Shown here: piece by piece, positions 1-64,000 of the stretch
How positions within the stretch are numbered: position 1 is the first letter of the stretch
How the letters are laid out: each line of letters begins with the position of its first letter
NCBI RefSeq assembly: GCF_000189635.1
Contig: NW_002476334.1
Span: 186,001-250,000, forward strand
Reading direction: 5' to 3'
DNA length: 64,000 nucleotides
Source: Tetrahymena thermophila SB210
Taxonomy: Eukaryota > Ciliophora > Oligohymenophorea > Hymenostomatida > Tetrahymenidae
Notes under the pieces: generated by a model
The model's database searches: none
Told to the model about the DNA's origin: nothing
Seen by the model: the letters and a program-made list of their open reading frames with translations, nothing else
Program-made: the position numbers and the translations under genes

Positions 1-720
1 TCTAAAAACAATTCTGCTTTAATTAAATGTTTAAAGATAAATATGTAGTTAAAAAATAAATATCTATAAATTATATTAAACTTTTTAAATATTTTTAATT
101 CTTTAAAAATTAATAAAAAAATAACCATAATTTAAATTTTACTTACTTACTTACTTAAAATTAAATTTATGAATTTATACTTATTAAAAAATATATCATT
201 ACTTAATTTAATAGTATAAAGAGAGACTATTATAATGATATAATAAATTATTGACCTAATTTTAAATAGAAATTTATTGTATTTGAATAAAAACTGAGCT
301 AACTACTATACACATTTATTAAATATTATTATTTTTTTGTTTATTTAAAAATCTTTCAAATTAATTTTCTAAATATTTATTTATAATTAAAAGTTGCTTA
401 AGTAGAATTTAATCTGAATATCTTTTCTGAAATATTCCTTTCTCATGAGTATAAATCATCGGTTGAATTTGTTGTTATTTATAATTCGCCTTCTATAAAA
501 AAAATTATTTAAGCCCCGGACTATTGGAATTATTCAAAAAACAACCCAAGTAGAGACTTTTAAAATTAGAATGTGTAAGTGCAAAGTGGTAAAAATTTTT
601 ATTTTAAGATTAAAGATTGTAATTAGGATATTATTTTAAAAATAATTTAATTGGTTTTGCTTTCTTATAAATAATTTAAATGATAAATGTAACAACATAT
701 TTGTTTATATTAAATTTTTT
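1..720. other. AT-rich stretch, upstream of or containing unresolved 5' exons
   Basis: No complete gene can be placed here. A short tetranucleotide run (TTAC/ACTT) lies at about 141-156. At about 510-600 the base composition becomes less extreme and two frames stay open under the ciliate code, so one or more 5' exons of the sensor gene that follows may lie here. I could not fix a start codon or splice sites. Confidence 0.4.
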
Positions 721-1534
721 AAAGGGATTGATTTTGAAACCTTTCAATAGCTTGTTGTTCAAAAGTAGTAAGTTATAGTCTAAAGAAATAATAAAAATGG
801 TGTGATGACAAATTATTTAGTAAACGCTGTTACTTTTAATACTTATTTTGATATAGATGGTAATTTAAGCTATTTGGATGCTGATGTAAATAATTTGTAT
901 AAATATACTCTCAATTACTAATTTAAATTTACAATTTGAATGAATATAAATAAATAAAGAGAAAATAAGTTAATATCTTTATTAATAATTGTAGGTTACA
1001 AATACCCCGAATTATTATTGCGTATTTATTTATGGAGAATAACAATAAATGTACGAGATAACAGAAAAGATATCTACGCTTACTTATAAATAGGAATACA
1101 CAACTATAATGATTTGTATTATGTCAGGCTTTATAACAATCACTTTGATTACTGTCTTCACTTACAGAGTGTCTGCTAAATTAGCTAGACCCCTAAAAGG
1201 TTTAATAAAAATGGCTAAAAGATTAAACAACAATACTATGCACAAGAAATCAGTAATGGATTAAACCAAAAAAGAAATTGAGGACTTATTAAGTTAGAGT
1301 GAATATTAAGTAAAAGAATTAATATAGTCTTTCAAAGAACTTATAAATAACATAGAAAAGAGAAACAATAAGAATAAATCAAGTGAAAGATAGAGGAGCA
1401 TCGAATATCCTTTGAATCAATATGAATAGTCCTTTGTAGAAAAAGCAAAAGGAAGATCTGATATTATTTGGAAAACATATAGTAAGTTTATTGAAAATGA
1501 GCCAAAATTTTCAAAGAAAGACACAAAAAAGTGA
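721..1534 (+). CDS. C-terminal part of a HAMP-type membrane sensor protein
   Basis: Two exons are resolved: 721-885 and 995-1534, joined in phase 0 across a 109-nt GT...AG intron, ending at TGA. The readable 234 residues begin with an extracytoplasmic-looking segment containing a DIDGNL stretch. A strongly hydrophobic transmembrane helix starts at the MICIMSGF stretch. Next comes a HAMP-like linker (RVSAKLARPLKGLIKMAKRLN), whose proline is at the usual HAMP position, and then a charged helical region. In ciliates this arrangement (periplasmic-type sensor, TM, HAMP) is known from Cache-type receptor proteins; that assignment is inference because the N-terminal sensor is not resolved. The start codon is not found and more exons probably lie upstream between about 380 and 720. 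No cyclase or kinase domain follows. Confidence 0.55.
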
Positions 1535-2563
1535 ATAATAATAAGATAAGATTTAATATTTATTTGCAACCTTTAGTAAATTTATATTTTTATACCACTG
1601 ACTTTATTAAAAAAATAATCAATAATTTATTAATTTGTTTATATTCTTGAGTAATTGGGAAATATTTTTTCCAATAAGAATTAAATATCTGTAAACTAAA
1701 TTAATACTTATCACTTATTAATTGAAGGTTATAGAACAAAAAAATATTGATAAATAGTCTGAATTTTAAATTAAATAGAAATACTTGTATTTTTAAAAAG
1801 CAAATGAGCAAAATTCATTAGATCAGTTTATATTCATTTATTTTTGAGACAGTATTAATATATTCATCATACATACATCTATAATTACAACTAAAAAATA
1901 TCTATCAAGATAGCTCATTTTTGGATTAAAAATTAAAAAAAACCTTATCTATTATTTTTATTAGGCATATCAACTTACGTACCATATTAGTCATCAATAA
2001 AATTTATTTAAATTAAAATGTAAGATTATTTTATTTTTATTCAAAGAATACTTTTGTTTGCTTTTGACATAATTTACGTTTTTATTTTGAAGAAAATCCA
2101 TTTTTAGGAGCAAAAAATTATAATAATTTTATTGAAAAAATAATTAAAACTTAATAAAAAGTAAATTTAAGTTGAACTTATATTGAATTAGTGGATAATT
2201 TATATAAGCAATCGTTATAACTATATTATACTAATTTAAACAATTTGTTCTTAAATAAACAATAAAAAGTAAAAATACTTTTTAAAATTTTACTAAATTG
2301 CTCTATAATAGATGATTAAAAGCAATTCCATTTTTTCAAAACTATATTTTTATTTGAAAACAGCTTTTCTTTATAAATATTTTAAACTATAATCGAATTT
2401 CGGCTTGACACTTTTCTAATAACCAATAAAATTAGAGTTAGATGGTAAATCAACCACTATATTAATACAAAAGTAAGCTTTGATTTCAAAAATTATAATT
2501 AATTTATATTTATAAAGATTAAATAGAAAGAGAAATCAATATTGTAGCGAAAGACTAAGTTAA
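1535..2563. other. intergenic, nothing recognised
   Basis: Very AT-rich spacer between two + strand genes; presumably holds the 3' UTR of the sensor gene and the promoter of the MORN gene. No RNA gene or repeat unit recognised. Confidence 0.5.
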
Positions 2564-3910
2564 ATGCAGAAACCAATCAATTTCTTTTAATCTAAATCTT
2601 CAAATTTTGATATTTCTCCCACTCCTTCAAAAGATAATGTTAAGAAAATGCAAGTGTATGAAATGAGTGAAAGAAAAATTCCATATCAAAGTTCTTTCCT
2701 TGGAAGCAGCTCCGCATTTCCAGGCAGCTTTTCAAATGAAAATGATATTTCTTAAATATAAAATAATAACTTAAGTATGAAACTTATGAACGAAGAATAG
2801 TAGAAATAAGAATAAAATTAAAAAGTCGCAGCATTTCCTAAACTTGTAGAAAAATATGTGCCATTTGAATATATAAATTACATTAAAATTGTAAAATTTG
2901 TTGAACCAACTCCATTTTTTTGGAATTAAAATATTAATTCTAGCACAGTCAATTAAGATGTTTGGTATGAAATTCAAGCAAAGAATCAATTCGGAAAAAT
3001 TCTTTCAAGAAAGAAAATCTGCACTAAAAACAATTAACATCTTGAATAATAAATAAACGAAATCTCATTTATGAAAGGATTCAGATTAGTTTAGGTGGCT
3101 CACATTTAAACAGCTTTGAGCTAAATGCATAACTCTTATAAAAATTTAAAGGATGCCTACTACATCCAGAAAATGGATGATGGAGAGTATCATGGTACGT
3201 TGTCTAATAACAATATTCCAAATGGATTAGGTATTTATTACTATACTGATGGAAGCATTTATTAAGGCTAGCTCCAAATGAGAAAAAGACACCAAAAAGG
3301 ATACTATATTATGAGTGATGGCTCTACTTATGATGGCAGTTGGGTAGAAGACTAAATGTGTGGTGAAGGTACACTCACGGATTCTTTTAAAAATGAATAT
3401 CGTGGACAGTTCAAATATGGAGAAAAATAAGGAAAAGGAAGAATTACATATAAAGATGGTTCAACTATGGAAGGAACATGGTCTAATGGTTATGAAGAAG
3501 GAGAGTTTTTACTCACTGTCGGAGTTAATTATTTTAAATTAATGTTTGAAAAAGGAGTTATAAAATCAATTAATGGTGTTACAATAGATAAAGTTCCTAA
3601 AGACAGTACTCACTATACATTAATTCATGTATAAATTTTTCCAGAGTAAATAGAAATAAATGAATATTTAAAGCCTTTTAAATAAAATAAACAACAAGCA
3701 TAATAACCAAAATACCAAAATATAGATCCTTAAGCATTTTAAGTTGCTAAGTAATAAAAAGAATAGCAATCTCTTTTTAATATTAGCTTGGACAACAAAT
3801 CTCAGTTATAACTTCAAAATCAAAGTTCCAGCCCTTATAGCTAAAAGAATAATTTTGTTTTGCAAAGCAGATAGCTTAATTAGATATAAAAAATGCAAAA
3901 TAATCTATGA
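2564..3910 (+). CDS. MORN-repeat protein (copy 1)
   Basis: A single exon of 448 codons runs from ATG to TGA with many in-frame TAA/TAG (Gln) codons. Residues about 1-200 are a poorly conserved, Ser/Asn-rich N-terminal region. Residues about 208-316 hold four to five MORN units with the usual Tyr-x-Gly and Gly-x-Gly spacing (for example DGSTYDGSWVED and KDGSTMEGTW). The last about 100 residues are Gln-rich. MORN repeats form beta-hairpin rods that bind membranes or act as scaffolds, often at cilia and cell cortex in protists. No enzymatic domain such as a PIP kinase is attached. The next gene is a tandem paralog with the same layout. The first ATG after an AT-rich leader was taken as start. 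Confidence 0.85.
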
Positions 3911-6486
3911 TTAATCAATCAATGAATTTTGCATTTTAAAAGATCTTTAAATTACTAAAACTATTAAAGCAACTAACAATTTTCCTTTCTTCTTATTAAA
4001 TAATAATGAATATAAATAAATAAATAAATAGCTGAGTCATAGAAAGAAATAATGTAGGCTAGCTAAAAACAAATAAACAAATAAATAAACAAAATAACTA
4101 ATAAATTATAATTTTGAAATGTTATATATAATAAATATTATTGTAAATAATTATAATAAATAAATGTGAAATCTGTTTCTTTAAAATATATTTATTCATT
4201 TATTGTCTAAATTTTTGTGCAAATTTTTATAAATTTTTGATCATATTTTCGTTTGTAACAAGAAGTTTTAACAAGCAAGCTTGCAAGTGTATAAAAATTT
4301 TTGGGTTATATGTAATATATTAAATATTTACCTGAAAAATCTTGTTACAAAATGTATTTATTTATAACAAACAAATAATGTGAAATTGACTTCCAAACGT
4401 ATTTAATAAAAAATAAATCAAAAAACACCTGAAATTTAATTTGAAATACTTAGAATTTATCTTTATATATTATATTGTAATCAATGTATTTAATCATTTG
4501 TTACCATAAATTTTTACTTGTATTTTTATGTAAATTAATAACTTTAGCTCTCAAAGATTGATTTGATTACAATAAATTAAATTTTTGGAAAAAAGACCTA
4601 TTAGAAAGGAAATTTAATTAATAAGATCAAATACTATTTTTTTCAAAGCAAGCAATATCTATATTTTCCAATCTTTTATTTTATCAATATTATTATCGAC
4701 TTATTTATTTTCTTTTGATTTGAAATCAAATAAAAAAAATTAGTACAGATATTAATCTTTATTTTTCGTCAAACTATATAAAAAATCAATACAAACTCTT
4801 CTTTTACTATCATACTTGAACTAAATGTGAACAATACTTCTAATAAAAATTAATTTATTAAATTTTCATAAAAATTCAATATCTTAATGAAATATTTTAT
4901 TGCTTTAAATTTTTATTTTTGCTTCTAATTGAATATTTATTAATGAAATTAAAAAAAAAGTATCCTTACTCTATTCAATCTCAATCATTTAATTTCGTTG
5001 TAGAATGAATAACTAGTTTTGACTTAATAATTGATACTTATCATTTTTATGAAAGGTTGTATATATATATTTAAAAGTGTAGACAAGAATTAAATATAAA
5101 TATTAAAATAACAGTATAAAAATAGTAAAAGTATTTATCTTGTATGTATTATAGTGATTTTATAATTATAATTATGAAAAAGATTTATTGATTTTAAGAA
5201 AAAAAGTTGAATTAGTTCAAGAACTGATTGATTTATGTGAATATAATCATCAGAATATAAGTTAATGATTGCCAATTAAAATTCAAATAAAGGAAATAGT
5301 AGTTGAATCAAAATTTTTTAACATATTTGAAATGCTTCGAATTAGTAGATCATAAAAAATATTATTTGATCAAATATTGACAAACTTTGCGGGGATTTAT
5401 TTGTTAATATTTACAAATATTAATTACTAATTTGTAATATTTATAATGCATGTAAATTGTGTTATTTAATAGCTTATTTGTAATATTTTACAATTTTTGA
5501 ATCACTAAATAAGGATTAGATTTTCAATCAATTCTCTCTCCTTACCTTCCTTGCTGATGTTGATTGATATAAACCAATTTAAATTTCCTCTAGAAATTTA
5601 AATTTTAATTAATTTATTTGATTTAGTTACTTCTCACTTTAAACCATTGGTTTAATTTACTCTATTTAATTACAATATTAACCATCCTTCAAATTGCTAT
5701 TAAAGAAAGTGAAGGAAGCAAAAATAATTAATTAGTAAGATTTTAAATTATATGTTTATTTTCCAATAAATTACAATTTTTCCTTTTGATTTATTATCAT
5801 AATAATAATCTATCTCTATTTCAAAATAGCAATTATCTTTTAATATTACTAATTTAAGAAAATAATTACTAATTTTTAGAGAGTTTTTTCTACATTACTG
5901 AACTCAAATAAGAATTTATGCAGTAAAATTAAAATTACAAACAAGCTTTCTATTTTATCTGTATTATAAAAATTTAAATCAATTAGATCAATGCTTCGCT
6001 TTCAAATTATTTACTGTTTAAATATTTTTAATTCTCTCTGATCAAAAAAGGAAAAGCTATTTTTAAATATGTGATAAATTTGAAAAACTTTCAATAATAT
6101 GTTAAGCAGTATGAGCTTACAACCATATGTATTTATTATTTATTAGAGACAATAACTAATGGTTAGTAAATTTAATTAAATTAATGGTAAACTAAGTATT
6201 TTTATGTCTATTTGCTGCAAATAAATACAATCTTTTCAATTTTTGATAAAATATGATTTGAGATACTTTCTCTCACTCAAAACTAACTTAGAAAAATATT
6301 AAATAAATATTATTAAATATCTATCTATCTTTTAGATATTTAATCAGTGTGTAATTGCTTCCTTTAAAAATCAATCTAGAGTTTATGCAAAAATATTAAA
6401 ATTATTAATTAAAAAAAACTTAACAAGTAGAAAACAAAAATAAGTAAAAGAACAATAAGAATATAATATAATTAATTGATAAATAA
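3911..6486. other. intergenic, AT-rich, with AAAT/AAAC microsatellites
   Basis: 2.6 kb between the two MORN paralogs. Directly after the first gene there are short tetranucleotide runs (AATA/AAAC type, about 4010-4100). No coding frame of convincing composition, no tRNA. Holds the promoter of the second MORN gene. Confidence 0.5.
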
Positions 6487-7620
6487 ATGAAGAAACTTTT
6501 CAACATGTTTTCATCTAGGCCTCACTATAATATAGAGGACGTCAAGACTCCATCTAACCAAAATTATAAGGTCTTTGATGCTGATTGCTCTGCTGTTCCT
6601 ATTTTTGAAAACTAAATGAAAGATATATCCTACATAAATGCAGATAGAGGTAGCACATTAGAAATAAATAGAGTTAATGAAGAAGATACTAGCTCATATC
6701 AAGCTGCTCCTATTCAAGTTATTTCTCCTTAAGCACCACAAAAAATTATAAATCAAAAAATTAAAACTGTGCGTATACGCTTAATCTAAGAGAAGCAAAG
6801 CAAATCCTCTATTTCAAACAGTCAAGAAAAATACAAAGCTGAAGTAAAAGCAAAGGATTAATGCTTTAAATAAATTGCAAAGACAATATATATTTTCTAC
6901 ACTGCAGAGGACTTGCTTGCTTAATTAGCTACCTGCTCTTACTTCAATGGATTTAAACCTTTGAACTACAATCACATCAAATAATGCCTATTTCCTTCTA
7001 ATGATTGCAATGACCAAAACGCCTAAAAATAAAAAAAGAAAAGCTCTATTTAAGTACTCAAGTATTATATAACTTAAACAGATGAAGGAGAATATCATGG
7101 CTAAATGAATAAAAATAAAGTACCTGAAGGCAACTCAATACTATTCTACAAAAATGGTAATTAATACATTGGTGAAATGAAAAATAGATTTAGAAACGGA
7201 TAAGGTTCTATGTTCTATCCAGACGGTAGCTCATATACCGGCGGATGGGTTCTAGATGCTAAAGAAGGATAAGGTAAAGAAACAGAAACAAAAGGAGAAG
7301 TATTTACTGGAAACTTCATAAACAATTGTAGAAGCGGAAAAGGATAATTAATTTATAAAAACGGCTATGTTCTTGAATCAAACTGGATTAATGGCTATTA
7401 AGATGGTCTCTCCACATTAAGTGTTGGTAAATAATAAATTCAAGTCCTATTCTGCATGGGCTAAATAGTGAAAATAAACTCAACTCCTATATAGGATTTG
7501 TAAAACGTTTCTAATGAAAATCAAAATATAACGAATTTAATTTAAATAAATTTCTGCAGAGACTAAGTATAAGTCTTTAAAAACCAACCTATTCCTTCTT
7601 ACCTCACTGCAAGATTTTGA
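6487..7620 (+). CDS. MORN-repeat protein (copy 2)
   Basis: A single exon of 377 codons, ATG to TGA. The N-terminal 200 residues are unlike any domain I recognise but contain several cysteines. Residues about 201-306 carry MORN units (for example PDGSSYTGGWVLDAKEGQG) that line up unit for unit with those of the preceding gene, including the shared ending W-x-N-G-Y-x-x-G and LxVG. The two genes are therefore tandem paralogs with diverged ends. The role is inferred to be scaffold or membrane-associated, as for other stand-alone MORN proteins. A TCAC/AATC microsatellite follows the stop codon. Confidence 0.85.
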
Positions 7621-7677
7621 TCCAAAAATATAACAACAAATAGGAAAAATACACAATAATTTTCCCAAATTTTCAAT

Positions 7678-7717
7678 TACTCACTCACTCACTCATTCAA
7701 TCAATCAATCAATCACT
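7678..7717. repeat. compound tetranucleotide microsatellite
   Basis: About four CTCA units are followed by about four to five TCAA units, immediately downstream of the second MORN gene. Seen directly; probably in the 3' UTR. Confidence 0.85.
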
Positions 7718-10700
7718 AATTAATATCCTAGAAAATAAAAACAAAATTGATTTAAATTTTAAGACAAAAATACAAATTAAAAAGTTTCGTCACTATATAA
7801 ATTTTCTTTCTTACTATTATGTACTAATTTCAAAATTAATATATTAAATAATGTGTTTTACCCCTTATAAATACGTCAATCTGTAATATGTATCAATCTA
7901 TTCTTATCAATTCCTTTAAGTTATCTTAATTAATATGTCATTTTTCTGAAAAATGTACCATGAAGGTATTATTTAATTCGTTAATCAATACTCCATTCAA
8001 GTACACTTTTGGGTAAAAAAACTAAATTTTCACCTCAAATTATAGAAATAAAAAAACAGAAATTAAAACTTGTTTCAATAAACGCACTAAAAACTAACGG
8101 AAAAACAGTCATTAAACGATTAATTTATTTAAAGCTTTCTATAATTAGATCATTTGAATTTTGAATATTTTAAAATACTTATATTGAAAAAATAGCTATC
8201 TATCTCTCTATTTCAAATTTTCATTTCAGTAAACATTTAGTTATTTTTCTATAAAGCCATAAACATTATTTCTTTTATAGATAAAATTAATATCAAAAGC
8301 GCATTTCACTCCAAAAAAATTATTAGAAATCATTATATCATTTTTTATAATTTTGAATTGAGCAACCCTAAAAAAATAAATTATGCTTGAAATATTTTAT
8401 GCTTAACTCTTAAAGATTTAATCCCCTTATGTAAAAATTATTTACATTTAACCTGTATGATCAAAATAAATTGATTTTTATTCTTAACTTAGATCTTGAA
8501 GTTATTCAAAGATAATTTTAAAGCATAAAACCTTGAACTTTTGCTTGGTGATTTACTTGCTATTCTAGCATACAAATTTTATAATTTAATTTTTAATAAT
8601 TTAATAAATAAAATTATAATTATTATAATAAATAATAGATAAAAATCAATTACACATATCAATTGCTTTCGTAATTAAATTTTCTTGTAATTTAAAAAAC
8701 AAAAGAAAATTATTTAACTATTTAGAAATACTTTGTGATTAATAAATATCTAGTACCTTAATTTAATTTCTTTCAATAATTGATTAATTTTTAGAAAAAA
8801 TAAAATAATTTTTTTAAAATAAAAGAATATTGTTTGTTGCTTTCAAATATTTTGTAATCAGATTGTAAATATATTTCAAATTACTTTGAAATGAACTTAA
8901 AAATATAATAATAAAATACATATTTTAACTTTAAAAAAATTTGTGTATCAAATAACTTTATTTAAATTCAGTGTTAGTAATTAAAACAAATATTTAAATC
9001 AAATTTTACTCTTAATTTTGTTTTATTTCTTATTTTATTAAAATTCTTATTATTTTGTTTAATTATTTTCTATTTTTTTGTATTATTATAAAAACTATTT
9101 AAATTTAAAATATAAAATAAAAATAAAAAAATGTCAATGAAAATGAAATAAATTAACATTTTTTCATTAATTTTTTTAAATAAATTACATAATAAAATTT
9201 AATATTTATCCTTTTATTAAAAATTATAATAAATTTAAGTAATCAGTTTATGACTTATTAATTAATTATACTAATATCAAATAAATTACTTAAAATTTTT
9301 TTTAATTTTTTAACTTTTCTTAAAATATATTCAATTATGTCTATAACAAAAAATTTATAAAACATAAGATAAAGTTAATTATTTTATAAGTATTATTTAT
9401 ACAAGGGAAATATTAATTATTTTATATACCGTAGTTTCTCAAATTTTAGCACACTAAAAAAAAAAATTTTATCTAAAATTTAAAGAGTTTTTGAAATACT
9501 TTAAAATTTTAAGCTTTACAAAATGGGTGTAATACATGAAAAACAACACTATTTTCTTAATAAAGTAAAATATAATATTATCTAATAAATATTTTATGAT
9601 GTAATTTTATTTTTGAAATCAAAAAATATGTTAAAAATCTGATTTCATTTTTATTATGGATTTTTTTAATTAAAAAAGTTGAAATTGAGTTTTTATTTTT
9701 TGATTTTAATAATGATTATTTTTTTAATTAAAATATAAAGCAATTAATTAAAATTAAATTAGATTAATTCAAAGGGATGTATATAATTAATTAAAATATC
9801 TAGTATTATAAAATCATAAACTGATTTTAAAATAATTGAATTATAAAAGTTAACTATGTAGCTTAAAAAATGATTTTTTTATTTATTAATTATTTCATTA
9901 TTTTAATACAAATATTTTATTAATTATTTTAATTTAAAATACATTTAGTAAATACTTATTTTTGTTTTAATGATGTATTTAATTAAATTATTTGAATTAA
10001 TTTATTTTAGTTTTATAAATTGAAATTTATTAAACTAAAATTAGCAATGAATTTTTGGTTAATTGCTAATTATTCTTAATTATTGAAATAAAAATTACTT
10101 TAATTTTAATAAATTTTTACATATAATTTAATAATAATAATTTTATTAATTTCCATTTAAGATGTAAGCAATGTTTAGCTTTAATTAAAATTGTAATGTT
10201 TATAAAAGATATAATTTAGTTTATGTAAAAGTAACACTACTTATATTGAATAATAAAAAATAAGATTTCAATATTTTAAATTAATTTATTATCAAATGAA
10301 CTTATTTATAAATATTATATTATATAAGAAAAAAAGTTATTTTGAGTTTTATCATAATATTATTTTAATTTATCCATATATTTTTATTGATATTTAATAA
10401 ATACAAGATTTTGCATTTATGAATCTAATTAATAAATAAATAATAATCTATAATGTAATTTATTTTTTTGTAAATTAAACTCTATTTAAAAATTTGTTGA
10501 GATATTTTTAATTATTAATTAGTTTTTTCCTTAGTTTTAACTTTTTTATTAAAAAACTTCATCAAAATAAAGTATGGGTAATATAAAAATTAGAAATATG
10601 TTTGTATAAATTGAAATTGATGAATTATTTTTAGCTAATTTAATAAAAAAATATTACTAATTTTTTTCTATTATCAAGATTTCTTTATCGCAAAATTTTA

Positions 10701-12398
10701 ATAATTTCATTATATTATTACATTATTTTTAAAACAAGATTTAAATAAAGCTTATCTGAATTTTATTTTTGCTTACATATAGGTCAAAAAAGTTAATATT
10801 TTACTCAAATTTAAAGCGTAAAAGGAAATGAAAGAATGTAATTTAAATATTTTTATCTACTAGAAAAAAAAATTATTTAAAGTTTATTTTATTCTTTGTA
10901 AAAATGATGATGATTCAAAAAAATTATTCCTTTTTTAAGATTTGAATATAAAATTTCAGGTAAAAAAACTATTAAAAAAAGGCAAATAAAAATATATTCT
11001 ATACAATTTTAAACACTAATATCATTTAAAAGATTATATACAAATAACTGAGCGAATTCTTTATTTGCTATTTAGAGAACATTTTGTAGGATTAAATATG
11101 TTGTGTAATAGATTAATAAATATATGCTCATTATAATGAAAATAATTTTTAGTGATGGATTTTTATTAATAGAAATATCATGTGCGGTTTGATAATGTAT
11201 ATTATTTGTGCAGCTATTTAAAATTATGAGATTTTAGGTTTATTTAATACAAACACTTATTTTAAAACAAAAAAAGCAAAATGCTTTAATGATAGATAAA
11301 CACAGAGAAAGGAATGATCAAAAAGAAAACAAATTCATAACTAGTATTTGAGATAGTGGTGGATTAATGGTAAAGAGATAAATTAATTAAAAATATTACT
11401 GATGATTGTATTTTAACTTTGGGAAAAATTTTTATATTACCACAACTTTTCAAAATTAAGGTAAAAATTAAGTTTTTGCCAAAAAACAATTGAAAAATTA
11501 TAGATAGATCCTTCAATAAAATTTAAACTGACTTATTAAAGACAGACAATCTGATATTCTTGAGAAGCGATATCATATTATTTAATTAATCAAACTTACA
11601 AATTACTTTTCTGTGGCTTGAGAAAAGAAGTTCGCAATAGCTTGCTTAGGCCAAATTAGTTTTATGCTGATAAATTTGCATGAAAAATAAATATTTATTG
11701 CCTTTTGATTATGAAATAGGTTAAGCTAGTGTAATCTTTAAAAATAAGTAGATCTATTTTTGTAGAGATTGAATTTAAATTAGATTTTTTAATAATTGAA
11801 CAAATCAGTCAATTTTTTAAATTTTGTAATATATTGGTGTGAGTAAGATGACTGACTGAATCAGTCAAAATTATTGATATAATCTGAATAATTAATAATA
11901 GAAAATGATATTGATTCAAACAAGAGATTTTTCAATACACAGCAAATAGAACAAACTAAAAGTGGTAAAAATTATGTTAAGCTTTGCACTTCCAGTATTA
12001 TTTATTTTTAATACAAAATTTGATTTTTTTTACTTAAACAAGATAAGCACAAGCCAAAAAGCCAGCAATTCTTTAAGTATTTTGGACAATATTTGATTTT
12101 TTGATTAAATTATATAAATAAATGAATGGAAACTTTTTTATCGCAGACAGTAACATTTAGCTAATCAATGCTTTATCTATGATAACTCAAATCAAAATCA
12201 AGGCTAACCAAAATATAGTAATTAAAAATCAAACAAAAAATAATATTTCTTACTAATTAATTCACAAAAAAATAAGTAAATAAAAAAGAGCATATAAACA
12301 AACAAACAAACAAAAAACAACCATCAAGAGTTTTATATTCTCAAACCATTCCTTGTTAAATATTTTTTCGTCTTCTACCTGATTTGAAACATCTTAAA
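7718..12398. other. 4.7-kb gene-free, extremely AT-rich region
   Basis: No exon of convincing composition on either strand. About 8580-10750 is the most AT-extreme part of the window, mostly runs of A, T and ATT/AAT. From about 11040 composition is slightly more mixed, but the apparent frames are short and look decayed. A small palindrome (GACTG-AAT-CAGTC) lies near 11862-11874, with a related CAGTC about 65 bases before it. An AAAC microsatellite lies at about 12296-12316, just before the next gene. Confidence 0.5.
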
Positions 12399-13885
12399 AT
12401 GAGTAAAGAAGAAACTAGAAAAAACCATACTTGTTTAAGCTGCTAGCGTACCATCGACTCTAGAGATTTAGCATCTATGCAGTGCGGACATCCTTACCAT
12501 TACCAGTGCTTGCAAATCTCTTTGAAACAACAAATAAAAAATGCTTAGTATCCTATCTGCTGTCCTATCCCAAACTGCTCAATAGAGCCTAGTATGTACT
12601 TCATGAGTGTGGTTTTGGAAGAACCCGACTTTAAATCGTACTTAATTTTAGAAAAGAACAACATCTAGTCATTTCATAATGTAAAAAAAAATTTTTTTAG
12701 CTTAATTTTTATTATTTGTTAGCTTATTATTTTTGAATAATTTTGTTTTTTATTGAAGATTGTATATTTTAAAAATGTAAACTATTTCAATGCTTTTTGA
12801 GATCTAATATTTACATTTTTTTCCCTTATTATAGTATGAATGTCCAGTTTGTGATTAATCTTTTATGGCTTATCCTTCAAACTAATACCACAAATGCCTC
12901 AAATGTTATAAGATAATTTGCCTCTAATGTAAAAATCTGTCTCACCCAGGAAAAAAATGTTAAAAGGTAAAATTGTTTTGCTTAACACTTCAAAAAAAAT
13001 ATTAAGAAAGAATTTAATAAAAACCAAGCATTTATTTTTTATCTTGATATAATTTCATTTTAGTTAAAGATTTAAAACCGTAAAAACTAAAATATCTCTG
13101 TTTACAATTTTACTAAAAATAAAATTTACCCATGAAATTTTTAATAGAGAAAAAATTACTGTAAACTAGATTTGTTGGTTTTAAAATATGCGATAATTAA
13201 AATTAAAAATTATTAATTTAATTAGAACCATAAGATTATTATAAAATTATAATGCTTACATTCTATACAAAGAAGCAAATTTACTTATTTTTACTTGTAA
13301 ATATGAAAATAGCAATATTTAACTGACAAAGAAGTTGTTGACCAATTGCCTTAATTAAAGACACCCACAAACTTAAAAAACTAAATTTCGCAAAATGCCT
13401 CTATTCATCTCAGATCTCACTCTGTTAGTAAAAGAAATGAAAGTGAGCAAGGAAAGACAAAATAAGATTCAAGCGACCTTAAAGATTCTACTTTATTCTC
13501 AAGCTCTTCTAGCACAAACAGGCCTAATTCATTAAATAAATATTCAACTGCTTCTACGGCTTCAAATTCAGGAATACCTAGCTTAACAAATATAAACTAG
13601 TACAGTATGAAAAAAGGTAGTCTAATTAATGAAAATATGAATTATAGCAGCGCTACTTAGACTCTAAGATCTAGGAATATTTTTTAGCCTCTAAATCAAT
13701 AAATAAAACCATTATCTAATGATATTGAAGTATTAGTTCGCGACAGCTAATATTCAAGAGCAAATTTATGCAAATCAAATAATACCTTAAATATTTAAAT
13801 TAATAACAATGAAAACAAACATTTTGATGCTCTTAACTAATTAAAAAAGTAAACAAAAGTCCTTCTATAAAAAAATAGCTGCTGA
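12399..13885 (+). CDS. RING-IBR zinc-finger protein (RBR-like, no RING2 seen)
   Basis: Exon 1 (12399-12680) encodes a RING-type finger with CLSC, CGHPYHYQC and CCPIPNC clusters. Exon 2 (12835-12967) encodes an IBR finger: CPVC, then C-x2-C, C-x2-C, His and Cys. RING followed by IBR is the hallmark of RBR-type E3 ubiquitin ligases. The 3' exon, starting somewhere between 13313 and 13335 and ending at TGA 13885, is Ser/Asn/Gln-rich and lacks a second RING with the catalytic cysteine these ligases need. Exons 1 and 2 join in phase 0. The boundary of the last exon is not certain: exon 2 ends in phase 1, which fits an acceptor at 13334 best, and a tiny extra exon near 13064-13079 is possible. E3 activity is therefore an inference and may be absent. 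Confidence 0.7.
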
Positions 13886-14192
13886 GATAGATTATCATTT
13901 GATAATAAAATTTTTAATATCTTCAGAATAAATTACTCCCAAAAAAAAAACATAATTTTGGTTTATAAATAAATCTTTCTTTCCACAAAGACTTAATCTC
14001 TAGCCTCTTTTTGATATTATGTAATAAAAACAACTATTTTCTATTTTCCACTTCTAATTTTATAAATTAGCAAAACCAACAAAAAATTTGAAATCCTCAA
14101 ATATAAATAAAAAACTCATATAAATATTATAAAAAATTATCCATCTATCTATAACTTATTTGTATATATACATCGCTTTTGTAAAATAAATA

Positions 14193-14492
14193 TTTTCTTT
14201 ATTTCTTTCTCTCACAATTTCGTTTTAATAAATATATTTAATAAAATCCTATCCAATTATAACATCCTTTTTATATTCCGACTCATTTTAGTTATATCTA
14301 TCTATCTAACTATCTATCTATAGCTTTATTATCAAATAAATTTCTTTTAGAACAATTTAAATGATAAGAACAGAATAATAAACTCATAAGAATTTAATAA
14401 TCATTAAGAGAAACTCACACAAATACTTACAATAAAAAATAAAATTATGGATATTTTATTTTATGTAATTTATTTTGAATTTCTAAATTATC
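14193..14492 (+). repeat. direct repeat, copy A
   Basis: First copy of a ~300-bp AT-rich element. Shared landmarks with copy B are ACAATTTCGTTTTAATAAA, a CTATCTATC microsatellite, TTTATTATCAAATAAATTT and AGAGAAACTCACACAAATAC. Differences are scattered substitutions and small indels, so this is an old local duplication. Confidence 0.8.
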
Positions 14493-14560
14493 TAAATAAA
14501 TTTCTTTATTTATTCTTAAAATTTATGAAAAAAAAAATTGTTTTATCAAAAATAACAACT

Positions 14561-14875
14561 ATTTTCTTTATTTCTTTTACCACAATTTCGTTTTAATAAA
14601 ATATATTTAACAAAATCCTATCAAATTATAATATCCTCTTTGTATTCCCACTCATTGTAGTTCTTACTATCTATATACCTATCTATCTATGTATGTATCT
14701 ATCTATAACTTTATTATCAAATAAATTTTGTGTAGAACAAATTAAATGCTAAGAATAGTAAAATAAACTCACAAGAATTTAATAATTATTTAGAGAAACT
14801 CACACAAATACTTACAATAAAAAATAAAATTATGGATATTTTATTTTATGTAATTTATTTTGTATTTCTAAATTA
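14561..14875 (+). repeat. direct repeat, copy B
   Basis: Second copy of the element at 14193-14492, same orientation, about 370 bp downstream, with the same order of landmarks and a slightly longer TATC-type microsatellite. No open reading frame is conserved between the copies, so the unit is probably non-coding. Confidence 0.8.
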
Positions 14876-15367
14876 TGTTATAAAATTTTAATATTTATTT
14901 GTTAAAATTAATCAATAAAAAAATTGTTTTACAAAAAATAACAAGTATTTTTTTTATTTTAATTTAAAATTAAATAAGTTGAAAATAAATCCATTTTTTT
15001 AATTAATAATGCTAAAAATAATTTAAACATTAAATTACTTCTCCAAAATTAAAATTCTATTTCATCTTTTTTTTTTAATGTGTTTTTAAATTTAGCATGC
15101 AAAAAAAAAATATTTTAAAAAAAATTAAATTGCAAAAGGATAATTAAAGTAGAAGATAGAGCAAACATATCTATTTATATTTAATTTTTATATGAGATGA
15201 TAAGGAATAATTAAAAACTGAAGGGCTGAACCAATAAATTACATAGTCCTCAATTCAAAGAATTAGCTGATTAAATTTAGTAAAAGATAATTTTATCATA
15301 TATTTAATTAGAAAATTACAATATAAAAATTATATAGATTTCAAGCTAAATAAGATAAGGTATTTAA

Positions 15368-17283
15368 ATGAGCAAGTCCCATAGATAAGAAGTAGAGTAA
15401 GTACTTGGTAATCAAAGAGATTAGTTTTAATAAGAATATAACGAGGATTAAGACGATCTTGATGCTGTAGAATTAGACGATTAGTTTAAAAATGATGCTT
15501 AGTATAAAGAACTCATTGGAGGTCTTAAAAGTGATCAACCTATTATTGGTAAAAAATCAAGTAGAAATTTAGAAGATCTCCCCAAATATAAGGGAAAAAA
15601 AGTAACACGTAAAGAAATGGAAGAAATTGATCAATAAGATTTAATGATTAGTGATTCAGAATTAGAAGATGATGATGAAGAAGAAGATAATGATGTTGAT
15701 AACTCCAGCTAGTAAAGCTAGTAAGATTAAGATTCAGAATAAAGTGAAGATGATAATGAAGAAGAATCTGAAGATGAAAAGCCTAAAGTTATTAAAAATA
15801 AATCAAATGGAAAAAGAAAATTAAGTAAAGAATTAAATGATAGCGAAGAAGAATCAGGACATGAAGAAGAAGGAGATGACGATGATGAAGAATCAAAACA
15901 CTTGAAAAAAATAGCTAAAAAACTTGTTGAATAAAAGAAAAATAAGTAATTTTTAGCGATTTAGGAATTGAATTGCTAATATATTCTTTATACCCAACCT
16001 AATTTTATATAAATAAAGGACTTATTTGCAAGATTAAATGAATGTTGATGATATTATTGATGAGATAGATTAAGAAGATTAAGACCTTAAATAAGAAACT
16101 CAAAAATAGCAAGATGATGAGGTAAAATATATAAAAATCAAGGTTATTAGTATGTGATAAATACTTTTTTTTAAAATAATAGATGCAAAAGGCTAAGGCT
16201 GTCAGATAATAAATATAACTTTGGAAAGAACTTGTGTTTGTAAGATTTAACATGCATAAAAACTTAGAATTGGTTAAGAAGCTTCCTAGCCCTTAAGATA
16301 TCGGTGGATTTGACTCTAAGGAAAATAATCAAAATAAAAAATACTTAGAATTAAATATTTTAAGAAATATTGATTTAATATAAAAAATAAGAGGAAACCT
16401 TACAGAAAAAGCTAATGGCCCTAAAGATCGTATCTTAAGAAAAAACAATATAAAGTTATTGTAAAAGTTTATCAATCACAATAATATTGTAAGAGATCAG
16501 TATGAAAATGAAAATGAATTAAACATTAAAAGTATGTGGTAGTAATTTGAGGAATCTTTTGACAACATGCACAATTGGATGGAAGAAAATATCCTTAAGT
16601 GGAGTCAAAAAACTTAACTTTTAAACTCAATTAATTTAAAACGTAATGGAATGAGTGCTCTTATTCATACTCCTATTGGATAAACATAGAAAGCCATGTA
16701 GCAAATTGATAATCTTATTTATAAAAGCTAGCTTAAGCGTACATCATTTAGAATTTTAGGTAGGGACATTTCTAATGTACAAAAAGAAACTGACCAAGAA
16801 ATATTTGATGATAGTGATTTATATCATGAGCTATTAAAGGAATACATGACAGAAATAGAAGAAAATAAAGAAGTAGGCGAAGACGGGTTATTATTTGATT
16901 CTACAAGACTTTATCTTTTAGAAAGAAAACTCAAGCAATAAGAAAAGAAGTAAAAAATAGTTGATAGAAGAGCTTCAAAATCTAGAAAGATCCGCTTTGA
17001 TGTTCACTAAAAATTAGTTAACTTTATGAATCCCATAGATAATAAAGAATTACTTGAAGGACGTAATGAAATCATAAAATGTTTATTCGGTAAATTCGAA
17101 AATGAAGAAGAAGAAAACTAATAATAACAAAATGAAAGCAATGAAAATGGTAGTAAAAATAAAGCAAACGGAAAATCTACAGACCTCAAAGAAGAACCTT
17201 CCTTAAATAAAAAACGCAAACTAGGTTCTTCTAAAAGTAAAAATATTTAAAATAATGATGACGATGACGTATAACTAATTTGA
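15368..17283 (+). CDS. AATF: AATF/Bfr2 (Traub-domain) ribosome biogenesis protein
   Basis: Three exons (15368-15945, 16019-16121, 16183-17283) join in consistent phase to give 593 residues. Residues 1-225 are strongly acidic (Asp/Glu runs). Residues about 230-275 match the AATF leading domain, with LWKELVFVRFNMHKNLE and a following L-P. About 488-510 is the diagnostic TRAUB signature (SKSRKIRFDVHQKLVNFM). A short basic/acidic tail follows. AATF/Che-1 and yeast Bfr2 act in the nucleolus in the small-subunit processome during early 18S rRNA maturation. Length fits the family (yeast about 530, human 560). Two short introns interrupt the acidic N-terminal half, and one contains a TGA in the read-through frame, which supports splicing. 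Confidence 0.92.
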
Positions 17284-18545
17284 TTATATGCTATTTTTTA
17301 TTCTCTGTAATATATGTGATTTAAAATAAAATGTTTAGTAGATTAACTTTTTTTTTAATTTTAAAATGAAATTCAAAAAGAATATTTTCATTCAACTTTT
17401 AATTTTTGAAAGTGAAATTAACATTTTTGTGCACTATTTTGTTAAATAACATTTAAAATACCATTATAAATATGCTATTTGCTAGTCAAAGATATAGGTT
17501 TATAATTAAATTATTCATTTCAGTATATCTCATATTAAATTAAACATAATAAATTCTCCTTAAAAATATAAATATGAAATAAATCTAACTTTAATATTTT
17601 CAATAGAAGCTAAAGTTCCTTTCAAAAGAAAAATGATCATAAAAATTACATCAAAAAATTATATTTAAAAATCCAAATGATAGGTAGTTAATGTTATAAT
17701 AATTTGCAAGTGATAAAAATACATAAAATGCATTAGAATGTTAATCATTTTTAATTCTAGCTATTTTATAAAGGTTTCCAGAAACGACCATATTTTTTAA
17801 CTTTTTAAGGTTTTAAATGGAAAACCCAGCGCCATTCTTCTTCTTAATTTTATTCTTATTCCTAGGCCATTTTTTCCTTATTGACATACTTATGCTACAA
17901 CATTTGCGCTCTAATTGAGATGAGTCTGTAGTATTCGAAATTCTCATATTTATAAACAAAATATCTAGAAATATTTCTGATTTTAGTTTTGTCATTAATG
18001 TAGACTAGATTTAAAATATATTTATTTAGTTTATAATAAAAATTTAAATAAAATAGATACATTATTTTAACATTCCTAATAAATTCATTTCTTAAATGTT
18101 TATTCTATATGCTAATGAAAAATACAATTTTTTCCTACGAACTTGTATGCCTTAAATAAAATACTTCAATCCAATTTAGATTTTAATTAAAAAATAATCT
18201 TTGAAAAAGAAGCATAAATAAATCTTTTTGTTCACTCATAAAGCTTATTTCTCTACATTATAACTAAAGTAGAATTTTAAAAGCACAACAACAAAAATAT
18301 AAAAATTTATTAAGCTACTAAAATTTTATTTATTCTATGTCTCTATGAAAGGTAACTATAGCATCAAAATTTTAATTTAAAAACAACTATTTTAAATAAA
18401 AAATAAATTTAAACAATATGAATAATTTAAATTTTCTACACTTTTATATCTACAGTAATACTCATAAAAAATCCTCCCTGAGGAATTTTCAGACTTCATA
18501 AGGCCGAGGGTAGTAGTTATACAATATTTTTATTACAAATGCCTT
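17284..18545. other. convergent intergenic region with two less AT-rich islands
   Basis: Lies between the stops of AATF (+) and the channel gene (-). Island 1, 17813-17995, is clearly less AT-rich than its surroundings and is open on both strands under the ciliate code. Island 2, about 18471-18516, is nearly balanced in GC. Both are discussed as findings. The rest shows nothing recognisable. Confidence 0.5.
17813..17995 (-). other. possible small gene or gene remnant
   Basis: On the minus strand, ATG at 17995 opens a 60-residue frame even in the standard code, and under the ciliate code it continues about 50 codons further to TGA. It is basic and has a Lys-rich stretch. On the plus strand ATG at 17818 gives a 33-codon hydrophobic peptide. 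Neither resembles a family I know. Composition favours coding, but the strand cannot be decided. Confidence 0.2.
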
Positions 18546-21500
18546 TCATTAACTATTTTTTTCACTATTTAATGTATTTTTTATTTGAATTTACATATAT
18601 TATTCATTATTTTAATCATAAATTTGATTGTTAAAATCGTCTTATGCATTTTTATTATAATTATCATCATCATAGTTGTCAATATCATCATCATTATCTT
18701 GTTTTTTCAATTTATTATTAGTTTTAACTTTTGATATTGGAGAAACTGAAAGCTAAGATAATTTTTTTTTTAATGAAGGAGACGATTCATGAGAAGATTA
18801 TGAAGAGGATGACGATGAAGAGGAAGAAGAAGATTTATAAGTCTACTTTATAAGATTTAGAGAAATTATTTTATTATTTGGCAAAGAAGTTCTTCTTAAG
18901 CTTTATTTTAAATCAATTGAACGAGAATTATTTGAACGAATATTTATGATATTTGTCGAATCTACTTAATCTTCTAAATCTGCTTAGGAACAGTTTTCTT
19001 AAACACTTTTAATGGATTTTAAATCAGATTCAATAGAAGATCTTCTTTTATTTAAGTTTTAGAACTTGATTCCATTAAATTTATTTGTATCTATTTAAAA
19101 ACTTTTTAATTTTTAAAGCTTAGGTTGAGGACTTGCATTTTCTTGATTAATGTCTTAGTTAAAATCTTAAGATGCAGAATATTTTTTTAATGCATAATCA
19201 AGGAATGATCTGGATTTTACCATTAAAGATTTTCTCCTAAACTATTGATTAAGTTAAATTATTCTCTATTTTTGTTGCTTCGAATAAGGTTTGCTGTTAT
19301 ATTTTTTTTAGTTTATTGTTTAATGATAAACAGAGTTAGGACCTGAAAATTCTTATTTTTATTTTTCAAAGATGCATAGATCATCATCTAAATACTCACA
19401 TGACTTTAATATATTTGCATTAGAAGACTACTAACTTTATTTTGGTTTATTGCTAGAGTCAAATATAAATGACTACGAATTCTATCTTAGAGGAGAGTGA
19501 ATTAGCTAATTATGCAATAAATTTGATGATTATTATGTTAATCTCCTGGTTATAGTTTTAGATTTAACAATGTTTTTAATGTTTTTCATCACAATTTAAT
19601 TAGAATATTTAATGACCTTGTCAAAATTAAATTTAACAAAATAAACACTGAATATTTTTAAGCGATCTAAGTCTTCAAGCGATTCTTTTATTTTGAAGTT
19701 ATTTAGCAAAGACATGTTGTTTTGTTCAGTTTTTGGGAATAGCTGAGTGTTTGAGCTACTATGTCTGTAGGAAGGTGTGCTCTAAGGATGCTTGAAAGAT
19801 TCTTTCCTCGAAATTGATAGATTGTATAATTTATTCAGAGCTTTATGCGACCATTATGGTGAAGATTCTGCATACTATTAATCACTCTCATAATTTTTTG
19901 ATTAGTTGTGAAATGAATGAGCTATAACTTTCTCTAATGTAAAGGTCTTTTAGCTTTCAGGCTAATGTTTAGCACTTTCTTTTTGCATATGTGCAGCTTT
20001 ATCGGATTTCCGTTTAGAAGAAATTCTATTTTAAAGTTAAGGAGATGTAGAAGGAATCTAATTATTATTTTTATTCTTTGAAATATTTTTTCTTAAAGTT
20101 GGGGTTGACTTCATTTCATTATTGCTGGAAGTAATGGAATTATCATGTAGCGAATATGGAATTTAATTCTACTCAAAATGGTTAATTTTCTTCTTATTTT
20201 TGAACTGAGAGAACTAAAAGTTCTTAGATTATCTGTACTGAGCCATTGGTGAATCTACTGTTAATAAAAATTTAATTAATTAATGTCTTAGAATAAATTT
20301 AATTATTGCTAATTTTTGTTTAATAAAGTTTTATTTTTTACTTTCTTGGGAAGGATCAACAGTGCCATTTATTATTTATTGATTTGGTTTATTGTATTTC
20401 AATTTTTAAAAATTACTCAAAACTCCTCCTTTTTTTGATACTGACTTATTTTAAGAATCTTTGTAAATTTATAACTTATTAACTGAGCTAGGAGATTTTT
20501 CTATAGATTATATTTTATTTTAGGTAGGTACTTACATAAATGTTATTTAATCATCCTAATTGATATGATCGAAATTTGAAAATTAAATATGAAAATCTTG
20601 TCCATCAGATTGCTACTAGTTTTCTTTTTTTGAAGTAAATGATTTAGGACTCTCTTTTTTTTAAAGGTTTTCTAAATTTTCTTTCTCCCTTCCTACACTC
20701 ATTTCACTTTCGCTCATCAGCTCTGAACTCTATATAAACATATTTTTTATTGCCATTTAGAATAAAAATAATAGACAAATAACTTTACTTCGTCACTTTT
20801 GATTGAATTTTCATATTCTTAGCTGCTACTATTTTCATCAGTATACTCTTATATACAGTAGTCATCCTAAGAATCTTCTGTGCTTTATTTAGCAAGATAT
20901 TCTTAGTTTTTTTCGATAAAATCTTGAATTTTATAAGTATTTCTACCAAGCTCATTAAGGGCTCTTTCTCTAATTTGAAATAAAAATTAATGATGGTTTG
21001 TTTAAAAAGAGTGGAAATATTACTTGAATTATTTTCTTCTATCTTTTTTTTGCCTTTACTGATGAGTAGAATATTCCATTTTAATAATCTTATATTTGTC
21101 TGGTATATAATGAATATATGGACATTCAACATAACTATGTTTAGTAGAATTATCACAACAATAACACTTTAATCCAATTTTTTCGTACTATCCAGAGCTA
21201 ACTAGATCTTTAATCATACAAAACGATTCATTATCTTAAGGGAATTCTTTGAGTAAATCTATAAAATCTTGTCTACGAATATAAAGCAACTTTGTAAAAT
21301 CGAGACTTCTTGCAGATATTTTTCTTTCTGTACCTGTAAAAAAGCTTTATTCTCCAAAACTTGATCCCTTTTCTAAGACTTTGAGTGATTTGTGTAGTCC
21401 ACTATTATTTCTATAGATAGCATTTAAAATAAATAATTCAACAATTAAAATAATTTTACCTTTTTTTCTGATTAATTATAGTAAACAATTCTATTTTTCC

Positions 21501-23343
21501 CTTTTCAATAAAATATATATCATGATGGTCTACCTAATTCTAAGAAAAAATAATTTATTCAGGTGTGCAATGCATCTCTTATATCAACGGAAGAGTTTTT
21601 TAAAGCAGTTTATCAGTAAAATTATAGTTGAAGATAGGAGAGTCTTTTAGAATAATCTTATTCGCTTCAATCAACAGTCTCTATTTTAGAGTTTCTGAGA
21701 GCTAAGAAAGAATTTACTATTCTAATTAACTTTTATTCTATTTGCTTTCCTTCCAATAATAATCTAAGTATTCTCTAATCTAGTACTGTAAAGAAAAACT
21801 AATATTTCTTTACTCCATATAATTATTTAGAATCATAAAATATTTTTATGATTGTCTACTTTAGCTTTAGAGCTCTTCAAATATGATACCAATCTAATTT
21901 AAAGCGTAAGCAAATATACCACATGATATAAGCATTATTATAATTGTTATTAAAATTTCTATATAATTAACTGGAACTATATCTCCATAACCAACTGTTA
22001 CCATTGTAACAGTGACAAAATAGTAAGCCTTAAGATATATTATGTACCATTCTTCATCTTGTAACTTTAATTTCATAATTATTTTAAACAAAAAATATTA
22101 AAATCAGTTTTTAAAATAGAAATTTTATTTTTTTAATTAATTTTGTTTTTAAATTATAATAAAAAAAAATAAGTATTTATCCTTAGCTAAAATAATAAGT
22201 GAATGCTTAATTTACTCGACTGTAAGAAATCCAATTGTTCTATTGACCTGTATTTTCTCCTGTGTATATCCAAATACAGGAAAATATATGTGTAAAAATG
22301 AGTGTTGTAGATAATAATTTGAAAAGCTAGAGCAGATTGAGTGCAACATGTTACATCCTTATAATTTCTTCTAATTTGCGAAATATTCTCGTAAAACACC
22401 TTATTTTACAAAAGAAGGAAAGGAGAAAAAAGCTAGTTATGCTAACTGAATTCTAATGCTTTAAAAAATAAGCTATAAGAGGTATGATACTCATCAAATC
22501 AACGAACAGCATATTTTTAATGTAATTTTGAGCGATTCTAGTCCTCGAGGTAATCAATTCACCTTTTTCAAAAAATCCTGTATTAAAGTTAACAGCAATA
22601 TCAAAACTTAGTATAATAACTAGCGTTTTAAGAAAATAAATACTGATTATTTCTTCTAGTAAAATATTATTAGATAAATGTATTGGAATAGTAAACATAA
22701 AAGTTATTATCCCTATTATTTGAAGCATATCCCATGAAAGTTTGTATTTATTTTATGGTTAAAAAACAGGAATAAACTTTCTTAGTCTATCTAATGTTTT
22801 ATTGGTGGTTTTTTTCTAAGTTTCCTCTATAAGTTATTGACTTTTCTCTAGATTTTTATCTGTAGATTTATCATTTATCAAAGAATATTGTTTACTTTTC
22901 AAGAATTAGAATCTACGAAGAGGTAGATTATTAATAAAGTTTTTTGCAATCTTTTTCATTTTAAGTTGGGCAATAAGGTTTAAAAATTTATTTGACTTTT
23001 CTTTTTCATCTTGTTAAGATAAATCTTATCCAATATTTTAATTTGATTGTTGAAAATTTTAAGAATTCTACTAAGTGTTTAAATATTATGATTAGCTAGT
23101 CTTTTTAAACTATAACTGACTGCCATATATTTCTTATAAGCTCGTTTTTTTATTTGGCTCTGTAAATACTTCCTCATTTTATTAAATCCCTTGCTCATTA
23201 AATATCCTAAGCCTAGCTATACTGTTTTTGTTTTTCAATGATACCGATTTTTTAATTTTATTCTTCGAAGCCATTTGCTATAAAATCTCCTCAGAAGTTT
23301 ATCTCTTGACTTGCAAAGGCTTTGAGCTTTCTGTTTCAAGCAT
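18546..23343 (-). CDS. cyclic-nucleotide-gated-type K+ channel (CNG/HCN/KCNH superfamily)
   Basis: Four exons (23343-22216, 22064-21460, 21410-20789, 20729-18546) with phase-consistent introns of 151, 49 and 59 nt give 1512 residues. Residues 1-230 are charged cytoplasmic sequence. About 240-440 holds S1-S6, including an Arg/Lys-bearing S4-like helix. The pore has the potassium-selectivity filter T399-V-G-Y-G-D404. A C-linker and cyclic-nucleotide-binding fold follow, with F596-G-E and a downstream Arg typical of the phosphate-binding cassette. Just after it comes a Cys/His cluster (CYCCDNSTKHSYVEC) that may bind metal. The remaining 700+ residues are low-complexity Ser/Asn/Gln-rich sequence with a serine run near the C-terminus, probably a regulatory tail. 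Ciliates have large families of such K+ channels controlling membrane potential and ciliary beating. Ligand binding is inferred. Confidence 0.9.
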
Positions 23344-23986
23344 GGTGAAAAAATAATATCCTGGAAAGCTAAGCGGTACTTAAATTTGACTTTCTAAAGT
23401 AAATTTATTGTTGCTTTTTACTTATCAATGCAAAATTAACTTTTCTCAATTGAAACAAAAATTTTTTTAGTATTTTCTACTTAATATGTTAAATTTAAGT
23501 ATTAAATATTTTGAAAAATAGCAATAATAATAATACAAAAACAAAGTGTAAAATCTAAGTTACTAGACTTAATCTTTATATCGCTAGAATGAAATATATT
23601 TCGTGGTACACTCAATATTTTACATAAAAATATCAGTATGGAAAATAATTATCAAAATATTATTAAAATTTATGTTAAATTTCTAAATGAAATCGATAGA
23701 TACAAAAACTGTTCATCATAAAACTACTAAAGAAGTAGAGATTAATTTGATAAAATTAAATTTAAAATGTAATAAATATTAAAAAGAAATTTTTTTTTGA
23801 ATTAAAGCTATCTATCTATCTACAGTTAAACAAATTTATATTTTTTCACATGTGAATTTTAATTAATTAATTGATAATGAATAAGTAACTATAAAATAAT
23901 TTAAAAGGCTATAAAAATATTTAATTATAATAAAATATAAAAGAACTAATTTAAAAAGATATCAGGTTATTCGTTTGCTAACTTAT
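23344..23986. other. intergenic between two minus-strand genes
   Basis: AT-rich spacer containing the channel promoter and the 3' flank of the single-pass membrane protein gene. A short CTATCTATCTA run lies at about 23810-23822. Nothing else recognised. Confidence 0.5.
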
Positions 23987-24841
23987 TCAATATTCTTTAA
24001 AAAGTATATCAGGAGATTGATCATTGTATTTAAAAGGTTATACTGATAAATCGTCAATAAGTTATTAAAATGTTTTTTCTACTTCTTAAACCTTCTAAGC
24101 AAATTCAGGATCTTCTCTCCTGTATTATATAGTAATTTTATCAAATGTTTCTCTAGGAGAGCCTGGACATTAATCCAATCCTTCATTTATCAGAAGCTCT
24201 CTTTTAGTTTCAGGTATCTATAATTCCCTATTCTTTTTAAAGAATTTTGGGTTTTCTAATTTCATCTCTACTTCTCCTTCTTCTTTCAATTCCTAAAATG
24301 CCTTTATATATTTTTTAGCTACTATCTTAAAGAACTTAGTATGGATATTATAAATCTTTTCTTTAGAAAATTTATTCAATACACTTTGATCAACATCCAT
24401 ATTTGGAGGAATTCCTTGACATGAATTTGAAAATATCTCTTCTATCTCAGTACTAATTTAATACAATTAAGAATCGTTAACAAAGTCAATTTCTACAGCA
24501 TGATTAAAGTCTTCTAAGCTAATTTCAAATTTTGCACACAAAAGTTTCTTGATGTTTTCTACATAAGCTCTTGCAATTTCAGCTATATAATCATCGAATG
24601 ATAAATTTGGTGGTAAAGAGGCACCTAAATCAAGCTATTTAAGCAATCTAACTCTTGTTTCTATGATCTGTAAAGAAATGTTGAACATCTACTTCTTTAG
24701 CTCTTTACATACATTGATAATAACCTATCTTGGAACTTTATAAGTTACTGGTTGTTCTTATTTAATATAAAAATATGCAAACAAGCCTCCTAATGCTAAG
24801 GCTGCTCCTCCAGCTATTAATCCTAATTTTGATTTCTCCAT
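23987..24841 (-). CDS. single-pass membrane protein, unknown function
   Basis: A single exon of 284 codons, ATG at 24841 to TGA at 23987. Residues 5-27 form one Gly/Ala/Leu-rich transmembrane helix (LGLIAGGAALALGG), probably a signal anchor with the bulk of the protein on one side. The soluble part (30-284) is predicted mostly helical, rich in Lys/Glu, with no motif I recognise. No start further upstream is in frame. It lies head to head with the TPR-protein gene across 959 bp and downstream of the channel gene on the same strand. Confidence 0.75.
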
Positions 24842-25800
24842 TTTTCTAAATAATTTTTTGATAGTAGTCTTTTAATTTGAAAATTAATTTGTTCTAAAAC
24901 TTTCTAAATCAAGATATAAATAAAAACCTTAAACTAGAAAGTGATAGATATATAGTCAGATAAACAATCTAGGTATTTCCTGATATTAGAACTTAGAAAT
25001 ATTTAAAATGATTAAATAAAATCTGATACCTTTTTTTTATCTATATATTCTAATAAATATTCTATTTTAAGTAAAAAACTAAAACTCCTTCAATTGAGCT
25101 ATTTCTATGCAAATCTGTAATAAGAGATTTCAGTACTGATTATAGTTTTATTTCAGTATTTATTTAAAAAATTCAAGATGTTAATCTTTCAAAAACTTAA
25201 GTAGCTTAATAATTTATCTTTATTTCAATCTTAAGATTTAACTAAAATATTTATTATATTTTAAATCTGAATGTCATAAAACAAATTATATAAAGATGAA
25301 AATTATAACAAATAAGATTTGTTAGACTAGTTTTAGCTATTATTTTAGAAAATTTAATCTTTATATTTGAAATAAGCAAAAAAATTTAGACATATAACAT
25401 ATAATTTAATTATTATAAATATTATAAATTAGCTATTATTATGTATTAAAATTAGAATAAAAGAGTTAACTAAATTAAAAAACATATAATTTAAATATCA
25501 TTCAAATGGACCTAAAAATTTAAATGGAACTTTGAAAACACCAAAAAAATTGATCTCATCAAGCTATTTGTCAAGAAAATAGCGAGAATTGAATAATTAA
25601 CTATTTAATTTGCTTTGGTCTATATTGATTGAATAATCTTAAAAAATTAATACAATTTGAAATACAATCAACTTTATTCAAAAAATTTTAAATAAAAAAC
25701 AGGTTTTTAAACATATTTATAAATTATAAAAGTAGCAGTAGAATAAATAAAAAAATACTATTTTCAATATATTGATTGGATCAAAATATTTTTCGTTAAG
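24842..25800. promoter_or_regulatory. divergent intergenic region (shared promoter area)
   Basis: Separates a minus-strand membrane-protein gene and the plus-strand TPR gene, so both promoters must lie here. Sequence is AT-rich; no specific element recognised. Confidence 0.4.
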
Positions 25801-28725
25801 ATGTCTTTCTAATCAGAAAAAGAAAACTTTATTCAAAACTTAGTTGATAGAGCTAGAGGGAAAAATTATGATTCTAATTCTACTAAGTCAGAATTAACTC
25901 ATAAAAATATGAAAGGAAGTGAAGATGATTGTCCTTATTTATAAAATAATAAAAAAGCAAAAGATGTTACTAAAAGCTAAAACTTACCCTTGCAAGAAAT
26001 CGAAGATAATTCAAACTTAGATACCTCAGCATCTTCGAATACACTAATCCCAAAGAGCCATCCTGTTATAAAAAATAGATTTAATGATTAAGATAAAGAA
26101 AAGTGCCCATTTTTCAAAATGTAAAAAAAATAAGATGGTAAAACAGAAGACACCAGCAATTAGAATGATTAGGAATAAATAGAAGAGAAAAAAAATTAAG
26201 AAATCTTGAGCAGCTCAAGTGATGATGAAAACGGAATTCCTAAGCGTCCAAAAGGAGGATGTCCCTTTTTACCTTCAGAGAGGAAAAAGAATCCTGGATT
26301 AGCCCATGCTTCAGAAAGATTCAGTACTTTTTATTTGAGCAGATATTCTTGCTATTTAGAAGATGACAGCATGATATCTTTAAGAAGAGACTTTAAACGT
26401 ATTTTAAATGGTAAAGCCTCAAAAAATAGAAAAATTTTTGACAGCTATCCTATTTATTTAAAGCATACACTCTTCCATGAAGAAGAATTTATGAAAAAAG
26501 TTAGATAAAAAGAAGTAGTTGAGAGATTCTTGGTATTTGATAAATACAGAGAGAGAGGAAATAGGCTTTTTAATAAATAAAAATACGAGGAAGCTTTACG
26601 CCTTTATGAAAGAGCATTAAGTTGCTATAGATGGCTTGAACTAGTAGATTCAGATGAAGATGAAAAATAAAAAGAAAAAGAAAAGAAATAAAAAAAAAAT
26701 GATGTAAAATAAGAACAAAATGAAACAAATGCTTCTAAATGTTAGGATATATTCGAAGAAAAAAAAGAAAATATAGTCACATAAAGAGTAGCACCTAAAA
26801 AGGAAGAAGTAGAAACAGATTTAAATTAACATAAGGAAAAAAGTAATGAAGTTCAAAAAAAGACATTAAGGCTTAAGAAAAAATTCAAAGAAGATAACGA
26901 CGACGAAGAATAAAAAGAATAAAAGAATAAATCTGATGATAGCGAAGATGAGTGCGAACGTGATGATGAATAATAAATTAAAGAATACAAAAACAATGAT
27001 GGTATGTCTTAAAATAAAATAAATGAACTTATTCTTTCAAGATAACAAGATATCCTTGAATAAGAAAGGTAAAGATAAATGATGCTTTCTAAATTAAGAA
27101 AAAGCAAAGAAGCTAATGGAGTAAATAACAGCGATAGCGATGATAGTAGAAAGTTAAGTGACGATGATGTTGAACATGCTCAAATGAGTAATTAGGAGGA
27201 CGATCAAGATGATGAAACTGATGAAGATAAAAAAGAGCTTGAGAGAATTTAAAACGCTTAAGAAGATTAAGCTGATGATGCTAAAAGTTTATCTGTTGAG
27301 GGGTTTGATGATGGAAGTGATAGAAACTTTTCATCAGAAGAAGAGGAGATAAATTTTGAGAAAATAAAAGAACAAAAAAAAGATCCTGATGAGACTGTCA
27401 TCTTTATGGATGAAAAGGAGAAATAAAAATTGGTAGCTGAAGAAATGTTTTTAAGACAAAATGAAAAAGAAGACAAAGAATTTAGAAAAAAATATCGTCT
27501 TTATGTAATTAAAAATAATAAGTTTTTTTATTAAAATTTTAATTTTGTAAATTTTAATAAAAGTTAACAAATTTTAATGATGAAAATGTTGTTCTTCGTG
27601 ATGGTGATGAATTAACAGATTCAAATGACATAGATTTAAGGTTTTCAATGATAGTAAACTCCTGTCTCTCTATTGGGTAATCTTGTTTTTTGTGTTTAAC
27701 TTTTTGTTTTAAATATTTCTTATTATAAAAGTGTTTGCTTTATGATGCTCGGAAACTTCAAAGAAGCTATGCAAGCTTTTAAAGATGCAAGAGCCCTTCA
27801 TAAAAAAGGAAGCATACCATTAATCAGAATGGTTTAGTGCAGGATTTATAATAAAGCAAGTACTTATCAAGAACTGCTTGAAGCAAAAGAGTGGTTCAAT
27901 GAGTCTCTTGAATGTAAAAAGGAAGAAAAGGTGTTTAACAGTGGACCTGCATCTTTAGTAGTCATGAACATTTTGAATCATGAAGCATTTTATGAGGAAA
28001 TTCGCTAAAGACTGGAATCTAAAATAAATTCATCAAGAGAAATAGAGGAAGAGAGACTAAGAGAAATGTTCGAAAGAGTAGTTGAACTTAACGAAATAGA
28101 ACAAGATATGATTTAAAGAGGTATTGTTCCATCAGAGGATGAACTAAATGGTATTGAGGTAAGAGAAAAAGAGATGGAGGAAGAACTCTCGCAAAGCATA
28201 GAAGCAAAATACTATACAATAATAGAGTCTTAAATGTTCTCTTAAAATACTAAAAAAATGGAAAATACACTTACAGAATTGTAGAATTACTACGAAACTT
28301 ACTAAGTAATGCAGTACTATAAAAATTTAGATTTTTAGAATTATGAAAATCATCCTATAATGAAAGAATTGGCAGAGGAATACAAAGTAGATATGTTAAG
28401 ACAAAAGAATTAATAAAGATTTTCCAAGCTTAAGCTTGAAAACATGAAAGAAACTTTTAACTCAGTAGAATATAACTTCTAAATTTATAAATGGGCTTTG
28501 GATGAATACATAGAAAAGAAAAAGAAATAATTAGATAAAACTCTTAAAAAGTAAGAAAAGTAGCCTAAGACAAAGATGGATAAAGCTAAATCTTTTATAT
28601 CAACACTTTTTGGAAAGTAGTCAATATTTTAATTCTTTATCATATTTATCATATTCTACTTTATAGTTATCATTTTAAGAGCTACCTAAATAATACCATA
28701 TTCTTATGGTCCAGTTAAAAAGTGA
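25801..28725 (+). CDS. TPR-repeat protein with C-terminal membrane anchor
   Basis: Three exons (25801-27504, 27564-27676, 27732-28725), phases 0 and 2, 936 residues. A TPR-type helical hairpin at about 250-280 has the usual small/aromatic spacing (GNRLFNKQKYEEALRLYERA). After a long Asp/Glu/Lys-rich linker, a second one follows exon 3 start (GNFKEAMQAFKDARALHKKG and the next helices). The C-terminal third is charged coiled-coil, and a single hydrophobic helix near about 905-925 precedes a short tail, as in tail-anchored proteins. Three short motifs of the form CPxF/CPY occur in the N-terminal region (CPYL, CPFF, CPFL). TPRs mediate protein-protein binding, often with chaperones. The exact role and membrane are unknown. 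Confidence 0.85.
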
Positions 28726-28735
28726 ATATTAATTA

Positions 28736-28916
28736 AATTTAAAAAAATTAATATATCAAAAATGCATTTTTTTTTTGAGAAATATTCTGTCACTATTTCA
28801 CAAATTTCTTCTTTGATTTCATAAGAATCCTTTTGTTAATAAAGGTGATTCTTAATTTCAACCAAAATCTTTTAGATTAGGTTGATCACTTCCCTTTGCT
28901 AATCATTATAACTCAT
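28736..28916 (-). CDS. possible small gene, convergent with the TPR gene
   Basis: ATG at 28916 opens a minus-strand frame whose first about 50 codons have coding-like composition (Gln by TAG/TAA and CAA, Lys/Glu/Ile-rich helix). The frame stays open across the stop of the TPR gene and about 370 bp antisense into it, reaching TGA near 28355. The antisense part is unlikely to be protein coding, so the true end is unknown; an unrecognised intron or a truncated gene fits. No family recognised. The end given here is only where the spacer ends. Confidence 0.3.
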
Positions 28917-30201
28917 TGCATTTTTGATAAAAATTTTGAAAATAAAATGTTTAAAAATATAAATTTAGATATTAATTAATTAATTTTTTTTTGTTTATTT
29001 CATATTTTATGTTTGTATTCAAAATTAATTCTTGAAAAATAAGTGAGACTTAGACTCAAATTAAATTAATATTATTTATTTTTTAAAATAATGCTAGATT
29101 ATTATTTAATCATAAATTAAAAAGGCATGAAACATTTTTGATATCATAAATACCTTAATTTGTTTGCTAAAACAAATTATCAATTAATTTATTTATTTAT
29201 TTATTACTTAAATAATAAAAAATATTCAAGTCTTCTTATTAAAAAAGTAAATAAATTTCAACTTAAAAAATTCACCAAAGCATGTTAACTATTTTAATTA
29301 TTATGGTTTGTTTGGTTTTCTAAAATTTCACAATTTATTTATTGTGTTAGCAAATTACAAGGTCTAGTTTTGTTATGAAAAGGTAACTTTATTTAGAACG
29401 CATTAAATACAGTTTCCCTATTTATTGATTTAAAGCATATTGAAAGTATGGTTACACATTTTTTAGTTAAATTGTGATGTGTATTTATCTGTAATATAAG
29501 ATAAAAAATGCCTCTGACTTTTTAATTTAAGGCAAAATTTTTGAGATTACTCAGTTCAATTGGTAAAGTATTAAATTATTGAGATAAAAATACGCATCAA
29601 AATAATCTTAAGCAGTTTTGGTAATATAAAAATTGATTTAGTTTTATTCTGCAGTTATAACATTTATATTACCTAAAAAATAATTAAAACTGATTCTAAT
29701 TTTATATTTGATTACATATTGCTATTTATAAAGTTTGTAATGTATTTTGATGTAATTAATGAGCTCTGATAACTTATCTTTTGGTTGAATCACACAATTT
29801 TTGGGAAAAAGAGAATGTTTCTATTCAAAAAAGATCGAATTAATATTTCAATTCAGAATTCTCTTGACTTAATCAACAAAATACGTAATAGACGATTTCT
29901 CTATGATAAATATTTTTATTTTCTAAAATTAATTAATTATGTTTAGATGTTATGAGATATTTGTAATAATTATAGATTGCTTAACAAAATCAATAAATAA
30001 AAATTTTTTTAATACATTTGTTTTAAATAAATAATTTATGAAGTTTCTTATATTTTTTGAGATAATTTATAAAAATATTTATTCAAATTTAACTAGTTGC
30101 TAAAAAAGATATTCATAAATGTTAAATTCTAAAAATAATCAATCTTCTATTAATTAAAATAATCGAAAAAGTAGTTAATAAGTAGAAATACAAAAAAAAA
30201 T
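28917..30201. other. intergenic, AT-rich
   Basis: Promoter side of the first TMEM135-like gene. A segment near 29737-29775 resembles one upstream of the second copy (37038-37075), see findings. No RNA gene recognised; a tRNA-like string near 29545 was rejected. Confidence 0.4.
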
Positions 30202-31017
30202 ATGAGTAACAATTAAGAAATTTTCGAAAAACAAGTTTAAAGTCAAGATTTATAAGAATAAGAATGTAAAAAGAAACCTAAGAAGTTTTTCGACATTGAC
30301 AGTTTGCTTAGCAAGCTCATAAAGCGTTTAATTCCTTAACAGCTAAACTAAAAAACATAGTTTTGTAAGCATGACTGTGGGTGTAGTGAAGAAATTATAA
30401 AGTAAACCCTCAAGTCTTTTTTGCTTGGTTATAGCGTTATAGGAGCAGTTGATATAATCGCATTAGTTTTAAAATCTAAAATGTTAAAAAAGAACCCATT
30501 TATTTTGTTTGTAACCTTGGTCTCTAGTAAAAATATTCGCTTTGCCTCCTTCCCAGCTTTATATACTCTTGTGATGAAATCACTTATGTGTGTATTGAGA
30601 AGAATTTTTAAGGAAGATAATGGCAAAATATGGTTTATCAGTGGCTTTGTAGGAGGATTCTTGAGTTTACTGACAAAAGAAAAAAATAATCGTTCAATGT
30701 GGAGTCTTTTCCTTTTAACTAGAGCGTTTGAAACATTTTATAGATATCACATAATTTAAAAGACTATTCCTAAATTTTAGCTAGATTATGTACTAGTGTA
30801 TTGCTTGATGATTGGCTTCACAGTAAGTGTTTACTTTACTGAACCCTCTTGCAATTCAAGAGGTCTTCATAAGGCATGGGAAAACTTTTCATGCGAGCAC
30901 AGTGGAGACTATGGAATTCGTAAAATTTATATGGGTATAATGAATAAAAAATTGCAAATTGATGGTTTACCTACTGATGAGCCAGATAAATTTATAAACT
31001 GGAATAGAAAATTTTGA
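30202..31017 (+). CDS. TMEM135-like membrane protein (copy 1)
   Basis: A single exon of 271 codons, ATG at 30202 to TGA. A short hydrophilic N-terminus is followed by a Cys/His cluster (FCKHDCGCSEE), then a hydrophobic region starting SFLLGYSVIGAVD, then RRIFKEDNGK and FISGFVGGFLSLL. This resembles TMEM135 (Cys-rich N-terminal motif, F-x-x-GY, and the Tim17-like I-x-G-x-x-G/A-G stretch). The C-terminal part has YCLMIGF and a conserved EPSCNSRGLHKAWENFSCE block. TMEM135 is linked in animals to mitochondrial and peroxisomal dynamics and lipid handling. Role here is inferred. A paralog lies 6.3 kb downstream in the same orientation. Confidence 0.72.
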
Positions 31018-32336
31018 ATTATAAAATAATTAAAACACTATTAAAAATAAAAGTATTTATATATTAATTTATCAAAAGTATTTTAAAATAAAATAAAAGA
31101 GTTTTATTTTACTTTCTTTTATCTATTTTATATTAAAAAAAGTATTTTGTATGAATTTCAATTATAATTAAAAGAGCAAATTTGAATATTTGATAATAAC
31201 TAAAATATTCTAATTCATCAAAGCTAATTTTAGAATTAAGTCTAAATAGAAAAATTTATTAGTAAAATTAAATTAATATTTTTGCTAATATTTAGTTAAA
31301 AAATGAATAAAATTTATTTGATGAATTTAAATAAATGCTTTATAAAATTAATTATATTATTAATTGTAAAATGAATTCATTCATATTCTTTTATTATTAA
31401 ATGTTTCACAAGTAAATTTTTTAAAATTCAATATACCTTTAGAAAAATACTTTTAAAAAATCATTCTTATCTTATTAAATTAAATCAAAATATTATAAAA
31501 ATATTTTTTAATTTCTATTCTATGGTTTGATTAAAATTTACACAGTTATTTATTCTAATAAAATAAAATAATTATTTATTTAAAAAAAATTTTTTTTATA
31601 AAGGAAGGTTAGATTCTTAAATAAATTTTATAATTTTTGTTTAAATTATTTCAAAAAAAATGTTAGTTTAATTTATTTTAATAATAAAAATGGCTTTTTT
31701 AAAAAAGAATATAATTAAAAAAAACTTCGAAAACATATGTCATATGAAAAGATAAAATTTTATCTACACATTTTGATATGAAAATGTAAGTAATAAATGT
31801 TTTGTTATATTAGCATGACTGATCAGCAAATTTTGAAAAAAATAAAAAAAATCAGAAACAAAGTAAGAAAATAATTAAATAAATAAATTTGGGATGAATT
31901 GAATTTAAATATTTTCTTATTTTTATTAAAAATAGCAAATATTTAAAAAAGGATTACATTTTTCTTAATAGATATGTGTAAAAAATATATTTATGTAAAA
32001 AGGATATTTATTATTATTTAAATATTTTGATTGCTTTGTTATATGTCAGTATAAACAATTAATAAGAGAAACATTTCTAATAGGTAAGAAAAAATAATTT
32101 ATAAATAGTTATTTAAGATTAAATCTTACTTGTAAAGAAATATCTTTAATTTTAGCTTAATACTTATAAAAATTCTATAAGATAAAGCAGCAATCAATCA
32201 ATTATCAAAAATTGGATTTACAGTAAAACTTATTCTTGTATTAATTTGGATAATAATTTTTGCAAAAGTTAATTAATTAAAATTAGTATTTTGAATAAAT
32301 AATTTGCTAATCTAGAGGAAAGTGATTTAAACAAAT
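31018..32336. other. intergenic, nothing recognised
   Basis: AT-rich spacer of 1.3 kb between TMEM135-like copy 1 and the flippase gene, both on the plus strand. No coding exon, repeat array or RNA gene recognised. Confidence 0.5.
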
Positions 32337-35300
32337 ATGCAATAAGACATGCAAAACACGGACAATATTGTTGATGAAATTTAAAAATCCTACCAAAATT
32401 AAATAGAAGAATCTTATTTTTTTTGCTTAAGGAGATAGAAAGTTAGAGATCAAGATAAAAGAGCTATCTACTTAGGAGTTCCAGATAATTAAGTTTGTGA
32501 TAATAGAATTTAAACATCAAAATACAATTATATTACATTTATACCTAAAAATTTACTTGTATAGTTTAGCAAACTTGCAAATATCTACTTTTTAATTATT
32601 GGAATATTTTAAATACTTCCTTCAATTACAACGACTGAGGGAAAGCCTATTGTTTATACACCTTTAACAATTATAGTTGTTATTAGTATGATAAAGGATT
32701 TTATTGAGGATAGAAAAAGGAGAAAATAAGATTAGTTTGAAAATCAGTCTGATACTAAGAAGCTCAATGTAAAAACAGGCTAATTTGAGAAAGTAAAATG
32801 GTAAGATCTAAGGATAGGCGATATAATATAAGTAAATTTAAATGAGAGATTTCCAGCAGATATTTTGGTGTTATCTAGTACTAATCAATATGTAATTTCT
32901 TTATAGACTTATTAATTAAAAAGTTAATCAAATTATTAGTGATTATCATGTGTAAAAGCATTGATTTTTTTATTTAATTATTTTGTAAACTGGATAAAAA
33001 TCTTATAAAATCTTATAATCCATTTATTTTCTTTTATTATTTATAAAGGGAATTTGTTACATAGAAACAAAAAACTTAGACGGTGAAGTCAATTTAAAGC
33101 AAAGATAGAGTTGTGCTCCTAATTTATTTCAAGATGAATAGTTTACATAAAATATAAATAATATTGGAAGATTTTAATTCATATATGAAGACCCTAATAT
33201 TCGTATTCACAGTTTTAATGGAATAATGATTGACAAGCAGGATACAGACAGTTAATAAAATCAGTATCTTCTATCTTTATAAAACATTTGCTTAAGAGGT
33301 TGTACTCTCAAGCGTACTAAATCTCTAATTGGGATTGTTATTTATTCTGGACATGATTGCAAATCTCTAAAATATGCAAATAGAGGACAGTAAAATTAAA
33401 ATTTATTTATTTATTTATTAAAATAAAAATAAAAAATATTTATTTTCATAGGTACAAGTTTGGCACAGTTGAAAAATTAATGAATAAGATGGTGCTTTAT
33501 GTATTTATTATATTGGTTTTAATAAGTATTTTCTGTGCATCATACTACACTATTTGGTACAAATAGAAAAAAGATGAGCTTCCATATTTAGTTATCGGAA
33601 AAAGTGATATAGAATCTCACCTAGTCGTTAGCTTTTTTATTAGAATTCCAATGTGGATTTTATTACTTAATCCCTTTGTTCCTATATCTTTAATGGTAAC
33701 ACTTGAAATTGTAAAATACCTTTAAGGCTAGTTGCTGAGTAAAGACAAAAATTTTGTGAACAGCATTAGTGATGAATTAGTAGAAGTAAATGGTAGTAAT
33801 TTAATAGATTAGCTTGGACAAGTAAAGTACATTCTAACTGACAAAACAGGGACTCTAACAGCTAATATTATGAAATTTAAGGCTCTATCATTAAACAGTG
33901 TTTGTTATGAATATAATTATTAACAAGATGATCATGGAATTTTAATGAGCTAGAAACTTATTGATCTTTTAAAAAATGCTTAAGAGAATTAAGTATTTTA
34001 TTAATTATGATTTATCACTGAAATGCATATTTTATTTATTTATTATTAAATTTTAGATAGAGTACGAAGCACTTATGTGTATGAATTTATGCCATGAGCT
34101 GTTAATAGAATAATAAGAGGGAAAAAGATTGTATCTTGGAACAAGTCCTGATGAAGAATGCATCATGGACTTTTGTGTTTAAACAGGTATTTATTTAGAG
34201 AGCGTAGACGAGCATAAAGTGATGACTATTTATGATTCTATCAACGATAAGAGGCTTTAATTTAAGATAATAGCCTTGCATGAATATCGTTCGGATATTA
34301 GAAAAATGTCGATTTTGGTTTAAAATTTATAGACAAAATAATATAAAATTTACTAGAAAGGAGCTATGAACACAATATTTCAATGCTGTAGATAAGATTA
34401 AAAAAATAAAATGATAGCTGTTGAAGAGCATTTAAATAATTTCGCTAGCAACATGCTTAGGACTCTTTGTCTCTCATATAGAAACTTGAGTGAAAATGAA
34501 ATCACAAAATTCTTTGATAAGTATTTATCTATTAATAGCTATAAAGCAAATCATTTATTTTTAAAAATATTTAAGGAGGAGCAAAGATCTAGAAGGTGGA
34601 AATTTAAATATTCAAGAAATGAATGATGGTCTGTTTGCAGAAATCGAAAATGAACAAATTTTGATAGGCGGTACCGGAGTTAATGATGAATTTGCAGACT
34701 AAGTTGTTCAAACTCTTTCTAATTTAAAGTAAGCTGGAATTAAAATTTGGATGATTACTGGAGATAAAAGAGAAACAGCTTTGAGTATTGGTATCAAATC
34801 AAATATAGTAGAGTAAGGTGTTGAATTAAAAGTTATTTAAGATGCTACTGAAAGCATCATTAATGAATAATTAGTAATTAATGAGCTTAAGATGTTCGAA
34901 GATTAATTAAAGTAATAATAAAAGTTAAGCATAGGTATCTCTGGATTAACTTTTTATGGAATTAATATATCAACAAATACTGAAATAAAACAAACATTTA
35001 GCTACATAATGAAGCATGCTGATTCAGTCATAGCATATCATTTCACTCCCAATTAAAAAAAATAACTTGTAGATTTAGTTCATAACATAAGTCCAGGTCA
35101 ATGTGTATTAGCAATAGGAGATGGAGCTAATGATATTAATATGTTATAGGTTGCTGATGTCGGCATAGGAATACGTGGAAAAGAAGTAATTTTAATAGTA
35201 AAAAGCAACTATTTAATTAGTATTTTATAAAAATAAATTAGGGTAGAGAGGCAGCAAAAGCTTCAGATTTTTCAATTGCAGAATTTAAACATTTAAACAG

Positions 35301-36522
35301 GCTAATACTTTATGTAGGATAAGAGGCTTATAGAAAAAACAGTCATCTAATTTTATTCAATTTTTATAAAAATCAAGCTTGGATACTTGTTTATTTTTGG
35401 ATCAATTTTTATTCTGGTTAAAGTGGTTAGTATGTTTACGATTAATGGATTTCTCAATTTTTCAATTTATTCTACTCATCTCTTCCTATCATAATTTATG
35501 CTTTGTTTGATGAAATCCACCCTTCAAATTAATTCTTTAAAGCTATACAAACTGATAAAAATATTTTAGAATCAAGACCTCAAGATTACAAAAAATTTAC
35601 CAACAATCTCATATTTTAACAAAAAAATTTTTGGAAATGGTTTTTCTATGGTTCTTTCCATGCACTGATAATAACTTTTATCTCGTAAAACAATCAATTC
35701 TATTGATTTTATTTATTTAGTTACAAAAAATTAATTTAGTATTAGAAAAAAAATATAGTAAATTAAATTTTTCTACAAAATTTTTTAGTTTTTAAATTCA
35801 TAATTATAATTTAATTTAAAAAAATATTTAGATTTTTCAGTGTTGGGGATAATTCTGATTAACATGGAAGATAAACGGATATATTTTATTAAGGAATGCT
35901 TGCATTTACTTGTTGTGTTATAGTTACAAATTTAAAGGTGTAATAATTGCACTAAACTCACTGTTTTTTGAACATATTTTTTATATATGCGAGTATTGCT
36001 TTTTATCTATTAAACCTATTTATTGCTAGTAAGATAATTAAAATAGAAATATACGAAGTTTATTCACGCTTATTCTGCTAACCAAATACTTACCTTGCTA
36101 TAGCTTTATCAATAATGACTGCATATGGGGCTGATTCTGCATATTAAGTTTTTAAATAACTTAATATCCCAGAAAAAGCTTAAATTTAGGAGCCATTAAA
36201 AAGCAAGTAAAGTATTAGATTTAGTTAAGAAGAAAAAGTGGTATGCTAGGAAATAGATATTGAAGATATGATAAAAAACTATCCAGAAAATCGCTATAGT
36301 AGTGGCTTGCATGAAAAGCTTATTTCAAAATAACAACAACAATTAAAAGATTTAAGAATAAGTAATTAATCTAGTGCTAGTATAAATAAGGCTTATGAAG
36401 AGCCATATGAAAACGATATTGGTTTTTAAAATTTATTATAAAATTAAAATTCATATGCTTAATCATCAATCAGATATTCGAATATCCCATCCATTAAGAT
36501 ATAAAGAGTGGATACATTATGA
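32337..36522 (+). CDS. P4-type ATPase, phospholipid flippase
   Basis: Seven exons with fully phase-consistent GT...AG introns: 32337-32891, 33049-33389, 33452-33992, 34057-34520, 34576-35185, 35242-35684, 35832-36522; 1214 residues. P4 features in order are [10 protein letters not shown] before M1-M2, an A-domain loop LDGEVNLK (196-202), PISL in M4, the phosphorylation site D429-KTGTLT, KGA in the N domain, ITGDK, GDGAND (815-820), the GIRGKEGREA box, the [17 protein letters not shown] segment, and ten transmembrane segments ending in a Gln/Ser-rich tail. P4-ATPases move aminophospholipids to the cytosolic leaflet of late secretory or plasma membranes, usually with a CDC50 partner (none in the window). 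The A-domain motif is DGEV rather than the usual DGET. Confidence 0.93.
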
Positions 36523-37357
36523 AAATTAAATAAAAAATTAATTTAAAAGAATTAAAGGATTTAAATAAAAAATATTTAATAAAAAAATTTTTAAATTTTA
36601 TATTAATTACCAAATATATTCTTTGTAATTATTTAAATGTTTATTAATTATATTACTAAAAGTAAAAAATTTAAAATATTATGTTTATCATTTATTTTAT
36701 ATATATTTAATCAAAAACCAACCACTTAATAATTAATTTTTAAAATTTTTCTTAAATTTAAATTTAGATTTAGATCAGATAAAAGCATATTCATAATTAA
36801 TGAAGTTATTTTTTATTTATTTAAACTTTTTGTTCCATTAGATTTGACAAAGAGATCAAATATTTTTTTTCAATTTTTAACTAACTAACTAATAAATGTC
36901 AAAAATTTTGTGGATCTATTGAGAGGTAAAAAAATTTTTTTACATAGAAGCATGAATTTTTTTTTACAATAACAATTTATATTATTTTCTTGATTTAAAA
37001 AGTTAGAATTTGCAAGTACTTACAGTAACTTCAATAATTTGGTAATTCATTTTGATGTTATTACAGAGTTTATTGACCACAAATTAAATTAGATCTGATA
37101 ATAAAAGAGATATTTGTAAGTTATTACACAATATTTTGATGATTTAAGAAGTAGAATGATATTAGGTTTAAATGACACCAAATGATGTATTGGCTTATTT
37201 TTAGGGCAACAAATAAATTATAAAAGTGATTGCTTCTAATCCTAATAAAGCAATTAATATACCTTTAAATTATAAGCGTAACAACAAAATAGATAAAAAA
37301 TAAAATAATTCAATTTTTATCAAAAACTAAAAATTTTAAATTAATTAAGAATTAAAA
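36523..37357. other. intergenic, AT-rich
   Basis: Between the flippase gene and TMEM135-like copy 2. Around 37038-37075 is a segment similar to one upstream of copy 1. Nothing else recognised. Confidence 0.45.
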
Positions 37358-38164
37358 ATGGATCAAAATTGCGATACCAAATAAGACTTTTACAATAAAA
37401 AACAGAAATAGATTTTTAGCAAATATCCTATTGACTTTGACAAGCATTTTAAGAACTTGTTTCTAAGACTAGGATTAGATGAAAATTGCTTTGGAAAGAC
37501 TGAACACTGTAAACATCCAAACAGCTGTTTTGTCGACATTCTAAAATACTCTTTAAAATCTTTTTTAATGGGATACTCAGTAACAGCAGCTATTGACATT
37601 ATAGTTATCCTTGTTAAATAGTTTAAAAAACTAAAGAGTAACCCTTTTTTTCTACTAATCACACTTATCTCAAAGAAGAATATTCGTTTCGCTCTTTTTC
37701 CAGCACTTTATACTTTGATTATGAGAGGATTAACATGCCTACTTAGAAGGATTTTTAAACAAGACAATAATAAAATTTCTTTTATAAGCGGATTTATTGG
37801 AGGTTTACTTAGTCTCTGGGTAAGAGAAAAATAAAATAGAAGCATATGGGCTTTGTTTTTGATAACAAGAGCTCTTGATTCTTTATATAGATATCAGTTA
37901 ATAAGAAAAAGAATCCCTAAGTTTGATTTAGACTATACATTTGTTTACTGTTTAATGATTGGATTTACTGTTAGCATCTATTTTACAGAGCCCTCATGTA
38001 ATTCAAGGGGATTACACAAAGCTTGGGAGAATTTCTCATGTGAAGACATATCAGATTATGGAATAAGATTTATTTATAACTCTAAAATGAATAAAGAGCT
38101 AGCAATCAAAGGTATTCCTCCTGATGAGCCTAATAAGTATATAAACTGGAATAGGAAATTCTGA
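37358..38164 (+). CDS. TMEM135-like membrane protein (copy 2)
   Basis: A single exon of 268 codons. Same architecture as copy 1: Cys/His motif HCKHPNSC, hydrophobic block from SFLMGYSVTAAID, RRIFKQDNNK, FISGFIGGLLSL, YCLMIGF, and the block EPSCNSRGLHKAWENFSCE, which is identical in both copies, as is the ending INWNRKF. The Cys-x-His-Pro motif is nearer to the TMEM135 consensus than in copy 1. Likely a multi-pass membrane protein related to mitochondrial or peroxisomal TMEM135. Convergent with the sphingosine-kinase gene. Confidence 0.75.
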
Positions 38165-38628
38165 ATATTTATTCATAGTTTCATTGGCATTAATTAATTG
38201 AGTATTATTACTATCCTTGAACCAATTAAGTTATTGGGGAATAACTTCACAATCTAATTACTTCTATCTATCTATAAATCTATAAATAAATTATGTGTCA
38301 AAAGAAGTTAAGCCAAAACCCTTATTTATATATAACCATATTAGTTTACAGATGAAAAAATAAAAAGTTTACTTTTTAATTAAATTTAAAATTTAATCCT
38401 TAAACACTAAATTAAATACTTTATAAAATAAATTATTTTTTGAGATAGACTTTTTTTAAATAAAAATTTGATAAATTTATGTTTACTTCTTAATAAATAT
38501 ACAAATAAATACATAAGTAAATAATTAATTGATTACTTTTAACATAAATAATATTTCTAATTTATCTTTTTTAAAAATAAGTATTTATATTTTCTATTTT
38601 TACTCCTAATATTTTTAATTAAATTTCT
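38165..38628. other. convergent intergenic spacer
   Basis: 464 bp between the stops of TMEM135-like copy 2 (+) and sphingosine kinase (-), so it holds two 3' UTRs. Contains a short CTATCTATCTATAAATCTATAAATAAA-type microsatellite near 38262-38290; nothing else. Confidence 0.5.
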
Positions 38629-40143
38629 TCAAAGACAAAATACACTTAATATTTTTGGAAGTACAGTTCCCTGTAAAGGCTCAGCTTAGTATCTTTCTCC
38701 GTCTATAGAATATAAACCACTTTTACTTGGATTTATAGGTTCAATTCTAATTGATCTTACTTTTTAATATTTGAGGTCATATCCTTTGGCAACAGTTTAT
38801 TTTTCTTTATCAAAAAATGAGCCATTATCTAGAGCAAGGGCAGTTTTAATCATTTAAAATCTGCTTTATTCATTAGTTAAATAAATTAAATCAAATAGGC
38901 CATCGTCAACAACTGCAAGTGGGAAACTCTGGTATTGTTCTGAAACCCAAGGAAGATTGCTTAAATAGAAGAAAGTAAATAGCTAATTCTTTTCTATTTT
39001 ATACTTAGACAAATCTTATTCAGAGATTTGTTAGTTGATTTCTGGTAAATTTAAATCAGAAGAGTTAGAGAAGAGTATGTTTGCAGCATATTTATTTAGG
39101 AACATCAAACGCCAAAATCCATAAACTTCAAAACGTGTTTCTCCTAAGAATCGGAGACTCTCACTTCCCAAGTCTAAATCAGAAACAAAGGTCCAGCTTA
39201 AACTTAAGAATGAGTATAATCTTTTAGAAAGTTGGAAAGGGTGAGTGCTCTTATTAAAAATATTTTCTCTTTCAAATTCAATTAAATCAATCTTTTTTGT
39301 TTGATTCTTAATTATAATGAATGCAGCACATTCGGGAGTGTTATATTCTCCAGAAATATTGCACATTGTTGTTGGTAGGGCATTTCCACTTCCTCCATGG
39401 ATACCTCCGATAGGCATTTATAGGCACTACTCGCGATCTGACCTTAGTAAAAGAGCATTTACAATTTCATGAGGAGTTCCGTCGCCACTAACGCTTACTA
39501 TTCCATAGTAAGAGAAGAGTTTTTCTGAAGATATTTCATATAAATAATCGAAGCAATGGAGGCGATAGAGGGTTTCTACTACATGATAGCTATGTCCTGA
39601 AATTTCAAAGAGATCTTTTACTCTATTAAATACTTATTAAGCTTATCCTTTCCCGCTATGAGGGTTAACAAAAATTAGCAATTCCTTTTGAACTCTATTG
39701 TTACTTACAATGTTTATGAACAAGCTTGTTTCTTTTTACTAAGAGAATTCCTAAATGATGTATTTTACTTCTTACAAATCTATTGATTTAACTTCTCCAG
39801 TTGGTAATACTTGTTCTACGTTTTCTGCTTAATTGACTGTATTGAAAGGAAAAACTTCTTTGAATCTATTTTCTATTTTCTTAAACATTCTTTTTTGAAC
39901 TCTTTTAGGGAACGAAATTATGTCAATTTTCTTATTTTATACAACTGCTCCAAGAAGATCTCTCCATTAAATTCCTTCGCTTCTTCCATCCTAATATTCG
40001 AATCTAACAAATGAATTAAACCCTTAAGAGCTAATTAAGCAAACATCTACTTTAACACCTTTTTGATCTTGTAACCTAAAAGTGTAGAGGATAGTATCCT
40101 ATGCATTACTCTTTTATTCTTCTTACTATATCTACATTTCCAT
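38629..40143 (-). CDS. sphingosine kinase (DAGK-type lipid kinase)
   Basis: A single exon of 504 codons, ATG at 40143 to TGA at 38629. Residues about 150-175 hold the start of the catalytic domain (LLIFVNPHSGKG). The nucleotide loop is SGDGTPHEIVNAL (G220-D-G222). GGSGNA at 250-255 corresponds to the family's GGSGNA glycine-rich loop. DLDLGSESLRFLGETRF matches the sphingosine-recognition region. VDDGLFDLIYL and a final DGE (SIDGE) complete the fold. It phosphorylates sphingoid bases to sphingosine-1-phosphate, or a ciliate equivalent, using ATP. The N-terminal 130 residues look like the PH-like leader seen in plant and protist enzymes. Length lies between human SPHK1 and SPHK2. Divergent from the phosphatase gene. 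Confidence 0.9.
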
Positions 40144-41496
40144 CTTTACTTACTACTTTTAACTTTATTTTATGATTTAATCAAGATTGTCTTTTATTAT
40201 AAAAAATTTTGTTCAAAACTACAAATTTTAAAACAAGGCATATAAAAATCTAATTACATATCTGCGTGATAATTTTTGAAATAAACCAAAATCATATCTA
40301 ATATTATTTTTTGTTGAATTTTGTTATCCAATAATTTTATTTACTTTTTTTCTTTGCAATAAAAAAAATATTTTATCTAATTATGTTTATTTTTTGCAAA
40401 ATAATGAAATAATTTAATCATTTTATTTTAAGATAAATGAAGTCAAAAGAAAATAATTTTTATGATCTCTCTTGTAATTAATTGAACCTTAATTCTAATT
40501 TAAAGATTTATTAAGTGATAATAATATTTCAAAAATAAAAAATATTTTTTTATAAAAGCATTAAAATTTTTTATAAATTAATTACATATTTGATTAATAT
40601 TTTTGGAATTATCTTAAATCATATCATCTCATAATATTATTTGTTGAATTTGGTTTTCAAATAAATTTATTTATTCTCTTTTGTAATAAAAAATATTTTA
40701 TTTATTGCAAAAGTTGTGAAATTATTTTAATTTCTGGTAAATGAAATCAAAAGAAAAATATTTTATTGTGTTATTTTAAAATTAATTGGGTCTCTTCTTT
40801 TTATAAATTTAATATTTTTAGAATTAATTACAAAAAAAAAAAGAATGTTTGAAAATCTAAATATTTATTTTTCCAGTTAATCTTGATTAAATATTAATGA
40901 AAAATAGATAAAATATTAAATTGATGAATAAATAAATAAAAGTGCTTTGTTTATAAATTTATTTCTGCAAAAAAAAAATTTGATAGGTATCTAAACGATT
41001 GATAATTATTTGTTATTAATAAATTATAATTCAAGAAGAAGGAAAATTGGATGATTAAATTTTTATTACTTTTCCTACTGAATGCCCATCTAATTAATAA
41101 AAAATAAGATTAATTCCGCGATAACATTGCTATTAAAAAAATTTGTTATAGCTCGTTTGTTAGTTTTTTCGCGTGTATAATTAAATCTAACAACAAAATT
41201 TGCATTACAAATGATAAACAAAATCAAATTAAGATGAAAGGTATTAATTAAGGTTAATTATAATCACATTAAATAATACTATTTACAAAATTAAATATTT
41301 ATAATTGATAATTAAAATTTGTAAAAAATATATTTTTGCTAAAAAAGGATTAAAAAACAAGCAGCATCTTACAGCAAACACTACGCACCTTCCTATCTAC
41401 ATTTACTACGACTTTAGTACCTCTACAAAGCACCATCTAGCAAAATAGAAATTAAAAAAAAATTAAAGCATAGCAAATTTAGTAAATAGTATAGCA
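40144..41496. promoter_or_regulatory. divergent intergenic region (two promoters)
   Basis: 1.35 kb between sphingosine kinase (-) and the dual-specificity phosphatase (+). It must contain both promoters. Very AT-rich to about 41340, then C-rich short repeats of CTAC/CACC type just before the phosphatase start. No specific element recognised. Confidence 0.4.
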
Positions 41497-42993
41497 ATGA
41501 GTTATTTTTCTTATAAATCTAGATAATAGCAATACGCATATCAATAAGCTGCTTGGTAAGCTTACCTCAGAATGGATCCAATGAATTGTATTATTGATCC
41601 TTAAGGTTCAAAAGGTGGACTTTATTTAGGTAATGTGGATGCAGCCTAAAATGTAGACATGCTTCGCCGTCATAACATCGGAGCTGTGCTTACTGTCGCT
41701 GCTCGTACTGGCCTAAAATATGACAAAAGCCACAATATTAACCATCACATAGTAAATGCTGATGATGTTGAGTCCTATGATTTAAGCAGACACTTTCCTA
41801 CTTTACTAGATTTTATCGAATAGCATATTTAGCATACAAACGTTCTTGTCCACTGCTTCGCTGGAGTTTCCAGAAGCTCAACTACTGTCATTGCATATCT
41901 CATGAAAACTAATAATTGGAGTTATGAGAAGAGCTTATTTTATTGTAAATCAAGAAGAAAAGTAACAAATCCTAATCCTGGTTTTATACGTTAACTAATG
42001 TCCTTCGAAAGAAGATTATAAGAAAAGCAAAATGCCTAAATTAGATAGCAAGAATAAGGTCTAGGTCTTACCCAAAGCACATTTTATCATGACCGTAATC
42101 CAGTAAGAGTTTTGCCATAATCTTCTCATTCTAATAGAAATGAAAATGTTCTTCTTTATGATAATACTTCACCCTCTTAAAACGGTAAAAAAATGTTGAG
42201 TATGACTTTGAACTCTTTCAAGCCCAGTAATAATGAGCATAGTACTCCGAACAACAGAGGTTATGGTACAACATCCTTAGTACAGACAGATTAGTTAAGC
42301 ACCACTAAAAGTAATTTCCATGATCAGACTTTATAAAGATCTTCAGTTAAGTAGGGATCTTATGCAGATTAGATAAGAAGTCAAAGTTAGCAAGCAAACC
42401 GTATTACAGACAACTCTTCTCACTTTGGAGGTAGCAATAAAGCAAATTAAGCAGATTTAAACAGTCATCTAAATCCATATTAGAGTGCTCAAAAAACTTC
42501 TTACAATGAATCAAAATCATCAGTTTTTGGAAATAATATCAACTTAAGATAAAATGACAGAAGTTCCTATAAAGATAGAAGTACATCATCATAACCCATA
42601 TACTCTTAGCAAGTACATCCCTCTGGCTATGAGTTAGGAGGAGAACAAAGAGGTTATGAAAGAGGTTCATCTGTCAGATCATCAAACATATACTAAAATC
42701 TTTAAAGTAATAGTCATTATTAAAACTAGCAAAATTTCGCAAGTTCTCTAAGAAATAGTTATCAAAAAGCCCCTTCTTATGCTGTGACCCAATAAACTCC
42801 AAAGACAATTTATGGCTCTAACTATATAAGTTATAACAAACCTGACAATAGACCATATCAAATCTATAACAATTAATTGACTCCTTAATCAGTTTATTCC
42901 TCTTCTTATGGAGTAGCTTAAAAAGCAGCAGGTTATAATCCCAAATACTATCCAACAAGAAGAGCTTTATTTAGCGATAGACCTTTGTTTTGA
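41497..42993 (+). CDS. dual-specificity protein phosphatase with Q/S/Y-rich tail
   Basis: A single exon of 498 codons. Residues about 35-170 are a DSP catalytic domain. It starts with GGLYLGNVDAAQN, has the NADDVESYDLS loop supplying the general-acid Asp at about 88-89, and the signature H119-C120-FAGVS-R126-SS, where C120 is the nucleophile. It then has the usual NPNPGF segment. The remaining 320 residues are Ser/Gln/Asn/Tyr-rich and disordered, with no domain. DSPs remove phosphate from Tyr and Ser/Thr, classically on MAP kinases; the substrate here is unknown. All catalytic residues are intact. Confidence 0.92.
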
Positions 42994-44050
42994 AAAGAAA
43001 ACGATCTTTAACTATTCGCCCCAGCCTCCCCCTAATTATAAATAAATAAATAAATACATACAGATATTCTCAAAAGCAATCAAATTTAATAAAAATTTTT
43101 AAGTTCTTAATTAAGAGATTTTTCATCATTATCATAAATAACCACAATCACAATCACCATCATCATCTCTTATTCTCTATAATATAATTATAATAATATT
43201 AATATTTCATATAAATTCTATCCATTTCCTATTTCTAAATTAATGTAATTTTTATAACCTTCTTTAAAATTGCACTACCTATTTATAAGGAAAGCTTTTT
43301 ATAAAATATTATTAAAACTTGAAATTCTAATAAAAAATGAAATGTTAAAAATGATGATATTTATTTTTGGTTTTTAATAAAGCAAAAATATCATACATGT
43401 TTAGCATCAATTTATAATAATCCTATTGATTCGTTTAAATAAATATCAATTTTTAAATTAGATTTAAAATAAACCTCAAAAATTTAAGGTTTTTTCTTAA
43501 AAAAAGAATAAATGTGAAAAAAAATATCAATAAATGAATATTTTGAATTTTAAATTATATTATTTCATTATCATTTTGTTTGATGAAAGTACTAAGCAAC
43601 ATTAAACACAATATATTTTTAAGAATTGCTGCTCATTCAAATGCAATTATTATCATGAACAAACACTAATTGAATGAATGAATATAAAAGTTTTGAATTC
43701 ATTTTTTTTATATGATTTCAATTCAAAAAATATTAAAATATAGAAGCAATAATAATTTGAATTGGATCGTTTTCTTATTATTTTTGTTAAAGTAATTAAA
43801 ATTTGGGAGGGTAAAAGTTGAAATTTTTTAGGAGATTTCTAAATATTTGCCAGAATATGAAAATTATTGGGATTATTTTTAATAATAGTTGAAATATTAT
43901 AAATAGGTTTGAAAAAATTATAATACAATTAAATTTAAAAAATTAATAAATAGCTAACCAATTTAGGTGATCAATAAATAAAATTCTTATATATTACTGC
44001 TGTAAAATAAATAAATAGCAAGTATTGTTTTATTTCAACTTAACTCTAAA
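42994..44050. other. intergenic, nothing recognised
   Basis: AT-rich spacer between two + strand genes. Contains short TCA/CAT runs at about 43130-43170, probably in the phosphatase 3' UTR. No gene or RNA recognised. Confidence 0.5.
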
Positions 44051-45355
44051 ATGAAAACCAATTCTTTAGATTAATATTTTTAACCAATTTCATATCCTTC
44101 ATACACAAATTTGGGTTCTAATGCAAATTTATGCAAAGATGAATATATATCTTTAGAAGATCCTCAATGTTGCCTCAGCAATTTTTATGGTACACACAAG
44201 CTTCAAAACTATACTAGTTTATAAGAGTCTAAAGAAGATTTAATAAGTATAGAAGACAGAAGTATGTAAACTGAACAAACTGAGAATGAGCATACTCCTA
44301 GAAAGAAAAGAGAAATTCATTCTAAAATGTAAAGAAGAATGATTAAGGGAATGATTATAGCCTTGAAAAAAAGTGAATTCAATGTTACCTAGATAGTTAA
44401 ATTAATTGAAGAACTAGGCTATATCATAACTAGAACACATGCTACTAGGGTAATAAAGAAATATGAAAGCACTAACAACATTTTTCTTGAGTGTGGCATG
44501 TGTGGTCGAGATAGGATTTTAAAAGAAAATGATGTAAAGGACCTTATTCAGGAGATTTATCACGGTGATGTATCTCTTAAAGAAGCAGCCATGAAAGCTA
44601 AAGTCAGTAGACATACTCTTTCTAGGTACTTAGGTGATTTTGGACTTGGTGTAACCTAGTATAATTCAAAAGTAAGTTTATTATATTAAAAATTAAAATT
44701 CTAATAATTTAAATAAAGAAAAAAGTCTCAATGGAAGTTGATTATGATAAGATAGACATCAAAAATTAAGATGATTACATTCTCAGAACTCCAAATGAAA
44801 AGTAACTTATTAAAAAAACATTTTTATCATTTATTGACTTAATGATAATTTATTTAAAGGATAGTCATTTATGTGAGAATTATGTTTCCAAAAATATAAT
44901 TTGGATAAGTACACTAATGGGACAGATTTTACTATAAGTTTTACAACTCAGTTTAAATTATTAATGTAAAGTGGTTAGGATTTTACTAAGGAAAAAAGAT
45001 GAACGGAAGAGGGTGTTTTATTGTTATTAAAACTTAACTCGAATACCCTTCCTTTTTTACATCAATCAACTAGCTTGAAAACTATCTTAGAATATTTATA
45101 CCAGAAAAGTTTTTTTCCTCAAACGTGATGCCCACTAATAAATTAAGGGTTTATTTATCTAAAGTAGAGGCTAAAAAGGTGATTTGCAAAAAAGAACCAT
45201 TTAAAACCATTGAGAACGTTGATATAAAAACTAGAGTGAGAAAATGCAAACCTTTAACCTAATAAGAAAGTGAATTTGTTAAAAAATTGTAAAGTTAAAG
45301 CAATTAAAAGTAATTACAAATCTACCAAAACCCTGAAAATTACATGAACGAGTGA
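44051..45355 (+). CDS. double helix-turn-helix protein, Tc1/paired-like DNA-binding region
   Basis: Three exons (44051-44671, 44719-44801, 44860-45355), phases 0 and 2, 399 residues. Residues 1-85 are unstructured. About 90-137 form a first helix-turn-helix. About 152-199 match the second helix-turn-helix of Tc1/mariner transposases: G-R-D/P-R, then a charged helix, and LKEAAMKAKVSRHTLSRYL followed by GDFGL. The C-terminal 190 residues are Phe/Tyr/Lys-rich, and I see no DDE/DDD catalytic triad or D-E block. It could be a transposase-derived, domesticated DNA-binding protein or an unrelated Homeodomain-like factor. A GAGT microsatellite begins at the stop codon. Exon 2's intron hides a TGA in the other frame. 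Confidence 0.7.
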
Positions 45356-45371
45356 GTGAGTGAGTGAATGA
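45350..45371. repeat. GAGT tetranucleotide microsatellite
   Basis: Four to five GAGT units overlap the TGA stop of the helix-turn-helix gene. A length change here would move or keep the stop depending on phase. Confidence 0.9.
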
Positions 45372-46156
45372 AGAAGCTAATTTAAATAATTAAGTATCCT
45401 TAGAATATAAAATATTTTAACTGTGGTTCCTACAAAATAATTTCTTCTTTAGCTGTATGTAGTTTAATATAATTTAATTTTTTTAATATAAATAAAATTA
45501 TAAAAATTAAAATATCCTCATTCTTGTTTTAAATGATAAAATCTACTAATATATATTTAATATATACTGGTTGTATCTAATTTGCTATTTATGAAATAAA
45601 AATAAATACCAGCTAGTTATTTAACAGTTAATTTAATTTATATTTTGTGAAACCAACCAACTAACTATATATATCTTTCAAATAATAAACATCTAAATTT
45701 AATGAATGAATTACTTATAAAATCTTTCTAAATAAATTTTTAATCCATTTAATTAAGTAGGATTTTCAATTTTTTTGTAATAAATAATAATATTTTTTTA
45801 AATCCAGGCTCATAATTATTATTCTATTTTATTTTGTAATCAAATAAATTTTGATATTTAAACAACAGATTTATTTTTAAAATAAATTTATTAGCTAGAA
45901 AAAAGGTTTCAAATCACTTATAATTTTTATTTTAAACTTATTGAATAAAAAAAGAGATTAAAATATAAAATATTTTAGAAACATTAACATTTTGAAAATA
46001 ATTTAATTCAGTCAAAGTAATATTTCAATGATGTTTACTAACAATTAAATTGTTTTTTAAGACTTTAGAACTTCAAAATTATAAATAGAAAACAAAAAAT
46101 TTTCAAATTTTAATTCACATTTTAATATTTGATTTTTATTAATTTTACATAAAATA
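45356..46156. other. convergent intergenic spacer
   Basis: Between the helix-turn-helix gene (+) and TMEM43 (-). AT-rich; nothing recognised beyond the microsatellite. A string near 45651 that looks like part of a chromosome-breakage element was rejected. Confidence 0.5.
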
Positions 46157-48208
46157 TCAGAATTTTGATTATTCTCCTTTGTAGTCTTTAGCATATGCGT
46201 AAGTAAAATAACCAATTATGATTAATGCTACACATAAAAGTGGGATACCGATTTCTTTTCTATAGAATAACCAAGCAATACTAATGACCAGTATTGTTAA
46301 AGGGACAGCAATTAAAAATCCGACTAAACCACAAATGAAGCTACCTAGAGCTCCTAAGAATCTACCTACTAATGGGAACCAATATAATAAGGTATATACT
46401 GGTGAAAGCATGAAATAAACACCGAGCATGAAACATAAGAAACCTAAGAATCTCATTAACCAGGTCTTCAATTCATAGCTTGAAAGTTACTCTTAGAAAA
46501 TAACTTTCTTTTTAACTTTTTATTCCTTAACCCAATTAATTTCACTAATAGGAGCATTAATAATTTCACAAACTTTACATATTGCAGAGCAACAAAAACA
46601 GCATCCATTACCATCTTGTAAAGCTTCATCGTCATTTAAATCTTTTTTTTATTTACTTTCTTCAGGAGAGAATGTTTCAATACATCCTTAAGCTTATTAG
46701 CCAATTACAGTTATCTCACCACATGGAATTTTAGTAAATTTGACACGGAAATCACCAGCTGTAGCAGTAGTGTTTACATTTTTCTTAAAGTAAATGTAAC
46801 CATCTTAGAAAAGGATAGTTTTTTAACCCCAAGAATTGTTGTTTTAAGAAGGAGCAGGATAGTATCCTTATTGATTAGGATAACCATCAGTCATGGGATT
46901 GACAGGAGATACATTTGATTAATTTTGGCTAGCACTTTGCTAAACTATAGGATTAGAAGAAAGTTAATAATTACCTTTAGCAGCTAATTCTTGAAGGATA
47001 GGAAGATCTACATTAACTGGTTCATATTTTGAGCACTTTTTCTTTTGAATTTCAGTTAAATAAAAAGCACCATAGTTAACTGTAGGAGCATACATTTCTT
47101 ATTCGTTATAAAGCCAGTCATTGTTATTATTTTCATGCCCTATTTATTAATTACAATAAATCAATTAATTTATTTAAATTTAAAAAGCATAATAATAATT
47201 TTGTAAAAACGCAATTATTTCTAGTTTAAATAATATATCCGTTTTTATTTAATTAGCACAGACTGACAGATAAATTATTTATTCTAAATAAATTTTCTCT
47301 AGGCTATTTAAAATGCTTTCAAATAAATGATAAAATAATTCATTTATTTTATTTTTTTTATAATTGTCAGTTTTTTATTCAATATTCTAAATATTTTATA
47401 TTGTTTTATTGTTGACTTTAATATAAAATATCAACATATTTATTAATAAAGAATAGTTTACCAAACTCTTCAACAAAGGTTCTGCTTTCAATAAAGCTAT
47501 CTTTCCAACTTAAAGTATATGTGTAATAAACTTCATCCTCACTATTGTTAATTCTACGTGTATGGCGATCTTATACCCATTAGTACATTTCGCATTTTCT
47601 GTACAGTTTAATACAATTTTAAACTTAGATATTAAAGGCAGGATCTTAAATTACGTCAAAAGTAGTAGTATCACCATTGACGCAAACTAGTTTTCCCTCA
47701 TTTTAAGAATCGACCATTGTTGGCTCTACTTTAATGCATTATTTAAGATACTTTCTCAAGAATGTTTTTGTATAGGCATATCCTTTTTCGTTGAACCATA
47801 AGCATGGGAAACCAGCAAAAAATAATAGAGCTCCGATAACCATATCACCTAAAACAGAATCACCTCTTTGTTCTATTCTTTTTGTTTTGTGTGATGCAGC
47901 AATTGTAGTCTAAGCTAGAGAAGGGTTAGTCTCTGTTTAATGAAACTTCTTTCTTGAAGAAAATCTATATTTTTTTTAGATTCCGATTAAATTTTATGTG
48001 ATAATTCTAATTCATTAATATACCTTTCTTTTGAATAAGAAGAAGAATGCTTAAGGGATTTCTCATGAGAGCTGCTGTGTTAGATCTACTTTTTAAGAGT
48101 TTCTGAAGAATCCAAAGATTATAGTTCAATCTGGCTTTTATTTTGCTTCGAAGAAACAAGAGCAAAGCCTACGAAAAACAAAATAAATAAAATATAATTT
48201 CCTCTCAT
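46157..48208 (-). CDS. TMEM43: TMEM43 (LUMA) family membrane protein
   Basis: Three exons (48208-48024, 47964-47462, 47139-46157), phases 2 and 1, introns 59 and 322 nt, 556 residues. An N-terminal signal-like helix and Ser/His-rich stretch lead to GDSVLGDMVIGALLFFAGFPCLWFNE, which matches the TMEM43 first membrane segment and W-N-E motif. EMYQW and the YTYTLSW strand also match. The lumenal domain carries GDFRVKF. The last about 105 residues hold the C-terminal transmembrane helices (RFLGFLCFMLGVYFM to IAWLFYRKE). TMEM43 sits in the inner nuclear membrane/ER in animals. The protein is longer than human TMEM43 (400 aa) because of a Gln/Asn/Pro-rich insert and a Cys-rich block (GCCFCCSAICKVC) before the C-terminal helices. 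Confidence 0.9.
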
Positions 48209-48847
48209 TTAGAAATAATATTTGATTTCTATCTATAATTTTTCAATTATTTAACAAAAACTTTAAAAAAAATAATACTTCAATATAATGTTTAATATAA
48301 CTCTTAACAAACATAAATTACAATAAATCAATATCAAACTTATCATTTTATTAAAAATAAATAGGTATTGAATGATTTATGATAATACTAAACTTATTTA
48401 TTGATAAACATATTTTATAATATTATTTAATAAATAAAATCTATTAAAGGATTAAAATGGATGAAGTGTAGAGTTTTATTAGTAACTTTAATATCTTTTT
48501 TAATTATAGTAAATATTTTATTGAGCACTCTTCTAAGATAAAATAAAAACATTTACATTTTGACTCAACCAATAAAAATAGTTAAATTAATTGCTTTAAA
48601 AAATCATAATTTTTCAAAAAAACTTTACTTTTTATTAAATGAGCACATGAAAGTAGTTCTTTTGAATTAATTAAAGAGTTCGTTTTTAACTTGCTTTTCT
48701 TAATTATTATTTTTATTTTTTTTTTACACTTTTAAACATACAATTAAGCACATAATTATTTTTTTATTTACTTACTTATACTTGAAATAATTTAAAATAG
48801 ATTTCTAAATTGCTTGAAAGCAAACATATTCAAACAAATTATTATAT
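48209..48847. other. intergenic between two minus-strand genes
   Basis: AT-rich, contains the TMEM43 promoter and the 3' flank of the LRR gene. Nothing specific recognised. Confidence 0.5.
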
Positions 48848-50684
48848 TCATATCCTTAATTTTTTGTAAAAAATAGAGGGAATTTTGGTGATTGATTTCT
48901 CTAACATTTTCTTTGCCTTCATATCACTAAGCCTATTTTAACTAAATAAAATTTTAATAAAAATATAATTATATTTATTTACCTAAAATTGAGATTTAGG
49001 TAAGAGACATGATTTAAACACTAAATTCCTCCAATAATTTCGTTCACTCCTACATTTCCTATGTTATTTTTCCTTTTTTTATTAAATTGAGCTAAAGATT
49101 TAAATTTAATAATGAAGTACTGTAATGATATTGAAACAGTTTTTAATAATTCGAGCTTTTTAATAGCATCAGATATTGAAGTTGCTCCATCTTGCATAAT
49201 TCCATTATTGCTTAGTATTTATTTTTTAAATTTTTATTAAAAATTTTATAATAAATTTAACTCTACTTTAAATAAAGATGCAAATGTTCAAGCTAGACAG
49301 CATAAGAAAACCCTTTGCATAAATTAATAATATTTTCTTAGCCTAGTTAGTTGTTGCTTTTTAAAAAAATGAATAAAATATTTTTGTTTGATTTATATTA
49401 AATCATACTTCAATAGTAAGGATAAGTTTTTCAAACTGCTGTATGATTTTAAGAACTCAACTAAGCATTTCACTCCTTCCCCTTGCACTTTGTTATCACT
49501 AAAGTAATTTTTGTTTAATTTAACAACAAATACTACAAATTAATTTTTATAATTTACTTTAAATTTAAGATTAAGGTTTGTAGATTTGCTATGTGTTTAA
49601 TTCCTACTGTAAAATAATTTACTCCTTTGCATTCAATTTCAGTACGGCTATTTATATTTTTATTTTAACTTTATTCATCCTGTTTATAATATCAATTAAA
49701 TTACTTTAGTTAAAAGGAAAGATATTCTAAGTCACAAAACCTTTCTATTAATTTACTAAGATGTTATGCTCCTTCATTACCTATCTTGTTATTGCTTTAA
49801 AAAATCTTTTAATAAAATAACATGATGATATAAAAAAATAGCTTTACAATAAATCAATGGTAAAATTGGTAATACTTTTGATATCTTTGAATTATTCTTA
49901 TATATATTTAACTCCTTGTTTTGTTATGTCGTTCTTGCTATAAATTATTATATTAATAAATTTAATGAATTAATAATAATATATATTACCCTAAATTTAA
50001 ATTTAAATTTATTATTTTTTAGCAGTGATTAATTGCTTTAGAAATTTATTCTACTCCTTCATTACTCAAGTTTGTTTGACTATTAAATAAAAATAAGTAA
50101 GAACGGCTTGATAAAAATAATTTAAGGAAATTACAATAAATCTAATTCTAACTTTTCTACTTCCTCTAAACTCTAAATTCCAGTTGATAGAGCTTTAAAT
50201 CCGTCTAAACCGAAGTTATTATGACTTTTGTATATAATTTATATTTTTAATTATTCATTTTTACTTATATTTACTCAAGTTAGATAAAGATATCTTTAGT
50301 ATCCTTAAATGATTTTAATACTTCTCCTATGACTGCTAGATCAGCATCAACTATACCTTTATTTCTTTTATATGCGTATTAAATAAAAAAGCAGATAAGT
50401 GTTTAATTTTTACCTTATGACTATGCTTAATTTAGCTATTAACTCCTTTTCTATACTTTTGATTGCTTATTCAAGCTTGTTGTATACTTACTTTTCAGAT
50501 GTAGATATGGTTAAAGCTATTCTCACCAAAGGTTACTTTGTTAAATTAACAAGTGATTCTACATCTTAGATACTGGAAATATTATGATTTATTAAAGCTG
50601 ATTTATTTTTAAATTCTTTTTATTTATTGAAAATACTTAAAAAAGTTTACTGAACTTTTAGCTTTTTAAAATATCTTTGACCAT
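48848..50684 (-). CDS. leucine-rich-repeat protein, one repeat per 90-nt exon
   Basis: Thirteen exons, 400 residues. Exon 1 is 50684-50651 and exon 2 is 50597-50414. Ten exons of exactly 90 nt follow: 50364-50275, 50224-50135, 50079-49990, 49937-49848, 49794-49705, 49647-49558, 49498-49409, 49356-49267, 49210-49121 and 49072-48983. The last exon is 48932-48848. All introns from the second on are phase 2 and 48-59 nt long. Each 90-nt exon encodes one 30-residue ribonuclease-inhibitor-type LRR, running from the Asn ladder position (N-x-I/L-x-x-x-G) through a helix to the L-x-x-L-x-L strand, and the intron always falls right after that strand. No other domain is seen. Such LRR proteins bind other proteins; partner unknown. 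Confidence 0.9.
48983..50364 (-). repeat. array of ten 90-nt LRR exons
   Basis: A tandem array of exon-intron units, ten in all, with period about 138-149 bp (90-nt exon plus 48-59-nt intron). Each exon begins with the last base of a codon and ends with the first two bases of the next, so any unit can be added or removed without changing frame. Introns share no obvious sequence beyond splice sites and AT-richness. Confidence 0.9.
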
Positions 50685-51694
50685 TTTTGTATAAAATTTT
50701 AGTGAAAAAAAATTATTGTGAATTTATTTATGTGCAAAAGATATTTTTATTAAAAAATAAGAAAAGCCTCTTTAAAAAAATTAATAGAAAAAATTAAGAC
50801 ACTTTTTAGGAGATAATTTTATTTTTTTAATTAATAAATTAGTGAAATAAATTTATTTTTTGTTTTAATTTTAACATTTTATCAGGTATAAATTTATAGA
50901 AAATCAATAAAAATAATAAAAAAATAATTTCATTTTATTAAATTTAAGGTTCAGTGATTTTCTAAAAACACTAATTTCTGGAACTTGTGTTTGTAAAGAA
51001 ATGATTAATTAAAATAAAAAAAAGCTTTACTAGTAAAATACTAATAAAGGTCTTAATTTAACAAATAGCCAATTACACTGATCTGATATAATACGCCAAA
51101 ATAAAGGCATTCGTGGCGTCTAATACAATTTTGGGATGCAAATACAAAAATAGATAAATAATTTTTGCGAATATTTAAGAATTGATACGAAACTATTCTG
51201 ATAAATGCTATCTTTCTTAAGAATTCTGGATTTCTATTGGTTTTTCTCTTCTAAAATGGATAAAAATAGAATAGAGAGCTTATTTATTTTAAATATATGA
51301 AAAATTTTAGCAATCAAATTTAGCTAAAATGAATCATCTACAAAATTAAGGGGGAAATAACACATTTAAAAGTAACAAATGGTATAAAAAAGAGATATTT
51401 AGCTCTTGAAAATAAATATTGATATTGCTTACAATTTTTTTATTTTATAAAGTTGAACATTAAGTGTGAAGATTAAATTGTAATAAAAGTTTTTCTGCTT
51501 AAAAAAATAAGTTTAATTTAATTAATTGCCTTGAAAAAAAATATATTAACTAATAACAAATAATCTGCAAAACATTATTTTTGTTGCAGCTGATTAAATT
51601 TACATTTAATTTAATAACCACCTTTTAAAAATAATAAGATAATTACTTTTAATAAACAAATTGATTGTGCAAAATATTCATTTATAAGTTAATA
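50685..51694. promoter_or_regulatory. divergent intergenic region
   Basis: Between the LRR gene (-) and the PAS-like receptor gene (+). Includes a less AT-rich stretch at about 51060-51240 with a perfect 6-bp stem (ACGCCA...TGGCGT, 51090-51116) around a 15-nt loop. No gene assigned. Confidence 0.35.
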
Positions 51695-54600
51695 ATGAGC
51701 AATTAAAAAGAAACCAAAGATTCTCAGAAAAAAGATGAATAGGAAAGCGATTAAATCCCAAGAGATAAGAAAAAGGGATTCAACTAGTTCACACTTAAAT
51801 TTTATAATTAAAAGTTAGAAAACTAATTTGTTTAAAAAAATACCAAGCTCGTAAAATATTATTTCATCTCAAATATGCAACATTTTATTTTATAAAATGT
51901 CAAATAAATAGTAGAAATATTTATCAGTACTTTAGAAAAAAACTTTTCATTCGTTGCATAATTGAGCTTTAAAGTATTTAAAATTTATTGAATTATTTAT
52001 TAGAGGTAATCATAGTATCTATGGCTATAGCTGCATGTTGTGATATCAAGCATAGTTTTACTTTGCGTTGATTTCTCGTATTTACCTCTTATAAACATCT
52101 TTCTTTCTTTGATCGTAATGGCACTATTGTATTATCTACCAAACCAATATGTCAAAATTTTATGTATTATTATTGTTGTCTATGCAAGTATTTCTCTATC
52201 GATGCTTAGTGAAAGTACAGATAATAAGCACCGTATATTCCTAAATGGATAGGTAAAAATCGCTATTTTAAAAATAAAAATTATAGACCCATTAATTAAT
52301 TAAATAATTAACTAACTAATTAATTAATTAATTAATTTATTCTTTTTTAAGCAACTTAACTATAACCTAATAATTTATAATTTAACAAATAAAAAAGTAA
52401 ATGGGATTATTCTATATCCTTAGCTATGAGTCTTTTGTTACAGAAACTCTAGGTATAATAATAGGATAGATTATTTCTATATATTTCTTATAATCCTATG
52501 ATAGGTATGTTCTCAATTTCTTGTCTCTAGGATGTGTTTATATCATCTATAGATACATCCACTCTCGAGGTTTAAGATCTCTTTTTATATTTAAGCAAAA
52601 ATAAAAATAAATTGGGACTGTTATTCATAAAGTAATGCCCATTGCTTTATTCGTTACTTCATTTGATTTTATTACTCATCAAATTTCAGTCTAAGGTAAT
52701 TTTTAAGTTTGATCTATTTAATATATTCTATTTTTTTCTTCTCTCTTTCTTTTTCTTTTTGATTTCCTTAATTATTATCTATAATAGCTTGGACAAAGCA
52801 TTTCAAAAATTATTCCAACAAAAATTTAATTTTGCATTTATTAAATTAATTCCACAAATTCCATATTTATTACAAAACAATTTTAAGAATAACTTAGAAT
52901 GTCAATTAGCTTGTTAATTATTAAAAAATGATTACTTACTTATTTATTTATTTAATTGTTTAAAAAGATATGAATGTAGCTGGAAGAAATATGCTAAAGA
53001 CGTTTGGCCCAAAAATAAATGAGTTAAAAGAAATTTTTCAGCAATTTAAAATAAAGTAGTAAATATCCTCTTTTGCTAACTCAAATTATTCGAGAAAAGA
53101 CAATAGCTTTAAAGGAAGACCAAGAACTGTATCATGTGACTTATTTTAGTTTCTTTTGTAGAAGTTTGTTTACATCCACAAGTATAACAACTTCTTCTAA
53201 AAAAAAACTTACATCTTTAAAGAGGATTAAGAAGATATTTTAAACGATTGCAATTAAGAGGAATAAAAGTAATTCGAAAAAGATTTTGTTAAATAAGATA
53301 CCCAAAAGATGACACAATTAGATTAGTAAAATATTTTCAGAGATGATTTAACTAAATCAGAATAATTGAATTGCTATGTGATCTAAGATTAAAGTAACGA
53401 GACTAGATATTACTCTGTAAAGATAATTCCAACCTTCATAGAATAACCTTCTATCTTATTATTAATTGAAGACCTTAAAATGAGGAAATAAAATAAATAT
53501 TTTGAAAAGCAGTAAACAAAGCAATCATAAATTCATAATTTTTTTTTCAGCGATATTCAATAAAAAATTTAGAAACAAATGTCATACATCATTAAAAATA
53601 ATTTATAGTGGTCAAAAAAGATGTGTATCATAATAAGAAATTAATTACTTTCATACTACCAATCAATAAATTAATCTTTTAAGCTACTCGCTAAAGCTGA
53701 AAATTTTAAATTATCTTAAATATAGAAGTACATTCAAGAGTATTTTCCGAATGTTGAGGTAACATTTGAAAATGAATAATTAAAAGAAGAGGAAATTGTT
53801 TAAGATTTTCATCTCGTTTCATACGTTCTAACTTGTTTCTTTACTTCAGCTGAGATATACAATAATAGCCTCAAAAAGAATTTGAATAGCACCTAAAACA
53901 ATAACAGCCAACAAGAATAAATGGATTTTACTAATATTTTCTCAATGCAATAATTCAATTAAAATATGATAGCATCAATAAATCCATAATCAGAAGCTAA
54001 TAATTCTCCTAGGCCTAGGCTAAACAGCTTTTATGAAAATATTGTTACTTTACCTAATATTGTGAGCAGTAATACAGCTTTAAATCTTGCAAATAGTGCT
54101 AATAACTTAAATTTTAATAGTCAGGCCCAAATAAATAACGCGATTATTATGAATACTCAGAGTAATAATCCTAATAATTAATTTTCTACAAATATAAACA
54201 TTCCTTTAAATACAAATAACTAGTTTTAAGGAAATGCAAACAATTCATACTACCCAAATAGTGAAAAATACATAAACTTAAACACAAATAAAAATATAAA
54301 CCCTAATAGTAATAGTGTAATTAACTATGATAATTCTCCAAACAGCAACATATATATATCTAAAAATAACAATTAAAGTAATTATAAAAAATAAGAAAAT
54401 CAAGATAAAATAAACATTATAGTTAACTAAAATTAAAAAAGTGCATTTAGTAACTAAATGCAATCAAATGAAGATAACTGTTTGACAATTAATAATAAAT
54501 GCGAAATATCTGCAATCGAAATTCAATAAGATCTTAAAGATATGAAAGATTCTAACGATGACATATAAAAAATAATTAAATGTCATATTGTCAAAAAAAA

Positions 54601-55519
54601 GTAAAAATTGTATGAATCAATTGTATTTTGTTTTGAAAACTATACAAAAGAAAATAATTATAACCTTAATTATACAGATAACTAAATAATCAATAAATGG
54701 ATTTACCAATAAATCAATAAAATTATAAAATATATAGGACCATGTTAAATAGATTAAAAATAAAATTCTTTATAAATAGAAATATTCACTAATTTAACTA
54801 TCTTATAAAACAATAAAAAACCAGAAACCTAATTATGCATCAATTCACAAGATTAATCGAATTAATAAATAACATTAGTTAATTTGAAATCAGCCATTTA
54901 AGCTACTACAATATTTAAGAATTCTAAATATTAAAAATCAGGTACTGCCACATTTGATGGAGACTAAACCAATTCCTGCTAAAAGTAAAATAGAAAAACA
55001 GGGAATAGCTAATAGCTGATCGTTAATCCCTAAGAAAAAGATTTTAATTCTTTGACTATCATACCATCTACATTCCGCGAAAACTTATTGTGTACTGTGA
55101 GGACTTAAACAACGTAAAGAGCAAAGCTTTCAATAGACACCGATAATATAGATGCAGGAACTAATCAGAAAGCTCCTTCTCAATAAAGCTAGAATGGTAA
55201 ATACTAAATCAATTTATCTTCAGAAAAAGGTAAAAATAACCCAAACTACGGTGTTATAAAATCTGACGAACACTTAAGATCAGCATGTCCTAAATCCTCT
55301 CATATTACTTAAAATTATCATAAAATTCACATGTAAAAATATGGCAAACTTCTTTCAAAGGAAATAGAAAATGAAAGAATCGTAGAAGTCTCCATGACAG
55401 ATTCTAATAATATACCTTCTAGACATAGAATCTCTACAGTTACTTAAAAAATAGATGAAGCTAAAAGTGAAGGGTTTCCTGATTCTAACATCAAAAGATA
55501 TGTATAAACTTACTAATGA
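51695..55519 (+). CDS. multi-pass membrane signalling protein with PAS-like segment and Q/N-rich tail
   Basis: Best phase-consistent model: exons 51695-51952, 52004-52252, 52398-52695, 52788-55519; 1178 residues. After a polar N-terminus come five to six hydrophobic helices (for example IVLLCVDFSYLPLINIFLSL, MGLFYILSY..., GIIIGQIISIYFL). Next is VIHKVMPIALFVTSFDF, which resembles the start of the PAS domain that follows the membrane region in ciliate histidine-kinase-like receptors. The segment YYSVKIIPTFIEQPSILLLIED also fits a PAS-like strand pair. No histidine-kinase H, N or G box is visible, so it may be a degenerate relative. Residues beyond about 450 are Asn/Gln/Ser-rich. First donor (GTTGCA) is atypical, and the exon 3/4 junction is ambiguous: an adjacent frame also looks coding. 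Treat 51950-52990 as approximate. Confidence 0.6.
52310..52341. repeat. TTAA/AACT microsatellite in an intron
   Basis: About seven tetranucleotide units of ATTA/ACTA type inside the third gene segment's intron (52253-52397). Seen directly. Confidence 0.8.
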
Positions 55520-55886
55520 AGCAATTTATATGTATTTATTTATTTAATAATCTATATTTTCAAGCAATTAATTTAAGATAATATTTATAAAAAGTATGTC
55601 GTTTTATTTTATTAAATTCAAAAACTATATTTTTATCAATATTTATAATATTCTAAAATGTATTTTTATCACATTTTTAATATTCTAAAATATATTTACA
55701 TCAACATTAGTAGAAACAATCTTATTAAATAATATTTGTGCTATTTCTAAAATGTGTTTTTGTGTACGAATGCATGTATGTATGTATTCATGTTTGATTG
55801 TTTTAGAATTAAATACTCTAAAAATTGCAAAATTAAGAAATTTCAATTCTAAAATAGAAAACTATGAGTTTTTGAAGAATAAGATA
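55520..55886. other. spacer or possible 5' exon of the next gene
   Basis: ATG at about 55788 opens a 25-codon basic peptide that ends in TGA unless spliced, and the frame of the next gene is itself open back to about 55795 without an ATG. A first exon may be hidden here. The rest is AT-rich with ATGT microsatellite near 55774-55788. Confidence 0.3.
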
Positions 55887-56711
55887 ATGCATAGAATTAA
55901 TAGAGCTAACTCCAAAATCTAAAAAAAAAATAATTAATAATTAATTAATATAATAGAGAAGAATTTTTAGAAAGTAGTTTGTATTGATAAAAAAATGGGA
56001 AATAAATAATATATTGATAAAGAGAATTGCTATGAGATCAAAGTTGAATTTATGACCAAAAAACAAAAGCAAAAGAAAGATGAAATTTTGGCAAATTTTG
56101 AAGAAGTCAAGCTCGTTGATGATTTTGAGATTTATTTGAATAAAGAAGACTAGTATGATGTTGATTTCAGAGATTCGATATTTGTACCTAAGAATTTGAG
56201 CGAAATAGAAGTAGACTTCGTTATAAAGCATTTATATGGAGATTAATTTTAAAAAACAAAAGATGATTTTGAATACCCTGAATTAAATGAATTTGTTAAA
56301 ACAAAAGTCAAAAAAATTATTTGCATACTTTTAAACAACAGAATAATTACTGATCGAAAATAAAAACTTTATATGTCTTAATGCCTTCATACAACTCCTG
56401 TTTTTGAAATAATATATGAAAAGAACTCCTTTTTTGAGGCATTAGGAAAACAGGCGGTCTATAAAATAAAAAAATTTCGCAAAAATTTTATGAAGGACAT
56501 AACAGATTTCTTAGGTTTAACATGTCTTGTAGAATCAATTTAATCAGGAAGTAGATTTGGCATGGTGAGTTCGCTTTTCTCTAAAAAAATTCTTTAATTT
56601 GCTGGTAAATCTGTTTTCGGAGATAATATTGGCTTAGGGGTATTTTTCTCAATATTAAGGCTCTTCTTCCCCTTTGTTACTCCAATCTTGTTTTTGCTAA
56701 GATTGAATTGA
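55887..56711 (+). CDS. unknown protein with C-terminal membrane segment
   Basis: A single-exon frame of 274 codons, ATG at 55887 to TGA; an alternative start is ATG at 55995. The body is acidic/basic mixed and helical, with no motif I recognise. A short amphipathic stretch (SGSRFGMVSSLFSKKI) precedes a C-terminal hydrophobic helix (LGVFFSILRLFFPFVTPILF) that reaches almost to the last residue, as in tail-anchored proteins. It follows the PAS-like gene on the same strand by about 370 bp. A 5' exon upstream is possible. Confidence 0.65.
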
Positions 56712-57217
56712 GGTTAAAAGCCAAGAAAAAATAAATTTTTAAAATCCCTTCTGATAATTAATTAGTCTACTTTATATTATACTCTATTAAACTTCTTAAA
56801 ACATTATATAACTTTATATATAAATAAATATATATTTAAAAATATTCATGTTGCATAAAAAAACTAAAAAAATTTGACAATATAATTTTTTAAAATAAAC
56901 CAACAATTTTATTTATATTTTTATTTTATTCATTAAAAAATTAAATACAAATATTTTGATGGTAATTACTTTTATTTATGATAATTGCAGATGTTTAATT
57001 CTTAGAATTATATTTAATTTTACATAAACATTTTTAATTGTATAAATGATATTTATTAGTTTTAAGGAAAAAGTAAGCTGGTTTATATGAAATTTTTGTT
57101 TTTTTTGGTATTTTAATTAGTGATTGATTACTATTTAGCATTGATTAACTATTTGCATAATTCTTTACCAAAGAATATATTTGCATAAATTAATTAAACT
57201 TATTAGCTTATTGAAAT
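56712..57217. other. intergenic, nothing recognised
   Basis: 506 bp of AT-rich spacer between two plus-strand genes; no repeat or RNA gene recognised. Confidence 0.5.
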
Positions 57218-60200
57218 ATGATTGGTGATGAATTATATGAATCACCTCAATTCAGCAACTAAAGAAAGTAATTTTTATCATAAAAATAATTTTTTAAAAT
57301 AATTAGATTTGAATATTAATCAATTTTAGTAATTTAGACATCTCACCTAATTCTTAGATGAGCCATTAAATTATTAGCGATTCAGAGGCTGCTGTAAATA
57401 ATTAAACTCAGTTTTCTCATTATACAATTAAAGAGTTTTCTCTAAATGGATCTCCTAACAAACAGTAGCAAATAATGCAATCTTTTAGCAATAATGGGTT
57501 TGATAAAAAAATAGGAAATACTTAAATGTCAGTAATTTTAGAAGAGTAGTAAAAATCATGTGCCTTTAGCTAAGTTGTTATATCAAAATAAAATATAGAT
57601 GATAGTTATTCATCGTAAAATTAGCTTACAAGTAAGTAGAATAGCGCTATACTTGGATACAATTATAAAGAAAATGTCCCAAGTAAACCTAAAATATTAC
57701 ATGAATTCTAAGATAACACTTTTATACAGAACTTAAATCCTGTCCAAGATAGGAAAATTGCAGCTAAACAAATCATTCTGGGACCTTCCCTTCAGATTAA
57801 TGATAATAACAGCAAAATTTATTTGTCTAACGATCAAAAAAGGTAAACCTAACTTTAGGCTCTAATGAAATCTAATTAAGAATCTTCTGTTTAGCTTTAG
57901 GAGGTAAGTATATTAAAAGGAACGCCAAAGTAAAGTTGTGTTGAATTAACAGATTAAAATAATACAAAACCTCTCTCAAATATTTCATTTTACAAGGAAT
58001 AAGGTAAAATTACATTTTTTTAAGCAAGCAATAAAAATAAATACAATATCTTTATTATAATAATTTGATAGGTAATGAAGACGAATGCGTTTATTAGATT
58101 TCTAATTATTCTTTCACACCAAAAAGCTTACATAAATAATAATAATAGCATCATGCTTTAGCAAATTATCCAGATTAATTTTCAGCAAGTTAAAAATTTA
58201 CTAAGAATTAAAAAGATACTTTCGCAGGAATTACATCTGTTTCTGCCTCTTTTCACAAAGGTTTTTAAAATAACATAGATTATAAATAACGAAATAATAA
58301 TTAGCAATAAGATATACACTAAAGTAACCCATCTCTGATTTTAAACAATCAAAATTATAAAATTCAAGAAAGTAGTGAGAATTTGACTAATTAAGATAGT
58401 TAGCAGATGCTTGATAATGGAGGTAGATTGATTGAAAAGTAGTAAATTTAAGAATTTTTGAATTCTAAGACTTTGAAGAACCTAAAAAAATCATTAGGTT
58501 AGAATTCTAGATAAAAGAGATAAAAAAGAAGCTTAAATCAAAGTAGTAATTAGGATAAGAGTTAAAATAATGTCCACTAGTATATCAATTCGTAGAATAC
58601 TAAAGAAACTATTACTGATTATTTTAAAATGACAAATGCATAGGTAGATTAGTCACTACCCTCTTTCGATTAGTATCTTAGCAACTTTAAATCACAGTAT
58701 GATAAAAATATTAAGAGAAGACTGAAGAGCTCAATAAACAGAAAAAGCTACGATATCCCTTAATAGAATTCTAAAGGATTTTCTTCTTACTATTCAAAAG
58801 AAGACTCTACTTTTATATTAAGAGAGAATACAGCTCATACTCCTCAAAGTACAACAAATAAATAAATCAAACTTCTAAAATCTACTGCAGGCGGTTATAT
58901 TATGCCAGAATAGCAGACAGAAGATGGGTCTAACTTTTAATTATTTATAAATTAGTAACTTTAGTAATAGTAATAAAGAACACCTCAGTTGATAGAAATA
59001 GAACCTAAGCTAGATGCTGAAGTATAAAGAGATGCTTCAACCATTATAAGATCAATATAAAATAAAATTCCACCAACCTCAATAAGTTCTTCATCAAACG
59101 ACACATCCCATTTGATTAGAGATATTAATAATTAATTGATTTCAATACGGAATGGCAAACATACCAAACCATAAAATAAACAATAGAAATGCTTAACAGA
59201 ATACTCTGAATCAGAAACTTCTAGCAGTCTTAACAATACTTAAAACCTCAAAAATCAATCATCAAATGCTAGGATATAAGAAAATATAAAAGAACTACAA
59301 AAATTAAGCACCATTCACTAGGAAGACACTAAATATGAGTAAATTTTTTTAAAAAATTATATGCATAAGTTAATTAATAAATTCAATTATTAATAATAGG
59401 CTCAACTCTCCCTCAAAAGCAGAGGAAATGAATGATTTCACTTTTGCTTAGAAAACAAAAAAAGGAAAGAGTAAATTATATGAAATGGATTTAAACAATA
59501 TAAAAATAAATCTTGATTTCAACATGACTAACAGTTTAAGTAATTATGTCAATTAAAGACTTCCTTCATCAAACAATAAAATCAAAAATATTCAGAACAA
59601 AATCTCAAGCAACCTAAATTAACCAAATATGACAGTTGGTAATTTTCACTCAAATAATTAGTCTACTAGCAGGGATTTTTAAAGTTCATATGCAAGCGGA
59701 TTTTAAATTTCTAATGGAAATGATAGAAATGTTTCTAAAAATTCTTCACAAGTAACAACTATGCAATTTACCAATGGGACCTCAACCAATACTACAGCAA
59801 CAAAATAAACATTTCAAAGTCCTGTAAAAGCTCTAATCCCCATTTAGAATGAAAAGAGCCATTTAGTTTACAGTTTATAAGATAATAATTTTATAGAAAA
59901 TATAAATTCTACATGTAAAGATAGAAATAGGTTTAATTTCTAGCAAAACACTAAGAAATTTCAGACTCCTAAACAAATAGATTTATCTAACATAGTGTCA
60001 AACTAAAGTAGCAAAACACCTTCTGCAAAGACCAACTATAAAATAAAAGATGCGACTAATGTATATGTAAATAAACAGTCAGATCCAAATGAATTCTTTG
60101 AAAAAAACAAGATTTAATTGTAAAAAAGAAATGCTAAAACTCCTATAAAATAAAAGTGCAATAGAAATGATAATCTCCTAAAAATATATTATAACTAAAA

Positions 60201-60453
60201 CTCTCCTGAAAATATGCTATCTGGTTTCAATGAAAAGAGTAACAAAATATCAGATTAAGTAAAAATGATTGGTATAAACACTCCAATAAATGTAAATAAT
60301 GGAGACATTGCTTAATCCTTTAAAATATAAAGAAATCTTGAAAAACAGTACATTAATTAAAATTTTTAACTTCGCCCAAACCTGTTTAAAGTAAGAACAT
60401 AAAGTGAAGGTAGAAAGAGACAATAAAATATAAGAGTGAAAACTCTGCAGTGA
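57218..60453 (+). CDS. large Gln/Asn/Ser-rich protein of unknown function
   Basis: Four exons (57218-57267, 57330-58003, 58072-59338, 59400-60453), phases 2, 1, 2, giving 1014 residues ending at TGA. The protein is low-complexity throughout (Gln from TAA/TAG/CAA, Asn, Ser, Thr, Lys), with no transmembrane helix, zinc cluster or catalytic motif visible. Short repeated S/T-P pairs such as KTPS, KTPI and NTPI near the C-terminus could be proline-directed phosphorylation sites. The composition resembles prion-like or scaffold proteins common in ciliates. Exon 1 is only 50 nt. The phase-perfect introns and good composition make it a real gene despite unknown function. Confidence 0.8.
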
Positions 60454-61793
60454 ATAAAATTATGAGTATTTTTTTTGGTTTAAATTGAAAAGATTAATTT
60501 TTGCTAAATTTTCTAATATTTATAACTTGGTCAATATGTAAATAATATTTAAGGTTCATTCGATATAATTAAATCTCATCTTTTAAATAAATAAAAACTA
60601 AATTATTAATTTGTTTAATTGATTAAAAATCATAAATTTTTATTATTAAAATAAACTTAATCATATAAGTATTTAACAAAACATTTTTGTCTTAGTTATT
60701 TATCAAGTAAATAAGTAATTGTAAAATAAAATTATAAATATTATAAAAATAATTTCAAAATATAATAATAAATTTTTTTTTAATTTTATTTAAACGAAAA
60801 TGTATATTATCATAAAAAGCTACTGCAATTGTAATTATTACCTATCTTTGTTAAATAGCTTAGAATATAACAAAATAATCTTTAAATTTCACAAATGATT
60901 CAAAAAATTACTTTTTTAATAAAAAAAAACTAAATAAAGTGAACTATCTTATTAATGATAATAATTATAAATTAATATATTTTTATATTTTAAGACTTTT
61001 AAATGAAATTACACATAAACCATCATAAAACATTACTTAGTAATAAATTGGGATTAAATCAATTTCATATTTATTCTTTAATAACTTAAATAATTAATAT
61101 ACATTTTTATTTTAAAAAGTTTAAAATATAACAAAATAATCTTTAAATTTCACAAAAATTCAATAAATTACATCTTTTAAATCAAACAAAAACTATATAA
61201 AGTGAATTATCTTATTAATGATAAATAATTATTATATTAATATTTTTTTATATTTTAAAACTTTTAAATCAAAATATACATCCACCATGATTAGATTAAT
61301 TTCATATTTATTATTTAATATTTATTTTTTAATTAAATATTTTAAGGTATTTATTTAATAGATTAAAATATAACAAAATAATCTTTAAATTTCACAAAAT
61401 ATTCAATAAATTACTTTTTTAAATCAAAAAAAACTAAATAAAGAGAACTATCTTATTAATGATAATAATTATAAATTAATATATTTTTATATTTTAAGAC
61501 TTTTAAATGAAAATATACATCCACTTTCATAAAATATTACTTAGTAATAAATTGATTTAAGATTAATTTCTTATTTATTCTTTAAATACTTAAATAGTTA
61601 ATATCTATTTTTTATATTAAATATTTTAAGTTAATGAAAAGACTGTTAGTGTATTTATTTTTATAGGTTTTTTTGCATAAGTTGCAAATTTATTTGATCT
61701 ATTTTAATTAAGCTGAGTGTATTATGTCATTTATTTTTAATATTTTTAATTATTGTATATAGAAATGAATTAATTATATTTAACTAATAGTTT
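60454..61793. other. convergent intergenic region with a tandem repeat
   Basis: Between the Q/N-rich gene (+) and the acidic coiled-coil gene (-). About 60862-61633 is a threefold tandem repeat listed separately; the rest is plain AT-rich spacer. Confidence 0.6.
60862..61633 (+). repeat. three tandem copies of a ~240-270-bp non-coding unit
   Basis: Units start at about 60862, 61122 and 61364. Each opens with the shared block ATATAACAAAATAATCTTTA followed by AATTTCACAAA, then a run of A, ACTATCTTATTAATGATAA, TTTTTATATTTTAA, ACTTTTAAAT and ends in TTTATTCTTTAA-like sequence. Copies 1 and 3 are closest to each other (both contain ATTACTTAGTAATAAATTG), while copy 2 lacks part of that segment. 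No conserved reading frame. Confidence 0.88.
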
Positions 61794-63030
61794 TCAATAA
61801 AAGGTCTCTCTCATTGATTTTTTAGTATTTGATATAGGTAGTAACTCTGGCATTTTAGAGGTACCATATGCTTTTTCAAGGACGGGTTAACGAACAATTG
61901 GTGGTTTTCTAATTCCAGATTAACTTGTAGACCCTGAAATTGAATTACTATTGGTCGAAGTTGTACCACTCATAAAAGTATTCTTTTTAACTCCTTTTTT
62001 TGCAGTGCTTAAAATAGGTTATGAACTACGTAGTTTGTTATCAAAATTATCAAATAATTTATTAGTATCACCACCAGGCATAAAACGATTAAATTCTCTG
62101 TCCATTTCACTGAAAAGATCCTCGTCAACTCCATATCCAACTCCCCTATACCCTAAATTTAAATCGCTAATAGAGTTTTTAAGCTGATAAACCTCTCCTG
62201 CATAGCCTTATATTTCCTTTTTTGTTTTAGCTATCATCCTTCTTAATTCTTCTAAGTCATCTAATTCTTCTGCTTAAAGCTTTTTTAAATATTCATTTTC
62301 ATCAAAATCTTCATATTATTCATCATCGTTTTCGTCATCATCATCTTCTTCTTTTTTTTCTTATTCTTTTATTTCTGGTTTTTCCTCTTCTTCTTCCTCA
62401 TTTTTTTCTTAGTATAACCCTAATCCTGTTACAAATGTGTTTTCTTTAGATTGCTTTTATTAAATTGTAACTTTTTTCTTTTTTGCTTTTTCTTTCATCA
62501 CAGGAATTTCATCTTTATTCTTCTCAAGCTATGTTAAAATAAATAATTAAAATTTCAATAAAAATCCATCTAATTTCACATTAATTCTTTATTTTTAGTT
62601 TCCTAAAACATTTAAATTATTAATTGCTTATACTTTAAATAAATATCTTCCAAATAGATATAAACTCAATAAGTAAAATTATATTATTGATTACTAACTG
62701 CTTAGCTTTTTCTAAAACTTATTTTCCTGACTGCATAGACTTGGATTTAGTCTTCCCTTAAATTTGTGGTAGACTATCATCCTCATCATTTTCTTTATTC
62801 AAAAAATCGTCATGGTCAAAATCTTTTAAATTTTTGATTGTAGGGTCATCAAAGAGTTTATTGATTTTATCAAAGACATTGATGGGTTGTCTTTTTGATT
62901 TTTCAGTAACAGCTTTAGGAGGACCAATATCGTAATCTTCTTCATCATAATCTTCATCCTAAACTTAAACTTTTTAATTATATTTTAAGGCTAATGATTT
63001 AGCTTTTTAAATATTATTAGGTCTATTCAT
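61794..63030 (-). CDS. acidic coiled-coil protein, unknown function
   Basis: Two exons (63030-62695 and 62528-61794) join in phase 0 across a 166-nt intron, 356 residues. An acidic N-terminus (DEDYDEEDYD) is followed by Lys/Asp-rich sequence. A long Glu/Asp run comes after exon 2 start. About residues 205-250 form a short coiled coil (LDDLEELRRMIAKTKKEIQG). The C-terminal third is Ser/Thr/Pro/Gly-rich with no recognised domain. No membrane helix. It is divergent from the EBP-like gene and convergent with the Q/N-rich gene. Confidence 0.75.
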
Positions 63031-63708
63031 TTTGCACTTTTTTCTTAAGATTTTTTTTTAATTAATAACTCCTAACTTTACTAATTAATTAATTTTTTTT
63101 GTTTTAATGATGATTTAATATTTTAACCAATCTTTCAGTTGAATGTAAAAAGTTATCATAAATTTTTTTCAATCAAAAGAATATTAAATAAAATAGAAGG
63201 AAATATATAATAGCTTTGATGTATTCTCGATTATTTTTTAACAATAATAAATACAATTTAGGAATGCTACTAGTATGAAAATTAAATACACATTAATAAT
63301 AATCAAAAATCAAACTTATATTTTAAAAATTTCTATTCTATCAAAAATATCTTGAAAAAAAACAAATTTCAGTTTTATTCAAAAAATTAATTCTTAAAAA
63401 AAATAATTTAATTTCAAAATAAATTATTTTTTAATTTCAGCTTTCATTCAGAATTTTCTGAGTTTGGGTTTAGTTTTTAAAATGATAATCTAGATAAGTT
63501 AACTTTGAATAATATTGGTTAGAAAAGATGCATTGAATAATATTTATATGTTTCAGTATTTGTGATGAAAAAGATACGTGGTCTCAAGATTTGTTCTAAA
63601 TAAAAATAATTTATATTTGAATTTGGTTTTGTTTAAGCTTTTAAAGAAATTAAAGGTAAAGAAAATAAATCAATTTAATATATAGGTCAAGTAAAAGTAA
63701 ATAGAATC
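63031..63708. promoter_or_regulatory. divergent intergenic region
   Basis: Contains the promoters of the acidic coiled-coil gene (-) and the EBP-like gene (+). AT-rich; no specific site recognised. Confidence 0.4.
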
Positions 63709-64000
63709 ATGGGAATTAATATTGAAGATCATTTTGAAGAAATATTTGAAGTTATCAAGCTTCACTTATTGCCATTAATGCTCATATTCGTTACCATTGT
63801 AGTAAAGCAATAGGTTAAAATGACTGCATATGAAAAATTCGCTTTTTATTGGTTCTTATTCAATGGAGCTATTATCCACATCACTTGGGATGGTTTTGTT
63901 GGAGCCCTTCATTAATGTGATCCTTTACTTAGAGTTTACTCTTTGATGGATAATAGGTAATAATATTGCTTTTAAATTTTCATTCATAGTTAATTATAAA
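63709..64000 (+). CDS. EBP: emopamil-binding-protein-like (EXPERA fold), first exon only
   Basis: Exon 1 spans 63709-63956 (82 codons plus two bases), followed by a GTAATA donor; the intron runs to the window edge, so the gene is truncated here. After a short polar leader, two membrane helices are seen (LLPLMLIFVTIVV and FYWFLFNGAIIHITWDGF). The second carries the His of the EXPERA H-x3-E-G active-site motif, here H-I-T-W-D-G. The stretch DPLLRVYSLMDNR corresponds to the family's WKEY...D-S-R segment. EBP is the ER delta8-delta7 sterol isomerase; EXPERA relatives also include EBPL, TM6SF2 and sigma-2/TMEM97. Substrate here is inferred. Confidence 0.75.

Follow-up and report, generated by a model that had tools for sequence, protein, structure and literature searches.

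The minus-strand gene at positions 48848..50684 of a 64,000-nucleotide stretch of Tetrahymena thermophila DNA (hereafter the window) is, with a probability of about 0.93, an intact ribonuclease-inhibitor-like leucine-rich repeat (LRR) gene of the published class with 90-bp exons, similar to group II of that class and grown by duplication of an exon-intron unit. The contig most likely represents the somatic genome of the species. Telomerase exons located with PF12009 and translated in the ciliate code are identical to the T. thermophila chain 6d6v_A of the PDB over 102 and 135 residues; the few mismatches fall at the ends of the two aligned blocks, where the frame probably enters introns. For the gene class, growth by unit duplication has good support, both from young arrays in the same genome and from the study of Xiong et al. 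2019 (PLoS Biol, PMC6564038). The present calculation, made independently from the raw sequence, confirms a known and striking mode of gene building by exon-intron unit duplication in a ciliate. The preliminary description of this DNA knew of no report of such a design in a ciliate; the idea that there is none is contradicted by PMC6564038, which describes it in ten Tetrahymena species, and the one-exon-per-repeat LRR design in a ciliate is therefore already known, genome-wide figures for it having been published in 2019.

Gene model and exon lengths

The gene runs from the ATG at 50684 to the TGA at 48850-48848 in the ciliate code, in which TGA is the sole stop. Its exons were delineated with a Viterbi gene model that allows GT-AG introns of 38-400 nt with hand-set splice scores, leaves exon length unscored, and uses a crude codon model trained on 18 long open frames within the window. 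In the best path, exon 2 (184 nt) is followed by eight exons of exactly 90 nt and one of 228 nt, and the introns are in phase 2 from exon 2 onward. The 228-nt exon resolves as 90 + 48 + 90. The model reads through intron 11 (49073..49120, 48 nt, phase 2) because its length is a multiple of three and in-frame TGA is absent. This intron starts with GTAC, ends with AAAG, has a G+C content of 17% and scores as non-coding, with a coding log-odds of -3.7 against +11.3 and +10.7 in the adjoining exons; ten 90-nt exons are therefore the preferred reading. The corrected model comprises 13 exons and encodes, with predicted splicing, an LRR protein of 403 residues, to which retention of intron 11 would add 16. 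We also note that gene finders may fuse exons 11 and 12 across 49073-49120 into a 228-nt exon, and annotations may undercount 90-nt exons since a TGA-free intron whose length is a multiple of three can be read through.

Exon 1 (50651..50684, 34 nt), which carries the ATG, is separated by intron 1 (50598..50650, 53 nt, phase 1) from exon 2 (50414..50597), whose phase 2 end follows a strand motif, KLSIVI, that by eye resembles an LRR. Introns 2-12 are all predicted to be phase 2 in the final model, and the ten 90-nt exons between them are all of phase 2-2. In the direction of transcription, intron 2 (50365..50413, 49 nt) leads to exon 3 (50275..50364), intron 3 (50225..50274, 50 nt) to exon 4 (50135..50224), intron 4 (50080..50134, 55 nt) to exon 5 (49990..50079), intron 5 (49938..49989, 52 nt) to exon 6 (49848..49937), and intron 6 (49795..49847, 53 nt) to exon 7 (49705..49794). 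Intron 7 (49648..49704, 57 nt), whose length is also a multiple of three and which contains an in-frame TGA, is followed by exon 8 (49558..49647), intron 8 (49499..49557, 59 nt), exon 9 (49409..49498), intron 9 (49357..49408, 52 nt), exon 10 (49267..49356) and intron 10 (49211..49266, 56 nt). Exons 3-10 come from both the gene model and the chain search described below; exons 11 (49121..49210) and 12 (48983..49072), fused with intron 11 in the free model, are taken from the chain search. With the correction at intron 11 the two methods agree that exons 3-12 are each exactly 90 nt long, as had been proposed for this gene.

The model is least secure at its 3' end, because the second and third Viterbi paths (scores 87.9 and 84.0, compared with 93.6 for the best) terminate differently while keeping exons 1-11 of the best-path model. 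Intron 12 (48942..48982, phase 2) measures 41 nt when the repeat register is kept, and an acceptor 9 nt further downstream would lengthen it to 50 nt, remove three residues and leave the frame unchanged. The range of 48-59 nt given earlier for the introns thus holds with the alternative acceptor and fails with the register kept. Exon 13 (48848..48941, 94 nt) starts in phase 2 and in repeat register (QNRLSD, by eye), and encodes a half repeat and the TGA.

A code with TGA as the only stop makes open stretches common, and one may ask whether AT-rich DNA, poor in stops and rich in GT/AG pairs, produces the exon regularity as an artefact. The chain search, which requires AG, 90 nt open in phase 2 and GTA, with gaps of 38-120 nt, independently recovers all ten 90-nt exons together. 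A grid of exon lengths of 60-150 nt in steps of three, combined with phase, gives 93 combinations on both strands of the window; the next-best chain among the 92 others has 3 members and occurs in three combinations. When the gene region was dinucleotide-shuffled 500 times, the maximum chain length was 0 in 96 shuffles, 1 in 374, 2 in 27 and 3 in 3. Raising the intron limit to 450 nt lets 90-nt chains with as many as 7 members form at the gene in both other phases, and at some 3-kb LRR loci chains built on other exon lengths have as many as 5. The off-phase chains arise because TGA alone acts as stop, and the phase 2 call accordingly rests on the LRR reading frame and not on openness alone. 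Given the chain of 10 at the shorter intron limit, the LRR motif that stays in register across the exons, and the G+C content of 27% in exons versus 13% in introns, the probability of an artefact is negligible.

Repeat register of the predicted protein

The ten exon peptides share the pattern xNxIxxxGVxxIxxxIKxxxxLxxLxLxL, and positions 4, 12, 16, 25, 27 and 29 of the 29-residue exon peptide are occupied by L, I, V, M or F in all ten exons. The exon border falls directly after the LxLxL motif and before the Asn that is commonly found there. The final model and the motif register thus bear out the view that the phase 2 introns sit at the same point of the LRR and that one exon equals one 30-residue repeat. 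Because the end of exon 2 and the start of exon 13 lie in repeat register, a part-repeat seems to flank the array on either side.

In a Pfam search of the 403-residue protein, LRR_6 matches with 30.1 bits (cut-off 23.4, E 3.9e-7); nothing else, NACHT and ROC-COR included, exceeds its cut-off. A search of PDB returns 18 distinct sequences at E <=0.001, among them the ribonuclease inhibitors 3tsr_E (E 4.4e-12) and 1dfj_I (3.6e-8) together with other LRR chains. Judged from these sequence matches, the predicted product is a ribonuclease-inhibitor-like LRR protein. The ten exon-coded repeats and the part-repeats at the ends might fold into a curved solenoid with another protein as its binding partner.

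History of the exon-intron unit

PMC6564038 reports ~72,000 90-bp exons across ten Tetrahymena species, with >96% of them flanked by phase 2 introns, and an S8 Fig legend gives RNA-seq support for an example gene. The study distinguishes group I, without 90-bp exons; group II, with 566 genes in T. thermophila, introns of ~56 bp (the background length) and units unmasked by repeat consensus sequences; and group III, with 934 genes, introns of ~257 bp and units that are alike. The gene in the window shares with group II the array of 90-bp exons, the flanking phase 2 introns and one 30-residue LRR per exon; in addition, its introns (41-59 nt) are near the background length and its units are no longer alike at the nucleotide level. 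It therefore looks like a gene of the older group II, a membership judged here by self-similarity whereas the authors' definition relies on masking by RepeatModeler consensus sequences, and it would be one of the 566. Exon length, phase and repeat register are common to group III as well. This is in contrast to the long introns and alike units of that group, compared with which the gene has short introns and a mean exon identity of 0.45.

Comparison of the ten exons with each other gives a mean identity of 0.454, above the codon-shuffled null of 0.317 (sd 0.007). The excess is found mainly at second codon positions (0.61), as expected from the conservation of hydrophobic residues. Third codon positions are at chance (0.36 versus 0.36 shuffled). 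The identity among introns is 0.61 versus 0.57 shuffled, a comparison that has no computed spread and includes the shared splice ends, and the intron alignment scores fall inside the shuffled range. A separate alignment of exons and introns, as had been suggested, therefore yields a signal in the exons as a whole, while third positions and introns lie at or barely above the shuffled level. This indicates that the units are old, and no clear trace of duplication is left in this gene.

Younger arrays are present elsewhere in the genome. A whole-genome protein search with six repeats as query gave 59 matches, 6 of which are the gene itself; of the remaining 53, 13 span at least 150 query residues in one frame. 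This search favours long one-frame matches, which makes it unusable for counting 90-nt arrays, and a genome family search, in which 150 of 280 candidates were scored, is likewise unfit for that purpose. Forty-three loci were scanned, and after exclusion of six of the gene itself and the telomerase locus, a 90-nt phase 2 chain longer than 2 was found in one (L019) of the 36 left, several of which overlap. Six further stretches (L044-L049) were chosen by eye from the family-search matches: L044 on two matches 350 bases apart, L045 on the L019 chain, and the others on weak hits. All six contain 90-nt chains, which gives no rate since the stretches were hand-picked. L045, like the gene in the window, has mostly short introns; its chain of 12 exons includes two gaps of 289 and 179 nt. 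The five long-intron arrays have 4 (L044), 6 (L046), 7 (L047), 10 (L048) and 5 (L049) LRR exons in the stretch examined; an 11th chain exon of L048 lacks the LRR motif and was rejected as a chance extension.

The long-intron arrays have the look of group III. In L044 and L049 the introns measure 253-260 nt, closer to the 257-bp intron peak that PMC6564038 reports for T. thermophila than to the 232 bp of T. malaccensis. The lengths in L046 (192-259 nt), L047 (170-316 nt) and L048 (mostly 274-276 nt, one of 407) differ from the 257-bp peak, so that intron length speaks for the species through L044 and L049. Units were compared in 10 of the 11 chain exons of L048 and 8 of the 12 of L045, and L047 was omitted (introns 170-316 nt). 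In L044, L046, L048 and L049, exons are on average 0.89-0.95 identical and introns 0.80-0.99, the lowest identity of a single intron pair in these four arrays being 0.64; the introns of L044 are 98-99% identical. Control chains of other exon lengths, with introns of up to 450 nt, reach 1, 4, 3, 2, 6 and 1 in L044 to L049, and the evidence for the short chains therefore rests more on LRR peptides and unit identity than on chain length. The likeness of both exons and introns in the four young arrays is direct evidence of duplicated exon-intron units.

The following history is consistent with this evidence at the level of the class. The ancestral unit would have paired a 90-nt exon, coding for one 30-residue repeat, with a phase 2 intron, and it would have multiplied in the germline through unequal exchange within and between such genes. 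Since the units begin and end at the same codon position, their gain or loss would have kept both frame and solenoid. Later, the introns would have shrunk to the ~50 nt usual in this genome, and silent sites and introns would have changed until no similarity could be recognized, with the hydrophobic core of the repeats kept. The authors of PMC6564038 propose that exons were shuffled by unequal crossing over, perhaps involving a LINE-like element, and that intron length goes through a cycle; the idea that repeat number changes through unequal exchange, put forward in the preliminary description, matches their proposal. Its suggestion of exon-intron unit duplication is supported for the class, by the four young arrays and PMC6564038, whereas the gene itself has lost the trace.

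That loss leaves room for an account in which selection on splicing, with a fixed exon size for the machinery, keeps the 90 nt without any history of unit duplication. The introns and third codon positions of the gene, taken alone, cannot separate history from constraint. Selection on exon size is nevertheless hard to reconcile with young arrays that are alike in their introns as well, beyond chance in L044, L046, L048 and L049, which points to unit duplication or conversion. PMC6564038 further reports that in non-LRR genes the introns before 90-bp exons show a mild phase 2 deficit (24%) and no excess. Taken together, these observations make selection on splicing very improbable as the sole cause. 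Exon regularity is not needed for the protein, as several LRR genes of this genome carry 30-residue repeats within a single intron-free frame.

The design could instead be kept for its use, with exon skipping yielding isoforms that differ in repeat number. All ten exons are symmetric (2-2) and any skip would preserve the frame, and splice variants are reported for related designs in other organisms. Brown algal ROCO genes (PMC11378527), for which alternative splicing is reported, resemble the gene in having one LRR per exon, a fixed exon length, phase 2 and exon shuffling; they differ in their 72-bp LRR exons and in their ROC-COR GTPase domains, where the gene has LRR_6 only. In vertebrate NLR genes such as NLRP3 (PMC6642158), ribonuclease-inhibitor-type LRRs are likewise encoded by frame-preserving exons of constant length whose borders recur at one point of the repeat, and a splice variant of human NLRP3 without exon 5 is described. 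The NLRP3 exons are of 171 bp and encode two repeats each (28 + 29 residues), and the gene in the window has no match to NACHT. As regards Tetrahymena, the terms "exon skipping" and "alternative splicing" are absent from the main text of PMC6564038, and a literature search on splicing variants in Tetrahymena returned no Tetrahymena title among the matches listed. Short introns would generally favour intron definition over exon skipping, and the history of unit duplication accounts for the symmetry without any use of it. Maintenance of the design for exon skipping is thus improbable, though less so than selection on exon size.

Intronless LRR arrays and surrounding sequence

Translations were read for eight LRR loci. 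L005, L006, L010 and L013 (G000 contigs C256, C112, C270 and C54) carry, within a single intron-free reading frame, LRRs of ~30 residues whose register matches that of the 90-nt exons. At one point in L006, motif hits are 92 residues apart although the register calls for 90. The spacing is mostly 31 residues in L014, 28 in L017 and irregular in L011. Twelve compared units of L013 have a mean nucleotide identity of 0.68. Such arrays could be copies of spliced LRR messages made by the LINE-like element that PMC6564038 links to these genes, in which case LRR genes would alternate between a form with one exon per repeat and an intronless one that keeps expanding by itself; we regard this as unlikely. 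In a simpler reading, the intronless arrays are old group I genes that predate intron gain, and group I may include such genes. The terms "intronless", "intron loss", "intron gain" and "retroposed" are absent from the main text of PMC6564038. In L005 (G000:C256, frame of match 24413-24940), the open frame upstream of the LRRs resembles, by eye, a protein kinase domain with an altered catalytic loop, HNNIKPNN.

Pfam gave no LRR match in any of 20 further open frames scanned in the window. The next long scanned open frame downstream of the gene, at 46160-47755 on the minus strand, belongs to the TMEM43 family (Pfam E 6.5e-47). A diacylglycerol kinase-like open frame at 38632-40212 on the minus strand lies near a dual specificity phosphatase open frame at 41215-42990 on the plus strand. 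The AT-rich DNA at 60847-61604 consists of nearly three tandem copies of a 239-242 nt unit.
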